DNA of 64,000 nucleotides, from the NCBI RefSeq assembly GCF_000471965.1, contig NC_022550.1, positions 372,001 to 436,000 on the forward strand, in the 5' to 3' direction. Each line of letters opens with the position of its first letter. Position 1 is the stretch's first letter. Source of the stretch: Blattabacterium sp. (Nauphoeta cinerea). Its GTDB lineage: Bacteria; Bacteroidota; Bacteroidia; Flavobacteriales; Blattabacteriaceae. Below are positions 1 through 64,000 of the stretch, one piece after another. The notes beneath the pieces are model-generated. The model searched no databases, was not told the DNA's origin, and saw only the letters and a program-made list of their open reading frames with translations. Made by a program: the position numbers and the translations under genes.

Positions 1-960
1 GACGGAAATGGCTTCTTCCAAGCTTTCGTCTTCTCCGATCCCCATAATAATATTGGCATTATTTCCTGCTTCAGTTTGAATATAATCACTAATAATTCCT
101 ATTTCATCTATAGTAATTTCTATTTTTCCTGAAACGATAAGAAGAAGAACATTCTTGGCTCCTGTAATTTTATTATCATTCAATAATGGAGAATCTAAAG
201 CTTGGACTACAGCTTCCTTCGCTCGATTCTCTCCAACAGCAATGGAAGACCCCATAACAGCTGTTCCACTTTCTTTAAGAACAGTTCTTGTATCTCTTAA
301 ATCTATATTTTGTTTATAATGATGAGTAATGACTTCAGCAATCCCCTTAGCAGCAGTAGTTAAAACTTCATCTGCTTTTGAAAAACCGGCTTTAAATCCT
401 AAATTACCATATAATTCTCTCAATTTATCATTATTAATAACAATGAGAGAATCTACATTTTTTCTTAATGCTTCTATTCCTTTTTGAGCTTGTTGTAATC
501 TCATTTTTCCTTCAAAATGAAATGGAATTGTAACGATCCCTACAGTTAAAATTCCCTTTTCTTTAGAAATTCCTGCAATAATTGGAGCTGCACCAGTTCC
601 CGTACCTCCACCCATTCCTGCTGTAATAAAAGTCATTTTTGTGTTAGAATCTAAAATACTTTTTATTTCCTCCAAACTTTCTAATGCAGCTTTTTCTCCT
701 ACTTCTGGATCGGCTCCTGCACCAAGTCCTTCTGTAATAGAAGCACCCAATTGAATTTTTATAGGAACTGGATTATTATTTAATGCTTGTGCATCTGTAT
801 TACATGCTATAAAATCTACACCATTAATTCCTTGTTCAAACATATGACTTAAAGCATTACTTCCTCCTCCTCCGACTCCAATTACTTTTATGGAAGCTGA
901 ACGATTTTTTGTTAATTCCAATTTATCGTTTTCTTTTTTTATAAAATCTTCTTTTTTCAT
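1..960 (-). CDS. ftsZ: Cell division protein FtsZ (partial, C-terminus beyond window)
   Basis: FtsZ is the tubulin-like GTPase that polymerises at mid-cell into the division ring. The first 320 codons are visible, open to the left edge. The translation shows an N-terminal nucleotide-binding stretch (VIGVGGGGSNAL, about residues 26-37), the tubulin signature GGGTGTG at about 117-123, and the T7-loop region (FSKADEVL, near 195) that completes GTP hydrolysis in the neighbouring subunit. The start is the ATG at 960-958; an out-of-frame ATG lies 5 bases upstream. It is the last gene of the dcw cluster, downstream of ftsA. The C-terminal FtsA/ZipA-binding peptide is outside the window. Confidence 0.97.
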   Translation of the reverse strand, partial: MKKEDFIKKENDKLELTKNRSASIKVIGVGGGGSNALSHMFEQGINGVDFIACNTDAQALNNNPVPIKIQLGASITEGLGAGADPEVGEKAALESLEEIKSILDSNTKMTFITAGMGGGTGTGAAPIIAGISKEKGILTVGIVTIPFHFEGKMRLQQAQKGIEALRKNVDSLIVINNDKLRELYGNLGFKAGFSKADEVLTTAAKGIAEVITHHYKQNIDLRDTRTVLKESGTAVMGSSIAVGENRAKEAVVQALDSPLLNDNKITGAKNVLLLIVSGKIEITIDEIGIISDYIQTEAGNNANIIMGIGEDESLEEAISV

Positions 961-1017
961 TTCATGATTTATTATTCTGTATCATTCAATATTTGACGGA
1001 ACTTATCGGCCCAAATT

Positions 1018-2331
1018 TCAAGAAAAGATTTTGATTTTTTTTATTTTTTTATTTTTATGATCTTCATCATAATTTAATCTACGATTTTTATTATAAAATT
1101 TTGTAGAAATAAACTCAGATTTTTCATCATATCTATGTCCTAGATCTGTGTTTTTACAAAGATATTTTTTTTTATAATCAAGTCCTTTTATTACTAATCC
1201 TATAGACGTAGCGTATTCTGGATTGCTTATAATCCCATTTTCTCCTCCTGCAATATGTTCATTAGAATAACCTATACGAACATCCATTCCAGTAATATAT
1301 TCTGTTAACGGACGAATATGTTGAAGTTGAGAACCTCCCCCTGTCATAACTACCCCTGCAATAAGTCTTTTCTTTTGTTCTTCATTTCCATAATTTTTTA
1401 TTTCCACATTTACTTGTTCCAAAATTTCACATACTCGTATATGAATAATTTGGGAAAGGTGTTTTAAAGAAATTTCTTTAGGATCACGACCTCTTAATCC
1501 AGGGAGACAAACAATTTCTGTCTCCTTATTTTCTCCTGGCCATGCAGATCCAAATTTTATTTTCAATAATTCTGCTTGCCGTTCAATAATCAGACAATCT
1601 GTTTTTATATTTTCAGTTATGACATTTCCTCCAAAAGGGATCACGGCAGTATGACGAATAATATTGTCTTTAAATATAGCAATATCTGTAGTACCCCCTC
1701 CTATATCCACTAAAGCCACTCCTGCTTCTCTTTCTTCGGTACTTAATACAGCTTCAGCAGAAGCTAAAGGTTCTAAAGTCATATCCGCTAAATTCAATCC
1801 TGCAGCTTTTACACATCTTCCAATATTTCGTATCGAAGATATTTGTCCTACTACTACATAAAAATTCGCTTCTAAACGGCTTCCATACATTCCTATAGGT
1901 TCTCCTATTTCTGCTTGACTATCAACTTTATATTCTTGTGGAAGTACATGAATAATTTCTTCTCCTGGTTGCATAACCATTTTATAAACTTGATCTATTA
2001 ATTTTTGTATATCTTTTTGACTAATGACATTTTCAAAATCTGATCTAGTAATATAATCATTATGTTGTAAACTTCTAATATGTTGTCCTGCTATTCCAAC
2101 AATAACTTCTTTTATTTTTAATCCAGAACTATGCTCGGCTTCCGATACGGCTTCACGAATAGCTTCAATTGTTTGAGTTATATTATTTACAACTCCTCTA
2201 TGCACACCTACACTTTTAGATCTCCCTATGCCTAAGATCTCAATCTTATTATATTCATTTCTCCTTCCTACCATAGCTACAATCTTCGTGGTTCCCACAT
2301 CAAGACCTATAGCTATATCTTGATATTCCAT
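1018..2331 (-). CDS. ftsA: Cell division protein FtsA, C-terminal tail out of frame
   Basis: FtsA is the actin-fold ATPase that tethers FtsZ filaments to the membrane. The actin-like phosphate loops are visible: GLDVGTTK near residue 9 and VDIGGGTTDIA near 206. The annotated frame ends at 1018 with a low-complexity KNKKIKKIKIFS tail. The other frame continues past this stop to a TAA at 974-972 and reads SFLEIWADKFRQIL, which looks like the amphipathic membrane-targeting helix that normally ends FtsA. The shift lies in two A-tracts, A7 at 1050-1044 and A8 at 1042-1035; one A fewer, or one extra in each tract, restores the tail. The restored gene would span 972-2331 and end 11 bases before ftsZ. 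Either a sequence error or a genuine loss of the helix is possible. Confidence 0.93.
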   Translation of the reverse strand: MEYQDIAIGLDVGTTKIVAMVGRRNEYNKIEILGIGRSKSVGVHRGVVNNITQTIEAIREAVSEAEHSSGLKIKEVIVGIAGQHIRSLQHNDYITRSDFENVISQKDIQKLIDQVYKMVMQPGEEIIHVLPQEYKVDSQAEIGEPIGMYGSRLEANFYVVVGQISSIRNIGRCVKAAGLNLADMTLEPLASAEAVLSTEEREAGVALVDIGGGTTDIAIFKDNIIRHTAVIPFGGNVITENIKTDCLIIERQAELLKIKFGSAWPGENKETEIVCLPGLRGRDPKEISLKHLSQIIHIRVCEILEQVNVEIKNYGNEEQKKRLIAGVVMTGGGSQLQHIRPLTEYITGMDVRIGYSNEHIAGGENGIISNPEYATSIGLVIKGLDYKKKYLCKNTDLGHRYDEKSEFISTKFYNKNRRLNYDEDHKNKKIKKIKIFS

Positions 2332-2335
2332 AGAC

Positions 2336-3058
2336 TTATCTTTTTTTTGCGACTACTTGGTCTTTATATTGTAAATCAATCTTTTTGTATTGATCAATAT
2401 CTATTTTATTTAGGTACTGCTTATAAAATGCTCTTAATTTATTCAATTTATTTTTAAAATCCTTTATATTTCCTAATATAATATGATGATTTCCGATTTT
2501 TGGGATTAAAATAAATGAATTTTCGTTATTTTTTTTGATGCTAATAATTTGGTTTTTCAATAACTCATCAGAGTTTATAAATTTTATTAAATTTGTTAAA
2601 TGTTTTTTTTCTTCTTTTGAAAAAGACCCTTTTGCCAATATAACTTTTGGGGAAAAAAAAGAAGAAAGTTCTAAATTTTCCGCATCTTTGGTAAGATAAT
2701 ATTCTTTATTTCCATTCTTGATTCTTAATATGGGTTCTTTTTGCAAAATTATAATATTTAGAGTCCCATCTACACTAAGAAACACTTCAGATTTTTTTAT
2801 AAAAGGATAATTATTTAATTTTTTTTCCATTCTTAATATACATAATTGACCAATTTTTTTATCAATTTCTTTTGTTTTAGAAAACAGAATCTTTTTAACA
2901 ATTTCTTCATTTATAAAATGATTTTCAGATAAGGGATCAATAACAATATTAAATTTTTTTATAATTCTATTTTTATGCGTTTTTTGAGAAAAATAAAAAA
3001 ACGGGATCATACAAATTATATATAATAATAAAATAAAAAATGTTTTATTATTTTTCAT
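2336..3058 (-). CDS. ftsQ: Cell division protein FtsQ/DivIB
   Basis: A 240-residue bitopic membrane protein with a short basic N-terminus and one transmembrane helix (about residues 7-23), followed by a periplasmic domain. FtsQ links early divisome proteins to the FtsL/FtsB/FtsW/FtsI septal synthase. Sequence conservation is weak, but the single-helix topology, a POTRA-like segment with PFIKKSEV at about residues 86-93, and the conserved position between murC and ftsA make the assignment secure. The C-terminus (LQYKDQVVAKK) resembles the conserved FtsQ tail of Bacteroidota. The start overlaps the murC stop by 11 bases, implying translational coupling. Confidence 0.88.
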   Translation of the reverse strand: MKNNKTFFILLLYIICMIPFFYFSQKTHKNRIIKKFNIVIDPLSENHFINEEIVKKILFSKTKEIDKKIGQLCILRMEKKLNNYPFIKKSEVFLSVDGTLNIIILQKEPILRIKNGNKEYYLTKDAENLELSSFFSPKVILAKGSFSKEEKKHLTNLIKFINSDELLKNQIISIKKNNENSFILIPKIGNHHIILGNIKDFKNKLNKLRAFYKQYLNKIDIDQYKKIDLQYKDQVVAKKR

Positions 3059-4439
3059 TTATTTTTCCATATCGTTTCCACAACCATTCTTTAATAGGAA
3101 GAATTAAGGTGTCTATATCCCCAGCACCTATTGTCAAAATAATATCAAAACATTTTTTTTTAACCTTTTCTAAAACTTTGGACATAATAGATATTTCTTT
3201 AGAACTCATTTTAATTTTTTTTAATAGATTACTAGAATTAATACCATTTATTGGAAATTCTCTAGCTGGATAAATATCTAATAAAATTAAAGTATCAAGA
3301 CGTTCTAAACTTTTTGCAAAAGATTCTTCAAAAAATTTAGTTCTACTAAATAAATGAGGTTGAAAAATACCCAATATTTTTTTATTTGGAAAACATTCCC
3401 TTACAGTATCGATTAAAGCATTGATTTCTGTAGGATGATGTGCATAATCATCTATATATATTTTTTGGGAAGATTGATAATGAATAGAATATCTTCTTTT
3501 GATCCCTTTAAATAAAAATAAAGCTTTCCTAATTTCTTCTTCAGGAATTTTTAAATAATCAGATATAGCCAATGCGGCAGTAATGTTTTTTAAATTATGT
3601 TGACCTGGAATGGGCAAAGGTAAAGATTTCCATGTTTTGATAGGAGTATGAAAATCAAAATACCATTTATTTTCTTTCATATAAAGATGATTGGAATAAT
3701 AATTTTCTTTTTTCAATACAGAATAATATATAGCGTGATCAGATTGAAAAGATTCTTCTTGACAAAGAAATATTTTTTTATATGGTTTTTTTATTTTTTT
3801 TGCAAAAGTTATATAAGCCTTTTTCAAAGATTCTTTTTTGGGATAAGTATCGACATGGTCTTGGTCTAAAGAGGTGATACATGCTATATTAGGAGATAAG
3901 TATAAAAAAGAATGGTCAAATTCATCGGCTTCTACCAAAAAAATTTTTTTTCTATTTAATATTCTATTCAAGATTAAATTCGATTGATAATTTTCAGATA
4001 TTCCTCCTAAAAAAGCAGTAACATTCATTCCTACACTATATAAAATGTGTCCTAACAAGGTACAAGTAGTTGTTTTTCCATGTGTTCCTCCTATGGCGAT
4101 GCAAATAGCGTTTTCTGTAATTAAAGATAATACTTGAGAGCGTTTTTTTATATTTTTTCCATATTTTCTTAAATACATCCATTGTTTATGATGACTAGGA
4201 ATAGCTGAAGTATATACAATCAAACATTGTTTAGATAATACCCACTTAGGTAATGTTTTAATATTATCATAATAATTGATGGATATTCCTTCTTTTTCTA
4301 ATTCTTTTGTCAAAAAAGTTTTATTCTTATCATGACCAGAAACAGTTTTCCCCATAGTATGAAAATATCTAGCCAAAGAACTCATCCCGATTCCTCCTAT
4401 TCCTATAAAATAAAAAGAATCAATTTGGTTTAAATTCAT
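3048..4439 (-). CDS. murC: UDP-N-acetylmuramate-L-alanine ligase
   Basis: MurC adds L-alanine to UDP-MurNAc, the first amino-acid step of cytoplasmic peptidoglycan precursor synthesis. The 463-residue protein has the N-terminal Rossmann motif GIGGIGMS (about 13-20), the ATP P-loop GTHGKTTT (about 118-125), the central-domain EADEFDHSFL stretch and the C-terminal YAHHPTEI motif typical of MurC. Its length is normal for the family. It overlaps murG by 4 bases (stop/start ATGA type) and ftsQ by 11, so it belongs to a tightly coupled operon. Confidence 0.96.
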   Translation of the reverse strand: MNLNQIDSFYFIGIGGIGMSSLARYFHTMGKTVSGHDKNKTFLTKELEKEGISINYYDNIKTLPKWVLSKQCLIVYTSAIPSHHKQWMYLRKYGKNIKKRSQVLSLITENAICIAIGGTHGKTTTCTLLGHILYSVGMNVTAFLGGISENYQSNLILNRILNRKKIFLVEADEFDHSFLYLSPNIACITSLDQDHVDTYPKKESLKKAYITFAKKIKKPYKKIFLCQEESFQSDHAIYYSVLKKENYYSNHLYMKENKWYFDFHTPIKTWKSLPLPIPGQHNLKNITAALAISDYLKIPEEEIRKALFLFKGIKRRYSIHYQSSQKIYIDDYAHHPTEINALIDTVRECFPNKKILGIFQPHLFSRTKFFEESFAKSLERLDTLILLDIYPAREFPINGINSSNLLKKIKMSSKEISIMSKVLEKVKKKCFDIILTIGAGDIDTLILPIKEWLWKRYGKINEK

Positions 4440-5550
4440 AAAATAATTTGTAAAATCTCGTTTATAATATCGTTTGTCGCTTTAGGTTTCCCTAATTTTA
4501 ATATGTTTATTCTCATTTTTTCTTTCATATTGTGATCATTCACTAATTGTATAACAGAATTCACTAGTTTTTGCTCTATTTCCTCATTTTTTATAATTAA
4601 AGCCGCTTTTTTTTCTTCTAATATTTTCGCATTTTTATTTTGATGATCATTTGAGGAACCAGGAAAAGGAATCAAGATAGATGGTTTTCCTATTAAACAT
4701 ATTTCTGATATAGTTAAAGCTCCAGCTCTAGATACAATGATGTCTGCAGCTGCATAATATGCAGGTATATTTTCAATAAATTCCATGAAAATAATATTCG
4801 AATGATGAGGCATTTTATCTTTTTTTATTTTATGAAAATCTAATTTTCCTACTTGCCAAATAAGTTGCATATCCCATTCTATTATCTTTTTTAATCCTTT
4901 TATCCAAGCATTATTCATACTATTGGATCCTTGACTTCCTCCTATAGATAAAATAATAGGTTTTGTGATTTTTAATCCTAAATGAATACAAGCTTCTTCT
5001 TTACTAGGTAATTGTAAAATTTCAGATCTGACTGGATTTCCGGTTACAATCGTTTTGTCCTTTGGAAAGTACTTTTTGGCTTGTTCATAAGCAATGCATA
5101 TCTTATTTGCATAACGAGAAAATATTCTATTGGTCAATCCAGGAAAAGAATTTTGTTCTTGAATCAAGATAGGTATTTTATTTTTTTTGGCAGCATATAA
5201 AGTAGGAAAACTGACAAATCCACCTGTTCCAATAACTATATCTGGAGAAAACTTTTTAATAATTCTGTTAGCTAAAAATAAACTATATATTAGTTGTATA
5301 GACATAATCCCACCTGACATAGAAAGAAATTTGTTTCTTCCACCTGAAATACAAATTTCTTCAATGGAATACCCCAATCTGGGGATTTCTCGCATTTCCA
5401 TGTGATTTTTAGATCCAATAAACAAAATATCAATTTTTGGAATTTTTTTTTAAGTTCATTAGCAATAGCTATTCCTGGATATATATGTCCTCCGGTCCCT
5501 CCACTTCCAATAATTATTTTAGGTGAAATGTTATGATTAATGTGATTCAT
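4436..5550 (-). CDS. murG: MurG lipid II synthase, reading frame interrupted at an A9 tract
   Basis: MurG is the peripheral membrane glycosyltransferase that adds GlcNAc to lipid I to give lipid II. Two overlapping frames together make one full-length MurG. The first (5550 leftwards, start ATG) carries the N-terminal GSGGTGGHIYPGIAIA loop; the second (to 4436) carries IGGSQGS and the C-terminal nucleotide-sugar domain. The frame breaks at A9 (plus-strand T9, 5443-5451). One extra A changes KKKFQKL to KKKIPKIDILFIG and joins the halves seamlessly. The second frame alone could start only at a TTG (5425) and would lack the acceptor-binding loop. MurG has no known substitute and all neighbours are intact, so a functional product is likely through slippage or because the tract is miscounted. 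The start overlaps ftsW by 14 bases. Confidence 0.9.
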
Positions 5551-6730
5551 TATGAATTATCATTTGATCCGTATAATCCTTATATATTATTCTACTGACA
5601 CTTAATATAATGCCAAAACTAAAGAAAGTGACCCACATAGAAGTCCCTCCAGCACTAATCAGTGGCAAAGTCTGTCCTGTAACTGGAAATAACCCAACAG
5701 CTATTCCCATATTAATAAGTGCTTGATTGATAATAGGATAACCTACAGCAATGACCAATAAAGAACAAAAATAAATTTGTACTTTCGTAGCTATTATCAT
5801 AATTCTGATTAGAATTAGTATATAGATGAATAAAAGTATTCCCCCTCCAACAGATCCGTATTCTTCGATTATAATAGAATAAATAAAATCTGAGGATGAT
5901 TGTGGTAAAAAAGCCTTGAAAACACTTTTTCCAGGACCACGACCCAATTTATTTCCTAAAACTATAGCTGTTTTAGATTGTTTCATTTGATAACTTTCTT
6001 CAGATTCATGATCCAAAAATTTTTCTATACGGCTTTTCCATGTATAAACCCTATTCATAGGTTTTCCCCATTTAATAACAGAATAAATATATATTCCTGC
6101 AAATAAAATTCCCATTAAAAAAACTCCTATGATACTTGTGAATGGATATCCCCCTATGAAAAGTAAGATTAAAACGGATAGAAAAACAATAGCAGCAGTA
6201 GAACCATTCGCAGGGAAAATTAATCCAATAATAAAAAATACTGGAAACAACAAAGGAAAAAAAGAATTTATGAAATTTATTCGTTCTTTCTTTTTATTAG
6301 CTAAATATCTAGCACAATAAATGAAAAGAACTAATCCAGCGATATTGGAAGTTTGAAAAGATATATTTATAATAGGAATATGTAACCAACGAGAAGCATT
6401 CACTCCATCCAATTCTTTTCTTTGAGTTATCGTTAAAATTAATAAAATAAATACGATAGGCATGGAAAAAATAGACATACGGTAAAAATATTTATAGTCT
6501 ATGAATTGAGTGAAAAACAGGATAAAAAAACCGACTAACAAAAAAAGAGCATGTTTTAATAAATAACTAAATACTGTATTTGTTCCTCCATATGTAGAAA
6601 CTAAATTTGTGCTAGCAGAATAAACTGGCAAAAATGAAAATATAGCTAACAAAGATATAAAAGCCCATAAATATCTATCTCCTTTTATATATTTATTTAA
6701 AAATAGGTCTATTTTATTATAAATTTTCAT
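5537..6730 (-). CDS. ftsW: Septal peptidoglycan polymerase FtsW (SEDS family)
   Basis: FtsW is a polytopic SEDS glycosyltransferase that polymerises lipid II at the septum together with FtsI. The 397-residue protein is hydrophobic throughout, with about ten predicted helices. It carries the family hallmarks GVNASRWL in the first third and, near the C-terminus, FPVTGQTLPLISAGGTS. Its place between murD and murG, rather than beside mrdA, supports FtsW over RodA. It overlaps murD by 4 bases. Confidence 0.95.
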   Translation of the reverse strand: MKIYNKIDLFLNKYIKGDRYLWAFISLLAIFSFLPVYSASTNLVSTYGGTNTVFSYLLKHALFLLVGFFILFFTQFIDYKYFYRMSIFSMPIVFILLILTITQRKELDGVNASRWLHIPIINISFQTSNIAGLVLFIYCARYLANKKKERINFINSFFPLLFPVFFIIGLIFPANGSTAAIVFLSVLILLFIGGYPFTSIIGVFLMGILFAGIYIYSVIKWGKPMNRVYTWKSRIEKFLDHESEESYQMKQSKTAIVLGNKLGRGPGKSVFKAFLPQSSSDFIYSIIIEEYGSVGGGILLFIYILILIRIMIIATKVQIYFCSLLVIAVGYPIINQALINMGIAVGLFPVTGQTLPLISAGGTSMWVTFFSFGIILSVSRIIYKDYTDQMIIHNESH

Positions 6731-8079
6731 AAACTCAGTTTTATTACTTCTTGTTTAAATTTGTTTCCTCTTTCTTTATAATCTTTAAAAAGATCAAAAC
6801 TAGAACAAGCAGGAGAAAATAACACATTATATCCATGGGAAGATAATATATAAGCCATATAAACAGCTTTCTTCATATTATTTGTTTCCAAAATAATATC
6901 AATGATATTTTTAAAAAAATTTGTAATTTTTTTATTATTTTTTCCTAAACAAATTATAGCTTTTACTTTTTGTTTCACTAAAGGAATTAATTCTATATAA
7001 TTGTTTCCTTTATCTTCTCCTCCTGCTATCCATATGATAGGCGCATTTGTACTTTTTAATGCATAAAAAACTGCATTTACATTAGTGGCTTTAGAATCAT
7101 TAATAAATTGTATTCCATTTATATTTCGTATTTTTTCCATGCGATGTTCTATCGATTTTAATTTTGATAGTATGGAAATTACTGATTCTTTTTTTACGTT
7201 TAATATTTCGGATATAATTGATGAAGCCATAATATTATAAAGATTATGATCTCCTGTTAAAGGAATATTTTTTACATTTAGTAAATATATTTCTTTGTTT
7301 TTTTGATTTCGAATAAATATTTTTTTATCTTTTATATAAGCGCCTATATGTAATTCTTCCTTTATAGAAAAAGGAATACATTGAGATTCAATGTAGTATT
7401 TTTTTAAACCCTCTCTTATAATAGGATCGTCATAATTATAAATAAAAATATCTTCTTTTTTTTGAAAAGTCGCTATTCTAAATTTAGAATCAATGTAATT
7501 CTCAATATTGTAATCATATCTATTTAAGTGATCTCTTGTTATATTTAATAATACTGCGATATTTGAACGGAAATTGAAACAATCATCTAATTGAAAACTA
7601 CTCATTTCATATATAAACATCTTTTTTTTTATGATTTCTTTAGAAAAACTACGTCCTATATTTCCTGCTATTCCTACATTTATTCCTTTTTTTTTAAGGA
7701 TTTGGTAAATAATGGAACATGTTGTAGTTTTTCCATTACTTCCTGTAATTCCGATGATATAAGAATTTTCTAAATAATTTTTTCCAAACTCTAATTCGGA
7801 TTGTATAGGAATTCCTAAAAAATTGATTTTTTTTATTAAAGGATTATTTCTAGAAATTCCAGGACTTTTTATCACTTTAATAGCATTTTGAATAATCATA
7901 TTATCTGTATGTCCTTTTTCTTCAAAAGGAATTTTATTTTCTATTAAAATTTTTTTGTATTTATTTAGAATAATTCCAGAATCTGATAAAAATATTTTGA
8001 ATCCATTTTTTTTAGCTAATAAAGCTGCTCCAACTCCACTTTCTCCTCCCCCTAATACAATTATGAATTTTTTTTTCAT
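6727..8079 (-). CDS. murD: UDP-N-acetylmuramoyl-L-alanine-D-glutamate ligase
   Basis: MurD adds D-glutamate, made by the murI product encoded later in this window, to UDP-MurNAc-L-Ala. The 450-residue translation shows an N-terminal glycine-rich loop (LGGGESGVG, about 9-17), the ATP P-loop GITGSNGKTTT (about 110-120), the central NITRDHLNRY motif and the C-terminal AGGEDKG segment. All three Mur-ligase domains are present at usual length. It overlaps ftsW by 4 bases. Confidence 0.96.
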   Translation of the reverse strand: MKKKFIIVLGGGESGVGAALLAKKNGFKIFLSDSGIILNKYKKILIENKIPFEEKGHTDNMIIQNAIKVIKSPGISRNNPLIKKINFLGIPIQSELEFGKNYLENSYIIGITGSNGKTTTCSIIYQILKKKGINVGIAGNIGRSFSKEIIKKKMFIYEMSSFQLDDCFNFRSNIAVLLNITRDHLNRYDYNIENYIDSKFRIATFQKKEDIFIYNYDDPIIREGLKKYYIESQCIPFSIKEELHIGAYIKDKKIFIRNQKNKEIYLLNVKNIPLTGDHNLYNIMASSIISEILNVKKESVISILSKLKSIEHRMEKIRNINGIQFINDSKATNVNAVFYALKSTNAPIIWIAGGEDKGNNYIELIPLVKQKVKAIICLGKNNKKITNFFKNIIDIILETNNMKKAVYMAYILSSHGYNVLFSPACSSFDLFKDYKERGNKFKQEVIKLSL

Positions 8080-8096
8080 TGTTTGTTTTTTATTTT

Positions 8097-9287
8097 TTAT
8101 ATAATTAATAAAATAAACACTAACATAGAGAGCATCATTTGTATGATAATAAAACGATTGAAAATCTTATTTTCATGATATCCTAGTTTTTGAAAATGAT
8201 GATGTAAAGGTGCCATAAGAAAAATTCTTTTTCCTATCCCATATTTTTTTTTAGAATATCTAAAATACAATACTTGCATGATTACAGAAATATTTTCTAC
8301 AAAAAAAATTCCACATAAAATAGGCAATATTAATTCTTTTCTATTTATAATAGCTAATGTCGCAATAACTCCTCCTATAGTTAAACTTCCAGTGTCTCCC
8401 ATAAAAATTTGAGCTGGATAAGTATTATACCAAAGAAAACTTATTAAAGATCCTAAAAAAGAAAAAGAAAATATTATAATTTCTTCTAGATGAGGAATAT
8501 ATATAAAATGAAAATAAGAGGAATATATTTTATTACTAGAAATAATAGATAATAAAGATAAGGTAGCAAAAATAATAGAAGAAATTCCAGCTGTTAATCC
8601 ATCTATTCCATCAGTTAAATTCGCTCCATTAGATAAAAACGTAATAATTCCTATAACAATAGGAATAAAAACAACCCATGTATATTTTTTCCATTTTTGA
8701 TTATACCAACTCAAAAGATAAGCATAGTTAAATTCATTATTATGATATGTAGAAAAAATGGGAATAGTTGTCTTGAACCCATATTCTTTCTCTTTAAAAA
8801 AATGTGAATATTTTGATTCTATTTTTTGTTTTTGAATAGAATAAATACTTGTATTAAAGTACATAGTAACTCCAATTAAAATTCCTAATAAAATTTGACT
8901 GAATACTTTTCCCATTATACTAAGTCCTTTTTTATTATGTTTTATTTTAATATAATCATCTATAAACCCAATACAACCTATATACAATGTAGTCATTATC
9001 AACATTAATACATACATATTATTTAATGTAGAAAAAAATATTGTAGGAATTAACGTAGAAAATATAATAACAACCCCCCCCATAGTTGGGGTCCCTTCTT
9101 TTTCTTTTTGACCAAAAAGTCCAAGATCTCGGATCTGTTCTCCTATAACATGATTTTTTCTATTCCAATATATAATTTTTTGATATAAAATCAGCGCTAT
9201 ACAAAATGATAAAAAAAAAGATATAATGGCTCTATAAAAAACAGAATTTATATTAAAAAAAAATAAGTATTTAAAAAAATAAATCAT
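8097..9287 (-). CDS. mraY: Phospho-MurNAc-pentapeptide translocase (lipid I synthase)
   Basis: MraY transfers phospho-MurNAc-pentapeptide to undecaprenyl phosphate in the inner membrane, giving lipid I. The 396-residue polytopic protein carries the catalytic-site signature NLTDGIDGLTAG mid-protein, GTPTMGG near residue 65, the MGDTGSL loop and the C-terminal APLHHHFQKLG histidine cluster. The central insertion of about 50 residues (KQKIESKYSH onwards) is also common in Bacteroidota MraY. It lies 1 base downstream of murE. Confidence 0.97.
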   Translation of the reverse strand: MIYFFKYLFFFNINSVFYRAIISFFLSFCIALILYQKIIYWNRKNHVIGEQIRDLGLFGQKEKEGTPTMGGVVIIFSTLIPTIFFSTLNNMYVLMLIMTTLYIGCIGFIDDYIKIKHNKKGLSIMGKVFSQILLGILIGVTMYFNTSIYSIQKQKIESKYSHFFKEKEYGFKTTIPIFSTYHNNEFNYAYLLSWYNQKWKKYTWVVFIPIVIGIITFLSNGANLTDGIDGLTAGISSIIFATLSLLSIISSNKIYSSYFHFIYIPHLEEIIIFSFSFLGSLISFLWYNTYPAQIFMGDTGSLTIGGVIATLAIINRKELILPILCGIFFVENISVIMQVLYFRYSKKKYGIGKRIFLMAPLHHHFQKLGYHENKIFNRFIIIQMMLSMLVFILLII

Positions 9288-9288
9288 C

Positions 9289-10761
9289 TTACTTATCGTA
9301 AGTTTTTAACAAATATTTAGCAATTTTCATATCATTAAAAGAATAACGTACTCCTTTGATTTCTTGAAAAGTTTCATGTCCTTTTCCCGCTATTAGAATA
9401 ATATCTTTTTTTTTGGCAATTTGAATTGCAGTTTGAATAGCTTCTTCTCGTTTCATAAAAGTTAAAATATATTTTTTTTTTAGATATGATTTAAAATTTT
9501 TCATATCATTGAATATTTTATTTATATCCTCATCTCTAGGATTATCGGATGTAAAAATAGGAATATCACATGTTTCATAAACAATTTTTCCCATCAAAGA
9601 ACGTTTTTTTCTATCTCTATTTCCCCCACAACCTATGACACAAATTAATTTTTCATCATCTTTTTTTATGCTTTTAAGAGTATTTAAAACAGATTTTAAT
9701 CCATCTGGATTATGAGCATAATCTATAATAATACGAAGACCTGAATGAGATACCAATCGCTCAAAACGTCCATTTATAGGGCTAACATGTTTTATACTTT
9801 TAATAATGTCATTTTTGTTTTTTCCTAATAAAATAGCTGTAGCATAGCCAGCCAATAAATTATATATATTAAACCTTCCTATCAAATGACTAAATATTTG
9901 ATGACCATCAATGAGTAATTGATTTCCATCAATATTTTCTTTCAAAATTTTGATTTTAAAATCTGATTTTTTTTTTATTCCATAAAAATAAATTTTAGCT
10001 AAAGTTTTTTTTATAATTTGATGTGAATTTTCATCATCCGAGTTTACCAATGCAAAAGCTTTTTTAGATAAATTATTAAAAAAAAGTCTTTTAATAGACA
10101 AATAATGACGAAAAGATTTGTGATAATCTAAGTGATCATGTGTAATATTAGTAAAAACTCCCCCTTTAAATAATAATCCTGCAATTCTTTTTTGATCTAT
10201 TCCATGTGAACTGACTTCCATAAAAGCGTATTTACACCCTTTTTGTATTGAAATATTTAAATATTTATTAATATCAATAATATTCGGTGTTGTATGTGTC
10301 GTAGGATACTTTTTGGATAATATTTTTATACACATAGTAGAAATAAGAATATTTTTTTCTCCCATTTTAGAAAATAATTGATGAAGTATTGTAGCTACGG
10401 AAGTTTTTCCATTTGTTCCAGTAATTCCTATCAATTTTATTTTTTTTGTAGGATGATCATAAAAATTAGATGATATAATCCCTAAAGCCTCCACAGAATC
10501 TGGAACAAGTACATAAGTAACATGTTTATGAATAGAAAAAAATTTATTTTCACAAATAATAGTATTAGCACCTTTTTGTATAGCATCCATAATAAATTTG
10601 TGTCCATCTGTTTTTTTTCCTTTTCTGGCTACAAAAATCATGTTAGGTTGTACGATTTTGGAATCGACAGAAATTCCTTCTATAAATTTAGAAGTATTTT
10701 TGATTCCTATTATTTTTAACACATGTACTTTTTCCAAAACATTTTTTAACAGTTTTTTCAT
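9289..10761 (-). CDS. murE: UDP-MurNAc-tripeptide ligase (meso-DAP adding)
   Basis: MurE adds the third stem-peptide residue. The 490-residue protein has the ATP P-loop GITGTNGKTS (about 112-121), the THDHLDYH motif and, in the C-terminal domain, DNPRDE, the motif that selects meso-diaminopimelate rather than lysine. This agrees with dapF in the same window. GKGHE near the C-terminus is also conserved. It overlaps the end of ftsI by 4 bases. Confidence 0.96.
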   Translation of the reverse strand: MKKLLKNVLEKVHVLKIIGIKNTSKFIEGISVDSKIVQPNMIFVARKGKKTDGHKFIMDAIQKGANTIICENKFFSIHKHVTYVLVPDSVEALGIISSNFYDHPTKKIKLIGITGTNGKTSVATILHQLFSKMGEKNILISTMCIKILSKKYPTTHTTPNIIDINKYLNISIQKGCKYAFMEVSSHGIDQKRIAGLLFKGGVFTNITHDHLDYHKSFRHYLSIKRLFFNNLSKKAFALVNSDDENSHQIIKKTLAKIYFYGIKKKSDFKIKILKENIDGNQLLIDGHQIFSHLIGRFNIYNLLAGYATAILLGKNKNDIIKSIKHVSPINGRFERLVSHSGLRIIIDYAHNPDGLKSVLNTLKSIKKDDEKLICVIGCGGNRDRKKRSLMGKIVYETCDIPIFTSDNPRDEDINKIFNDMKNFKSYLKKKYILTFMKREEAIQTAIQIAKKKDIILIAGKGHETFQEIKGVRYSFNDMKIAKYLLKTYDK

Positions 10762-12730
10762 TCTTCTAATTTCAAAAATATAATCTGATTTTTTTTTAAT
10801 TTTTTTCCTGGTTGAACAGACTGATAGATTACTTTTCCTATTCCTTCATATTGGATATGAAAACCCCTATTCTCTAATAGAGGGATAATTTCTTTTCCAG
10901 GAATAGATACTACATTAGGCATTATCCATTTATCAATAACAAAATCTTTTGATTCTATAATTTGATTTAGTAAATTTTTCTGATTCTTTTTCTTTTTTAA
11001 AAACATTTTTCTTCCTATTATTGGATAAATAGATTTAGCAATTTTATCGAATACAGGAACGGCGACCTCAATTCCATAGTATCCTTTTTCCGGTTTTGAA
11101 ATCACTACAATACAAGAATATTTTGGATTTTTTGCAGGAAAATATCCTACAAAAGAACTATTGTAAGATAAAGGTTCCCCTTTTATCCAATAATTTAACT
11201 GTGTTGTTCCTGTTTTTCCAGCATAAGGATATTCTGGATCATAATATTTTTTGGCTGTTCCATTTTTTACAACTCCTTCCAACATATTCTGGACTTGAAT
11301 TAAAGAATATTTTTTAGCTATAGAAGGATTCATAATAATAGGTTTGGTATATTTTTTTATGCTTTTTCCATGATATTTTATTTCTCGAATAAATAAAGGT
11401 TTCACCATTTTTCCTTGGTTCGCGATAGCATTGTAAAAAGTAAGTATTTGTAAAGGAGTTAATTTTATATTATATCCAAAAGTCATCCATGGCAAGGTAA
11501 TACTACTCCAATTTTTACTTCCAGGTTTTGGAATAAAAGGCATACTTTCTCCCGGAATATCAATTCCTATCTTTCTGTCCAATTTCCATTTCTGTAAATG
11601 TTTTATGAATTTTTCCGGATTTTCTTTATAATTTTCGTAAATAATTTTTGCTATACCTACATTTGAAGATAGTTCTAAAATTTGTTTTGGATTCATTTCA
11701 ACGTATCCATTATAATGACTATCGCGTATTTTTTTTCCCTTTAATTTCATGATTCCACCTTTGGTGTTTACAATCATATCTACATCTATTTTTTTATCTT
11801 CTAAAGCTGCAAGAATCGACATCGTTTTGAAAGTAGATCCAGGTTCGGTTCCTTCCCACACTGCAAAATTTCTTAAATCTTCATAAGTATTTTTTTTTGT
11901 TTTTTCTAGATTGATCATAGCAGGAATTTCTCCACTTTTTACATCCATTAAAATTACACATCCATGATGTGCTTGAGAAACAGATAATTCTTGAAGTAAT
12001 GTATGGTAGGCTATGTCTTGTAAATATATATCTATAGTGGAATAAACGTCTTTTCCATCTTCTGGATTAATATCGTTTTCTGATTTCAATGGTTTCCATA
12101 TTTTAGAACTAATACGTTGTTCTAATCTTTTTCCATCTTTTCCTTTTAAATATTTGCTAAAAGCCCCTTCTAATCCTGCTTTTCCTCTATGATCATCATA
12201 TCCTAATGTTCTTTTTCCAATATTTTCCAATGTATGAATTCTACATATTTTTTTTCTACAATAAAACCACCTCGTATTTGGCCTTTATTGAAAATAGGAA
12301 AATTTCGTAATATTTTAAAATGTGGATAATCTAAATTTTTTGCTAATAAGAAATATCTGTTTCCCTTTTTTTTTTCGTATTGAAATTTTTTATAGAAAAA
12401 AAATTTTGGTTTTTTGAATAAAGATTCCAAAGAATTACATAAAGAATAAACATTTTCTTGAAATAATTTTTCAGATATAGATCTAAAATCAATGTGAATA
12501 TCATATCTTATGACAGACATTGCTAAAATACTACTATCTGCTGCATAAATATTTCCACGTTTAGCCTTAATCAAATTGGTTCTAATTGTTTTTTCTATAA
12601 CATATTTTTTGTATCCTTCTGAGTAATTTTGGATATAAAATAAATTGAAAATAATTAATGCTGCAATAAATATAAATAGGAAACCAATCAAATAAGATTT
12701 ATATAATAAAATATATCTCTTTTGTTTCAT
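10758..12730 (-). CDS. ftsI: Septal transpeptidase FtsI (PBP3), frame interrupted at an A8 tract
   Basis: FtsI cross-links septal peptidoglycan. The N-terminal part (12730-12203) has one membrane anchor (about residues 9-30) and the start of the dimerisation domain (RGNIYAADSSILA). The C-terminal part (to 10758) has the transpeptidase motifs GSTFK (active-site Ser), SSN and KTGTT, and ends in a PASTA-like domain. The two parts lie in different frames. The break is at A8 (plus-strand T8, 12248-12255); one added A makes the product continue from GGFIVEKK into RIHTLENIGKRT, the expected junction. The downstream frame would otherwise have to start at a TTG (12230) and would lack a membrane anchor. 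Its position between ftsL and murE is canonical. Confidence 0.91.
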
Positions 12731-12739
12731 TATTTATCA

Positions 12740-13074
12740 TTATTTATTTTCTTGTGTCTGATTTTCTATCACTAATTCATATGGAGGAGATTCTAAATAT
12801 TTTAATCCATTAACTAATTTTTTTTTATAAAAGAGGCCAATTGCATTTTCATACATTTACTATGTATATCTGCATATTCAGATTTCAATTCTTTTATTTC
12901 TTCACTAATTTTAGTTATTTTTCTAATTTTACGATCCATCATATGTGAACTAGTAATACTAATTAAAGATAAGATTGTAATAAAAACAATAAAATTCCAA
13001 CTACGATAAGCATCTTCTTTTACTAAAAATTTTCCTTTTAGGATATATTGTATATTCTTTTTCATGAAGAACAT
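12740..13074 (-). CDS. ftsL: FtsL-like divisome protein, frame interrupted at an A9 tract
   Basis: A small bitopic protein: a basic N-terminus, one transmembrane helix (about residues 26-45) and a coiled-coil-like periplasmic segment (KISEEIKELKSEYADIHSK). This architecture and the rsmH-ftsL-ftsI position identify FtsL; sequence conservation in this family is low. The frame as read stops at 12814 after 86 residues. At A9 (plus-strand T9, 12818-12826) one more A would continue it for 26 codons to a TAA at 12742-12740, adding LVNGLKYLESPPYEL and a polar tail, which resembles the usual FtsL C-terminus of Bacteroidota. The restored end lies 9 bases before the ftsI ATG. Confidence 0.8.
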
Positions 13075-13079
13075 TATTT

Positions 13080-13976
13080 TTAAATCTTCTCTGCAATTCT
13101 TAATCTAGCGCTTCTAGATCGTGGATTTTTTCTAATTTCTTGATAACTCGGTTTAATTACTTTTTTATGAATCATTCTAAATGGAAGGGGGGTTAAATTT
13201 ATTTTATTTATTATAATTCCCTTTTTAAAAAAATATTTAATGATTCTATCTTCTATTGAATGATATGAAATCACAGCTATTCTTCCCTCTGGGAAAAGAA
13301 TTTTAGAAGATTCTAGTAAAAAATTTTTTAAAATATTTATTTCATTATTAACCTCTATTCGTATAGACTGAAAAAGTCTAGAAAAAAATCTTTTTCTTTT
13401 TTTAAAAGATCCTTTTATAAAAAAAATATGAATTAAATCCAAAGTAGTCGTAATATTTTTTTTCAAACGTTTTTTTAATATTTTATTTACAATTTTTTTT
13501 GCATTTTTAAATTCTCCATATTCAGAAAATATATGAAATAACTTTTCTTTTGAGCATTCATTTAAAACATTTTGAGCAGAATAAAAAGATTCTTGATTCA
13601 TTCTCATATCTAAAATACAATTGAATCGATTAGAAAAACCTCTTATAGGATTGTCTATTTGATAAGATGAAATACCTAAATCCACTAATATTCCTGATAT
13701 TTTATTTATATGATTTTGATTCAAAATATCACGTATATGAATAAAATTATTGTGAAATAGATGAAAACGTTTATCTTTAATCCAATTTTTTTTTATGGAT
13801 TCCTTGTCCTGATCCAAAGCTATCAAAGTGGCTTTTTTATTTAACTTTTTGAGAAGTTCATAAGAATGTCCTCCTCCTCCAAATGTGGCATCGACATAAA
13901 TACCATTTTGATCTGTAATTAAATTTTCTATACTTTCTTTGATCAAAACTGGTTTATGATGATATTTAAAATTCAT
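13080..13976 (-). CDS. rsmH: 16S rRNA m4C1402 methyltransferase RsmH (MraW)
   Basis: RsmH N4-methylates C1402 in the 16S rRNA P-site region using S-adenosylmethionine. The 298-residue protein has the SAM-binding motif DATFGGGGHS near residue 29, the LDQDKES loop, and the conserved C-terminal block (AVISYHSIEDR, then RSRSARLR). It heads the dcw cluster. Many bacteria have mraZ directly upstream; here the next gene is the divergent tgt, so mraZ is absent. The start is an ATG, 103 bases from the divergent tgt start. Confidence 0.96.
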   Translation of the reverse strand: MNFKYHHKPVLIKESIENLITDQNGIYVDATFGGGGHSYELLKKLNKKATLIALDQDKESIKKNWIKDKRFHLFHNNFIHIRDILNQNHINKISGILVDLGISSYQIDNPIRGFSNRFNCILDMRMNQESFYSAQNVLNECSKEKLFHIFSEYGEFKNAKKIVNKILKKRLKKNITTTLDLIHIFFIKGSFKKRKRFFSRLFQSIRIEVNNEINILKNFLLESSKILFPEGRIAVISYHSIEDRIIKYFFKKGIIINKINLTPLPFRMIHKKVIKPSYQEIRKNPRSRSARLRIAEKI

Positions 13977-14029
13977 TTTTATACATGGTATCGGTGTATG
14001 GAGGCGAAATTATGCTTTATAACTAAACA

Positions 14030-14053
14030 ATATATGTTGCATTGTGCATATAT
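14030..14053. promoter_or_regulatory. Inverted repeat in the rsmH/tgt divergent region
   Basis: Arms ATATATG (14030-14036) and CATATAT (14047-14053) flank a core containing TTGCATTGTGCA (14037-14048). The same 12-mer occurs in the rsmA/serS divergent region at 61122-61133. The element lies between two divergent start codons and could be an operator or a shared promoter element; no regulator is known. Confidence 0.3.
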
Positions 14054-14079
14054 CATTTAAATTTTAAAATTTTTTTTAA

Positions 14080-15204
14080 ATGAAATTTAATTTAATTAAA
14101 ACAGATATCTCTTCTAAAGCAAGAATAGGAATTTTAGAAACAGATCATGGGAAAATAGAAACGCCTATTTTTATGCCAGTCGCTTCAAAAGGTTATGTAA
14201 AATCTGTTCCTACACATGAACTTTATAAAATCTGTAAAATCATTTTGGGAAATACTTATCATCTACATTTACATCCCGGTATTGAAGTATTACATAAAGC
14301 CGGAGGAATTCATTCTTTTTTGAATTGGAATCAATCTATCTTGACAGATAGTGGAGGATTTCAGATTTTTTCTATGAAAAAATTAAATAAAATTACTGAA
14401 GATGGGGTTCTATTTAAATCTATTATAAATGGATCTTTTCATTTTTTTTCTCCTGAGAAATCTATGAAAATTCAGCGTTTTATAGGTGGAGACATTATTA
14501 TGGCTTTTGATGATTGCCCTTCTTTTCCCTGTAGTCATGCAGAAGCTAAAAAATCCGTAACCAAAACACATCGTTGGTTAAAAAAATGTTATTCTTATTT
14601 AAAAAATAATCCAGAAATATATGATTATAAACAAGGTTTTTTTCCTATTGTACAAGGAAGTATTTACAGCGATCTAAGAAAATATTCTGCAGAAGAGATA
14701 TCGTTGTTAGAAACGGAAGGATATGGTATAGGTGGATTAAGTTTAGGAGAAGAAAAAGAGCAAACACATAATATGACTGATTTATTAACAGATATTTTGC
14801 CTAAGGAAAAACCCAGATATTTAATGGGAGTTGGAAATCCTGTAGATATTTTAGAAGGAATTGCTCTTGGCGTAGATATGTTTGATTGTGTTTTACCTAC
14901 AAGAAATGGGCGTCATGGAATGCTATTTACATGGAAAGGAATTATGAATATCAAAAATAAAAAATGGGAAAAAGATTATTCTTGTTTAGATGAATTTGGA
15001 AATTCTTATGTAGATCAATTGTATAGTAAATCTTATTTGAGACATCTTTTTTTATCTAAAGATAGTTTAGCGAAAGAAATAGCTTCAATTCATAATCTTT
15101 CTTTTTACTTTCATCTTATTCAGGAAGCAAAAATTCATATAATGAACAACGAATTTTTTTCTTGGAAAAAATCGATAATTCCTTTTTTACAAAAACGCTT
15201 ATAG
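14080..15204 (+). CDS. tgt: tRNA-guanine transglycosylase
   Basis: Tgt exchanges G34 of GUN-anticodon tRNAs for a 7-deazaguanine base, the entry to queuosine. The 374-residue TIM-barrel protein shows the DSGGFQIFS substrate-pocket motif (about 87-95), the MAFDDCPS segment and the catalytic-Asp region MFDCVLPTRNGRHG. The usual C-terminal zinc cluster (CxCxxC and a distal His) is not evident; the aligned stretch reads SCLDEFGNSYVDQLYSKSYLRHLF with a single Cys. queE later in the window supplies an earlier enzyme of the same modification pathway. It is followed after one base by an LptF/G-type permease. Confidence 0.95.
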   Translation: MKFNLIKTDISSKARIGILETDHGKIETPIFMPVASKGYVKSVPTHELYKICKIILGNTYHLHLHPGIEVLHKAGGIHSFLNWNQSILTDSGGFQIFSMKKLNKITEDGVLFKSIINGSFHFFSPEKSMKIQRFIGGDIIMAFDDCPSFPCSHAEAKKSVTKTHRWLKKCYSYLKNNPEIYDYKQGFFPIVQGSIYSDLRKYSAEEISLLETEGYGIGGLSLGEEKEQTHNMTDLLTDILPKEKPRYLMGVGNPVDILEGIALGVDMFDCVLPTRNGRHGMLFTWKGIMNIKNKKWEKDYSCLDEFGNSYVDQLYSKSYLRHLFLSKDSLAKEIASIHNLSFYFHLIQEAKIHIMNNEFFSWKKSIIPFLQKRL

Positions 15205-15205
15205 T

Positions 15206-16288
15206 ATGAAAATAATTGATCGTTATATTATTCGTAATTTTATCGTGACTTTCATATTTATTACTATTTCAATACAATTTGTATCCATTATTATAGACGT
15301 TTCTCAACGGATGCATCGTTTAGAAAATAATCAAGGATCAATTAAAGAGGCTTTAATATCTTATTATCCTTTTTGGTCTATATGGTTAATGAATACTTTT
15401 TCTCCTATTTCCGTTTTTCTGTCTGTTATTTTTTTTACATCTAAATTAACTCATAATTCAGAAATTACAGCTATTTTATCAAGTGGAATTAGTTTTATGA
15501 GATTGACAATTCCTTACTTGCTATCAGCTATTGTAATAGGAATCGTCTCTTTAATAATAAATTATTATTTTTTACCTATAGCTAACAAAAAAAAAATAAA
15601 TTTCATTATCAATACCTATAGTCCCAGATACAAAAATAAATATGAAAAAAACCAAACGATAGTACTCAAATTTCAAAAAATGATATATTTTTATCAAAAA
15701 TTTTTCAAAAAAAAAAATATAGGAAAAGAATGTGTATATCAAAAATTTAATGGAAAAAAATTAATATACATTCTAAAATGTAAAAATATTTTTTGGGATA
15801 AAAAACATAAAATATATGTTCTATTTAATTACATAGAAACCATAATTAAAAAAAATCACGATTTTTTGATTATAGGAGATTATAAAATTAAAAAATTTCC
15901 TTTAACCCCAGAACAATTTTTACCAGAGGAGTATATAGCAGAGACTATGAATATTGATGAATTAAAAAAATTCATCAATATAGAAAAAAATAGAAGAAAT
16001 ATAAATATACATTTAAATGAATATTACCAAAGAACAAGTTTACCCTTTTCTACTTTAATATTCACTATTTTGGGGTTATCCATATCTACAAAAAGAAAAA
16101 AAGGAGAAGTTGCTTATAACATGATTATAGGAATGGCATTAGCTTTTTTTTATATTTTTTTTATAGAACTTACAAAAGTATATTCTAACAAAGATTATAT
16201 TCCTTCTTGTTTTGCAATTTGGCTTCCCAATATTATTTATGGAACAATTACGTTGTTATTTTATTGGAATAGAAGTATAAAAAATTAA
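15206..16288 (+). CDS. LptF/LptG-family lipopolysaccharide export permease
   Basis: A 360-residue inner-membrane protein with N-terminal helices (about 12-33 and 60-77), a third near 100-120, a central soluble domain rich in Lys and Ile, and three C-terminal helices. This is the topology of YjgP/YjgQ (LptF/LptG) permeases, which with LptB move lipopolysaccharide out of the inner membrane. The N-terminus (MKIIDRYIIRNFIVTF) matches the family start. I cannot decide between LptF and LptG. It lies one base after tgt and abuts the convergent protease gene with no spacer. Confidence 0.85.
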   Translation: MKIIDRYIIRNFIVTFIFITISIQFVSIIIDVSQRMHRLENNQGSIKEALISYYPFWSIWLMNTFSPISVFLSVIFFTSKLTHNSEITAILSSGISFMRLTIPYLLSAIVIGIVSLIINYYFLPIANKKKINFIINTYSPRYKNKYEKNQTIVLKFQKMIYFYQKFFKKKNIGKECVYQKFNGKKLIYILKCKNIFWDKKHKIYVLFNYIETIIKKNHDFLIIGDYKIKKFPLTPEQFLPEEYIAETMNIDELKKFINIEKNRRNINIHLNEYYQRTSLPFSTLIFTILGLSISTKRKKGEVAYNMIIGMALAFFYIFFIELTKVYSNKDYIPSCFAIWLPNIIYGTITLLFYWNRSIKN

Positions 16289-17791
16289 TTAATTCATTTC
16301 AAATCCTACTATATATACTTGTCCATTTGGTTTAATAGATTTTATGGTCACATCTCCTGAGTATTTTTTCAAAACTCTATCAACATCATTAGGTTTTTTC
16401 ATTTTTTCTCCATTAATAGATAAGATGATATCCCCTTCTTCTAAACCTATAGAACTTAACCGACCTGTTATTATCTCTTTAATTAGAATCCCATAATCAA
16501 TTCCAAAATCTTTTTTAGATTCTTGACTAAGCGGCTCAAATATTGCACCTAATAATTCAGATGGAGTAATTTCTTTCTTGGTTCTTATTTTAGTTTTTCC
16601 TTGTAAATCTTTCAAAATCACATTGAAAGTTTTTTTATGTCTATTTCGTATAATATTTACTTTTACTTTATCTCCTGGATATTTTGTACCCACAATAAAT
16701 GATAAATCGGCGACATTTTGTATAGGTTTCCCATCTATACTTTTTATGATGTCTCCTTTTTTAAGTCCGGCATCTGCCGCTCCACTTTTCTCAAACACTT
16801 CTCCTATTAAAAAACCCTGTTGCGATTTTATATTTTGATGTGTTTCTTTATTATAAGCTTTTAAATATTCTGTTTTAGAAAAATCCATGCCTCTCACTCC
16901 TAAATATGCACGTTGCACTGTCCCATATTTTTTGATATCTTGAATAACTTTGGCAACCAAGTTAGAAGGAGCTGCAAAACTATATCCTATGAAATTTCCT
17001 GAAGCGGAAGAAATAGCTGTATTAATTCCAATTAATTCCCCATTAGTATTGATTAAAGCCCCTCCGCTATTTCCAGGATTTACAGCTGCATCTGTTTGAA
17101 AAAAAGATTCAATGGCTGATTGAGTTTCTCCTCTTAATATCCCTAAACTCCTATTTTTTGCACTTATGATACCTGCTGTTACAGTAGAGTTTAAATCAAA
17201 AGGATTTCCTATTGCTAAAACCCATTCTCCCACTTGCACTTTATTAGAATCCGAAAAATAAATGAAAGGTAGATTTTTTTCATTGATTTTTAATAAAGCA
17301 ATATCAGTACTAGGATCTGTTCCTATTAATTTTGCTTTATAAGTTCTTTGGTCACTAAGAGATATTTCTATTTTTTCTGCATCTTTTATGACATGATTGT
17401 TAGTGACTATATATCCATCAGGTGATATAATTACTCCAGATCCGTGAAGTCCAGGGGTATCATTTCTTTGAGGTTTTCTTCCTCTATCTCTATTATTTTC
17501 CCAATCATCAGGAAATCCAAAAAAGAAATCAAATGGATCAAATTGATTATTATATTTTCTTGAATAATTTTTTACATTGACTACTGCATGTATCGTTTTC
17601 GACACGACTCTTGTAAAATCAGGAAAACCTGCGGAGCTAACCAATGATGAAGAAGTTAGCCTTGTCTTTGCTGAAGATGATGTGTATGGAAACGGGAAAG
17701 GTTCTTCTTTAACGTATTGTTTATATGCTGCAATAGTCATTACTGAACTCATAATACTGCTCAATACAATATAAAAAACTATTTTCTTCAT
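16289..17791 (-). CDS. degQ: DegP/HtrA-family periplasmic serine protease
   Basis: A 500-residue HtrA protease for quality control of periplasmic and outer-membrane proteins. It has an N-terminal hydrophobic signal or anchor (about 4-22), a trypsin-like domain with all triad residues visible (His in VTNNHVIKDAE, Asp in DPSTDIALLKI, Ser in NPGNSGGAL), then two PDZ domains (GAADAGLKKGDII and SSIGLEEGDIILSI). It appears complete. The choice among degP, degQ and degS names is not resolvable; two PDZ domains favour DegP/DegQ. Its start is divergent from dapF, 49 bases away. Confidence 0.93.
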   Translation of the reverse strand: MKKIVFYIVLSSIMSSVMTIAAYKQYVKEEPFPFPYTSSSAKTRLTSSSLVSSAGFPDFTRVVSKTIHAVVNVKNYSRKYNNQFDPFDFFFGFPDDWENNRDRGRKPQRNDTPGLHGSGVIISPDGYIVTNNHVIKDAEKIEISLSDQRTYKAKLIGTDPSTDIALLKINEKNLPFIYFSDSNKVQVGEWVLAIGNPFDLNSTVTAGIISAKNRSLGILRGETQSAIESFFQTDAAVNPGNSGGALINTNGELIGINTAISSASGNFIGYSFAAPSNLVAKVIQDIKKYGTVQRAYLGVRGMDFSKTEYLKAYNKETHQNIKSQQGFLIGEVFEKSGAADAGLKKGDIIKSIDGKPIQNVADLSFIVGTKYPGDKVKVNIIRNRHKKTFNVILKDLQGKTKIRTKKEITPSELLGAIFEPLSQESKKDFGIDYGILIKEIITGRLSSIGLEEGDIILSINGEKMKKPNDVDRVLKKYSGDVTIKSIKPNGQVYIVGFEMN

Positions 17792-17867
17792 TTAATTTTT
17801 ATTAATAAAATAAACAAATATATAGAAATTTATAAAAGTTATGAAAATAATATTAACTTCGTTATAT

Positions 17868-18698
17868 ATGAAATTAGATTTTTATAAATATCAAGGAACA
17901 GGAAATGATTTTATCCTTTTAGATTCTAGAAAAAAAAAAGTAGAAAATTCTTTTTTGTTTAAAAAATTGTGTGATAGACATTTTGGAATTGGGGCCGATG
18001 GAATTATTTTAATTCAAAATGATGATAAATATAAAAGTGATTTTTATATGAAATATTGTAACTCCGATGGAAAAGAAAGTACAATGTGTGGAAATGGAGG
18101 AAGATGCGCTGTTTCTTTTGCTAAAAAATTAGGAATTACCAAAAAAAATAAAATTCATTTTCGAGCTATAGATGGATATCATAATGGATTTATAATAGAT
18201 AATTTAGTTTCTATAAATATGATGAATATAGACAGAAATACAATAAAAATTCATTCGAAATATGTTTTTTTGAATACAGGATCTCCACATCATATTTTAT
18301 TTTTAGAAGAAGAAAATATAAAAGAAAAAAATGTATATGAAGAAGGAAAAAATATTAGATTTCAAAATCCTTATTTTGAAAAAGGAGTAAATGTGAATTT
18401 CGTAAAAATACTTGAAAATGATACTCTACAAGTACGTACTTATGAAAGAGGAGTAGAAAACGAAACTTTATCCTGTGGAACAGGAGTTGTAGCATCTGTT
18501 ATAGCTGCATGTGAAACAAATAAAATAAAAAATAATGTTAAAGATATTAAAGATATTTTGGTTCAAACTCTTGGGGGAAAATTATGGGTTTCGTTAACAA
18601 AAACAAAAAAGGAATACAAAAATGTTTCTTTAACTGGAAATGTTCAATTAATATTTGAAGGATCTATTTTTATAGATAAAGATTGGTTAAATTTATAA
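17868..18698 (+). CDS. dapF: Diaminopimelate epimerase
   Basis: DapF converts LL-DAP to meso-DAP for peptidoglycan and lysine synthesis, matching the DAP-type MurE encoded here. Both catalytic cysteines are visible, in STMCGNGGRC and TLSCGTGVVAS, and the N-terminus KYQGTGNDFI is typical. I prefer the ATG at 17868, which starts MKLDFYKYQG; an in-frame ATG at 17841 would add nine unconserved residues. The stop lies 11 bases before the best start of the following M42 peptidase. Confidence 0.95.
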   Translation: MKLDFYKYQGTGNDFILLDSRKKKVENSFLFKKLCDRHFGIGADGIILIQNDDKYKSDFYMKYCNSDGKESTMCGNGGRCAVSFAKKLGITKKNKIHFRAIDGYHNGFIIDNLVSINMMNIDRNTIKIHSKYVFLNTGSPHHILFLEEENIKEKNVYEEGKNIRFQNPYFEKGVNVNFVKILENDTLQVRTYERGVENETLSCGTGVVASVIAACETNKIKNNVKDIKDILVQTLGGKLWVSLTKTKKEYKNVSLTGNVQLIFEGSIFIDKDWLNL

Positions 18699-18709
18699 TA
18701 AAAAAAAGA

Positions 18710-19807
18710 ATGAATAATTATTCATATTCAATTAATAGTGATTCTATTAAATTTCTAGAAAAATATTTGAATGAATTTTCTCCAACAGGAAATGAGAGGG
18801 AAGGACAAAAAATATGGATTGATTATATTAGTTCTTATGTAGAAAAAATACAAACAGATTTGTATGGAACTGCAGTCGGTATCATCAATCCTGATTCTCC
18901 ATATAAATTAATCATTGAAGCCCATGTTGATGAAATATCATGGTATGTGAATCATATAACAGAAGAAGGAATAATATATGTTTCTCGCAATGGAGGATCA
19001 GACCCCCAAATTTCTCCATCTAAAAGAGTGATCATTCATACCAAAAAAGGATTCGTACATGGAGTGTTTGGATGGCCTGCTATTCACACAAGAAAATCTT
19101 CAGAAGAGAAATCAAAATGCCCTAATGTGGATAATATATTCGTAGATATTGGGGTTTCCAATAAGACTGAAGCTATTCAAATGGGTGTTCATGTAGGTTG
19201 TATGATTACTTATCCTGATAAGTTTTTTATTATGAATCATAACTATTTTGTGTCTAGAGGATTAGATAATAAAATAGGAGGCTTTATTATAGCAGAAGTA
19301 GCCAAAATGTTAATAGAAAATGGGATTGATTTAAAATTTGGATTATATATCGTAAATTCAGTTCAAGAAGAAGTGGGATTAAAAGGAGCTCAAATGATAT
19401 CTCAAACGATACAGCCTAATGTTGCTATTGTGACAGATGTAACACATGATACTTATAGTCCTATGATTGATAAAAAAATACAAGGCGATGTTAAATGTGG
19501 ACTAGGTCCTGTCATTGTATATGCACCTTCAATACATCAAAATATTAGAGAATTCATTATTAATATAGCCTACAATAAAAAAATACATTTTCAACGTTTA
19601 GTATCATCTAGGTATACGGGGACGGATACAGATGCTTTTGCTTATTCCAATAAGGGCGTATCATCTGCTTTAATTTCCATTCCTCTTAAATATATGCATA
19701 CCACAGTAGAAATGGTTCATAGAAAAGATGTAGAACAAGCTATATCATTAATTTTTGAAACTTTACAAGAAGTTAATCAAAATAATAAATCAATTTTTAT
19801 TGATTAA
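18710..19807 (+). CDS. M42-family dinuclear metal aminopeptidase
   Basis: A zinc/cobalt aminopeptidase of the M42 (glutamyl aminopeptidase/endoglucanase-like) family, probably degrading cytosolic peptides. Metal ligands and the catalytic base are visible: EAHVDEISW (His), SRGLDNKIGG (Asp), VQEEVGLKGA (Glu pair), VTDVTHDTYS (Asp) and the C-terminal KYMHTTVEM (His). I take the ATG at 18710 (MNNYSYS); an upstream in-frame start at 18683 would overlap dapF. The 3' end overlaps convergent ychF by 11 bases. Substrate preference cannot be told from sequence. Confidence 0.9.
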   Translation: MNNYSYSINSDSIKFLEKYLNEFSPTGNEREGQKIWIDYISSYVEKIQTDLYGTAVGIINPDSPYKLIIEAHVDEISWYVNHITEEGIIYVSRNGGSDPQISPSKRVIIHTKKGFVHGVFGWPAIHTRKSSEEKSKCPNVDNIFVDIGVSNKTEAIQMGVHVGCMITYPDKFFIMNHNYFVSRGLDNKIGGFIIAEVAKMLIENGIDLKFGLYIVNSVQEEVGLKGAQMISQTIQPNVAIVTDVTHDTYSPMIDKKIQGDVKCGLGPVIVYAPSIHQNIREFIINIAYNKKIHFQRLVSSRYTGTDTDAFAYSNKGVSSALISIPLKYMHTTVEMVHRKDVEQAISLIFETLQEVNQNNKSIFID

Positions 19808-20819
19808 ATATAAAATGAATAATATCCCCATCTTGGATAAGATAATTTTTTCCCACTAAAAACATTTTTCCTGCTTTTTTTGCATTTTCTTCGGATCCGT
19901 ATTTGATAAAATCATCATAATGAATGACTTTTGCTCGAATAAATCCTTTTTTTAAATCTGTATGAATAACTGAAGAAGCTTCATAAGCCGTACATGGATT
20001 AGAAATAGACCAAGATCTAATTTCTTTTTTTCCTACCGTGAAAAAACTTTGTAAGTTTAACAACTTATAAGCCTTTTTAATGACTTGATTTATTCCTGTA
20101 CAATTCTTATTTTTTTTTAGAGATAAAATTATTAAAGTAGAATTTTCCATTTTTGCTATTTTTTTCATATTTTCTATATGTAAACTAGTTTTGTAGTTTG
20201 ATTCATCATCTATATTACATATATAAATAACAGGTTTAACAGTTAATAACTGTAAATCTTTTATAGATTCTTTATCTGATTCTTGAAATGGATACATTCT
20301 AATGTTTTTTCCTTCTTTTAAAAAAGAAAAAATTTTTTGCATGATATGTGTAGATTTATTGATATGATTCTCATTTTTTTTAATAATTTTTTCTAGTTTA
20401 TTTTCTATCATTTCTAAATCTTTTAACTGTAATTCCATATCAACAATTTCTTTATCTCTAACAGGATTTACAGTTCCTTCCACATGAAGGACACTGATGT
20501 CCTGAAAAAAACGTATTATATGGATAATGACATTTGTTTCACGAATATGAGATAAAAATCTATTCCCTAAACCTTCTCCCTTATGGGATCCCTTAATCAA
20601 TCCTGCTATATCTACTATTTTTATTTCGGATGGAATTATTCTAATAGGATTAATGATTTTTTTTAATTCGTCTAGTCTTTCATCTGGAACTTTAGTAATT
20701 CCATAATTCGGTTCTATAGTAGAAAAAGGAAAATTCTCTGATAAAGCTTGGGAATTAGAAATAGAATTAAAAAATGTTGATTTTCCTACATTTGGAAGGC
20801 CTATAATTCCACATTTCAT
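19797..20819 (-). CDS. ychF: Ribosome-associated GTPase-like ATPase YchF
   Basis: YchF is an Obg-family P-loop NTPase that prefers ATP and binds ribosomes. The 340-residue protein has G1 GLPNVGKST (about 6-14), the switch region NFPFSTIEPN, the G3 block VDIAGLIKGSHKGEGLG and a C-terminal TGS domain. The family is usually about 363 residues. The shortfall lies before the TGS linker, where a normally acidic stretch ending in a helix is replaced by LSLKKNKNCTGINQVI. The reading frame is intact, so this looks like a real in-frame loss. Confidence 0.94.
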   Translation of the reverse strand: MKCGIIGLPNVGKSTFFNSISNSQALSENFPFSTIEPNYGITKVPDERLDELKKIINPIRIIPSEIKIVDIAGLIKGSHKGEGLGNRFLSHIRETNVIIHIIRFFQDISVLHVEGTVNPVRDKEIVDMELQLKDLEMIENKLEKIIKKNENHINKSTHIMQKIFSFLKEGKNIRMYPFQESDKESIKDLQLLTVKPVIYICNIDDESNYKTSLHIENMKKIAKMENSTLIILSLKKNKNCTGINQVIKKAYKLLNLQSFFTVGKKEIRSWSISNPCTAYEASSVIHTDLKKGFIRAKVIHYDDFIKYGSEENAKKAGKMFLVGKNYLIQDGDIIHFIFNQ

Positions 20820-20889
20820 TTGTTATGAAATTTTTTAATCTAAATATAGAAATTACAATTTTTTTTGAAAAGAAGTTTTATTTTATAAC

Positions 20890-21690
20890 ATGAAAGAAAA
20901 TAAAATGCCGTTTTGGAAACATATTGAAGAATTAAGAAAACATATAATTCATTGTATTTGTGCAATAATCATTTCAATGATTGTTTTAATGAACAATAAA
21001 AATATTATATTTGATTGTATTATTTTTGGTCCAGCAAAAACAGATTTTATTACTTATCGTATATTGTATAAATTTACAAATACTTTTTTAGGGGGGCGCT
21101 TTAACTCACTTTCTTTTTTATACAAAAATTTAGAAATACAAAACAGACAAATATTTGGACAATTTCATATTTATATATGGACTTGTTTTATAGGAGGAGT
21201 TATTTTATCTTTTCCTTATGTTTTTTATGAATTTTGGAAATTCATAAAACCAGCTCTTTCAGATGAAGAAAAAAAATATTCAATATGGATATTAATTATG
21301 GTTTCTTTTTTATTTTTGTTAGGAGTTTTTTTCGGTTATTTTATATTATGTCCATTTTTAATTCATTTTGGATATTCTTTTAGAATAAGTAATTTTCCGA
21401 AAAACATATTTGATTTATCAGATTATATTTCTTTAATTGTACACTCAGTATTTTCTATGGGGATTGTTTTTCTATTTCCATTTATCATATTCTTTTTAAC
21501 TAAAATGGGATTAGTTTCTTATTCATTTTTAAAAAAATACAGAAAACATGCTTTTTTTATTATGTTGGTTATAGCTTCTGCTATAACACCTGGAGATATT
21601 TTAAGTACAATCATTGTATTGATTCCTCTTATAATACTTTATCAAATAAGTGTATACATATCTTTTTATGTAAATAAAAAAATCTCTTGA
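20890..21690 (+). CDS. tatC: Twin-arginine translocase subunit TatC
   Basis: TatC is the polytopic receptor that recognises twin-arginine signal peptides and forms the Tat export channel with TatA. The 266-residue protein has six predicted helices and the family N-terminus FWKHIEELRKHI. It also shows FVFYEFWKFIKPALSDEEK-like spacing (YEFWKFIKPALSDEEK, near residue 115) and SAITPGDI before the last helix. The TGA stop is inside the left arm of a terminator hairpin. No tatA/B partner is in the window. Confidence 0.95.
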   Translation: MKENKMPFWKHIEELRKHIIHCICAIIISMIVLMNNKNIIFDCIIFGPAKTDFITYRILYKFTNTFLGGRFNSLSFLYKNLEIQNRQIFGQFHIYIWTCFIGGVILSFPYVFYEFWKFIKPALSDEEKKYSIWILIMVSFLFLLGVFFGYFILCPFLIHFGYSFRISNFPKNIFDLSDYISLIVHSVFSMGIVFLFPFIIFFLTKMGLVSYSFLKKYRKHAFFIMLVIASAITPGDILSTIIVLIPLIILYQISVYISFYVNKKIS

Positions 21691-21713
21691 AAAAGTCAAG
21701 AGATTTTTTTTTG
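21678..21713. terminator. Rho-independent terminator between convergent tatC and ompA
   Basis: A perfect 13-bp stem (21678-21690 with 21696-21708), 5-base loop, followed by a T-run to 21712 on the plus strand and preceded by A's, so it can also act on the minus strand. It includes the tatC stop codon and ends 5 bases before the ompA stop. Confidence 0.88.
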
Positions 21714-21717
21714 TCGA

Positions 21718-22968
21718 TTATTTTCGTATTATGATTTCAACACGTCGTCCTTTTTTCTTTTCTACTCCTAGTCCTCTAACTTCTATTCTAGAAGGATTGA
21801 CTCCTTTAGATACTAAAGCATAAAAAACGGAACGTGCTCTTTTAAAAGACAATATTTTATTAAAATATAATTTGCCATGAGGATCTGCATATCCATTTAT
21901 ATAAAATTTGGAATTAGGAATACGATTTATCATGATTTTGGCAATTCTATTGATAATTATTAAAGAACGAGTAGATAATGAAAATTTTCCTCCATCAAAT
22001 AAAATTGGATGAAAAACTATATCAGGACATCCTTTATTTTCTTTTTTTCCAAATTGATTGGGACATTTATCTTCATGATCTGGAATATTATCTGAATCGG
22101 TATCAGGACACCCATTAAATTTTTTTAATCCAAATTGATTGGGACATTTATCTTCATGATCTGGAATATTATCTGAATCGGTATCAGGACACCCCTTAAA
22201 TTTATTTAATCCAAATTGATTGGGGCACAAATCTTCTTTATCTAAAATTCCATCATTATCTGAGTCTTCACAACAAATTTTTTGTTCGACCTCTTTTTCT
22301 TCTTTTTCTTTTTCTTTATTATTTTCTACTACAATTTTATGATCATGATCAATTTTTAAATTTCCAAAACGAAAAATTAATCCTACATTATGTTTCCAAA
22401 AATTTAGATAATCTCTTGATTGTTTAGCAAATACATGGTTATAAGTACTTTGTACATTAATTCCAAAATTAGAGACTAACCATAAATTTAAGCCTAATCC
22501 ACCATCTAGAAGAAAAAAATTCTTTTTATTCGTTTTAAAATATTTTGAATCTGAAATTCCCAACTCTCTATTGATATAATTATTCGATTTATGATAGCCA
22601 CCTCCTAATCTTAGGTAAGGATCCAATTTGTAATGAGGAAAAACATATAAATTAATCCCATTACTTAACTTTATAAAAAAGTTATCTTCTACTTTCCATC
22701 TGGGATTGTTTACCATTCCAAATGAAGCATCTAAATACAAACCTATATGTTTTTTTATATTATGTTCCAGTTCTATACTGGAAATCACTGGATTAAAGCT
22801 GTTATTTCTTTTTAGAAAAAACCCTTTAAAAGGAGACCTTATAGGATAATAATTAATATCATGCGCTCCTATTCGAACAAACCATTTTTCTTTCGAATCT
22901 TGGGTTTGAGAAAATACAGATGAAAAAAAAGTAAATAAAGCAACAATAAAAAAGTTGACGTTTTTCAT
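21718..22968 (-). CDS. OmpA-family outer-membrane protein with thrombospondin type-3 repeats
   Basis: A 416-residue protein: a Sec signal peptide (about 1-20, ending FFSSVFSQ), an N-terminal beta-barrel-like domain (to about 200), an acidic/lysine linker, calcium-binding thrombospondin type-3 repeats (DSDNDGILDKEDLCPN and two copies of DTDSDNIPDHEDKCPN) and a C-terminal OmpA peptidoglycan-binding domain. The last contains NGYADPHGK, FKRARSVFYAL and GLGVEKKKGRRVEI. It probably anchors the outer membrane to the cell wall. Two repeat units are near-identical at DNA level with an 81-bp period. A TATATTTG promoter element lies just upstream at 23007-23000. Confidence 0.92.
   Translation of the reverse strand: MKNVNFFIVALFTFFSSVFSQTQDSKEKWFVRIGAHDINYYPIRSPFKGFFLKRNNSFNPVISSIELEHNIKKHIGLYLDASFGMVNNPRWKVEDNFFIKLSNGINLYVFPHYKLDPYLRLGGGYHKSNNYINRELGISDSKYFKTNKKNFFLLDGGLGLNLWLVSNFGINVQSTYNHVFAKQSRDYLNFWKHNVGLIFRFGNLKIDHDHKIVVENNKEKEKEEKEVEQKICCEDSDNDGILDKEDLCPNQFGLNKFKGCPDTDSDNIPDHEDKCPNQFGLKKFNGCPDTDSDNIPDHEDKCPNQFGKKENKGCPDIVFHPILFDGGKFSLSTRSLIIINRIAKIMINRIPNSKFYINGYADPHGKLYFNKILSFKRARSVFYALVSKGVNPSRIEVRGLGVEKKKGRRVEIIIRK
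22053..22214. repeat. Two near-identical 81-bp tandem units inside the OmpA-family gene
   Basis: Units starting at about 22053 and 22134 share almost all bases and each encode 27 residues with the TSP3 core and CPNQFG. A third, diverged unit follows. The identity suggests recent in-frame duplication or homogenisation. Confidence 0.8.
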
Positions 22969-22999
22969 AAAACTATAATTTCTTTTAATCTAAACAAAA

Positions 23000-23015
23000 C
23001 AAATATAAATATTTG
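23000..23015 (-). promoter_or_regulatory. Putative -7 promoter element and palindrome upstream of the OmpA-family gene
   Basis: Read on the minus strand, 23007-23000 is TATATTTG, matching the Bacteroidota -7 consensus TAnnTTTG, 32 bases before the ATG. It sits in a perfect 7-2-7 palindrome (CAAATAT-AA-ATATTTG). No convincing -33 TTTG at ideal spacing is seen. Confidence 0.45.
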
Positions 23016-23029
23016 ATTTCAAAAATAAA

Positions 23030-23479
23030 TTAAATACGATTTTTAAATTTTAAAGATCGATTAATTTCTTTCAAAAAATCTTTCTTTCGTAAAGATTCAC
23101 GTTTATCGTATGTTTTTTTTCCTTTAGCTAAAACTATTTTCAATTTAATGTATCCTTTATCATTAAAAAATAATTCTATAGGGATTAAAGTTAAACCAGG
23201 ATCTTTTAATTTTTTGTTAATTCTTATCAATTCTTGTTTTTTCAATAACAATTTCCTTTCTCTTCTGATTGAATGATTCCAGTTGGTTCCAAATTTATAT
23301 TCATCTATGTACATATTGATAGAATACAACTCTCCATCCTTCATTTGACAAAAACTTTCCATAATATTAGCTTTATTTTGTCTTATAGATTTCACTTCTG
23401 TTCCAAATAATTGTATTCCAGCTACATAATGCTCAATAAAATGATATTTAAATTTTGCTTTTCTATTTAGAATACTCAT
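23030..23479 (-). CDS. smpB: SsrA-binding protein SmpB
   Basis: SmpB binds tmRNA and delivers it to stalled ribosomes for trans-translation. I choose the ATG at 23479 (MSILNRKAKFKY), giving 149 residues, the usual size; an upstream in-frame start at 23533 would add 18 residues not expected in the family. Conserved blocks are visible: AGIQLFGTEVKSIRQNKANI, then the basic region near KGKKTYDKRESLRKKD. The C-terminal tail, needed to mimic the anticodon arm, is short. No tmRNA gene is seen in this window. Confidence 0.94.
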   Translation of the reverse strand: MSILNRKAKFKYHFIEHYVAGIQLFGTEVKSIRQNKANIMESFCQMKDGELYSINMYIDEYKFGTNWNHSIRRERKLLLKKQELIRINKKLKDPGLTLIPIELFFNDKGYIKLKIVLAKGKKTYDKRESLRKKDFLKEINRSLKFKNRI

Positions 23480-23494
23480 AATTAAATTAATTGT

Positions 23495-23502
23495 TACTTT
23501 TG
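23495..23502 (+). promoter_or_regulatory. Putative -7 element upstream of the transketolase genes
   Basis: TACTTTTG matches TAnnTTTG and lies 44 bases before the transketolase N-subunit ATG, within the short divergent region shared with smpB. No clear -33 partner is seen. Confidence 0.35.
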
Positions 23503-23545
23503 TGAAACATGATATAAATGCAAAAATATACAAACAACATTAGAA

Positions 23546-24406
23546 ATGATGAATATGTGTTATTTAAAAAACTTGTGTATTCAAGTGAGGAGAGATATTT
23601 TACGTATGGTATATGACGCAAAATCTGGACATCCTGGTGGGTCTTTAGGATGTACAGAGTATTTTGTGGCTTTATATCAAAAAATTATGCATTATAATCC
23701 AAATCAATTTTCCATGGATGGAAAAGGAGAAGATCTTTTTTTCTTGTCTAATGGACATATATCTCCTGTTTATTATAGCATATTAGCTCGTTCTGGTTTT
23801 TTTTCTATTAAAGAATTATCTACTTTCAGAAAGTTAAATTCTCGTTTACAAGGACATCCTACTGTACATGGAGGATTACCAGGAATACGAATTTCTTCGG
23901 GTTCTTTAGGGCAAGGAATGTCTGTATCCATTGGGGCTGCCTTATCAAAAAAACTTAACAAGGAATTGAGTAGTATGGTTTACAGTTTACATGGAGATGG
24001 AGAGTTAAATGAAGGACAAATTTGGGAAGCAGTTTTATATGCAGGTTCTAGGAAAATAGATAATTATATAGCTACTATAGATTATAATGGTCAACAAATA
24101 GATGGGAGTACGGATGAAGTACTCCCTTTGGGGAATTTAAAAAAAAAATTTGAATCCTTTGATTGGAAGGTTTTAGAAGAATTAGAAGGAAATAATATTG
24201 ATAAAGTAATTAACATTTTAAAGAAAGCTAAAAATGAAACGGGGAAAAAAAAACCTGTTTTGATCATATTATATACTCAAATGGGACACGGTGTAGATTT
24301 TATGGCAGGAAATAACGCATGGCATGGAAAACCTCCTAATAAAGAAGAACTAAAAAAAGCTTTATATCAACTTCCTAAAACTCCTTTAGGAGATTATCCA
24401 TTGTAA
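23546..24406 (+). CDS. tktA: Transketolase, N-terminal (TPP-binding) subunit
   Basis: With the next gene it forms a split transketolase of the non-oxidative pentose-phosphate pathway, supplying erythrose-4-phosphate and ribose-5-phosphate for the aromatic and histidine pathways in this window. The 286-residue protein has KSGHPGGSLG near residue 26, GSLGQGMSVSIGAAL, and the TPP/Mg motif GDGELNEGQIWEA (about 152-164). It has a proper stop and the next gene has its own start. Two-gene transketolases are well known, so this is not a frameshift. The first two codons are both ATG; either may be used. Confidence 0.94.
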   Translation: MMNMCYLKNLCIQVRRDILRMVYDAKSGHPGGSLGCTEYFVALYQKIMHYNPNQFSMDGKGEDLFFLSNGHISPVYYSILARSGFFSIKELSTFRKLNSRLQGHPTVHGGLPGIRISSGSLGQGMSVSIGAALSKKLNKELSSMVYSLHGDGELNEGQIWEAVLYAGSRKIDNYIATIDYNGQQIDGSTDEVLPLGNLKKKFESFDWKVLEELEGNNIDKVINILKKAKNETGKKKPVLIILYTQMGHGVDFMAGNNAWHGKPPNKEELKKALYQLPKTPLGDYPL

Positions 24407-24423
24407 ATCAAAATATGTGTTTT

Positions 24424-25392
24424 ATGAAACAGTATGAAAATAAAGGATTAAAAGAAACTAGAGCTGGATTTGGAAAGGCTTTAACTTTTTTGGGGAGAAC
24501 AAATCATAGAGTTGTTGCATTATGTGCGGATCTTAAGACTTCTTTATTTATGGATCAGTTTTCGAAAGAATTTCCTGATAGATTTTTCCAAATAGGAATA
24601 GCAGAAGCTAATATGATAGGGATAGCATCCGGACTTAGTATTGGTCAATATATTCCATTTACCGGAACATTCGCTAATTTTTCGACATCTCGTGTTTATG
24701 ACCAAATACGTCAATCTATTGCTTATTCTTATAAAAATGTAAAAATATGTGCTTCTCATTCTGGATTAACTATAGGAGAAGATGGAGCTACACATCAAAG
24801 TTTAGAAGATATAGGAATGATGAAAATGTTACCTGGGATGGTTGTTATTAATACTTGTGATTATAATCAGACCTATGCAGCTACTTTAGCAATATCGAAT
24901 TATTTAGGCCCAGTATATTTGCGTTTTGGACGTCCTGCTGTAGCTAACTTTACAGATGAAAATCAAATATTCGAAATAGGAAAAGCAGTAGTTTTAACGG
25001 AAGGAAAAGATGTTACTATTGTTAGTACAGGACATTTAGTTTGGGAATCTTTAGAAGCATCTAGAATTTTAGATGAAAAAAAAGGCATAGAATGTGAAGT
25101 CATTAATATTCATACAATTAAACCATTAGATAATTATACTATTTTAAAATCTATTAATAAGACAAAATGTGTTGTTACTGCAGAAGAACACAATTATTGG
25201 GGGGGGTTAGGAGAAAGTGTGGCTAGAATATTAACTACTCATAAATGTCCTGTTATTCAAAGTTTAGTTGCCGTAAACGACACTTTTGGAGAAAGTGGAA
25301 AACCCATGGAGCTTTTAAAAAAATATGAAATTAATTGTGATTCTATTATAAATCATGTTCAATTTGTTTTGAATAAAAAAAATAATAAATAA
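24424..25392 (+). CDS. tktB: Transketolase, C-terminal subunit
   Basis: This subunit contributes the pyrimidine-binding and C-terminal domains of transketolase. Visible features are LCADLKTSLFMDQF, the IGIAEANMIGIASGLS block with the activating Glu, and SHSGLTIGEDGATHQSLEDIG. I prefer the ATG at 24424 (MKQYENKGL) over the in-frame ATG at 24415; neither has a clear ribosome-binding site. It follows the N-subunit after a short gap and leads directly into the MazG-like gene. Confidence 0.93.
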   Translation: MKQYENKGLKETRAGFGKALTFLGRTNHRVVALCADLKTSLFMDQFSKEFPDRFFQIGIAEANMIGIASGLSIGQYIPFTGTFANFSTSRVYDQIRQSIAYSYKNVKICASHSGLTIGEDGATHQSLEDIGMMKMLPGMVVINTCDYNQTYAATLAISNYLGPVYLRFGRPAVANFTDENQIFEIGKAVVLTEGKDVTIVSTGHLVWESLEASRILDEKKGIECEVINIHTIKPLDNYTILKSINKTKCVVTAEEHNYWGGLGESVARILTTHKCPVIQSLVAVNDTFGESGKPMELLKKYEINCDSIINHVQFVLNKKNNK

Positions 25393-25394
25393 AA

Positions 25395-25718
25395 TTGAAA
25401 ATCAATAATTTACAAAAAGTTGTTCATAATTGGATAATCAATCATGGAATTCGTTATTTTGATATATTGACTAATACAATTCTTTTATCTGAAGAAGTAG
25501 GTGAAGTTTCTAGAATTATTGCCAGAAATTATGGAGAACAATCAAAACAAAAAAATTATAAAAAAAATGAAGATCTTGGAGAAGAATTATCAGATGTATT
25601 ATTTGTTATAATTTGTTTAGCAAATCAAACTGGAATTGATTTGGAAGAATCCTTTAATAGAAAATTAAAAAAAAAGAAATTAGAGATCATGCTAGACATC
25701 ACGAAAATAGAAAATTAA
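25395..25718 (+). CDS. MazG-like nucleotide pyrophosphohydrolase
   Basis: A 107-residue all-alpha NTP pyrophosphatase-like protein. The metal-binding pattern of the MazG superfamily is visible: EEVGEVSRII (EExxE type, near residue 29) and LGEELSDVLFVI (ExxD type, near 61). It probably hydrolyses an (d)NTP to the monophosphate for pool sanitation; the substrate is not evident. The best start is a TTG at 25395, two bases after the transketolase stop; no in-frame ATG lies before the conserved region. Confidence 0.82.
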   Translation: MKINNLQKVVHNWIINHGIRYFDILTNTILLSEEVGEVSRIIARNYGEQSKQKNYKKNEDLGEELSDVLFVIICLANQTGIDLEESFNRKLKKKKLEIMLDITKIEN

Positions 25719-25727
25719 AATAAAAAT

Positions 25728-26978
25728 ATGTCTTCTTATATTAAGATTTATAAAGATAAAAATTCCTTAGATGGTTCCATATCTATAACAGGATCTAAAA
25801 GTATATCTAATCGTCTTTTAATTTTAAAAGCTATTCATAAAGATGATATTCATATTGAAAATCTTTCTAATTGTGAAGATACAGAAGTATTAAAAAAAAG
25901 TTTAATGAGCCCCTCTAATATATTAGATATTCATCATGCTGGAACTGCTATGCGTTTTTTAACTTCTTATTTCTCTATACAAGAGGGTAGAAAAGTTATA
26001 TTAACAGGATCAGATAGAATGAAAGAGAGACCGATTTCTATACTTGTAGAAGCTCTGAAAAAGTTGGGATCTAAAATTTTATATTTGGAAAAAGAAGGAT
26101 ATCCCCCAATACAAATTTTCGGAAATAAAATTTTAGGTGGAGAAATAGATATGAATGCGAAAATTAGTAGTCAGTATATAAGTTCTCTTATGTTAATAGC
26201 TAGTCAGCTTAAAATAGGATTAAAAATTTTTCTTAAAGGAAATATCACATCTATTCCTTATATAAAAATGACTTTTGATTTACTTACTCTAGCTGGAATA
26301 AAAGCAGATTGGAAAGAAAGAATTATCCATATTTATCCAGTAAAAAACAAAGATAAAAAACGTTTTTCTGTAGAATCAGATTGGAGCTCTGCTTCTTACT
26401 ATTATTCTATGGCTACTATTGCAAAAAAAAGTCATATTATTTTACGTTCATATAATAATAATAGTTTACAAGGAGACAAAGAAGTCTCATCCATATATGA
26501 TAAATATTTTGGAATTAATACCATTTTTGATAAAAATGTAATAACATTAAAAAAAAATAATTTTTTATATCCCAAATTTATTGAATTAGATTTAAATAAA
26601 ACACCAGATCTTGCTCAAACTATTGTTGTGACTTGTGCCGCTATTGGAGTAAAATGTAGTTTAAAAGGATTAGAAACATTGAAAATTAAAGAAACAGATA
26701 GACTACAAGCATTAAAAGAAGAACTTTTTAAAGTTGGAGTAATAATAGAAATTACGGATTCTTATTTAAGAATAAAAGATTTTTATAAAAAAAGAATGAA
26801 TTCTTTTATCAGAATTAAAACTTATCAAGATCATAGGATGGCAATGTCTTTTTCAGCATTGGGGTTATGTTATGATTCTATACAAATAGAAAATCCAAAT
26901 GTTGTTGACAAATCATATCCTAATTTTTGGAAGGATTTAGAATCTTTAGGTTTTTTAATTTCTTTTTATGAAGAATAA
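25728..26978 (+). CDS. aroA: 3-phosphoshikimate 1-carboxyvinyltransferase (EPSP synthase)
   Basis: AroA joins PEP to shikimate-3-phosphate, the sixth step to chorismate and thus to the trp operon product. The 416-residue protein shows GSKSISNRLLIL (about 22-33), HAGTAMRFLTSYF (shikimate-3-P/PEP site, near 85), DRMKERPI, and the C-terminal KETDRLQAL and DHRMAMSFSALG motifs. It appears complete. Its 3' end overlaps the convergent NlpC/P60 gene by 13 bases. Confidence 0.96.
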   Translation: MSSYIKIYKDKNSLDGSISITGSKSISNRLLILKAIHKDDIHIENLSNCEDTEVLKKSLMSPSNILDIHHAGTAMRFLTSYFSIQEGRKVILTGSDRMKERPISILVEALKKLGSKILYLEKEGYPPIQIFGNKILGGEIDMNAKISSQYISSLMLIASQLKIGLKIFLKGNITSIPYIKMTFDLLTLAGIKADWKERIIHIYPVKNKDKKRFSVESDWSSASYYYSMATIAKKSHIILRSYNNNSLQGDKEVSSIYDKYFGINTIFDKNVITLKKNNFLYPKFIELDLNKTPDLAQTIVVTCAAIGVKCSLKGLETLKIKETDRLQALKEELFKVGVIIEITDSYLRIKDFYKKRMNSFIRIKTYQDHRMAMSFSALGLCYDSIQIENPNVVDKSYPNFWKDLESLGFLISFYEE

Positions 26979-27472
26979 AGAATTCTTCTTGCCATAATGA
27001 ATTTATGATTCCAATATTTATGATATAATTGAGATATAATTACTCCGTTAGATGTGGATGCATGAATAAAAAATATGTTATTATTGCTAATATATATTAC
27101 CATTCCTACATGATTGATTTTTTTATATGTTCCTGTTGAAAAAAATAATAAATCTCCTTTTTCTATTTGATCTTTAGAAATCAAAAGACCTTTTTTAGCT
27201 TGATTGGAAGAAATACGTGGTAAAAATATATGATAAGAAGCGAAAACTTTTTTGATAAAAGCAGAACAATCTATTCCAGATTTAGAATTTCCTCCATATC
27301 TATATGGAGTAGATATGTAATTTTTAGCATTTTCTATGATACATTTTGTTTTTTCTTGTTTTTGATTCATAAATTGAAAACAATTTTTTGAACTGTTTCT
27401 ATATATATTCTGTTTTTTTTTTCTGAAAAAAATTCTTTCATATTTTTTGTTGTATTTTACATTTCCATACAA
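26966..27472 (-). CDS. NlpC/P60-family cysteine peptidase (cell-wall hydrolase)
   Basis: The C-terminal about 115 residues form an NlpC/P60 domain with catalytic Cys in SGIDCSAF, His in NHVGMVIY and a third polar His in FIHAST. Such enzymes cleave D-Glu-DAP bonds in stem peptides. The start is uncertain. The only standard start gives a TTG at 27472, and the product then lacks a signal peptide. The open frame continues upstream through a hydrophobic stretch (IILLVIFYYHLISVSL, about 27525-27475) resembling a signal sequence but without an ATG. A non-AUG start, or an indel at the A7 near 27540, is possible. Confidence 0.82.
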   Translation of the reverse strand: MYGNVKYNKKYERIFFRKKKQNIYRNSSKNCFQFMNQKQEKTKCIIENAKNYISTPYRYGGNSKSGIDCSAFIKKVFASYHIFLPRISSNQAKKGLLISKDQIEKGDLLFFSTGTYKKINHVGMVIYISNNNIFFIHASTSNGVIISQLYHKYWNHKFIMARRILYSS

Positions 27473-27649
27473 TGAAACAGAAATAAGATGATAATAAAAA
27501 ATTACAAGTAAAATAATTCTGGAATTGATAATAAATTTTTTTGTTTTAAAATAAATTGATCAAAAAAAGAGATAGTCAAATGTAAATAAAATACTTGTAT
27601 TAAATATAAAAAAAATTTAATTTGTGTCATTAATTTTTATATTATAATA

Positions 27650-27721
27650 GGCCCATTCGTCTATTGGTTAGGACGTCAGGTTTTCATCCTGGAAAGAGGG
27701 GTTCGATTCCCCTATGGGCTA
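27650..27721 (+). tRNA. tRNA-Glu (anticodon TTC)
   Basis: A cloverleaf folds with a 7-bp acceptor (first pair G-T), the anticodon stem TCAGG/CCTGG with loop TTTTCAT giving anticodon TTC, and the T arm AGGGG-TTCGATT-CCCCT. The 3' CCA is not encoded. It lies 12 bases upstream of rpsT and may be cotranscribed with it. Confidence 0.95.
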
Positions 27722-27733
27722 TAATTATTTTTT

Positions 27734-27973
27734 ATGGCAAATCATTTATCTTCGTTAAAAAGAATCAGACAAAATCATGCTAGACGCTTACATAACAAAT
27801 ATGTATATAAAAGCACTAAGACAGCTATAAAAAAATTGTTAATTGATAAAAATCAAAAACAATATTCTACTGTCATTTCCATGATAGATAAATTAGCAAA
27901 AAAAAATATTATACATATAAATAAAGCTGCTAGGTTGAAAAAAAAATTAAGTAAAAAACTACTTGATAATTAA
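27734..27973 (+). CDS. rpsT: 30S ribosomal protein S20
   Basis: A 79-residue, Lys/Arg-rich, fully helical protein beginning MANHLSSLKRIRQNHARRLHNK, the typical S20 N-terminus. S20 binds 16S rRNA early in 30S assembly. The C-terminal part (HINKAARLKKKLSKK) is also conserved. It follows tRNA-Glu closely. Downstream, a weak 7-bp hairpin (27980-28003) and a T-run at 28015-28022 may end transcription. Confidence 0.95.
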   Translation: MANHLSSLKRIRQNHARRLHNKYVYKSTKTAIKKLLIDKNQKQYSTVISMIDKLAKKNIIHINKAARLKKKLSKKLLDN

Positions 27974-28124
27974 TTTTTTATGAAATGTTTACTAAAATTT
28001 CATCAGAAAATAGCTTTTTTTTGATAATTTTTTGATTGAAAATCAATTTCATTCAAAATTCATTTCAAGTTGATTAAACATCCAATTTTTGATCTGTATT
28101 TGTTTTCCTTTTAATTTAATAAAT

Positions 28125-28937
28125 ATGAAAATAAGTCCATTATCTCCAATAGGAATATTTGATTCTGGAATTGGCGGGCTTCTTATAGCTAAAGAAATGA
28201 AAATTCAAATGCCTAATGAATATTTTATTTATTTCGGAGATACCCAAAATATGCCTTATGGAGAAAAGTCTAGAGAATTTATTAGAAATAACTCTTTAAA
28301 AATTGCTTCTTTTCTTTATAAAAAAAATTGTAAAGCTTTAGTTATTGCATGCAATTCTATCGTATCTAATGCTTTAGATCTGATTCAAAAAAAATTTCAT
28401 AAAAAAATATTAATATTTAATGTCATAGATCCTGTAGTAAAGAATACAATTTTTCTTTCTTATAAAAAAATAGGAATAATTGCCACGCCTGCAACCATAC
28501 ATTCTAATTTTTATACAAAAAAAATAAAAAAATATTATCATCATTTAGATATAGTTCAAATATCTACTCCTTTATTAGCTCCCATTATAGAAAATGGTTG
28601 GGAAATGAAAAAAATAAGTCCTGTTATAAACAATTATTTAAATCATTTTAAATCAATAGATGCAATATTATTAGCTTGTACTCATTATTTATTTTTAAAA
28701 CAAGAAATAAATAATTTTTATCATGGAAAAGTTCATTTAATTGATATCCCAAAAATAGTGGTGAAAGAAATAAGGAAAAAATTAATCGAAAAAAAATTGT
28801 TATGTCTACATTCTACATGGGGGAGATTTCCTGTTTTTTATACATCTAGTTATAGGCCTCTTATTTTTGAAGAAAAAGTACGAGTTCTTTTTGGAAAAAA
28901 AGTTTTTTTTAAAACACATGTTTTTAATTTTGTCTGA
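28125..28937 (+). CDS. murI: Glutamate racemase
   Basis: MurI makes D-glutamate for MurD. The ATG at 28125 (MKISPLSPIGIFDSG) is preferred over a TTG at 28089. Both catalytic cysteines are visible: VIACNSIVSNA (near residue 76) and LLACTHYLFL (near 186), with the DSGIGGLL N-terminal loop. The 270-residue length is normal. It overlaps the convergent maeB by 14 bases. Confidence 0.94.
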   Translation: MKISPLSPIGIFDSGIGGLLIAKEMKIQMPNEYFIYFGDTQNMPYGEKSREFIRNNSLKIASFLYKKNCKALVIACNSIVSNALDLIQKKFHKKILIFNVIDPVVKNTIFLSYKKIGIIATPATIHSNFYTKKIKKYYHHLDIVQISTPLLAPIIENGWEMKKISPVINNYLNHFKSIDAILLACTHYLFLKQEINNFYHGKVHLIDIPKIVVKEIRKKLIEKKLLCLHSTWGRFPVFYTSSYRPLIFEEKVRVLFGKKVFFKTHVFNFV

Positions 28938-31203
28938 TTTGTGCATCGATTACAGCCAAAGTAGTTAAATTCACTATTTCTTCTATACTAGATTGCATTT
29001 GCATAACATGTGCAGGTTTACGCATTCCTAACATTATCGGTCCTATAGTTTGAACATCTCCTAATCCTCTAATAAATTTATAAGTTAAATTCCCTGATTC
29101 TAAATTTGGGAAAATAAAAATATTTGCTCTTTTTTGAACAAGTTTAGAAAAAGGAAATTTTTTGGACAATAAAAATTCATTTAAAGCAAAATCAGGTTGT
29201 ATTTCTCCATCTACTATTAAATCTGGATATTTTTTATGCAAAAAGGATACTGTTTGAGAAACTTTATAGGATGTTTTTGAATCAGATGAAAAATTTTGAA
29301 ATGACAACATAGCTATACGCGGTTCAATGTCAAAGTTTTTCACTACGTGAGAAGTCATTAAGGCGATTCTAGCTAGCTCCTCACTTGTTGGATTTGGAAT
29401 AACAGCTGTATCTGCCAAAAATAGAGGACCACGTTTTGTTAATAAGATCATCATTCCTGCTGTTTTATGTACAAAGTCAGCTTTACCTATGACTTCTAAC
29501 ATAGGACGTAAACTTAATGAAAAACTTCTAGAATATCCTGTGATAACAGCATCTGCTTTTTCTTGATCTACCATCATTGCTCCAAAATGATCATTATTAC
29601 GCATACGAATTTTGGAATCATATAAAGTTAAACCTTTTCTATTTCTTCTTTTCCAAAGAATTTTAGCAAACTCTTCTCCTTTTTTTATATTTTCTTCTTT
29701 TTCTGGATCTATAATTTCTAGTTCAACATCTAAATGATTTTCAATAATTAAACGTTTGATGCGCTCTTCATTTCCTAAAACTATGGGTGTAGAAACAATT
29801 CCTTCTTCATGAAGAATCTGAACAGACTTTAAAATATCGTATTCTTCTCCATTACAAAAAACAACTTTTTTAGGATTTGTACGTGCTCTATTTTGAATCA
29901 TTCTAAGCATTTTACTTTCATATCCCATTCTATCAAGTAATTTTTCTTGATATATTTTCCAATCGGAAATAGGTTTTTTTGCGACTCCAGAATCCATAGC
30001 AGCTTTTGCTACAGCAGGAGCAACACGAGTAATCAAACGATTATCAAAAGGTTTTGGAATAATATATTCTTTTCCAAAAGAAATATTTTTTTTATTATAA
30101 ACAATATTTACTTGTTCTGGAACAGGTTCTTTTGCTAAAGAAGCTATAGCATATACGGCCGCAAGTTTCATTTCATCATTGATGACATTAGCATGAACAT
30201 CTAGCGCTCCTCTGAATATATAAGGAAATCCTAATACATTATTTACTTGATTGGGATAATCACTTCTTCCCGTAGCCATAATGACGTCTGGACGGACTTT
30301 AATAGCTAAATTATAATCTATTTCTGGATCAGGATTCGCCATGGCAAACACAATTGGATCTTTAGCCATATTTTTTAACATATCAGGAGTTAATATTCCC
30401 CCTATAGATAAACCTATAAAAACATCTACGTGATTAATAGCCTGTTCCAATTTTTTAATGGGATAAATATTTACGGAAAATTCTTTTTTTTCCTTATTTA
30501 AATCCTTCCTTGAAATATGTAATAATCCTTTACTATCAAACATAAGAATATTCTCAGGTTTGACTCCAAGTTGTTTATATGTTCTAGCACAAGAAATAGC
30601 TGCTGCACCAGCTCCATTAATTACCATTTTAACTTCATGAATTTTTTTTCCTACATAAGTAATAGCGTTTAGTAATGCGGCTCCAGAAATAATAGCTGTT
30701 CCATGTTGATCATCATGCATAACGGGGATATTAAGTTCTTTTTTAAGTCTTCTTTCAATTTCAAAAGCTTCTGGAGCTTTTATATCTTCCAAATTAATCC
30801 CTCCAAAAGTAGGAGCAATTGCTTTGACTGTTTCTATAAATTTTTCTGGATCTGATTCATCTATTTCTATATCAAAAACATCAATACCGGAAAATATTTT
30901 AAATAAAAGAGCTTTCCCCTCCATAACTGGTTTAGAAGCTAGTGCTCCAATGTCTCCAAGACCTAATACAGCAGATCCATTAGTAATTACTGCTACAAGA
31001 TTTCCTTTAGATGTATATTTATATACTTCTATCGAAGAACGAGCTATTTCCTTACAAGGTTCAGCTACTCCTGGAGAATAAGCAAGAGATAAATCTCTTT
31101 GGCTGCTATATTTTTTTGTAGGAGTAATTTGTATTTTTCCAGAAGGAAACTGACTATGATAGTTTAAAGATTCTTTACGAAAATTACTTATGTTTTTTCT
31201 CAT
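28924..31203 (-). CDS. maeB: NADP-dependent malic enzyme with C-terminal phosphotransacetylase-like domain
   Basis: MaeB oxidatively decarboxylates malate to pyruvate, making NADPH. In the 759-residue protein the N-terminal about 410 residues are the malic-enzyme part (SLAYSPGVAEPCKEI near 40, DDQHGTAIISGAAL near 165, NAD(P) loop INGAGAAAISCA near 195). The rest is a PTA-like domain (from about 430; GADFVHKTAGMM and the C-terminal PAHVMQ). The fusion is standard for MaeB; the PTA domain is usually regulatory rather than catalytic. Full length. Confidence 0.95.
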   Translation of the reverse strand: MRKNISNFRKESLNYHSQFPSGKIQITPTKKYSSQRDLSLAYSPGVAEPCKEIARSSIEVYKYTSKGNLVAVITNGSAVLGLGDIGALASKPVMEGKALLFKIFSGIDVFDIEIDESDPEKFIETVKAIAPTFGGINLEDIKAPEAFEIERRLKKELNIPVMHDDQHGTAIISGAALLNAITYVGKKIHEVKMVINGAGAAAISCARTYKQLGVKPENILMFDSKGLLHISRKDLNKEKKEFSVNIYPIKKLEQAINHVDVFIGLSIGGILTPDMLKNMAKDPIVFAMANPDPEIDYNLAIKVRPDVIMATGRSDYPNQVNNVLGFPYIFRGALDVHANVINDEMKLAAVYAIASLAKEPVPEQVNIVYNKKNISFGKEYIIPKPFDNRLITRVAPAVAKAAMDSGVAKKPISDWKIYQEKLLDRMGYESKMLRMIQNRARTNPKKVVFCNGEEYDILKSVQILHEEGIVSTPIVLGNEERIKRLIIENHLDVELEIIDPEKEENIKKGEEFAKILWKRRNRKGLTLYDSKIRMRNNDHFGAMMVDQEKADAVITGYSRSFSLSLRPMLEVIGKADFVHKTAGMMILLTKRGPLFLADTAVIPNPTSEELARIALMTSHVVKNFDIEPRIAMLSFQNFSSDSKTSYKVSQTVSFLHKKYPDLIVDGEIQPDFALNEFLLSKKFPFSKLVQKRANIFIFPNLESGNLTYKFIRGLGDVQTIGPIMLGMRKPAHVMQMQSSIEEIVNLTTLAVIDAQIRQN

Positions 31204-31242
31204 TATATTTAAAATGTTAAAATTTTTAGGGAAAACTTTTAT

Positions 31243-31692
31243 TTATTCATTCCAAAAAATATCTTTTTCAAAGAAATATTTTTGATTTGTTTTCCATCTA
31301 ATTATAAGTTTATAATATCCTTTTTTTAAAAATTTTTTGGGAATTAATAATCTTTTTTGAGAAGATCTCAATATTTTGAAAGACTGCGTAAAATCTAAAT
31401 CTTTAGAAGAAGACCTAAATAAAGTAAAAAATCCATGAATATCATTATTAACAGGAGGAAACATAACCTCAACCCCAGAATGTAAAATAAAAACTTTTAT
31501 TTTTTCAGGAAGTTTTAACACATTTTTTTTCTGATTTATAATTTCTTGATATTTCATTTCATTTTCATAATATCTATCCGAAACAAGCTGGCTTCCTACA
31601 TGTGGGAAAATGAAAGCAATGTAAATAATAAAGGTTATAAAAACAATTAAAGATAACATAATCCCAATATCCCAATTGAATTTTATTTTCAT
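31243..31692 (-). CDS. ccoH: FixH/CcoH-family cbb3 oxidase assembly protein
   Basis: A 149-residue protein with one N-terminal membrane helix (about 9-29) and a small periplasmic domain. The motif YYENEMKYQEIIN after the helix is typical of FixH/CcoH, which assists copper insertion or stability of cytochrome cbb3 oxidase. Its position after ccoP supports this. Bacteroidota cbb3 loci commonly have ccoG between ccoP and ccoH; it is absent here. Confidence 0.82.
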   Translation of the reverse strand: MKIKFNWDIGIMLSLIVFITFIIYIAFIFPHVGSQLVSDRYYENEMKYQEIINQKKNVLKLPEKIKVFILHSGVEVMFPPVNNDIHGFFTLFRSSSKDLDFTQSFKILRSSQKRLLIPKKFLKKGYYKLIIRWKTNQKYFFEKDIFWNE

Positions 31693-31747
31693 AATTAAAA
31701 TTTTAAATTTTTTTAAAAAAGAAAATTTAGAATATGATAAGAATCTC

Positions 31748-32626
31748 TTATATTTTACTCCATTCTGTTATTTTTATTCCTTGAGGGACTTTACCTTTTA
31801 AAGGTTTTTTTAATTTTTTATTTATGAAATAAACATAACTGGATATTTTTTCAATATCATTTCCTTTAATTTCTCCTGATTGTCCAAAAGCACGCATAGT
31901 TGGATTATTATCGCTTCCGTTCCATATTATATAATATATGTTTTTAAATAAATCTTTTTCTTTGACATTGATCCAATAATCATCTGTTAAATTAGGCCCT
32001 ATATTTCCACTCCCATCTAACTGATGACAAGTCGCGCAATTTTCATCAAAAAGGATTTTTCCGCTATTGATAGAATCTTCCTTAAAAGATGCATTTTCTA
32101 TAGTTATTTGTGGAGTATTTTTTTCAAAAATTTCAATTTCTCTTAATTGATTTTTATAAGCCACATCATATTCCTTATAAGGATTAGAAAAATCTATAAA
32201 TAAATAAGAAAAAAAATAAATTGCGGAAAAAATAATTGTAATATAAAAAAGATGAATCCACCACATAGGTAATTTATTATCTAGTTCTATGATTCCGTCA
32301 AAACCATGATCTATTTTTTTTACTTTATCCTGTTTAGGATTGTAAAATATAAACCTGTAAAACCTATAGAAATAATTTCCTTCATTTTCTTCAAGAATCC
32401 TTATTCTTTCTTCTTCTGAAAAAGATTGCAATTTTTTACCAAAAATTAAATTATTAATAGATTCTAAAATAGACAACAATATTGTCGTTATAATAAAAAA
32501 AAATATAATAATAGGATGTAATAAATAAGATATTTGATTATAACTTATAAGAAATACATAAAGCGTAAATATTATAATAGATAAAAAAGAAGGAATCATA
32601 ATAAAAGAAGGAACTTTAGACCTCAT
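31748..32626 (-). CDS. ccoP: Cytochrome cbb3 oxidase subunit CcoP (mono-haem c)
   Basis: A membrane-anchored cytochrome c subunit that feeds electrons to the CcoNO core. The 292-residue protein has two N-terminal helices, another at about 120-140 (after KLPMWWIHLFY), and one haem c site CATCH near residue 196 with the downstream SGNIGPNLTD. Only one CxxCH is present, whereas proteobacterial CcoP has two. The conserved RAFGQSGEI segment may hold the distal methionine region (NPTMRAF). It overlaps ccoQ by 4 bases. Confidence 0.92.
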   Translation of the reverse strand: MRSKVPSFIMIPSFLSIIIFTLYVFLISYNQISYLLHPIIIFFFIITTILLSILESINNLIFGKKLQSFSEEERIRILEENEGNYFYRFYRFIFYNPKQDKVKKIDHGFDGIIELDNKLPMWWIHLFYITIIFSAIYFFSYLFIDFSNPYKEYDVAYKNQLREIEIFEKNTPQITIENASFKEDSINSGKILFDENCATCHQLDGSGNIGPNLTDDYWINVKEKDLFKNIYYIIWNGSDNNPTMRAFGQSGEIKGNDIEKISSYVYFINKKLKKPLKGKVPQGIKITEWSKI

Positions 32627-32817
32627 AATCTTTCCTTTTTTTTTTCTTCTTCTAATTCTAAAGGGATTAAACTTATTTTATGATAATATTTTTTAGATTT
32701 TGAAAACACAAAAAATATTATAAAAAAAAATGACAATAAAAATAAAATTAACATAAAAGATTGAAAAATGCCTATATTTTTTTCTCCTGTAAAATATTGC
32801 TTAAAAAAACTTATCAT
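32623..32817 (-). CDS. ccoQ: Small membrane protein, CcoQ-like subunit
   Basis: A 64-residue protein with one membrane helix (about 20-42) and a charged C-terminal tail rich in Glu and Lys. It sits between ccoNO and ccoP and overlaps ccoP by 4 bases, which fits CcoQ, the small stabilising subunit of cbb3 oxidase. The call rests on position, size and topology; sequence alone is not diagnostic. Confidence 0.7.
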   Translation of the reverse strand: MISFFKQYFTGEKNIGIFQSFMLILFLLSFFFIIFFVFSKSKKYYHKISLIPLELEEEKKKERL

Positions 32818-32841
32818 AAATTTTTGAATTTATTTATCCGT

Positions 32842-35034
32842 TTAAGATTTTATATCTGTTCCTAATCTCTGTAAATAAGCAATAAGAGCTATAACTTCTC
32901 TTTTTTCTAATGGAATAAATTTTTCTTTTTCCACTTTTTTTTGTTGATTTATTTCTTTTTTCAAACTGGGATATTCTTGATAAATATCACGTATAATTTG
33001 ACTCGCTTGATGATCCATATCTTGATTTATATTTTTGATGTACTCCAAAGAATATGGAACTCCTAATTTCACCATTGCTTTTATTTTCTTTTCTGTATTA
33101 GATCTATCCAATTTATTATAAATCAACCAAGGATATCTTGGCATAATAGATCCAGGAGAAGTAGAACGAGGGTTATACATATGATTAAAATGCCAAGAAT
33201 TAGGGTTTTTTCCTCCTTCTCTAGCCAAATCTGGCCCTGTTCGTTTAGAACCCCAAAGAAATGGATGATCATATACAAATTCACCAGCTTTCGAATACTC
33301 TCCATAACGTACTACTTCATCTCTAAATGGACGAACTTGTGCGCTATGACAAGCATTACATCCTTCTCTCACAAATAAATCTCTCCCTTCTAATTCTAAG
33401 GCTTTGTAAGGGTGAACGTTGTGAATTGTAGGAACGTTAGATTTGATCACTAAAGTAGGGATAATTTCTATAAATCCTCCAATAGCTATTGCTATAAAAG
33501 AAAGAATTGTTAATTGGATTGGTTTTCTTTCCAACCAATTATGAAATGTTTCATTTCTATTTTTAACAGAAATACCATAAAATGGATCACATTGAAATTT
33601 TTCATTATCTAATGAATTCCCTTGTCTGATTGTTTTAAAAATATTATAAATCATTAAAATAAAACCTAAGAAATAAATAATTCCACCTATAAATCTTATT
33701 TTATAAAATGGGATAATAGATAAAACAGAATCCAAAAAATTTTTATAAGCTAAAGTTCCATCAGGATTAAATTTCTTCCACATAATAGATTGTAAAATAG
33801 ACCCAACATACATGGGAAAAATATATAAAATAATCCCCAAAACACCTAACCAGAAATGAATATTAGCCAATGATATAGAATATAATTTTGTATTCCATAT
33901 TTTTTGAGTCAACCAATATATAATTCCAAAAGCCATGAACCCATTCCATCCCAAAGTCCCTAAATGGACATGAGCTATAACCCAGTCCGTAAAATGTCCT
34001 ATGGAATTTAGAGTTTTAGTTGCTAACATAGGCCCTTCAAAAGTCGCCATTCCATAACAAGTAATTCCAACTACAAAAAACTTCAAAACCGGATTCGTTT
34101 TCATTTGATTCCAAGCCCCTCTTAAAGTAAGCAATCCATTCAACATCCCACCCCAAGAAGGAGCAATAAGCATAATTGAAAAAATAGTACCTAACATTTG
34201 AGCCCAATTCGGAAGAGATGTATACATTAAATGATGGGGGCCCGCCCAAATATATATAAATATTAATGACCAAAAATGTATAATAGAAAGTTTGTAAGAA
34301 AAAATGGGTTGATTGGATGCTTTTGGAACAAAATAATACATTAATCCCAATATAGGTGTAGTTAAAATAAATGCGACAGCATTATGCCCATACCACCATT
34401 GCATTAAAGCATCTTGTACCCCAGCATATATAGAATAACTTTTAAAGGATAAAAGAGATATAGGTAATTCAAGATTATTAAATACATGTAACATTCCTAC
34501 AGCAACCCATGTTCCTAACAAAAACCAAATGCTAACATATAAATGTTTAATTTTTCTTTTCAAAATGCTTCCAATCATATTTATCCCGTAAATAATCCAA
34601 ATCAAAAAGACCCCTATATCTATTGGCCATTCATGTTCAGCATATTCTTTACTTGTATTAATCCCTAATAAAAAAGTAATCCAAGTAGAAACAATAAATA
34701 TTTGCCATCCCCAAAAATGGATCCAACTTAGGGCATCACTAAAAATTCTCGTTTTTAACAAACGTTGTAAAGCATAATAATAGCCTGTAAAAATAATATT
34801 TCCTACAAAAGCAAAAATAGCAGTACTTGTATGTAACATTCTCCATCTTCCAAATCCTAAAATTCCTTGAGAATCCTTTAGATTCTTACCAAAAATAAGT
34901 TCTGGAACCTCTGGAAAAAATAATAATAAGGCTATAAATAATCCAGCTAAAAATCCAATAAAAGCCCAAAATATTGTAGCATACAAAAAAGCTTTTACAA
35001 TACTGTTGTTATAATAATATGTCTTTAATTTCAT
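32842..35034 (-). CDS. ccoNO: Cytochrome cbb3 oxidase fused subunit I/II (CcoN-CcoO)
   Basis: The catalytic core of a high-affinity proton-pumping oxidase. In the 730-residue protein, residues about 1-480 are the polytopic CcoN haem-copper subunit. Its histidine ligands lie in helices containing GRWRMLHTSTAIFAF, WWYGHNAVAF, GPHHLMYTSLP and VIAHVHLGTLG. From about 510 it is CcoO, with one more helix and a haem c motif CNACHSAQVRPF near 565. The CcoN-CcoO fusion is known in Bacteroidota, so it is not an assembly artefact. It lies upstream of ccoQ and ccoP in one apparent operon. Confidence 0.95.
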   Translation of the reverse strand: MKLKTYYYNNSIVKAFLYATIFWAFIGFLAGLFIALLLFFPEVPELIFGKNLKDSQGILGFGRWRMLHTSTAIFAFVGNIIFTGYYYALQRLLKTRIFSDALSWIHFWGWQIFIVSTWITFLLGINTSKEYAEHEWPIDIGVFLIWIIYGINMIGSILKRKIKHLYVSIWFLLGTWVAVGMLHVFNNLELPISLLSFKSYSIYAGVQDALMQWWYGHNAVAFILTTPILGLMYYFVPKASNQPIFSYKLSIIHFWSLIFIYIWAGPHHLMYTSLPNWAQMLGTIFSIMLIAPSWGGMLNGLLTLRGAWNQMKTNPVLKFFVVGITCYGMATFEGPMLATKTLNSIGHFTDWVIAHVHLGTLGWNGFMAFGIIYWLTQKIWNTKLYSISLANIHFWLGVLGIILYIFPMYVGSILQSIMWKKFNPDGTLAYKNFLDSVLSIIPFYKIRFIGGIIYFLGFILMIYNIFKTIRQGNSLDNEKFQCDPFYGISVKNRNETFHNWLERKPIQLTILSFIAIAIGGFIEIIPTLVIKSNVPTIHNVHPYKALELEGRDLFVREGCNACHSAQVRPFRDEVVRYGEYSKAGEFVYDHPFLWGSKRTGPDLAREGGKNPNSWHFNHMYNPRSTSPGSIMPRYPWLIYNKLDRSNTEKKIKAMVKLGVPYSLEYIKNINQDMDHQASQIIRDIYQEYPSLKKEINQQKKVEKEKFIPLEKREVIALIAYLQRLGTDIKS

Positions 35035-35042
35035 CTAAAAAT

Positions 35043-35192
35043 TTAATTTTTTTCAAAATCATCAATTAAAATTCTAATACTAGGAGATTCATAATCATCA
35101 AATTGTCCAGAATAAAGACAAATTAAAAAAAATATGAGAAAAAATGCCCCCAAAGAAACACTAGATAATATCATAATAATTAATATGCCCAT
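35043..35192 (-). CDS. ccoS: Cbb3 oxidase maturation protein CcoS
   Basis: A 49-codon gene. The translation begins MGILIIMILSSVSLG, has one membrane helix (about 3-26) and continues LYSGQFDDYESPSIRIL. The Gly-Gln-Phe-Asp-Asp segment after the helix is the CcoS signature. CcoS is needed to load cofactors into cbb3 oxidase. It sits between ccoI and ccoNO, the standard place; the stop is 8 bases from the ccoNO start. Confidence 0.85.
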   Translation of the reverse strand: MGILIIMILSSVSLGAFFLIFFLICLYSGQFDDYESPSIRILIDDFEKN

Positions 35193-35211
35193 GAAAATAA
35201 TAATATAAAAA

Positions 35212-37484
35212 CTATAAACTAAATACTAAATAAACTAAAATATTAATTTTCTTGAAATGATCCAAGTAGATATAATAGAAAAAAAAAATAACGGAAAAAG
35301 AACTTAAAGGCATTAAAATGGCGGCTATAAAAGGTTTTAAGTTCCCGGTCATTGCAAAAGTAATTCCTATGACATTATAAAATAAACTAATCATGAAATT
35401 AACAAATACTAATTTTACAGATACTTTAGATACTTTTAAAAAAAAATAAATTTTATTTAAACAACTGGATTCTATAAAAGCATCACAAGTTGGAAAAAAA
35501 CTAGTTGGATTTTCGGATACAGAAATCCCTACTTCACTTTGATTTAACGCGGCACAATCATTGATTCCATCTCCAAACATCATAACTTTTTCTCCTTTTT
35601 TTTGTAATTGTTTGACACAATTTAATTTATCTTCAGGACTTTGACTAAAAAAAACCTTACTTGATTTTGGTAAAATAGATTTTAAATACTTTTTTTCTAA
35701 ATCATTCTGATCACCAGAAAGAATAAAAATATTATATTCTTTTAAATCTTGAAACATTTTTTCTATTCCCTTACGATAATAATTTCTAAATAAAAAATAA
35801 CCTATGAATTTATTATTTATAGAAATAAATACTTTTGTTTGATTTATTCCGTGTTCATTAATTGTGTTATTTGTAATATTTAAATATTTTTGAGACCCAA
35901 TTTTAACCGGTATATTTTTGACAATACCTTCTAATCCTTTTCCTATAATTTCTCTAAAATTTTTTATAACATAGAAATCTTTTATAGATAATTCTGATAA
36001 TATTTTCTGACTTAAAGGATGATTTGAATTTTTTAATAAGGAAGCTATAATTTTTTTTTCTTCGTGTTCCATATTTCCGACAAAAGAAATTTTTTCTTTA
36101 TTCATATCAGTTATAGTTCCAGTTTTATCAAATATTAAAGTTCTTACTGAAGAGATTCTTTCCATTGTAAAAATATCTTTTATATAAAAACCTTTTTTTG
36201 AAAAAAAACGTATAATACTTCCGAAAATTAATGGAACAGAAAGAACTAAAGCACAAGGACAAGTAATAATTAAAACAGAAAAAATTGTCTGAAAAATTTT
36301 TGAAGTATCATTACTAAAAAACCACCAATATATTCCAGTTAATATCGAAATTATCAAAATAGTAGGAGTAAAATATTGACTAAATCTATTGGATATTGAA
36401 CTTAAATCAAATTGATAAGAAGAAGATGGATTTGGTTTATTCTTGTTCCATAATAGACTTAAATAACTATGATCCACATTTTTAATGACTTTTATAAGAA
36501 TAGCTTCCCCTTTTTGTTTAGAACCCGCATAAATTCGTTCTCCTACTTTTTTAGGAATAAAATAGGATTCTCCTGTAATAAAACTATTATCTAATACAGC
36601 GTTTCCTTTGATTAATATAGAATCGGCAGGTACAATTTCCTCATTTCTAATTAAAATTAAATCTCCTTTTTTTAAAGAAGAAAGCAAAACTTTTTCTTCT
36701 TTTTCATCATTGCATATTTTTGTTATTAGAACTGGATAAAAAGATTTATAATTTTTGTCAAAAGATAAAATTTGATTATGAGTATGCACTTGAAACATTC
36801 TACTTATAAGTAAAAATAATGAAAAACTAGAAAGACTATCAAAATATCCAGAACCTAAATCAAAAAATACTTCATAACAACTCCATAAAAAAAGAACTAA
36901 TATTCCAATAGAAATTGGAACATTTATATTCAAAATATGTTTTTTTAATCCTAAAATAGCATATTTAATATGATCAGTAATAGAAAATATTACTACAGGA
37001 AGAGATAAAACTATCATCAGATAACGAAAAAAATTACGATTTTCCATAAACCACATGTCTTCTTGTAGGGCTCCGACATATTCTGGAATGGCTAAAAGCA
37101 TAATATTGCCAAAACAAAAAAAATAAACAGCTAATTTTCCTATCAATTTTCTATCAAATAAATTTTTATTTTTTTTATATTTTCTATCGAATCAAAATCC
37201 ATAGATGGACTATACCCTATATTATCAAGTATCTTAGCTATATCACTTAGTTTAAATTCAATATTATTGAATGTTATCCAAATTTTTTTATTATAGAAAT
37301 CAACAGTAGAATCAAAAATATTTTGATATAATTTAGGTAATTTTTCTAAAACAAAAACACAAGAACTACAGTGAATAGAAGGAATGATAAAACGAACTGT
37401 AGTTACATTTTTATGATTGAAATCGATTATTTTATTTGCAATTTTTTTATCATCAAGAAAATCAAAAATTTTTTCTTTTTTCAT
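35212..37484 (-). CDS. ccoI: Copper-transporting P-type ATPase CcoI/FixI, frame interrupted at an A8 tract
   Basis: CcoI exports copper for insertion into cbb3 oxidase. The first part (37484-37143) holds a heavy-metal-binding domain with IHCSSC. The second (to 35212) holds the membrane and ATPase domains: TGES actuator motif, CPC copper site in the helix (ITCPCALVL), phosphorylation site DKTGT, NHPLS and GDGINDCAAL. The two lie in different frames. One extra A at A8 (plus-strand T8, 37169-37176) joins them as KNLFDRKLIGKLAVYFF. The cysteine-rich zinc-finger-like region usually before the metal-binding domain in Bacteroidota is absent; gcvH ends only 12 bases upstream. Confidence 0.9.
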
Positions 37485-37496
37485 GCTTTATGATGA

Positions 37497-37892
37497 TTAA
37501 TTTGATTTTTGTATGTATTTATGATATTCTTCTGAAGACATTAATTGATGATATTCTTTGATTTCTAAAATTTCTATTCGTATAATCCATCCTTCTTGAT
37601 AAGGGCTTTTGTTTATTAATTCTGGCTGTGATAATAATTTTTTATTGATTTCAAGAATACAACCCGAAATAGGCATAAACAAATCAGAAACTGTTTTTAC
37701 CGCTTCTATTGTTCCAAATGAATTTTCTGCTTTTATTTTTGTTCCTATTATGGAATTTTCTACATCTAAATAAACAATATCTCCTAATTCATTTTGAGCA
37801 AAATGAGTGATTCCTATATAAGCTTGATTTTTTTCATTTGGAGAACCTATCCATTCATGATTTTTACTATACATTAAGTTATTAGAATCCAT
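37497..37892 (-). CDS. gcvH: Glycine cleavage system H protein
   Basis: The lipoyl carrier of the glycine cleavage complex, shuttling the aminomethyl group between P, T and L proteins. The 131-residue protein has the lipoylation-site lysine in SFGTIEAVKTVSDLF (near residue 65), GDIVYLDVE before it, and the ending LMSSEEYHKYI typical of GcvH. The other glycine cleavage genes are not in this window. It lies 12 bases upstream of ccoI, possibly cotranscribed. Confidence 0.96.
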   Translation of the reverse strand: MDSNNLMYSKNHEWIGSPNEKNQAYIGITHFAQNELGDIVYLDVENSIIGTKIKAENSFGTIEAVKTVSDLFMPISGCILEINKKLLSQPELINKSPYQEGWIIRIEILEIKEYHQLMSSEEYHKYIQKSN

Positions 37893-37921
37893 ATTTAATA
37901 AATTTTAATTCAAAAAATAAT

Positions 37922-38569
37922 TTATTTTGATTGAAACAATTTCTTTATAAGAAAACGGAATTTTCTACTAAATATTCTGAAAAAAGAATCTTTTCTTTTA
38001 TTTTTTACATAATTTAAATATTGATTAATTCTTCTTTCTATACTAAAAGTAGTAGTTTTATCCAACTTCCATAAATAGTATTTTTCTATTTGATCAATTA
38101 ATAAATTTGCGTAATTTAAAGATGTAGCATAACCTGCCTTTTTTAGTTCTGTAGCCCAAGCCTGATAATCATCTTTTTTAAGAAGAAATAATTTAGAATA
38201 ACGTGGTTGCTGTAAAAACTTAGAATGATCATGAAAAGATTCTTCTACAGAATTATATTTTCGAAAACATTCTTTTGGAATATCATCATCGTGATAATAA
38301 ACATCTCCTACCCAATTTTTTCCACATTTGATTCCGAAATGATTATTTGTTGCTTTGGATAGAGAACTCTTTCCACTAGAAGATTCTAAAATCCCTTGTC
38401 CTAATTTAATACTAGCTGGTATTCCAAATTTTTCCATCTCTTCAATTGCAAAAACAGCATATTTTCTGATATATTCGATTACTACATTTTCTATTTCCTT
38501 TTTATTTTTTTGTGAAAAAGAAAATAATGACATCAAAAAGAATAATACAAAACAAAAAAAGTTCTTCAT
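37922..38569 (-). CDS. Secreted glucosaminidase-family peptidoglycan hydrolase
   Basis: An endo-beta-N-acetylglucosaminidase-like protein (LYZ2/FlgJ C-domain family) cleaving glycan strands. Starting at the ATG at 38569 (MKNFFCFVLFFLMSLFSFSQ) gives a clean signal peptide; a longer upstream start would overlap the porin. The catalytic-domain motifs GIPASIKLGQGILESSSGKS (Glu as likely acid) and NNHFGIKC are visible, then YRKYNS-like FRKYNSVEESFHDHS. The tail after about 175 is basic and unassigned. No LysM repeat is evident. Confidence 0.87.
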   Translation of the reverse strand: MKNFFCFVLFFLMSLFSFSQKNKKEIENVVIEYIRKYAVFAIEEMEKFGIPASIKLGQGILESSSGKSSLSKATNNHFGIKCGKNWVGDVYYHDDDIPKECFRKYNSVEESFHDHSKFLQQPRYSKLFLLKKDDYQAWATELKKAGYATSLNYANLLIDQIEKYYLWKLDKTTTFSIERRINQYLNYVKNKRKDSFFRIFSRKFRFLIKKLFQSK

Positions 38570-38603
38570 ATTATGATGAATAAAATTACATTTTTTTACA
38601 TAA

Positions 38604-40457
38604 TTAAGTAAAAAGGTTCCACAAAAAACCAACTTGAATCAATGATTTATTCTTATTTTTATTTTCATTATAAAAATTATAAAATTTTATATTTTGTATA
38701 CTGAAATAGAATATAGTTCTATGTATTTTTAAGTTCAAAAAATAATCTACAAAAGGGGTTCCTCCAATTTTATTGGGAATACATTTTTCTTCGAAAATAA
38801 AAGTTTGATAATTAAAAGGATGATAAATTTTATGTTGATAAAATTTGCTGGAATAATGAAAAGAAAAACCTGTTTGAATAAACAGAGCTTTATCAAAGTA
38901 ATTATTCATATAAAAGATTGTACTTCTTGATAAGAAATTTGGAATAGAAAAAATTAATGGATTAAAATTATATTTTTGATATAAAAAAACATTGTCTAAC
39001 TTAAATTTCCATATATCATGTATAGTTTTTATTTTAAATCCATATATATCAGCATATTTATACTTATAATATAAAAATTTTTTTATTTTTTTTTCTTGAT
39101 CTTGGTCCTGAAAAGAATGATTTAGTTTCGATATGTAGAAAGAAACATGATATTTTTCTTTGTAAGAATTTAAAGAAAAATTTATTGTTTTTTTTTTGTA
39201 AAAAGAAAATATATTTTTTTGTTCATTGTTATAATAATCTTGATTTTTTTTTAGAATGTAAATCGGAAAAAAAATATTATTATCGTTTTCATTAATATTC
39301 AATTGAGTTAAAAACCAAAATTTTGAAAATAAAAATGTATTTAACTTAATATTAGCCTTAATATAAGATTTTTTTATATCATTATTTTCTACAATCCATT
39401 TCCCATCTGAATCAAATTCTAAAACGTTATTAATGGGATAATGAATTTTCGATTGTATTGATAAATTATTGATATTTTTATTTTTATATATATTATTATG
39501 AAATAATTCATAATGTATTTTGTCAAAAATGGATCCTATTTCTAGGTTTATTTTTTTTTGATTAAAAATCAAAAAAAAACCATTTCTTAAGTAAGAATGA
39601 TTGATTTTTTTTCTATTCCAATGTTGAAATGGTTGAAATGAATGATATCTAAAATATTTTTCATATTCCATATAAGTTCTAAAAAATAGAAATCTTTTTT
39701 TTTCTTCAAAAGAATATATTTTTTGAATAAAACTTATATAATATCTATTGTGAATTAATTCTTTATTAGATAATAAAATGTTTTTATAATTTCTAATATT
39801 CCATTTTGGAATTTTTTCTTTTTCTTCTATATCAAATTTTTGATAAATATAATGCCCCCATAATTTATAATGGTTCTGGTCTTGATAATTAAAAGTATTT
39901 AATACTAAACTTTTAGTATTTTTTAAATAAGGTTTGTTTTCCGAATGAAAATTTCTATATTCTATAGAATAATTAATTTTTTCGTTTAAATTTTGAGAAA
40001 AAAAACCACCTAATGTTTTTTCTTTTTTTAAAAAATTATTTATATAAAATATTTCTGAAAGAGGAGTTTTTACATCAAAATATTTAATTTTTTCACGATA
40101 AAAAAAAGGATCTTTAAAAAAAAGCATTTTTTTAGGCATACTTTCATTAAAATTATTTTTTTCTTTATTTCCGTTATTAAAAAATAATCTAATATTATCA
40201 TATTTAAAAAAATTGTGAGAAAAATATTTTTCCAAAAAAGGTTTTTTTATATTTTTTTCTTCCGTCCAATATTTATAATCCTGATAAGTGGGATGATAAA
40301 ATTCTATATTTTCTGTTCTATTTTTATCAATGTTTATTTTCACTATTTTTTTTTCCATGTTATTCATATTATCAGAATTCATATTATCAGAATTCATATT
40401 ATCAGAATTCATATTATCAGATACAAAAAAAAGAAAAGTCAAAATGAATATTATCAT
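38604..40457 (-). CDS. Putative outer-membrane porin
   Basis: A 617-residue secreted protein with a signal-like N-terminus (IIFILTFLFFVSDN) and then alternating aromatic/charged strand-like segments to a C-terminal Phe-containing strand (VGFLWNLFT), as in outer-membrane beta-barrels. It most resembles the putative porin family found across Bacteroidota, including the SPLSEIFY-like start of the barrel (TPLSEIFYIN). It has an in-frame 5-residue repeat (NMNSD) just after the signal. Substrate unknown. It is divergent from trpE. Confidence 0.72.
   Translation of the reverse strand: MIIFILTFLFFVSDNMNSDNMNSDNMNSDNMNNMEKKIVKINIDKNRTENIEFYHPTYQDYKYWTEEKNIKKPFLEKYFSHNFFKYDNIRLFFNNGNKEKNNFNESMPKKMLFFKDPFFYREKIKYFDVKTPLSEIFYINNFLKKEKTLGGFFSQNLNEKINYSIEYRNFHSENKPYLKNTKSLVLNTFNYQDQNHYKLWGHYIYQKFDIEEKEKIPKWNIRNYKNILLSNKELIHNRYYISFIQKIYSFEEKKRFLFFRTYMEYEKYFRYHSFQPFQHWNRKKINHSYLRNGFFLIFNQKKINLEIGSIFDKIHYELFHNNIYKNKNINNLSIQSKIHYPINNVLEFDSDGKWIVENNDIKKSYIKANIKLNTFLFSKFWFLTQLNINENDNNIFFPIYILKKNQDYYNNEQKNIFSFYKKKTINFSLNSYKEKYHVSFYISKLNHSFQDQDQEKKIKKFLYYKYKYADIYGFKIKTIHDIWKFKLDNVFLYQKYNFNPLIFSIPNFLSRSTIFYMNNYFDKALFIQTGFSFHYSSKFYQHKIYHPFNYQTFIFEEKCIPNKIGGTPFVDYFLNLKIHRTIFYFSIQNIKFYNFYNENKNKNKSLIQVGFLWNLFT
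40362..40421. repeat. Four perfect tandem copies of a 15-bp unit
   Basis: The unit ATTCATATTATCAGA occurs four times back to back. On the minus strand it encodes the repeated NMNSD after the porin signal peptide, so copy-number change keeps the frame. Confidence 0.9.
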
Positions 40458-40518
40458 ATAATTGAAATTAAAAATTGCGCTATTTGTAATAAATATCTAT
40501 AAATAGAAAAAATTTATT

Positions 40519-40538
40519 TATATTTGACATGATGTCAA
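40519..40538 (+). promoter_or_regulatory. Putative trp promoter -7 element with overlapping palindrome
   Basis: TATATTTG (40519-40526) matches the Bacteroidota -7 consensus. It overlaps a perfect 7-1-7 inverted repeat, TTGACAT-G-ATGTCAA (40524-40538), which would cover the expected transcription start and so is well placed for an operator. trpE begins 134 bases downstream of the octamer. Confidence 0.45.
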
Positions 40539-40571
40539 TGTCATTACTAAAGTAAATGGTATTCTTCAATT

Positions 40572-40624
40572 AATATTGTATCAGCAATATTTCTGAGGCT
40601 TGTCTTTATGACGGCCTTTTTTTT
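40572..40624 (+). terminator. Terminator-like hairpin in the trpE leader (possible attenuator)
   Basis: A first hairpin pairs AATATTG (40572-40578) with CAATATT (40585-40591). A second pairs AGGC/GCCT and GTC/GAC with a small internal loop (40596-40617) and is followed by eight T's (40617-40624). It ends 35 bases before the trpE ATG. The upstream gene is on the other strand, so no plus-strand gene needs terminating. No leader peptide with Trp codons is seen. Confidence 0.55.
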
Positions 40625-40659
40625 ATCATGTTTTTTATCATGTCAAAATACCATAAACC

Positions 40660-42069
40660 ATGTTTAAATTTAATTTTAGAACTATTCAGAAAAAAATTTT
40701 AGCTGATAGTACTACACCGATAGAATTATATTTAAGATTAAGAGATATCTTTCCTAAAACATTATTATTAGAAACTTCTGATTATCAAATTCCAAGAAAT
40801 AATTCTTCTATTCTTTGTATTAATCCTATTTCTGAACTTATTTTAGATAAAAATGTGTTACGAATATCATATCCTAATTGCGTTCATAAACATATTTTTA
40901 TAAACGATAAATTAGATATTAAAATTTTAATTGAAGATTTTTTTCAAAAATTTGAAAATAAAAATACAAACATATCTTATTCAGGATTATACGGATATAT
41001 ATCTTATGATAGTATTCAGTATTTTGAAAATATTGAATTTCATGCTACAATTCAAGAAATATATAATCTTCCAGAAATACGATTTAATTTTTATAAAAAC
41101 TTAATTGTATTTCATCATTTTCATCATGAAATATATATAATTGAACATCAATTTTATGATATTGAAAAAAAAACTTATGTAGATCAATTGGGAAAATTAA
41201 TTAAAAATAAAAATTTTTCATCTTTTCCGTTTAAATCTGTTGGAACTCGTCGTTCAAATGTAACAGATATAGAGTATAAAAAAATGGTATCTCTAGGAAT
41301 TAAAGCTTGTTTACGTGGAGATGTTTTTCAAATAGTGTTATCTCGTCAATTTCAACAAAAATTTAAAGGAGACGAATTTAATGTATATCGTGCTTTACGA
41401 TTTATAAATCCTTCTCCATATCTTTTCTATTTTGATTATGGAAGTTATAAATTATTTGGTTCCTCTCCAGAAACCCAACTCATTATCAATGATCAAACTG
41501 CCTATATTAATCCAATAGCAGGAACAATACGAAGATCAGGACATGAAAATAAAGATCAAAAATTATCCGAAAATCTTATAAAGAATCCAAAAGAAAATGC
41601 AGAACATGTCATGTTAGTCGATTTAGCAAGAAATGATCTTAGCAAAAATTCTACTAATGTAAAAGTAGAAGGATTCAAAGAAATTCAAATTTTTTCTCAT
41701 GTATTACACATGGTGTCTAAAGTATCTGGAAAATTAGAAAAAAATATATCAGTTATAAAAGTATTTGGCGATACTTTTCCTGCTGGTACCCTTTCTGGAG
41801 CTCCTAAATATAAAGCTATGGAATTGATTGATAAAATTGAAAATCAACATAGAGGTGTTTATGGAGGGGCAATTGGTTTCTTTGGATTAAAAAATTCTTG
41901 TATTAATACAGCCATAATTATTCGTTCTTTTGTAAGTAAGAATAATATTTTGTTTTTTCAAGCTGGTGCAGGTATTGTTTCTGATTCTAAAGAGGAAAAA
42001 GAATTAGAAGAAGTAAACAATAAGCTAATGGCCTTATTTAAAGCCATAGAATTAGCTAAAAACATATGA
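40660..42069 (+). CDS. trpE: Anthranilate synthase component I
   Basis: TrpE with TrpG converts chorismate and glutamine to anthranilate, the committed step to tryptophan. The 469-residue protein shows the chorismate-binding C-terminal domain: GDVFQIVLSRQF, SPETQLI, NPIAGTIRR, EHVMLVDLARNDL and FPAGTLSGAPKYKAMELI. The N-terminal LLLETSD stretch lies where the tryptophan feedback site is usually found, so inhibition may be retained. First gene of a complete trpEGDCFBA operon; it overlaps trpG by 4 bases. Confidence 0.96.
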   Translation: MFKFNFRTIQKKILADSTTPIELYLRLRDIFPKTLLLETSDYQIPRNNSSILCINPISELILDKNVLRISYPNCVHKHIFINDKLDIKILIEDFFQKFENKNTNISYSGLYGYISYDSIQYFENIEFHATIQEIYNLPEIRFNFYKNLIVFHHFHHEIYIIEHQFYDIEKKTYVDQLGKLIKNKNFSSFPFKSVGTRRSNVTDIEYKKMVSLGIKACLRGDVFQIVLSRQFQQKFKGDEFNVYRALRFINPSPYLFYFDYGSYKLFGSSPETQLIINDQTAYINPIAGTIRRSGHENKDQKLSENLIKNPKENAEHVMLVDLARNDLSKNSTNVKVEGFKEIQIFSHVLHMVSKVSGKLEKNISVIKVFGDTFPAGTLSGAPKYKAMELIDKIENQHRGVYGGAIGFFGLKNSCINTAIIIRSFVSKNNILFFQAGAGIVSDSKEEKELEEVNNKLMALFKAIELAKNI

Positions 42070-42647
42070 AGATGAATAAAATACTAATTTTGGATAATTA
42101 TGATTCTTTTACATATAATCTTGTACATGCTGTGAAAAAATTAACGAAAAATCCTATACAAGTATTTAGAAATAATGAAATAGAACTTTCTGATGTAGAA
42201 AAATATAATAAAATTATTCTTTCTCCAGGACCTGGAATTCCTGATGAAGCTCATATTTTAAAACCTTTAATAAAGACTTTTGCTTCTACTAAAAGCATTT
42301 TTGGAGTTTGTTTAGGTCAACAAGCAATAGGGGAAGTTTTTGGAGCTACTCTTTTAAATACGAAAAAGGTTTACCATGGGATATCCAGTTTAATCAAAAT
42401 TGTAGATTCACAAGAGATTTTATTTCAAAAATTGCCTAAAGAAATCCAAGTTGGCCGTTATCATTCTTGGATTATATCTACACATAACTTTCCTGATGAA
42501 CTTCAGATTACTGCTATTGGAGAGAAAGGAGAAATTATGGCTTTACGTCATAAATTTTATGATGTACGTGGAGTACAATTTCATCCAGAATCTATTTTAA
42601 CTCCATATGGAGAAAAAATTATAGATAATTGGTTGAATTTAAATTAA
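42066..42647 (+). CDS. trpG: Anthranilate synthase component II (glutamine amidotransferase)
   Basis: TrpG hydrolyses glutamine to supply ammonia to TrpE. The class-I amidotransferase triad is visible: Cys in FGVCLGQQAIG (near residue 83), and His and Glu in GVQFHPESIL (near 173). LILDNYDSFTYNL is the usual N-terminus. The 193-residue protein is a stand-alone amidotransferase, not fused to TrpD. The ATG at 42072 (MNK) is an alternative start. Confidence 0.95.
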   Translation: MKMNKILILDNYDSFTYNLVHAVKKLTKNPIQVFRNNEIELSDVEKYNKIILSPGPGIPDEAHILKPLIKTFASTKSIFGVCLGQQAIGEVFGATLLNTKKVYHGISSLIKIVDSQEILFQKLPKEIQVGRYHSWIISTHNFPDELQITAIGEKGEIMALRHKFYDVRGVQFHPESILTPYGEKIIDNWLNLN

Positions 42648-42649
42648 TT

Positions 42650-43654
42650 ATGAATATTAAAAAAATATTAGAAAATCTTTTTTTAGAAAAAACATTAACA
42701 AAAGAGGAAGCTAAAAATCTTTTTATGGAATTATCAAAAGGAAAGATTAATCATACACAAGTTATATCTGTAGCTACTATATATAATATGAGATCTCCTA
42801 CTTTAGAAGAAATGATAGGGTTTCATCAGGCAATGATGGAACTATCCATAAAAGTTAATTTGAAAGAATTTAATGCTATTGATATAGTAGGAACTGGTGG
42901 AGATGGAAAAAATACTTTTAATATATCAACTTTAGCATGTTTTATAGTAGCAGGGACAGGAGAAAAAGTGATCAAACATGGAAGTTTCAGTTCTTCCTCT
43001 ATTACTGGATCTTCGAATATATTAAAAGGATTAGGATATCATTTTACTAATAATGAAGAAAATTTGAAAAATCAATTGGATAAAGTAGGAATTTGTTATT
43101 TACATGCTCCTATATTCCATCCTATATTACAAAACATATCTATCTTAAGAAAAGAACTAGGAGTTAAAACTATTTTTAATACACTTGGCCCATTATTAAA
43201 TCCAGGAAAACCCCAAAATCAATTATTAGGAGTCAATAATTTGGAACTAGCAAGAATATATTATTATATGTATCAGAATACGAAAAATAATTATGCTATT
43301 ATTCACAGTTTAGATGGTTATGATGAAATCACACTTACTAGTGATATTAAATGCTATACTCCAAAAGGAGAACGTTTTTATTCGATAAAAGAATTAGAAA
43401 TAGGAAAAAAAAAGATAAAAGTAAGTCCTAATGAATTAAAAGGAGGAAAGAATACAAAAGAAAATATTCGTATATTTGTTAGTGTTTTATCTGGAGAAGG
43501 GACTTTAGCTCAGAATGCAGTTGTTTTAACAAATGCAACATTTGCATTGAGTTTATTAAATCAAGATAGTCTTGAGAATAATTATGATAAAGCAAAACGT
43601 TCATTAAAAAGTGGTCAAGCAAAGAATATTCTTAAAAAATTATTGAGTTTATGA
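42650..43654 (+). CDS. trpD: Anthranilate phosphoribosyltransferase
   Basis: TrpD transfers phosphoribosyl from PRPP to anthranilate. I choose the ATG at 42650 (MNIKKILENLF), two bases after the trpG stop; an upstream in-frame start would overlap trpG. The PRPP-site motif GTGGDGKNTFNIST (near 81), KHGSFSSSS and NTLGPLLNPG are present. Length 334 residues, normal. It overlaps trpC by 4 bases. Confidence 0.95.
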   Translation: MNIKKILENLFLEKTLTKEEAKNLFMELSKGKINHTQVISVATIYNMRSPTLEEMIGFHQAMMELSIKVNLKEFNAIDIVGTGGDGKNTFNISTLACFIVAGTGEKVIKHGSFSSSSITGSSNILKGLGYHFTNNEENLKNQLDKVGICYLHAPIFHPILQNISILRKELGVKTIFNTLGPLLNPGKPQNQLLGVNNLELARIYYYMYQNTKNNYAIIHSLDGYDEITLTSDIKCYTPKGERFYSIKELEIGKKKIKVSPNELKGGKNTKENIRIFVSVLSGEGTLAQNAVVLTNATFALSLLNQDSLENNYDKAKRSLKSGQAKNILKKLLSL

Positions 43655-44442
43655 ATATTCTTGAAAAAATTGTATTCATCAAACAAAAAGAAGTATACAA
43701 TAATAAAATTGTACATCCTACAAAAAAATTAGAAAATAGTTCACTTTTTAAAAGAAAAACTTTATCATTAGTAAAAAATATAAAAAAAAGTCATACTGGT
43801 ATTATTGCGGAATTTAAGTGTAAATCTCCATCTAAAGGGATTATTAATCATACAGTATCAGTAGAAAAAGTGGTAAAAGATTATGAATCAGCAGGTGTTA
43901 GTGGAGTATCTATTCTGACAGATCAGCATTTTTTTTCTGGATCAAATGAGAATTTAGAAAAATCACGGTCTATAATTTCAATTCCTATCTTGAGAAAAGA
44001 TTTTATTATTGATGAGTATCAAATCATAGAATCTAAATCTATGGGAGCTGATGTGATTTTATTAATTGCCGGGATTCTTTCTAAAAAACAAATAAAAAAT
44101 TTTTCTAAAATTGCAAAAAGTATTGATTTAGAAGTCATCATAGAAATTCATAATGAATTTGAAATAGATAAAATAACAGAAAACTTGGATATTGTGGGGG
44201 TCAACAATCGAAATTTACAAACTTTTATTGTAAATCATCACAATTGTTTGAAATTATCTTCCAAAATTCCTAATAATTATATAAAAATAGCAGAAAGTGG
44301 AATTTCTGATATAAATTTTATCTTAAAATTAAGAAAACAGGGATTTAAAGGATTTTTGATTGGGGAATATTTTATGAAAAAAAAAGATCCTGGAAAAATT
44401 TGTAAATACTTTATAGATTCTTTATCAAAGAGAACTGAATAA
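43651..44442 (+). CDS. trpC: Indole-3-glycerol-phosphate synthase
   Basis: TrpC closes the indole ring from CdRP with loss of CO2. The 263-residue TIM barrel shows GIIAEFKCKSPSKG (catalytic Lys, near 50), SGVSILTDQHFFSG, PILRKDFIIDEYQI (catalytic Lys) and VGVNNRNLQTF, ending with IAESGI. It is stand-alone, unlike the TrpC-TrpF fusion of enteric bacteria, and trpF follows as a separate gene. Confidence 0.95.
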   Translation: MNILEKIVFIKQKEVYNNKIVHPTKKLENSSLFKRKTLSLVKNIKKSHTGIIAEFKCKSPSKGIINHTVSVEKVVKDYESAGVSGVSILTDQHFFSGSNENLEKSRSIISIPILRKDFIIDEYQIIESKSMGADVILLIAGILSKKQIKNFSKIAKSIDLEVIIEIHNEFEIDKITENLDIVGVNNRNLQTFIVNHHNCLKLSSKIPNNYIKIAESGISDINFILKLRKQGFKGFLIGEYFMKKKDPGKICKYFIDSLSKRTE

Positions 44443-44451
44443 AATTCATTT

Positions 44452-45077
44452 ATGAAATATAAACTATTAAAAATAAAAGTATGTGGAATGAAATTTGAAA
44501 TACATAAAATTTATGATTTATTCCCTGATTTTATAGGTTTTATATTTTATCCTAATTCGCCTAGATTTGTGGGGTTTGACTTTATAATTCCAAAACTTAA
44601 AAAAAAATATTAAAAGTAGGTGTTTTTGTCAACGAATCAGAAAAAAATATATTGGAAATAAAAAGAAAAAATAAACTAGATTTTATTCAATTACATGGGA
44701 CAGAAAATCCTTGTTTTTGTAAAAAGTTATTCAAACAAGGATTAAAATTAATTAAAAGCTTTAGAATAGATAATTTCTTTTCTTTTAAAAAAATTATAGA
44801 TTATATACCTTTTTGTTATTATTTTTTATTTGATAGCAATACAATTTATTATGGAGGGAGTGGTAAAAAATTTTGTTGGAAAAAACTTTATGAATACACT
44901 TTTAAAGTCCCTTTTTTTTTAAGTGGAGGTATTGGTCCACAAGATTTTAATCAAATTAAAAATTTTTCACATTCTAAAATGTTTGGAATTGATATTAATA
45001 GCAAATTTGAAATTAATCCAGGAAGAAAAGATGATTTAAAATTAAATGCTTTTATGAAAAAAATAAGAGAATTATGA
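44452..45077 (+). CDS. trpF: Phosphoribosylanthranilate isomerase, frame interrupted at an A9 tract
   Basis: TrpF isomerises phosphoribosylanthranilate to CdRP. From the ATG at 44452 the frame reads KIKVCGMKFEIHK and IGFIFYPNSPRFV, the family N-terminus, then stops at 44613 just after A9 (44599-44607). One more A continues it as KKKILKVGVFVNES into IQLHGTE, LFDSNT, YGGSGKKF and FLSGGIGPQD, completing a normal (beta/alpha)8 protein. The downstream part alone lacks the catalytic Cys of KVCGM. All other trp genes are intact, so selection probably still holds this step. It overlaps trpB by 4 bases. Confidence 0.88.
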
Positions 45078-46276
45078 AATATTTTGTTGATGAAAATGGA
45101 TATTATGGAGAATTTGGAGGATCTTTTATTCCTGAAATGTTACATTATAATATTACAGAACTACAATGCAAATACAAAAAAATTATTGCAAGTTATGAAT
45201 ATCAAAAATTGTACAAAAAATTACTAAAAAATTATGTAGGAAGACCTACCCCCTTATTCTTTTGTAAAACATACTCTGATCAATATAATACTAAAATTTA
45301 TCTTAAAAGAGAAGATCTCAATCATACTGGATCGCATAAAATCAATAATGCCATAGGTCAAATGATACTAGCAAAAGAACTTGGTAAAAAAAAAATTGTG
45401 GCAGAAACAGGTGCGGGACAACATGGAGTCGCAACGGCTACTGTTTGTGCATTAATGCATTTAGAATGTATAATTTTTATGGGGGAAACAGACATGCTAC
45501 GTCAGCATAGTAATGTTATCAGAATGAAATCTCTAGGGGCTGAAGTGATCCCGGTTTCAAGTGGAAATAAAACGTTAAAAGACGCTGTGAATGAAGCCAT
45601 TCGTTATTGGATTAATCATCCAAAAAGTTATTATTTAATAGGGTCTACGGTTGGTCCTCATCCTTATCCTCAAATGGTAGCAGATATTCAGTCCATTATA
45701 AGTGAAGAAATTAAAATGCAATTAAAAGAAATAGAAGGGTTTTCTTTTCCAAATTATGTAATTTCTTGCATAGGAGGAGGAAGTAACGCGGCAGGATCTT
45801 TTTATCATTTTTTAGATAATGATTCCGTAAAACTTATAGCGGTGGAAGCTGCGGGGTTAGGTATTACAACAAAAAAAACAGCTTCTTCTATTCACTGTGG
45901 ATCTAAAGGAATATTACATGGAAGTATGACATTTGTTTTACAAAACAAAGATGGTCAAGTTCAACCCGCCTATTCCATATCTCCAGGTTTAGATTATCCA
46001 GGAATTGGTCCTATGTTCGCTAATCTTTTTGTAAAAAAACGTGTAAATTTTCTATATTCTACTGATGAAGAAGCTTTGCAAGCGGGATATGAATTAACCC
46101 GTTTAGAAGGAATTATTCCTGCTTTAGAAAGTGCTCATGCATTAGCTGCATTAAAAAAAATCCCTTTTCAACAAAATGATGTAGTCATTGTAACATTGTC
46201 AGGAAGGGGAGATAAAGATGTTAATGTTTACGATAAATTTTTTGTTAAATTCTCAAATAATGAACCCAATTCATAA
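45074..46276 (+). CDS. trpB: Tryptophan synthase beta subunit
   Basis: TrpB condenses indole with serine on PLP. The 400-residue protein shows the PLP-lysine motif LKREDLNHTGSHKINNAIG (near residue 90), AETGAGQHGVATA, the phosphate loop CIGGGSNAAG and SGRGDKD at the C-terminus. Serine is supplied via serC just downstream. It overlaps the trpA start by 17 bases. Confidence 0.97.
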   Translation: MKYFVDENGYYGEFGGSFIPEMLHYNITELQCKYKKIIASYEYQKLYKKLLKNYVGRPTPLFFCKTYSDQYNTKIYLKREDLNHTGSHKINNAIGQMILAKELGKKKIVAETGAGQHGVATATVCALMHLECIIFMGETDMLRQHSNVIRMKSLGAEVIPVSSGNKTLKDAVNEAIRYWINHPKSYYLIGSTVGPHPYPQMVADIQSIISEEIKMQLKEIEGFSFPNYVISCIGGGSNAAGSFYHFLDNDSVKLIAVEAAGLGITTKKTASSIHCGSKGILHGSMTFVLQNKDGQVQPAYSISPGLDYPGIGPMFANLFVKKRVNFLYSTDEEALQAGYELTRLEGIIPALESAHALAALKKIPFQQNDVVIVTLSGRGDKDVNVYDKFFVKFSNNEPNS

Positions 46277-47027
46277 TTTATTTATAAATAAAAATAAAAA
46301 TATATTATGCATTTATTTTACAGCAGGATTTCCTCATTTAAATAGTACAGGTAAAATAATCCAAATTTTGCAATCTACATCTGTAGATTTGATTGAAATA
46401 GGAATTCCTTATTCTGATCCTTTGGCAGATGGAATAATTATACAAAAAAGTCATAAGACTTCGTTAAATAATGGAATGAATATTTCTTTATTATTTGATC
46501 AAATAGAAGAATTGAAAGAAAAAATAAAAGTTCCTATTATTCTCATGGGATATTATAATCAATTTTATCAATTTGGTGAAGATCAATTTTTAAAAAAATG
46601 TAAAAAATCAGGTGTTTCAGGATTAATTTTACCGGATTTACCAATTGATATTTATGCAAATAAATATCAAAATATATTTAAAAAACATTTGTTATCTATG
46701 ATATTTTTAATTACCCCAAAAACCAGTAATTCCAGGATTTTTATGTTAAGTAAAATCAGTGATGGATTTTTATATATAGTTTCTTCTAGTTCTACTACAG
46801 GTAATGTTCATCCTTTTGGAAAAGAACAAATATCTTTTTTTGAACGTATTAGAAAATTATCTATAAATACTCCAAAATTAATTGGTTTTGGTATAAACAA
46901 CAAAGAAACTTTTGATTTATCATGTAAATATGCTAATGGAGGGATCATAGGAAGTTCTTTTATTCAATCATTAAATAAAAATAAATTGGAAGAAAGCATC
47001 AAAACTTTCATAAAATCTATCATATAA
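46260..47027 (+). CDS. trpA: Tryptophan synthase alpha subunit
   Basis: TrpA cleaves indole-3-glycerol phosphate to indole, channelled to TrpB. I choose the ATG at 46260 (MNPIHNLF); an upstream in-frame start at 46218 lies deeper in trpB. Key motifs are ICIYFTAGFPHL, LIEIGIPYSDPLADG (catalytic Glu and Asp) and IVSSSSTTG with the phosphate-binding GFGINNKE. The last 57 bases overlap the convergent YggS gene as read. Confidence 0.95.
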   Translation: MNPIHNLFINKNKNILCIYFTAGFPHLNSTGKIIQILQSTSVDLIEIGIPYSDPLADGIIIQKSHKTSLNNGMNISLLFDQIEELKEKIKVPIILMGYYNQFYQFGEDQFLKKCKKSGVSGLILPDLPIDIYANKYQNIFKKHLLSMIFLITPKTSNSRIFMLSKISDGFLYIVSSSSTTGNVHPFGKEQISFFERIRKLSINTPKLIGFGINNKETFDLSCKYANGGIIGSSFIQSLNKNKLEESIKTFIKSII

Positions 47028-47672
47028 TTTTTTTCTATCACCAAAAATTAAAGTCCCTAATCGAACAATTGTGCTTCCATATTTAATGGCTATATTATAA
47101 TCTCTGCTCATTCCCATAGAAAGAATGGAATGACCATATTTGTTTTTATATTTATTATATAATTTTTGTAAATATGAAAATTCATTGTGTACTTTTGTTA
47201 ATTCTTGAAAAGAAGCCATTCCCATTATTCCTATTATTTTGATATTTTTTATATATTTTAAAGTATTATTTTCCAATATTTTGGAAGCTTCTTGAGAAGT
47301 AATTCCTGATTTATTTTTCTCATTAGAAATTTTTATTTGTAAAAGACAATTTATAATTTTTTTATGTTTGAAAGCTATCTGATTTATTATGTTAATTTGT
47401 TTTATATTTTGTACGCTATGAATTAAATGAATAAAAGGTATTATATATTTTAATTTATTACTTTGAATTTTTCCAATCATATGCCATCGAATGTCTTTTG
47501 GCAATTTTTTATATTTTTTTACTATTTCTTGAATATAATTTTCACCAAAATCTCTATGTCCTATCTTATATAATTTTTTTATGGAAGAGATATCTTGATT
47601 TTTAGAAATTGCTAAAATTTTTACATTTTTTGGAATCGATTTTTTTATACTAAAAAATCTATCTTCTATCAT
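46971..47672 (-). CDS. YggS/PROSC-family PLP homeostasis protein
   Basis: A type-III-fold PLP-binding protein that buffers pyridoxal phosphate and has no established catalysis. The 233-residue product shows ILAISKNQ (the usual Lys appears in AISKNQ), FGENYIQE, WHMIGKIQSNK, LSMGMSRDYNIAI and the phosphate-binding GSTIVRLGTLIFGDR. After GDR the family normally ends; here about 20 more residues run antisense into trpA. At A7 (plus-strand T7, 47028-47034) one extra A would end the gene at 47020 instead, cutting the overlap to 8 bases. Confidence 0.9.
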   Translation of the reverse strand: MIEDRFFSIKKSIPKNVKILAISKNQDISSIKKLYKIGHRDFGENYIQEIVKKYKKLPKDIRWHMIGKIQSNKLKYIIPFIHLIHSVQNIKQINIINQIAFKHKKIINCLLQIKISNEKNKSGITSQEASKILENNTLKYIKNIKIIGIMGMASFQELTKVHNEFSYLQKLYNKYKNKYGHSILSMGMSRDYNIAIKYGSTIVRLGTLIFGDRKKLYDRFYESFDAFFQFIFI

Positions 47673-47688
47673 ATATCATAGAATTTCA

Positions 47689-48753
47689 TTATGAGAATTT
47701 TCTTTCGAATTCTTTCATAATTTCAATAAGAAATAAAACACTTTCTAATGGAAGTGCATTATATATGCTAGCACGATAGCCTCCTAAATATCTATGACCA
47801 TCTAATCCTATAATGTTTTCTTTTTTCCACATTTTATTGAATTCTTTTTCTAAATTTTTATTTTTTAAAAAAAAAGAAACGTTCATATTAGAACGGTTTT
47901 CTTTATGTATTTTATTTTCAAATAAATTATTTTGATCTATTTCATCATATAATAATTTAGCTTTATGTTGATTTTTTTTTTCTAAAATAGAAAGACCTCC
48001 TTGATTTTCTATCCATTCTAAAGTCAACATAGAAGTATAAATAGAAAAAACATTTGGAGTATTTAAAATACTATTATTTTGTATATGGATTCTATAATCC
48101 ATATAAGAAGGAATATTTCTTTTGAATTTTCCTAAAATATCTTTTTTTATAATCACAATAGTCATTCCTGCAGGACTTACATTTTTTTGTGCAGATGCAT
48201 AAATCAAACTAAATTGACAAAAATCTAATTGTCGACTAAAAATATCAGAAGACATATCACAAACTATTGGGATAGATGTTTTAGGAAATATTTTCATCTG
48301 TGTTCCAACTATTGTATTATTAGATGTGCAATGAAAATAATCCATATCGTATGGGATACGATAATTTTTTGATATATATGTATAGTTTTCATTTTTACCG
48401 GAAAACGAAATTCTTACTTTTCCAAATTTTTCAGCCTCTTTAATAGCATTGTATGCCCAAAATCCTGTATCTAAATAAGCCGCTTTTTTATTCATTAAAT
48501 TGTATGGGACCATTGAAAATTGTAATGTAGCTCCCCCTTGAATAAATAAAATAGCATAATCATCATTTAAATTCGTAATACGTTTTACTAAAAAAGTTGA
48601 TTTTTCGATTATTTCTAAAAAATCTGCACTTCTATGAGAAATCTCAAGTAAAGATAATCCGGTATCATTAAAATCCATTACAGATTGAGCTGATTTTATA
48701 ACAACTTCTTTTGGTAAAATAGAAGGACCCGCATTGAAATTGTGTACTTTCAT
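47689..48753 (-). CDS. serC: Phosphoserine aminotransferase
   Basis: SerC makes 3-phosphoserine from 3-phosphohydroxypyruvate and glutamate; the related reaction in vitamin B6 synthesis is also possible. The 354-residue PLP enzyme begins HNFNAGPSILP, the signature N-terminus, and has the PLP-lysine region LIYASAQKNVSPAGMTIVII (near residue 192) and GHRYLGGYRASIYNA at the C-terminus. Complete. Its serine product feeds trpB. Confidence 0.95.
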   Translation of the reverse strand: MKVHNFNAGPSILPKEVVIKSAQSVMDFNDTGLSLLEISHRSADFLEIIEKSTFLVKRITNLNDDYAILFIQGGATLQFSMVPYNLMNKKAAYLDTGFWAYNAIKEAEKFGKVRISFSGKNENYTYISKNYRIPYDMDYFHCTSNNTIVGTQMKIFPKTSIPIVCDMSSDIFSRQLDFCQFSLIYASAQKNVSPAGMTIVIIKKDILGKFKRNIPSYMDYRIHIQNNSILNTPNVFSIYTSMLTLEWIENQGGLSILEKKNQHKAKLLYDEIDQNNLFENKIHKENRSNMNVSFFLKNKNLEKEFNKMWKKENIIGLDGHRYLGGYRASIYNALPLESVLFLIEIMKEFERKFS

Positions 48754-48788
48754 AAATAGAACAACTAATTATATTTTTACTTTTATCC

Positions 48789-50144
48789 CTAATATTTTTT
48801 TGTATTTTTTGTTACTTTGAATCTATCATCTAAACGATTTCCTATAACTAAAATAATATGTTCATTTCCATTAATTAATAACCATGTATGTTCTTTTTCT
48901 AAAAGAGAAAATTTTTTTTCTTTATAATATTTACTTATTTTTTTCTTTCCTTTCATTTTAAAAGGATAAAAAAAATCTCCTTTTCTCCATGTTCTTAATA
49001 ATAATGGAAATTGTATTTTTTCAAAATCTATAATCAACATATTCTTATTGGTTTCTTTCTTTGGATTATAAAAAAATTTTATATCAACAGGTAAAAACAT
49101 TTTATTAGTAACTTTTAAATTTGAGATCATATAAATCTTATTTTGATTTATTGATAATAATTGATGAGAGACTAATATCCAATTAGTCCTATTTTTAATA
49201 AGACGATATAGTTTCAATTTAGATAAAAGTTGTTTACCAGACTGTGCATAAATAAGACGTCTCATACTATTGATATCATTAAACCCATATGGAGAAAATA
49301 ATTTAAACAAATAAAAAGATAAAGGTTGTAATTCTCTTATTTTTTTACAGTTCATTCTCCAAAAAAATGGAGAATCTTTTTTTTCTATTGTAATTTCCTG
49401 ACGAACTTCTTCTATTTTTTGTTCTATTAAAAAATTTTCTTCATGAAGAAAATTTATAGTTTTTTTTAATCCATTACGAAATGAACACGAATAAAACATA
49501 GATAAAACTGAACGAATTTTATTTCTTAAATATTTAAAATCTTGATTACTAGTATCGAATCTCCATTTTATATTTTTTATTTTTGCATAATGTAAAATTT
49601 CTTTTTTAGTAAAATCAGATAAAGGACGAATAAATCGGCCATTTTTTTTGGGGATCCCCAATAATCCTTTCATTCCAGTCCCTCTGAAAACGTTTATAAA
49701 AAAAGTCTCTATAGAATCATCAAAATGATGCCCTAAAACCATATATTCATATGAATTTTTTTTTAACAATTCTTCGAACCAATCATATCTAAGTTTTCTA
49801 GCAGTCATTTGTATAGATAACTTCCATTTTTTAGAAAAATTTAAAGTATCAAATTTCTTTACATGACATATTATATTTTGTTTTGTACAAAAATTTTTTA
49901 TAAAAATTTCATCTTGATTAGATTCTTCATCTCTTAAGGAAAAATTACAATGAGCAACTTCTGATTCTATTTCAGGAATTTTAAGTAATAAATTAATTAA
50001 TACCATACTGTCTAATCCACCACTCACAGCTACACATACTTTTTTTCTAATTTCCATTTTTGAATTAAATGAAAAATATTTTTTAATTTTATCTAGAAAA
50101 ATAAGGTTATATGATATTTCATTCATGATTATTTTAACTAACAA
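48789..50144 (-). CDS. tilS: tRNA(Ile)-lysidine synthase
   Basis: TilS converts C34 of the CAU-anticodon tRNA-Ile to lysidine so that it reads AUA. The N-terminal PP-loop VAVSGGLDSMVL (near residue 35) and LGHHFDDSIETFFIN (near 135) are the ATP-pyrophosphatase motifs; the C-terminal half is lysine-rich and less conserved. The likely start is MNEISYNL (ATG at 50126) or the one used at 50144; the latter overlaps aroK by 11 bases. Confidence 0.93.
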   Translation of the reverse strand: MLVKIIMNEISYNLIFLDKIKKYFSFNSKMEIRKKVCVAVSGGLDSMVLINLLLKIPEIESEVAHCNFSLRDEESNQDEIFIKNFCTKQNIICHVKKFDTLNFSKKWKLSIQMTARKLRYDWFEELLKKNSYEYMVLGHHFDDSIETFFINVFRGTGMKGLLGIPKKNGRFIRPLSDFTKKEILHYAKIKNIKWRFDTSNQDFKYLRNKIRSVLSMFYSCSFRNGLKKTINFLHEENFLIEQKIEEVRQEITIEKKDSPFFWRMNCKKIRELQPLSFYLFKLFSPYGFNDINSMRRLIYAQSGKQLLSKLKLYRLIKNRTNWILVSHQLLSINQNKIYMISNLKVTNKMFLPVDIKFFYNPKKETNKNMLIIDFEKIQFPLLLRTWRKGDFFYPFKMKGKKKISKYYKEKKFSLLEKEHTWLLINGNEHIILVIGNRLDDRFKVTKNTKKY

Positions 50145-50643
50145 ATTTAACGATTTCTTGAACTATCTCATGTTGAGTTTTTTTGGATATATCTATTTTT
50201 TTTAAAGATTTTTCATAAAAATATATCCTTTTCGACAAATGTTTCATAATAAATATGAACAATTCGTTTTTTGATAAATGAGAAATTAGAGGTCTTGTTG
50301 TTTTTTCTAAAAATAATCTTTTAAATAAAGTATAACTATCAGTTTTTAAATAAAATGTATTTGAATATTTATTACAAATAAATATTATTATAAAAACAAG
50401 GAGTCCCTCCTCCAACTGATAAAACATATTTTTTTTTTGTTTTAAAATTTTATTTAACATGGAATGTTCCTTCTTTCTAAAAGAAAGTTCTCCTTTTTTT
50501 TTAAAAATATCATGAATAGAATCATTTTCATTTTCAACAAGAAGAGTGTCCAAATCGTAAAAATTAAAATTTAACTTTTCCGCTAGTATTTTTCCTACAG
50601 TAGTTTTTCCACTTCCCATATATCCAATTAAAGAAATTTTCAT
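50134..50643 (-). CDS. aroK: Shikimate kinase with an out-of-frame central segment
   Basis: AroK phosphorylates shikimate with ATP, the step before AroA. The N-terminus is normal (LIGYMGSGKTTVGK P-loop, then FYDLDTL), as is the C-terminus (FYLKTD, RPLI lid). In between, the frame as read has YQLEEGLLVF where the family has the shikimate-binding GGGTP. That motif is present in another frame (VLSVGGGTPCFYNNIYL), entered by one extra A at A10 (plus-strand T10, 50429-50438). A second shift near 50371-50378 returns to the original frame. The gene therefore looks like a double frameshift that preserves both ends but loses the glycine motif. Confidence 0.85.
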   Translation of the reverse strand: MKISLIGYMGSGKTTVGKILAEKLNFNFYDLDTLLVENENDSIHDIFKKKGELSFRKKEHSMLNKILKQKKNMFYQLEEGLLVFIIIFICNKYSNTFYLKTDSYTLFKRLFLEKTTRPLISHLSKNELFIFIMKHLSKRIYFYEKSLKKIDISKKTQHEIVQEIVKFVS

Positions 50644-50661
50644 AAAAACATAAAATTATAG

Positions 50662-50669
50662 TATATTTG
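50662..50669 (+). promoter_or_regulatory. Putative -7 element upstream of tRNA-Lys
   Basis: TATATTTG, identical to the octamers before trpE, hisG and the OmpA-family gene, lies 71 bases before the tRNA in the aroK/tRNA-Lys gap. No clear -33 element is seen. Confidence 0.3.
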
Positions 50670-50740
50670 TTATTTAACCCAATGATTTTTTGTTCCTTTT
50701 ATTTTATTTCTAACTAAGATAATCTACAATAAATACAATG

Positions 50741-50813
50741 GACCTGATAGCTCAGCTGGTAGAGCATTACACTTTTAATGTAAGGGTCCTGGGTTCGAAT
50801 CCCAGTCAGGTCA
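50741..50813 (+). tRNA. tRNA-Lys (anticodon TTT)
   Basis: A full cloverleaf: perfect 7-bp acceptor GACCTGA/TCAGGTC, a D arm with AGCTCAGCTGGTAGAGC, anticodon stem TTACA/TGTAA with loop CTTTTAA (anticodon TTT), and T arm CTGGG-TTCGAAT-CCCAG. The 3' CCA is not encoded. It stands alone between aroK and xth, both on the other strand. Confidence 0.97.
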
Positions 50814-50824
50814 TTTTTGATTTA

Positions 50825-51589
50825 TTAAAAAATTTCTAACACAACAGGACAATGATCGGAATATTGAACCTCTGGCATGAGATAAGCATTTCTCATTTTT
50901 TCTTTCAAAGAATTACTAACCATAGCATAATCAATTCTCCATCCTTTATTGCTTTTTCTAGCATTAGAACGATAACTCCACCAACTATAATGATGGGGAT
51001 CCTGAACAAAATTTCTAAAACTATCTGTAAATCCTAAATTGATAAAATCAGTCATCCATTCTCTTTCTTTTGGCAAAAAACCTGAAATATTTTGATTCCG
51101 AATAGGATCATAAATATCTATTTCATGATGACAAATATTATAATCGCCACAAATGATCATATCATTCAATTTATTTTTTATTTTTTTTATGTGTAATAAA
51201 AAATTTTTCATAAAAAAAAATTTAAAGTTTAATCTTTTCATCATATCATTTCCAGAAGGAACATAAAGACTAATTACTGACAAATTTTTGAAATCTACAC
51301 GTAAAACTCTTCCTTCTTCATCTATAGAATCTAATCCGATTCCATATTCTACATGAATAGGTTCTTCTTTGCACAAAAGACCTACACCACTATATCCTTT
51401 TCTTTTTGAAGGAAACCAATAGTGATTATAACCTAAATGATCAAATAAATTTGTATCTATTTGTTCTGGAAAAGCCTTTATTTCTTGTAAACATAAAATA
51501 TATGGCTGATTGGTTTCAATCCAATCAGATAATCCTTTCCTAATTCCAGACCTAATTCCATTTATATTATAACTAATAATTTTCATCAT
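50825..51589 (-). CDS. xth: Exodeoxyribonuclease III (AP endonuclease family)
   Basis: A class-II AP endonuclease/3'-5' exonuclease for base-excision repair. The 254-residue protein shows SYNINGIRSG at the start, LCLQEIKA (metal Glu, near 35), GYSGVGLL, the DYNICHHEIDIY block (Asp/Asn) and the C-terminal WRIDYAMVS and YSDHCPV (catalytic Asp/His). Either of the first two ATG codons may be used. It is one of few DNA repair genes expected in such a reduced genome. Confidence 0.94.
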   Translation of the reverse strand: MMKIISYNINGIRSGIRKGLSDWIETNQPYILCLQEIKAFPEQIDTNLFDHLGYNHYWFPSKRKGYSGVGLLCKEEPIHVEYGIGLDSIDEEGRVLRVDFKNLSVISLYVPSGNDMMKRLNFKFFFMKNFLLHIKKIKNKLNDMIICGDYNICHHEIDIYDPIRNQNISGFLPKEREWMTDFINLGFTDSFRNFVQDPHHYSWWSYRSNARKSNKGWRIDYAMVSNSLKEKMRNAYLMPEVQYSDHCPVVLEIF

Positions 51590-51634
51590 TTTAAATTTTT
51601 AAAAAGTTAATTATAAAATATTCAAAATAGTTTT

Positions 51635-51642
51635 TATATTTG
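51635..51642 (+). promoter_or_regulatory. Putative his promoter -7 element
   Basis: TATATTTG matches TAnnTTTG and is identical to the element before trpE. It lies 87 bases before the hisG ATG and about 40 bases before the leader hairpin, so transcription would run through the hairpin. Confidence 0.45.
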
Positions 51643-51681
51643 CCGTGATACATTAATTTGATCTACTAAAACTAAAATAAA

Positions 51682-51716
51682 AAAGCTTACAAGAGTAAGC
51701 TTTTATTATTTTTTCC
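51682..51716 (+). terminator. Terminator hairpin in the hisG leader (possible attenuator)
   Basis: A perfect 10-bp stem AAAAGCTTAC (51682-51691) / GTAAGCTTTT (51696-51705) with a 4-base AAGA loop, followed by ATTATTTTTT. It ends 13 bases before hisG. The other neighbour, xth, points away, so there is no upstream plus-strand gene. The flanking T-runs would let it act on both strands. No His-rich leader peptide is seen. Confidence 0.65.
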
Positions 51717-51728
51717 TGGAATTGGATT

Positions 51729-52586
51729 ATGGATAAACTTAAAATAGCAATTCAAAAATCGGGTCGTCTTTATGACGATTCTATAAAATTACTCAAAGAT
51801 TGTAGCATTGAAGTTAACATTGGAATAGATAAGTTAAAAACAACGGCTATGAATTTCCCCCTAGAAATACTTTTTCTTAGAGATGATGATATCCCTCAAT
51901 ATTTAGAAGACGGAGTGGCAGATATAGGAATTGTGGGAAAAAATGTTCTTTTAGAAAAAAGAAAAAGAATAAGAATTAAAGAACCTTTGGGTTTTGGAAA
52001 ATGTAGACTTTCTATAGCTGTACCTAAATCTCTGGCTTATAATAATATTAATGACTTGAATGGAAAACGTATTGCGACAAGTTATCCTTTTTTAGTTAAA
52101 GAATTTTTTAAAAAAAGATATATAAATGCAGAAATTCATGAAATATCTGGAGCAGTAGAAATAGCTCCAGGAATAGGTTTAGCAGATTGTATATGTGATT
52201 TAGTAAGTAGCGGATCCACACTTTTTATGAACGGATTAAAAGAAGTTGAGACTGTACTCCAATCTGAAGCTGTATTAGCTTCACATTTGCATTTAGGTAT
52301 CCCACAAAATACTATAATGGAAAAATTGTTATTCCGAATTAGAGCTGTAAGAAAAGCTAAAAACAATAAATATATTTTGTTGAACGTACCTAATGAAAAA
52401 TTAGAAAAAATAATATCTTATCTTCCAGGAATTAAAAGTCCAGTTGTTTTGCCTTTAGCAAATTCAGAATGTAGTTCCGTGCATTCTGTCGTCAATGAAA
52501 ATGATTTTTGGGGAATCATAGAAAATTTAAAAGCACTTGGAGCTCAAGATATATTGGTACTTCCCATAGAAAAAATTATACTATAA
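51729..52586 (+). CDS. hisG: ATP phosphoribosyltransferase (long form)
   Basis: HisG joins ATP and PRPP, the committed and normally feedback-inhibited step of histidine synthesis. The 285-residue length indicates the long, homohexameric form with a C-terminal regulatory domain (from about 210), so no HisZ partner is needed. DGVADIGIVGKN and the PRPP-loop region ADCICDLVSSGSTL are visible. First gene of a complete hisGDCBHAF-IE operon, preceded by a terminator-like hairpin. Confidence 0.96.
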   Translation: MDKLKIAIQKSGRLYDDSIKLLKDCSIEVNIGIDKLKTTAMNFPLEILFLRDDDIPQYLEDGVADIGIVGKNVLLEKRKRIRIKEPLGFGKCRLSIAVPKSLAYNNINDLNGKRIATSYPFLVKEFFKKRYINAEIHEISGAVEIAPGIGLADCICDLVSSGSTLFMNGLKEVETVLQSEAVLASHLHLGIPQNTIMEKLLFRIRAVRKAKNNKYILLNVPNEKLEKIISYLPGIKSPVVLPLANSECSSVHSVVNENDFWGIIENLKALGAQDILVLPIEKIIL

Positions 52587-52588
52587 AT

Positions 52589-53875
52589 ATGATTCAAGTA
52601 TATATTCATCCCACACACAAAACATGGAAATCTATTTCAAATAGAAACTTACAAAACATTTCTCACTTAAGAAACTTAGTAGTTCCTATTATTGACAATG
52701 TAAAAACTTATGGAGATATAGCTTTAAAAGCTTATACAAGAAAATATGATCATATAAATATAAAATCTATTCGAGTCTCAGAAGAAGATTTGAATAAAGC
52801 TTATATGAAAATTTCAAATCAATTAAAAAAATCTATTGAAATTGCATACCATAATATAAAATGTTTTCATGAAAAACAAGTACATGATGAACCACAAATA
52901 GAAATATCAAAGGGAATTTTTTGTTGGAGAAAAACTATTCCAATCGAAAAAATTGGTTTTTATATCCCAGGGGGATCTGCTCCTTTGTTATCTACTGTAT
53001 TAATGTTAGGAGTTCCGGGAAAATTATCAGGATGTAAAAATATTATTTTATGTACTCCCCCAGATTCAAATGGAGAAGTTCATCCATCTATTTTATATAC
53101 AGCTAAATATGTAGGGATTACACATATATATAAAGTCGGAGGAGCTCAAGCTATTGCGGCGATGGCTTATGGAACAGAAAGTATTCCTTCTGTATATAAA
53201 ATATTGGGACCAGGAAATTCTTATGTAACAATAGCTAAACAAATTGTATCTCAAAAAGGAATAGTATCTATAGATATGCCTGCCGGTCCTTCAGAAGTAG
53301 CAATTATAGCGGATGATACAGCCAATCCAGAATATGTTGCTGCTGATTTATTGTCTCAATCAGAACATGATCCAGAAAGTTATATTATTTTAGTTACTCC
53401 AAATAATCAATCTTGGACAGAGAAAGTTAAAGAAGAATTAAAAAAACAATTTTCAAATATTTCTAATAAACAAAATATTGTTGAAAAATCTTTGAAAAAA
53501 AGTAAATTAATCATTCTTCATTCATTGGATGAATGTTTAACTCTAATTAATCAAATTGCTCCAGAACATTTAATTATAAATTGTAAAAATGCTTCTTTTT
53601 GGGGAGAAAAAGTGATTAATGCTGGATCTGTTTTTTTAGGAAATTACTCTCCAGTTAGTGCAGGAGATTATGCTTCTGGAACAAATCATGTACTTCCTAC
53701 TTATGGTTATGCTAAATCTTATAGTGGAATCTCTATAGAGAGTTTTGTAAAAAAAATTACTTTTCAAAAAATATCTAAAAAAGGATTAAAACATTTATCA
53801 GAATGTGTTAATGTTTTATCTTCTGAAGAAGGATTATTTGCTCATAAAAAATCCATTAATATTCGGATAAAATAA
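52589..53875 (+). CDS. hisD: Histidinol dehydrogenase
   Basis: HisD oxidises histidinol to histidine in two NAD-dependent steps, using zinc. I choose the ATG at 52589 (MIQVYIHP), two bases after hisG; an upstream in-frame start would lie inside hisG. Motifs include GFYIPGGSAPLLST (near 115), the GPGNSYVTIAK block, DMPAGPSEVAI and SQSEHDPES (zinc and catalytic residues), with HVLPT near the C-terminus. Length 428 residues, normal. Confidence 0.96.
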   Translation: MIQVYIHPTHKTWKSISNRNLQNISHLRNLVVPIIDNVKTYGDIALKAYTRKYDHINIKSIRVSEEDLNKAYMKISNQLKKSIEIAYHNIKCFHEKQVHDEPQIEISKGIFCWRKTIPIEKIGFYIPGGSAPLLSTVLMLGVPGKLSGCKNIILCTPPDSNGEVHPSILYTAKYVGITHIYKVGGAQAIAAMAYGTESIPSVYKILGPGNSYVTIAKQIVSQKGIVSIDMPAGPSEVAIIADDTANPEYVAADLLSQSEHDPESYIILVTPNNQSWTEKVKEELKKQFSNISNKQNIVEKSLKKSKLIILHSLDECLTLINQIAPEHLIINCKNASFWGEKVINAGSVFLGNYSPVSAGDYASGTNHVLPTYGYAKSYSGISIESFVKKITFQKISKKGLKHLSECVNVLSSEEGLFAHKKSINIRIK

Positions 53876-53899
53876 AAAATAAATTTTAAATGTCAATGC

Positions 53900-54979
53900 A
53901 TGAATAAATTTAATTTGAATTCTTTAATTAGAAAAAATATTTTAAATCTGGATCCTTACATATCTGCTAGGATAGAACATCACAAAGAAAAAAATTCTAT
54001 TTTTTTAGATGCTAATGAAAATTCTTTCGGTTCTCCTTTATCTTTTTTAAATTCTTATAATAGATATCCAGATCCTATGCAAAAAGAATTGAAAGAAAAA
54101 ATATCAGATTTTAAAAATATTTCTCCATCTCATATATTTTTAGGGAATGGAAGTGACGAAATTATTGATTTGGTTTATCGTATTTTTTCTCGTCCTGAAA
54201 TAGATCATGCTATTATTTTTCCTCCTACTTATGGAATGTATGAAGTAAGTGGAAAAATTCATGGAGTAGATGTTGTCAAAATATTTCTTACAGAAGAAAA
54301 GTATCAATTAAATTTGAATCAATTAGAAAAAGTTGTAAATCCGTATAGTAAAATCATTTTTATTTGTTCTCCAAATAATCCTACTGGAAATGATCTCAAT
54401 AGAGAAGATATTGAAAATATAACAAAAAAATTTGCAGGAATTGTTGTTTTAGATGAAGCGTATATAGATTTTTCTAATCAAAAATCTTTATCAACAGAAA
54501 TTGATAAATATCCAAATTTAATTATTTTACAAACACTTTCTAAATCTTGGGGTTTAGCAGGATTAAGAATAGGAATAGCTATTGCATCTGAAGCAATTAT
54601 TGGATGGATGAACAAAGTAAAATATCCATATAATATTAATCTTCTTTCTCAAGAAATAGCAATTAAAGCTTTAGAAAATAAAGATTTATTTTTTTTTCAT
54701 TTGAAAAACATTCTATCAGAAAGAAAATATATGTTAGAATCTTTGAAAAAAATTCCTATCATACAAAATGTATATCCTAGTTCTGCTAATTTTTTATTAG
54801 TAAAAATAAATTTTTCTTCAAAAAATCTTTATCAATATTTAATGAAAAAAAAAATTATTGTTAGAGATCGTTCAAAAATCATTTTATGTAATAATTGTTT
54901 AAGGATCACAATAGGGACTCATGAAGAGAATGAGTATCTAATAGATCAGATTCGAAAATTCAAAAAAATAAAAATGTGA
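53900..54979 (+). CDS. hisC: Histidinol-phosphate aminotransferase
   Basis: HisC is a fold-type I PLP aminotransferase converting imidazole-acetol phosphate to histidinol phosphate. The 359-residue protein shows LDANENSFGSP (near residue 34), SPNNPTGND, VLDEAYIDF and the PLP-lysine motif TLSKSWGLAGLRIG (near 215). The stop and the hisB start overlap (TGATG). Confidence 0.96.
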   Translation: MNKFNLNSLIRKNILNLDPYISARIEHHKEKNSIFLDANENSFGSPLSFLNSYNRYPDPMQKELKEKISDFKNISPSHIFLGNGSDEIIDLVYRIFSRPEIDHAIIFPPTYGMYEVSGKIHGVDVVKIFLTEEKYQLNLNQLEKVVNPYSKIIFICSPNNPTGNDLNREDIENITKKFAGIVVLDEAYIDFSNQKSLSTEIDKYPNLIILQTLSKSWGLAGLRIGIAIASEAIIGWMNKVKYPYNINLLSQEIAIKALENKDLFFFHLKNILSERKYMLESLKKIPIIQNVYPSSANFLLVKINFSSKNLYQYLMKKKIIVRDRSKIILCNNCLRITIGTHEENEYLIDQIRKFKKIKM

Positions 54980-56145
54980 TGAAAAAAAAAATATTATTCA
55001 TTGATAGGGATGGAACAATTATAAAAGAATCTCCTCCCACTTATCAAATTGATTCTATTGAAAAAATCAATTTTTATCCTAAAGTTATATATTTCTTATC
55101 AAAAATTGTACAAGAATTAAACTATGATTTAGTTATGGTATCTAATCAAGATGGTTTGGGGACTGATCAATTTCCTGATAATATTTTTTGGCCTATTCAT
55201 AATCATATATTAAACATTTTAAAAACTGAAGGAATTCATTTTATTTCTGTTCATATAGACAAAACTTTTCCAGAGGAAAAATCAAAAAATAGAAAACCTG
55301 GAATAGGAATGTTGACAAATTATTTAAAATCAAATTATTACAATATTTCCAAATCTTTTGTAATTGGAGATCGATTGACAGACGTTTTATTAGCTAAAAA
55401 TCTAGGATGTAAATCTATATGGATTAAAGAGGATCATTCCCATAAAAATTTGACAAAAGAAGAAAAAGATTATACTTCTAGTATAGATGAAAAAGATTTA
55501 AAAAGAATAATATCTTTAAAAACTGATAGTTGGGAAAAGATTTATGAATATTTATCATCAATTACAACAAAAAAACTCGTTCATCAACGAACGACATTAG
55601 AAACCAATATAAAAATTTCTATTTTCCTTTATGGAAAAGGAAGAAATCATATTCAAACAGGATTGGGTTTTTTTGATCATCTTCTACAACAAATAGCATT
55701 TCATAGCTCTATAGATTTAAATATTCAAGCGAAAGGAGATCTTTATGTAGACGATCATCATACTATAGAGGATATTGGAATTACTTTAGGAGAAAGTTTT
55801 TATCAATCTTTGGAAGATAAAAGAGGAATAGAACGTTATGGATTCTACACTCTTCCTATGGATGAAAGTTTATCTACAATTGCATTAGATATTGGAGGCA
55901 GAAGCCAATTGTTTTGGAAAGTCAAATTTTCTAGAGAAAAAATAGGTAAAATTTCTACTGAAATGTTTTTTCACTTTTTCAAATCTTTTTCTTTATCTGC
56001 CAAATGTAATTTGCATATTCATACTATAGGAAAAAATGATCATCATAAAATAGAATCTATTTTTAAATGTTTTGGAAGAGCTATTAAAATGGCAATCCAA
56101 AAAAATTCTTCTACTCAAATACCTAGTACGAAAGGTATTTTGTAA
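54979..56145 (+). CDS. hisB: Bifunctional histidinol-phosphatase / imidazoleglycerol-phosphate dehydratase
   Basis: The N-terminal HAD phosphatase domain (ILFIDRDGTI near residue 5, VSNQDGLGTD, GDRLTDVLLAKN) dephosphorylates histidinol phosphate. The C-terminal domain (from about 200) is the Mn-dependent dehydratase with GFFDHLLQQIAFHS, DDHHTIEDIGI and the second metal-site DHHKIESIFK. The fusion is also found in enteric bacteria and many Bacteroidota. The ATG at 54979 overlaps the hisC stop; a GTG one codon upstream is an alternative. Confidence 0.96.
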   Translation: MKKKILFIDRDGTIIKESPPTYQIDSIEKINFYPKVIYFLSKIVQELNYDLVMVSNQDGLGTDQFPDNIFWPIHNHILNILKTEGIHFISVHIDKTFPEEKSKNRKPGIGMLTNYLKSNYYNISKSFVIGDRLTDVLLAKNLGCKSIWIKEDHSHKNLTKEEKDYTSSIDEKDLKRIISLKTDSWEKIYEYLSSITTKKLVHQRTTLETNIKISIFLYGKGRNHIQTGLGFFDHLLQQIAFHSSIDLNIQAKGDLYVDDHHTIEDIGITLGESFYQSLEDKRGIERYGFYTLPMDESLSTIALDIGGRSQLFWKVKFSREKIGKISTEMFFHFFKSFSLSAKCNLHIHTIGKNDHHKIESIFKCFGRAIKMAIQKNSSTQIPSTKGIL

Positions 56146-56160
56146 AAATTTTAATATATT

Positions 56161-56751
56161 ATGAAAACGATTATTATAAAATATCCTGCCGGAAATGTAC
56201 AATCAATTCTTTTTTCTTTAGAAAGAATAGGAGTACAAGCTACGGTTACAGATTCCAAAGAGTTGATTCAAAATGCAAAAAAAATTATTTTGCCTGGTGT
56301 TGGGGAAGCTAACTGTGCCATGCAATATTTAAAAGAAAAAAAACTGGATTTACTTTTATCAAAATTAAAACAACCTATATTAGGAATATGTTTGGGGATG
56401 CAATTACTTTGTAAGTCCTCAGAAGAAAGTAATACTACATGTATAGGAATTTTTGATTTATTGGTAAAAAAATTTCAACCTAATAATAAAAATGATAAAG
56501 TCCCTCAAGTAGGTTGGAATACAATTCATAAATTAAAAGGATCTCTATTTGAAAATATTCCAGATGGAAGTTATCAATATTTTGTTCACAGTTATTATGT
56601 TCCTTTAGGAAAGGATACAACAGCAAAAACAGAGTATATAATCACTTACAGTGCTGCATTACAAAAAAATAATTTTTATGCTGTACAGTTCCATCCAGAA
56701 AAATCTTCTTATGTAGGACATAAAATATTAGAAAATTTTATTCGATTATAA
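56161..56751 (+). CDS. hisH: Imidazole glycerol phosphate synthase, glutaminase subunit
   Basis: HisH supplies ammonia to HisF. The 196-residue class-I amidotransferase shows the nucleophile Cys in LGICLGMQLLC (near residue 79), LPGVGEAN, VGWNTI, YFVHSYY and the His/Glu pair in AVQFHPEKS. Complete; hisA follows 10 bases later. Confidence 0.96.
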   Translation: MKTIIIKYPAGNVQSILFSLERIGVQATVTDSKELIQNAKKIILPGVGEANCAMQYLKEKKLDLLLSKLKQPILGICLGMQLLCKSSEESNTTCIGIFDLLVKKFQPNNKNDKVPQVGWNTIHKLKGSLFENIPDGSYQYFVHSYYVPLGKDTTAKTEYIITYSAALQKNNFYAVQFHPEKSSYVGHKILENFIRL

Positions 56752-56761
56752 ATTTATTACA

Positions 56762-57489
56762 ATGGATATTATAGTAGCTATAGATTTAATTGATGGGAAA
56801 TGTGTTCGATTAATACAAGGGGATTTTAAAAGAAAAAAATTTACAATAAAGATCCATTATCTGTCGCTTTATTACTAGAAAATCATGGAATATCTAGGTT
56901 GCATCTAGTAGATTTAGATGGAGCAAAAAAAGGAAAAGTAGTTCATTGGAAAATATTAGAAAAAATAGCAAAATATACACATCTAACTATAGATTTTGGA
57001 GGGGGGATTCATTCTGATGAAGATATACGTACAGTGTTTGAATGCGGAGGACATATAGCTACTGTTGGAAGTGTTGCTGTTCAAAAACCTTTTATTTTAA
57101 AAAAATGGATTGATACTTATGGAGGAGATAAAATATTGTTAGGAGTAGACGTCAAAAATAATAAAATAGCAACCAATGGATGGACTAAATTTAGTGATTT
57201 ACCATTTTTAGATTTTTTACAAGAAAAAAGTAATCATGGAGTGAAGAAAATTTTTTGTACAGATATTTCTAAAGATGGAATCTTATCAGGTCCTTCTTTT
57301 CTTTTATATAAAAAAATTATTGAAAAATTTCCAAATATTGAATTCATAGCAAGTGGAGGAATCAGTAATATAAGTGATGTATATCAATTATTTGATTTGG
57401 GTTGTAGTGGAGTTATTGTTGGAAAAGCTATATATGAAAAAAAAATATCATTATATGATCTTAAAAATTGGAAAAAAAATGAATCATAA
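56762..57489 (+). CDS. hisA: HisA isomerase, frame interrupted at an A7 tract
   Basis: HisA isomerises ProFAR to PRFAR on the histidine pathway. From the ATG at 56762 the frame reads VAIDLIDGKCVRLIQGDFKRKK, the family N-terminus with the catalytic Asp, and is then lost at A7 (56833-56839). One extra A gives KKIYNKDPLSVALLLE and joins the rest: LHLVDLDGAKKG, DFGGGIHSDED, TDISKDGIL and ASGGISN. The downstream open frame (from 56899) lacks the catalytic Asp of strand 1, so it could not be active alone. All other his genes are intact. Confidence 0.9.
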
Positions 57490-57502
57490 CAATTAATTAA
57501 AT

Positions 57503-58264
57503 ATGTTGGCTAAACGTATTATCCCTTGTTTGGATATAAAAAATGGAAGAACAGTAAAAGGAGTAAATTTTAGATATTTAAAAGATGCTGGAGATCCAAT
57601 AAAACTGGCTTGTTGGTATACAAAACAAGGAGCAGATGAATTAATATTTTTGGACATCACTGCGACAAATGAAAAACGTAAGACACTAATCAGTTTAGTA
57701 AAAGATATTTCTCGTCATATTAATATTCCTTTTACGGTTGGTGGAGGAATTAAAGAAGAAAAAGATGTTGAACTTTTGTTAAATGCAGGGGCAGATAAGA
57801 TATCTATCAACACTGCTGCTTTTAAAAATCCGAATCTTTTAGAAAGTTTTTCTAAAAGATTCGGAAGTCAATGCATTGTTTTAGCTATTGACACTAAATA
57901 TGAAGAAAATAAATGGTGGGTGTATTTAAATGGAGGAAGAATTTCTACTCAGACTAAAACTTTAGATTGGGTTAAGGAAGGAACTAGTAGAGGAGCAGGA
58001 GAGATATTACTGACTTCAATGAATCATGATGGAACAAAAAATGGATTCGCAGTAGATATTACTAGAAAAATATCCGAAAATATTTCTACGCCTATAATTG
58101 CTTCAGGTGGCGCTGGAAAATTAGATGATTTTTATAAAATCTTTGAAGAAGGAAAAGCTGATGCAGCTTTAGCCGCCAGTATATTCCATTATCAAGAAAT
58201 AGAAATCCCTAATTTAAAATGTTATTTAAATCAACTTCATATACCTGTAAGAACTAAAATATAA
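57503..58264 (+). CDS. hisF: Imidazole glycerol phosphate synthase, cyclase subunit
   Basis: HisF uses ammonia from HisH and PRFAR to make IGP and AICAR. The 253-residue TIM barrel starts [20 protein letters not shown] (catalytic Asp) and has [38 protein letters not shown] (second catalytic Asp) and [12 protein letters not shown]. Complete; 12 bases separate it from hisI. Confidence 0.97.
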
Positions 58265-58276
58265 ACAAACATACAT

Positions 58277-58870
58277 ATGCATATGATAAATTTTAAAAAA
58301 GAATTGATTCCTGCAATTATTCAAGATTCGAAAACAGATAAGGTGTTAATGTTAGGTTATATGAATCAAGAAGCCTATCAAAAAAGTATTGATGAAAAAA
58401 AAGTGACTTTTTACAGCAGATCAAAAAAAAGATTATGGACAAAAGGAGAAATCAGTAAAAATTATCTTCTTATTAAAGAGATATTAATAGATTGTGACCA
58501 AGATACATTATTAATCAAAGCAACCCCAACAGGCCCTATTTGTCATAAAGGAACAGATACATGTTGGAAAGAAATAAATAAAAATAGTAATTTTTTATTT
58601 TATTTAGAAAATATAATATCGGATAGAATTAAAAAAAAACAAGAAAATTCTTATATATATCAATTATCAAAAAAAGGAATCAATAGAATATCTCAAAAAT
58701 TAGGAGAAGAAACAGTGGAACTTATTATAGAATCTAAAGACAATAATACAAATTTATTTTTAAATGAATCTGCTGATTTACTTTTTCATTATCTTATTCT
58801 TTTAAATAAAAAAGGATTGAAAATACAAGATGTTATTAATATTTTGAAAAATAGGCATTCAAAATCCTAA
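58277..58870 (+). CDS. hisIE: Bifunctional phosphoribosyl-AMP cyclohydrolase / phosphoribosyl-ATP pyrophosphatase
   Basis: The N-terminal HisI domain (about 1-105) has VLMLGYMNQEAYQKS, the SRSKKRLWTKGE block, DCDQD-like IDCDQDTLLI and the zinc Cys of CHKGTDTCW. The C-terminal HisE domain (from about 110) is a MazG-like pyrophosphatase with KLGEETVELIIES. The fusion ends the his operon. Either ATG 58277 or 58283 may be used. Five bases separate its stop from convergent queE. Confidence 0.96.
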   Translation: MHMINFKKELIPAIIQDSKTDKVLMLGYMNQEAYQKSIDEKKVTFYSRSKKRLWTKGEISKNYLLIKEILIDCDQDTLLIKATPTGPICHKGTDTCWKEINKNSNFLFYLENIISDRIKKKQENSYIYQLSKKGINRISQKLGEETVELIIESKDNNTNLFLNESADLLFHYLILLNKKGLKIQDVINILKNRHSKS

Positions 58871-58874
58871 TTAT

Positions 58875-59489
58875 CTAAGGAACATTTAATATTTTATGCA
58901 TTTGAAAGGATATCCTCCATTTAGGATTTTCTTTAACATAAGAAATTATTTTTGGAAGAACGTTAAAAATATTATTCCACTCTGGCTGTAAAAACAAGAA
59001 ACAATTTGTGACAGTCTGAACATAATAGGCTTGTTCTTCTGCAAAGAGAAAGTCATCTTCATCTGAAATAATAATTTTTAATTCGTTGATTTTTTTGTAA
59101 TTTTCTTGTAGAGGGAGTTTTATTTTTTTTGGAGAAATTGTAACCCAATCTACATATTTTTCTTTAATAGGATAAGAACCTGAAGTTTCAATATGAATAC
59201 GATGTCCTTTTTTTTTAAGTTTTTTAATTAAAGGATGTAAATTCCACATAGTAGGTTCTCCTCCAGTAATTACAATAGTTTTTATATGATGATGATTAAT
59301 ATTGTTTATAATTTGATCAATTGTAACAAAGTCTTCTTTTTTTATATTCCAACTTTCTTTAGTATCGCACCAACTACATCTTATATTACATCCTTCGAAA
59401 CGAATAAAATATGCAGCTGTTCCATAATGATATCCTTCTCCTTGAATAGAATAAAAAAATTCTTTTATCGGATAACTAATTTCTCTCAT
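58875..59489 (-). CDS. queE: 7-carboxy-7-deazaguanine synthase
   Basis: QueE is a radical-SAM enzyme that makes the deazaguanine precursor of queuosine. The 204-residue protein has FYSIQGEGYH at the start, the cluster-binding CNIRCSWC (CxxxCxxC, about 34-41) and VITGGEPTMW. Its retention with tgt in the same window suggests that the queuosine pathway is still used; queC, queD and queF are not seen here. The start overlaps folD by 14 bases. Confidence 0.92.
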   Translation of the reverse strand: MREISYPIKEFFYSIQGEGYHYGTAAYFIRFEGCNIRCSWCDTKESWNIKKEDFVTIDQIINNINHHHIKTIVITGGEPTMWNLHPLIKKLKKKGHRIHIETSGSYPIKEKYVDWVTISPKKIKLPLQENYKKINELKIIISDEDDFLFAEEQAYYVQTVTNCFLFLQPEWNNIFNVLPKIISYVKENPKWRISFQMHKILNVP

Positions 59490-60351
59490 TTCTATTGTTT
59501 AATGCTGCCATCAAAGTATTTTTGAGCAACATAACACGAGTCATAGGACCTATCCCTCCTGGAACAGGAGTCAAATAAGATGCTCTTCCATAAACACTAT
59601 AGAAATCAACATCTCCTAATATTTTTTTTTCATGATTATGTATTCCTACATCTATAACAACAGCTCCTTTTTTAATCATTTCTCCTTTAAGAAATTTTGG
59701 TATCCCTACAGCTACTATGATAATGTCGGCTTGTTTAGTGTAATATTCTATATTTTTAGTTTTACTATGAGTAATTGTAACCGTACTATTTCCAAAATAA
59801 TTTTTTCTGCTCATCAATATGCTAATTGGTCTACCCACTATCCTGCTTCTCCCTATTATTACAGTATGTTTTCCATATATTTTAATTTTATATCTTTCTA
59901 AAATAGTTAAAATTCCTAACGCAGTAGCAGGAAAAAAAGCTTTCATATCTAAAGCCATTTTTCCAAAATTTTCAGGATGAAATCCATCTACATCTTTTTT
60001 TGGATCAATAGATAAAATGATTTTATCTTGATTTATGTGTTTTTCTAGAGGTAATTGTACAATAAAACCATCTATATATGGATTTTGGTTCATTTTTTTT
60101 ATTTCTTCTAACAATTTATCTTCTAAAGTATTTATAGGTAAATGTCTTAAAGAATACTGAATTCCAATGTTTTTACATTCTTTAATTTTGTTGTTAACAT
60201 ATGTTATACTAGAACTGTTATTTCCTGTTAAAATAATACCAAGATGAGGCATTCGCTTGTTTTCATTTGATATTTTTTCTTTTATAATCTTGGAAATTTC
60301 ATTTTTTATTTCTTTGGCTAACAAATTTCCATTCAATAATTGAGTCGTCAT
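59476..60351 (-). CDS. folD: Methylenetetrahydrofolate dehydrogenase / cyclohydrolase
   Basis: FolD interconverts 5,10-methylene- and 10-formyl-tetrahydrofolate using NADP. The 291-residue protein shows the catalytic region SITYVNNKIK (YxxxK), DGFIVQLPLEKHI, KDVDGFHPEN, the nucleotide-site block VIIGRSRIVGRPIS and TPVPGGIGPMTRVML. Complete. It overlaps rsmA by 4 bases and queE by 14; metF later in the window uses the same cofactor pool. Confidence 0.96.
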   Translation of the reverse strand: MTTQLLNGNLLAKEIKNEISKIIKEKISNENKRMPHLGIILTGNNSSSITYVNNKIKECKNIGIQYSLRHLPINTLEDKLLEEIKKMNQNPYIDGFIVQLPLEKHINQDKIILSIDPKKDVDGFHPENFGKMALDMKAFFPATALGILTILERYKIKIYGKHTVIIGRSRIVGRPISILMSRKNYFGNSTVTITHSKTKNIEYYTKQADIIIVAVGIPKFLKGEMIKKGAVVIDVGIHNHEKKILGDVDFYSVYGRASYLTPVPGGIGPMTRVMLLKNTLMAALNNRNERN

Positions 60352-61127
60352 TTCCTAATTTCTATTTCTTTTGTTAATTGAATAAACTCTTTCACAGATA
60401 ATTCTTCTGCTCTTTTATTTAAAAATGGTATTTTATGAAAATTTGGAACATATTTGAATAATTGTAAAGAATTTTTTAATTTCTTTCTTCTTTGATTAAA
60501 AGCTGTTTTAACACATTTAAATAACATATTTTGATTGCAATAAATAGTTTCATTTTTTCTTTTTAAAGATATTACTGCAGATTCCACATTAGGAACAGGA
60601 AAAAATACCTTTTTTTTTACAGTAAAAAGGTATTTTGCATCATAAAACGTTTGAATTAATACTGATAAAATTCCATAAGTTTTTTTTCCTTTGTGAGATG
60701 TTATTCGTTTTGCCACTTCTTTTTGAAACATTCCAATACATTCTGGAATATATTGATTATATTTTAATATATGAAATAATATTTTAGAAGAAATTTTATA
60801 AGGGAAATTTCCAATAATTGCGAAATTATGTAATTTTATTTCTTCTGGATTCCATTTCAAAAAATCATTATGAATGATTTGGTTATTAGAAATCGAAAAA
60901 TTTTTTTTTAAAAAAGAAATTAATTGTTTATCAATTTCTATAAAAAAAAGATGTCGATATGGATTAATCAATAGATATTGAGTTAAAATCCCTAATCCAG
61001 GGCCTACCTCTACTACTGTATTGTAATTTTTAAAAGAAAGATGATTTACAATTTTTTTTGCTATATTTTGATCTTTTAAAAAATATTGATCGAATTTTTT
61101 TTTAAAAAAAAGTTTATGCATTTGCAT
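60348..61127 (-). CDS. rsmA: 16S rRNA dimethyladenosine transferase (KsgA)
   Basis: RsmA dimethylates two adjacent adenosines in 16S rRNA helix 45. The 259-residue protein has SAM motif VEVGPGLGILTQYLL (near residue 39), FIEIDKQL, the NPPY-like catalytic motif as NFPY (IGNFPYKIS), and a C-terminal helical domain with FNQRRKKLKNSL. The first ATG (61127) and the next (61121) are both possible starts and lie inside a palindromic motif shared with the rsmH/tgt region. Confidence 0.94.
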   Translation of the reverse strand: MQMHKLFFKKKFDQYFLKDQNIAKKIVNHLSFKNYNTVVEVGPGLGILTQYLLINPYRHLFFIEIDKQLISFLKKNFSISNNQIIHNDFLKWNPEEIKLHNFAIIGNFPYKISSKILFHILKYNQYIPECIGMFQKEVAKRITSHKGKKTYGILSVLIQTFYDAKYLFTVKKKVFFPVPNVESAVISLKRKNETIYCNQNMLFKCVKTAFNQRRKKLKNSLQLFKYVPNFHKIPFLNKRAEELSVKEFIQLTKEIEIRK

Positions 61128-61136
61128 TGTGCAAAT
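61120..61136. promoter_or_regulatory. Perfect palindrome at the rsmA/serS divergent region
   Basis: ATTTGCA-TTG-TGCAAAT is a perfect 7-3-7 inverted repeat that covers the rsmA start codon. It shares the 12-mer TTGCATTGTGCA with the rsmH/tgt divergent region. It could be a regulatory site; role unknown. Confidence 0.35.
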
Positions 61137-61170
61137 ATATAAACATTATATTATTTATATAATATGTAAT

Positions 61171-62439
61171 ATGCTGAAAACCTCTTTTATACGAAAAAAC
61201 AAAGAAAAAGTTTTATTGGGATTAGAAAAACGTAATTTTAAAAAATTACATTTAATAAATGAAATATTAATTTTGGATGAAAAAAAAAAAATCACTCAAA
61301 ATGTTATAAATAAAATATTAGAAAAAGAAAATTTCATTTCAAGAAAAATAGGTAAAATTTTAAGTTTCAATAACAATAACGATTATCAAATAAAGTCTTT
61401 AAAAGAGAAATCTTCTTTTCTGAAAAAAGAAAGAAAAAATATTGATATTAAACTAAAAAAAATTTGCAAAATTTTAGAAAACAAATTGAATCAAATTCCT
61501 AACATCCCTGATGAAAAAGTAAAAAAAGATTTCAAAAAAAATGATATCCTTTTTCAGGAAGGAGAAACTTGTTCTTCTATTATGAACCCCGTCCCTCATT
61601 GGGAATTATCCAAAAAATTTAGTTTGATTGATCCTAATTTAGGAACAAAAATATGTGGTTCTGGTTTTACAGTTTATATGGGGAAAGGAGCTAAATTGCA
61701 AAGGAGTTTAATTCAATATTTTTTAGATAAAAATATACAAGCTTCGTATAAAGAATATAGTTTACCTTATCTTATTAATGAAAAATCTGGATTTTCTACT
61801 GGCCAAATTCCGGATAAAGAGAATCAAATGTACTTTATAGAAAAAGATAATTTTTATTTAATTCCCACTGGAGAAATTCCTATTATGAATTGTTATAGAG
61901 ATACAATACTTACAGACTCAGATCTTCCTATTAAAGCCACTACTTACACTTCTTGTTTTAGAAGAGAAGCTGGTTCATATGGTTCAAAAGTTAGAGGTTT
62001 AAATAGGTTACATCAATTTGAAAAAGTGGAAATTATTCAAATAACTACCCCAGATTCTTCATCTTATTTTTTAGAAGAAATGATTTCACACGTAAAAAAT
62101 ATTTTAAGATCTTTAAACTTACCTTTTCGTTTGATTCGTTTAAGTGCTACAGATCTTGGATTTTCTTCTGCTATAACTTATGATTTTGAAGTTTATTCTA
62201 TGGCACAAAAAAAATGGCTAGAAGTAAGTTCAATATCTAATTGTACTGATTTTCAATCTAATAGATTACATCTCAAATATAAGACTATTACAGGGAATAT
62301 AAAATTCTGTCATACTCTTAATGGGAGTGCCTTAGCTTTGCCCAGAATTATGGCTGCTTTACTAGAAAATAATCAAACTAAAAATAAAATTAATATCCCT
62401 AAGGTTTTGATTCCTTATACAGAATTTGATCATATTTAA
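61171..62439 (+). CDS. serS: Seryl-tRNA synthetase
   Basis: SerS charges tRNA-Ser. I choose the ATG at 61171 (MLKTSFIRKNKE), the usual N-terminus; the longer frame start at 61129 would overlap the divergent region. The N-terminal coiled-coil arm spans about 25-100. Class-II motifs follow: motif 2 TSCFRREAGSYGSKVRGL with HQFEKVEI, and motif 3 NGSALALPRIMAALLEN near the C-terminus. Length 422 residues, normal. Confidence 0.96.
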   Translation: MLKTSFIRKNKEKVLLGLEKRNFKKLHLINEILILDEKKKITQNVINKILEKENFISRKIGKILSFNNNNDYQIKSLKEKSSFLKKERKNIDIKLKKICKILENKLNQIPNIPDEKVKKDFKKNDILFQEGETCSSIMNPVPHWELSKKFSLIDPNLGTKICGSGFTVYMGKGAKLQRSLIQYFLDKNIQASYKEYSLPYLINEKSGFSTGQIPDKENQMYFIEKDNFYLIPTGEIPIMNCYRDTILTDSDLPIKATTYTSCFRREAGSYGSKVRGLNRLHQFEKVEIIQITTPDSSSYFLEEMISHVKNILRSLNLPFRLIRLSATDLGFSSAITYDFEVYSMAQKKWLEVSSISNCTDFQSNRLHLKYKTITGNIKFCHTLNGSALALPRIMAALLENNQTKNKINIPKVLIPYTEFDHI

Positions 62440-62455
62440 GTAAAAATTTTATGTT

Positions 62456-63418
62456 ATGAAAGTGACGGAGCACATAGCTAGAGCAAAAAAAAGTTTATTT
62501 TCTTTTGAAATCTTACCCCCTTTAAGAGGACGTGATATAAAAGATATTTTTTCTACCTTAGATCCATTAATGGAATTTTGTCCTCCCTTTATTGATGTGA
62601 CTTATCATCGTGAAGAATTTATCTATGTAGAAAAAGATAATGGACTTTTACAAAGAAGAAAAATTTCAAGACGGCCAGGAACAGTAGGGATCTGTGCTGC
62701 TATTATGAATAAATATGGAATTGATGCAGTTCCTCATCTAATTTGTGGAGGGTTTAGCAAACAAATGACTGAAAATGCTTTAATAGATCTAAATTTTTTA
62801 GGAATCGATAATGTTTTAGTTCTAAGAGGGGATCCATTAAAATCAGAAAAAAATTTTATTGCACAAAAAGATGGACACAAACATGCAATAGAATTAGTGA
62901 AACAAGTTCAAAATTTGAATATAGGAAAATATATTGATAAAACTTTTGTAGAAGAAAAAAAATCTACATCATTTGATTTCTGTATTGGAATCGCAGGATA
63001 CCCAGAAAAACATTTAGAAGCTCCAAATATAGAAAGTGATTTATTTTTTCTGAAAAAAAAAGTAGAAGCAGGAGCTGACTATATTGTGACTCAAATGTTT
63101 TTTGATAATAAAAAATTTTTTTCTTTTGTGGAAAGATGTAGATTAGAGGGAATTTCTGTCCCAATCATTCCTGGTATTAAACCTATTTCTTCTAAAAAAC
63201 AATTAAACGGTCTTCCATCTCGTTTCTATTTAAATATACCTAATGAATTAGTAAAAGAAATAGAAAAAGAAAAAGATAAAAAAAATATATCTCATATTGG
63301 AATTGAATGGGCGATTCATCAATCTCAAGAATTAAAAAATTCTGGGGTAGAAGTCATTCATTATTATACCATGGATAAACCAGAAAATATTTACAAAATT
63401 GTTCAAGCTATTTATTGA
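62456..63418 (+). CDS. metF: 5,10-methylenetetrahydrofolate reductase
   Basis: MetF reduces methylene-THF to 5-methyl-THF for methionine synthesis, using FAD. The 320-residue TIM barrel shows SFEILPPLRG (catalytic Glu, near residue 18), DVTYH, VLRGDPL (FAD region), GIAGYPEKH, and DYIVTQMFFDN with IIPGIKPI. Complete. It ends 22 bases from the convergent pdhB; no clear terminator is seen between them. Confidence 0.95.
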   Translation: MKVTEHIARAKKSLFSFEILPPLRGRDIKDIFSTLDPLMEFCPPFIDVTYHREEFIYVEKDNGLLQRRKISRRPGTVGICAAIMNKYGIDAVPHLICGGFSKQMTENALIDLNFLGIDNVLVLRGDPLKSEKNFIAQKDGHKHAIELVKQVQNLNIGKYIDKTFVEEKKSTSFDFCIGIAGYPEKHLEAPNIESDLFFLKKKVEAGADYIVTQMFFDNKKFFSFVERCRLEGISVPIIPGIKPISSKKQLNGLPSRFYLNIPNELVKEIEKEKDKKNISHIGIEWAIHQSQELKNSGVEVIHYYTMDKPENIYKIVQAIY

Positions 63419-63440
63419 TATTATCTTTATACATTATATA

Positions 63441-64000
63441 TTAAATATTTAAATAAAGAGTTTTTTTTATAACATTGATTATTTTTTTTTCGTCAGGAAA
63501 CCAGTTGTTCACTAAATTATAAGCATAAGGAGCAGGAGCATCTAACAAAGTGATTCTGTTAATAGGAGCATCAAGGTAATCAAATGCTTTTTTTTGTATA
63601 AAATATGAAATTTCAGAAGCAATAGATGAAAAAGGCCATGATTCTTCTAAAATAACTAAACGATTAGTTTTTTTTACAGAAATAAGAATAGATTCATAAT
63701 CCAACGGACGAATGGTTCGAATATCTATGACCTCTACACTAATATTTTCTTGATCCAGTTTATATGCTACATCTAAAGCTATTTTCATAACCTTACCAAA
63801 AGATACTAAACTGATGTCAGTTCCTTTTTTTTTAATATCTGCTTTTCCAATGGGTATAATATATTCTTCATCAGGAATCATCATTCTATCTCCATACATT
63901 TGTTCAGATTCCATAAAAATTACTGGATTGTTATCTCTAATAGAAGATTTCAAAAGACCTTTCGCATCATAAGGATTACATGGAATGACTACTTTTAATC
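63441..64000 (-). CDS. pdhB: Pyruvate dehydrogenase E1 component beta subunit (partial, N-terminus beyond window)
   Basis: The C-terminal about 186 residues of an E1 beta subunit, open to the right edge. They read VVIPCNPYDAKGLLKSSIRD, FMESEQMYG, VIDIRTIRPLDYESI, VILEESWPFSS and LDAPAPYA. These are typical of the pyruvate dehydrogenase transketolase-like C-terminal domains, which bind the E2 core. Related 2-oxoacid dehydrogenases (branched-chain type) share this fold; the WPFSS/AFDYLDAP pattern favours PdhB. Met/Leu codons near 63953 are internal, not the start. Confidence 0.9.
   Translation of the reverse strand, partial: LKVVIPCNPYDAKGLLKSSIRDNNPVIFMESEQMYGDRMMIPDEEYIIPIGKADIKKKGTDISLVSFGKVMKIALDVAYKLDQENISVEVIDIRTIRPLDYESILISVKKTNRLVILEESWPFSSIASEISYFIQKKAFDYLDAPINRITLLDAPAPYAYNLVNNWFPDEKKIINVIKKTLYLNI

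Follow-up and report, generated by a model that had tools for sequence, protein, structure and literature searches.

A conserved hairpin before the his operon of Blattabacterium: a putative terminator remnant of a histidine attenuator

Why should an obligate symbiont that provides amino acids keep what looks like a transcription terminator between the promoter and the first gene of its histidine operon? The question is raised by a stretch of 64,000 nucleotides from the cockroach endosymbiont Blattabacterium sp. (Nauphoeta cinerea) (contig NC_022550.1, positions 372,001 to 436,000; hereafter the window, in whose numbering coordinates are given). An earlier note on this DNA, made from the sequence alone, had remarked that the his and trp operons share an attenuator-like leader, and had proposed either a common, undescribed way to tune amino-acid supply or convergent remnants. 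The shared leader and its character of a remnant have held up well in the present analysis; the other parts of the proposal have not, as will be seen below.

Anatomy and setting of the his leader

The sequence before hisG is organized as a short leader (Table 1). Its promoter carries TATATTTG, a match to TAnnTTTG, the consensus of the -7 box in Bacteroidota (PMC7366714), and this is followed by a leader of 38 nt, a perfect hairpin and a T-rich tail. All of this had been seen in the earlier note, which put the leader at about 40 bases; only the spacing needs correction, since 14 bases, not 13, lie between the end of the tail and the ATG of hisG. Three of the 10 perfect pairs of the stem are G-C, the loop has 4 nt and the predicted stability of the stem is -10.1 kcal/mol. 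The inverted repeat widens to 17 nt at 82% (51674-51711). The hairpin is not a chance occurrence, because the leader has a folding energy of -16.9 kcal/mol, whereas 200 shuffled sequences give -7.9 +/- 2.3 kcal/mol and none of them equals it (z -3.9), and because chance would produce the motif AAGCTTAC-N4-GTAAGCTT, with at most two mismatches, 0.01 times in a window. By its sequence the element has the make-up of an intrinsic terminator, i.e. a stable stem-loop directly 5′ of a U-rich tract, and it is placed between a promoter and the first structural gene. The neighbouring xth gene is divergent and lies on the other strand, which rules the hairpin out as the 3′ terminator of any gene upstream on its own strand. 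Searching the window with the Rfam covariance models at their gathering score returned two tRNAs only, and no his leader or other cis-regulator.

Table 1. Features of the his leader, its neighbours and the trp leader, in window coordinates
Feature	Position	Strand	Basis or remark
Conserved -33 region of the his promoter, AAATATTCAAAATAG	51616..51630	+	alignment; 1.9 changes per column over 49 genomes
-7 box (TAnnTTTG) of the his promoter, TATATTTG	51635..51642	+	sequence; 0.9 changes per column over 49 genomes
Leader from promoter to hairpin, 38 nt, without His-rich peptide or antiterminator	51643..51680	+	
Probable transcription start (A at 51648), with ATACATTAA	51648..51656	+	
Predicted terminator hairpin AAAAGCTTAC-AAGA-GTAAGCTTTT	51681..51704	+	sequence, folding, 48 of 49 genus genomes
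T-rich tail ATTATTTTTT	51705..51714	+	predicted 3′ end of a short transcript near 51710
hisG, first gene of the operon, ATG at 51729	51729..52586	+	NCBIfam TIGR00070
his operon, hisG-D-C-B-H-A-F-IE	51729-58870	+	TIGR00070 and other his family profiles
xth (exodeoxyribonuclease III), divergent neighbour	50825..51589	-	TIGR00633
-7 box of the trp promoter, TATATTTG	40519..40526	+	sequence
trp leader hairpin GAGGCTTGTC-TTTAT-GACGGCCTT, then a T-run	40595..40618	+	core as in the free-living trp terminator

Such elements are rare in this genome, which amounts to 626,626 bases in 2 contigs. Along the chromosome (622,952 bases, taken locus by locus), we scanned the 255 upstream regions with a length of 40 nt or more for a hairpin followed by a T-run, and only 13 gave any match. 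The trp leader is among them, and the his hairpin surpasses all the others, save for its own reading on the reverse strand and for one site before an ORF of 66 amino acids. Its full motif occurs once in the chromosome, with no second copy. A separate, near-symmetric hairpin (ATTTTCC...GGAAAAT) was seen between tyrS, on the minus strand, and an ORF of 78 amino acids (L035:5677-5841, chromosome 65677-65841), with T-rich stretches beyond it on both strands.

Within the operon itself, hisA (56762-57489) is out of frame: its N-terminal part, starting at 56762, and the rest of the gene are in different frames, and the change falls at a run of seven A (56833-56839). Rescue of frame breaks by polymerase slippage has been reported in other endosymbionts, and the break in hisA is possibly of this kind, or else a sequencing error.

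Attenuators of free-living relatives and the lost sensor

In all of 20 free-living Flavobacteriales, a small ORF that contains consecutive His codons (HHH or more, e.g. MNLIQTHHHHHTGSQTSQG) precedes hisG, and a strong terminator lies downstream of it. Among another 75 Bacteroidota loci, most of them from relatives of Chitinophaga, 68 likewise have a His-rich leader ORF, which never turns up in two control stretches taken from these loci. In 13 of the 20 Flavobacteriales, pairing between the leader and the 5′ arm of the terminator is better than in shuffled sequences (p <= 0.05; median 0.01). To judge from these features, the his leader of free-living Flavobacteriales is a classical ribosome-mediated attenuator. 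For Flavobacterium psychrophilum, an earlier study reports attenuation by leader peptides upstream of amino-acid operons (PMC9723704).

The Blattabacterium element shares with this attenuator the operon, the place between promoter and hisG, and the hairpin with its U-tract. In contrast, it has neither the His codons nor the antiterminator, its leader is short, and it has no match in Rfam, whose His leader represents the form known best from Proteobacteria. As for the codons, no leader ORF with HHH was found in any of 49 genomes of the genus; as for the antiterminator, pairing with the 5′ arm of the terminator was better than in shuffles at p <= 0.05 in none of 47 (median p 0.41). In this pairing analysis, which took in both the symbionts and the free-living Flavobacteriales, the terminator chosen for one locus, L135, was wrong, being too weak. 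The sensing half has thus been lost in the symbiont, and the idea that the leader tunes amino-acid supply finds no support as its function now. The retained half seems to descend from the ancestral terminator. Stems of the GCTTAC/GTAAGC type stand beside His leaders in two f7 genomes (AAGGCTTACCGC...GGTAAGCC in L118 and GGGCTTGCC...GGTAAGCCC in L119), and G053, a family member of 1.3 Mb, carries a similar hairpin (AGAAGTTTGC...GCAAGCTTTT). Most terminators of free-living Flavobacteriales have a different stem (AACCCGTCTGAG...), and it is therefore from the position, together with these few cases, that we infer the descent.

The trp leader tells a parallel story. Profile searches place the trp operon from 40660 on and the his operon from 51729 on, so the count of 'two of two' large amino-acid operons with such a leader stands for the window, as far as its operons are identified. 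An operon on the minus strand at 2-14 kb, considered as a possible ilv-leu operon, was rejected, its profiles being those of mur and fts genes. The resemblance of the two leaders is real, but, contrary to the earlier note, their layout is not the same: that of trp is 68 nt long, with a bulged base in the stem. Free-living trp leaders encode FWWNTY or WWW and end with GGCTTGTC...GACAAGCC and a T-run (L155, L158, L159 and L166). The Blattabacterium trp hairpin (GAGGCTTGTC-TTTAT-GACGGCC) keeps the core of this terminator, and no Trp-rich peptide was seen in its leader. It is decaying or being remodelled: the GGCTTGTC core is absent from 17 of the 44 genomes that have trpE, a few of which possess another hairpin instead. 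Since the trp core is shared with the free-living terminator and is eroding, and the his hairpin is conserved, the two leaders are, on comparative grounds, parallel remnants of ordinary attenuators; that of his is held and that of trp is drifting. They correspond to attenuators at the same places in free-living Bacteroidota, with ordinary His- or Trp-codon leader peptides, so neither 'convergent' nor, given the report on F. psychrophilum, 'undescribed' is an apt term.

Two further observations concern trp. ATGGTATT (40556-40563) in the leader is complementary to AATACCAT (40647-40654) just before trpE, and the helix would enclose the terminator. Such a long-range helix is frequent, yet pairing of the leader with the start region beats shuffles in 5 of 40 cases only, and we rejected this candidate. 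In addition, trpE is a pseudogene in G015 (L152) and has no full-length match in G001, G027, G042 and G044; tryptophan synthesis has apparently been lost several times within the genus, and hisG never.

Conservation across the genus and what may maintain the hairpin

We extracted and aligned every hisG leader from the 49 Blattabacterium genomes and counted changes per column on a tree of hisG, built from its first 285 nt. All 49 have hisG and 48 have the hairpin before it; the absence of the hairpin from close relatives, which the earlier note had named as a ground for refuting its reading, is thus not what the genus shows. (The automatic choice of hairpin fell outside the leader for G025, G028, G041, G009 and G015, whose true hairpins come from the extraction and alignment.) The arms are altered in G039, G009 and G030. 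In G044 the hairpin is lost and the his operon complete; therefore the hairpin is not indispensable there. The leader measures about 25-55 nt in most of the genomes. The two arms undergo 1.3 and 0.8 changes per column, close to the rate of the -7 box and far below that of fourfold sites in hisG (7.7), and are thus held by selection; the middle of the leader undergoes about 6.7. The tail on the hisG side has a mean of 7.5 T per 10 positions, versus 5.2 on the reverse side (46 genomes). It is weakest in G001, G042 and G047, relatives of G044; G001, G042 and G044 are among the genomes without a full-length trpE match.

With moderate confidence, we regard the his element as the terminator half of the ancestral his attenuator, which would now act as a constitutive partial terminator without histidine sensing. 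In the ancestral state, a ribosome on the His-rich leader peptide would have chosen between antiterminator and terminator. Blattabacterium has lost the antiterminator strand along with the His codons, and has kept the promoter and the terminator. RNA polymerase would start near 51648, transcribe about 60 nt and meet the hairpin and U-tract. A fraction of the transcripts would be released near 51710 and the remainder would read through into hisG-hisIE, at a ratio that is presumably fixed, whatever the histidine level. The observations on which this account builds are the anatomy of the leader, its conservation, the ancestral attenuator in relatives and the loss of both peptide and antiterminator; termination in vivo is what we infer from them. 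Its efficiency may be modest, as is suggested by the mere three G-C pairs of the stem and by an A that interrupts the tail.

Another possibility is that the hairpin is an element of the 5′ untranslated region that serves mRNA stability or the translation of hisG, and not a terminator. A 5′ hairpin can protect mRNA, and strong conservation without a sensor speaks for such a role. Against it speak the T-rich tail, which has been preserved towards hisG, and the ancestral element of this site, which is a terminator; in addition, the distance from hairpin to start codon ranges from 9 to about 41 nt across genomes, so that the start site is not covered. We hold this explanation to be unlikely.

The loop of the hairpin raises a different issue. 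It is hypervariable, with 16.3 changes per column, and has 4 nt in 32 of 46 genomes and up to 15 nt in the others. At least five times on the hisG tree it was inverted, AAGA being exchanged with its reverse complement TCTT while the arms remained unchanged (e.g. L024 versus L027). Template switching between the arms of a hairpin explains this pattern, which is its hallmark (PMC8794818), and the flips can be read as a natural record of template-switch loop inversion. Inversion of the whole loop between intact arms is just what that work describes, mainly in rRNA and other RNA genes, whereas here it affects an operon leader. One could then suppose that the hairpin is a functionless relic, whose perfect pairing is upheld by template switching during replication. 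But this process would also spread mutations of the arms as compensatory pairs. Instead, the arms have kept one sequence, even at their G-C pairs, in a genus that is AT-rich and whose neutral sites undergo about 8 changes per column; a mere relic appears quite improbable.

Against the constitutive partial terminator it must be said that the arms hardly covary and are conserved in sequence, beyond what the stem of a plain terminator would call for. The terminator might still be regulated without a leader peptide, for instance by a protein or metabolite that recognizes the GCTTAC/GTAAGC arms, and a new trans-acting control would then have replaced sensing by the ribosome. We give this idea slightly less credit than the preceding one.

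It may also be asked whether a minimal leader could still sense histidine, a ribosome starting at the extreme 5′ end on ATG-CAT-TAA and the speed at its single His codon setting termination. ATGCATTAA, which encodes Met-His-stop, is present in 19 of the 49 genomes, and in 18 of these it stands exactly 5 nt past TTTG, the position of the leader ATG in the f7 relative L119. Nevertheless, the G of its ATG has changed 11 times, above most columns of the leader. With 19 genomes only and a start codon that is not conserved, this mini-ORF was rejected as a contracted leader peptide. The window has ATACATTAA, a decayed form of it, and the alternative GTG-ATA-CAT-TAA begins upstream of the probable transcription start; moreover, the CAT lies well upstream of the hairpin, and the antiterminator is absent. 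The mini-ORF is probably the relic of the start of the leader peptide, broken in the window, and a working sensor of this kind is very doubtful. Least credible of all is a DNA operator, with a dimeric regulator on the palindrome AAAGCTTAC-N4-GTAAGCTTT: the arms are indeed conserved in sequence beyond what pairing needs, but a spacing of 4-15 bp would rotate one half-site against the other, the tail has remained rich in T and the full motif is unique in the chromosome, and constant arms at variable spacing favour an RNA hairpin.

A probable terminator without its sensor

Leader-peptide attenuators of Bacteroidota are already known, and so is their erosion in symbionts (PMC4122931). The Flavobacterium case (PMC9723704) has in common with the constitutive terminator proposed here the lineage, the class of operon and a promoter of the TAnnTTTG type, but the clues to a leader peptide are present there and the peptide is gone in Blattabacterium. 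Serratia symbiotica is likewise an insect symbiont that is losing leader control of its amino-acid operons; there, however, the leader and its peptide decay jointly or are separated from the operon (PMC4122931), whereas Blattabacterium keeps the terminator alone, throughout the genus. Among open papers, we found no description of a terminator retained genus-wide after loss of the sensor, and none on Blattabacterium leaders.

The question is then why selection keeps a sensorless terminator before an operon for an essential nutrient, and whether there is a fixed ceiling on his output. The simplest answer is that the hairpin limits the expression of a costly operon; protection of the mRNA and trans-acting control are possible reasons as well. 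Nature has provided controls, in the trp leader with its decaying hairpin and in G044, where that of his is gone. The locus would thus illustrate the fate of a classical regulatory RNA in an obligate, amino-acid-providing symbiont: the sensor has gone, and what may be a brake is conserved across the genus.
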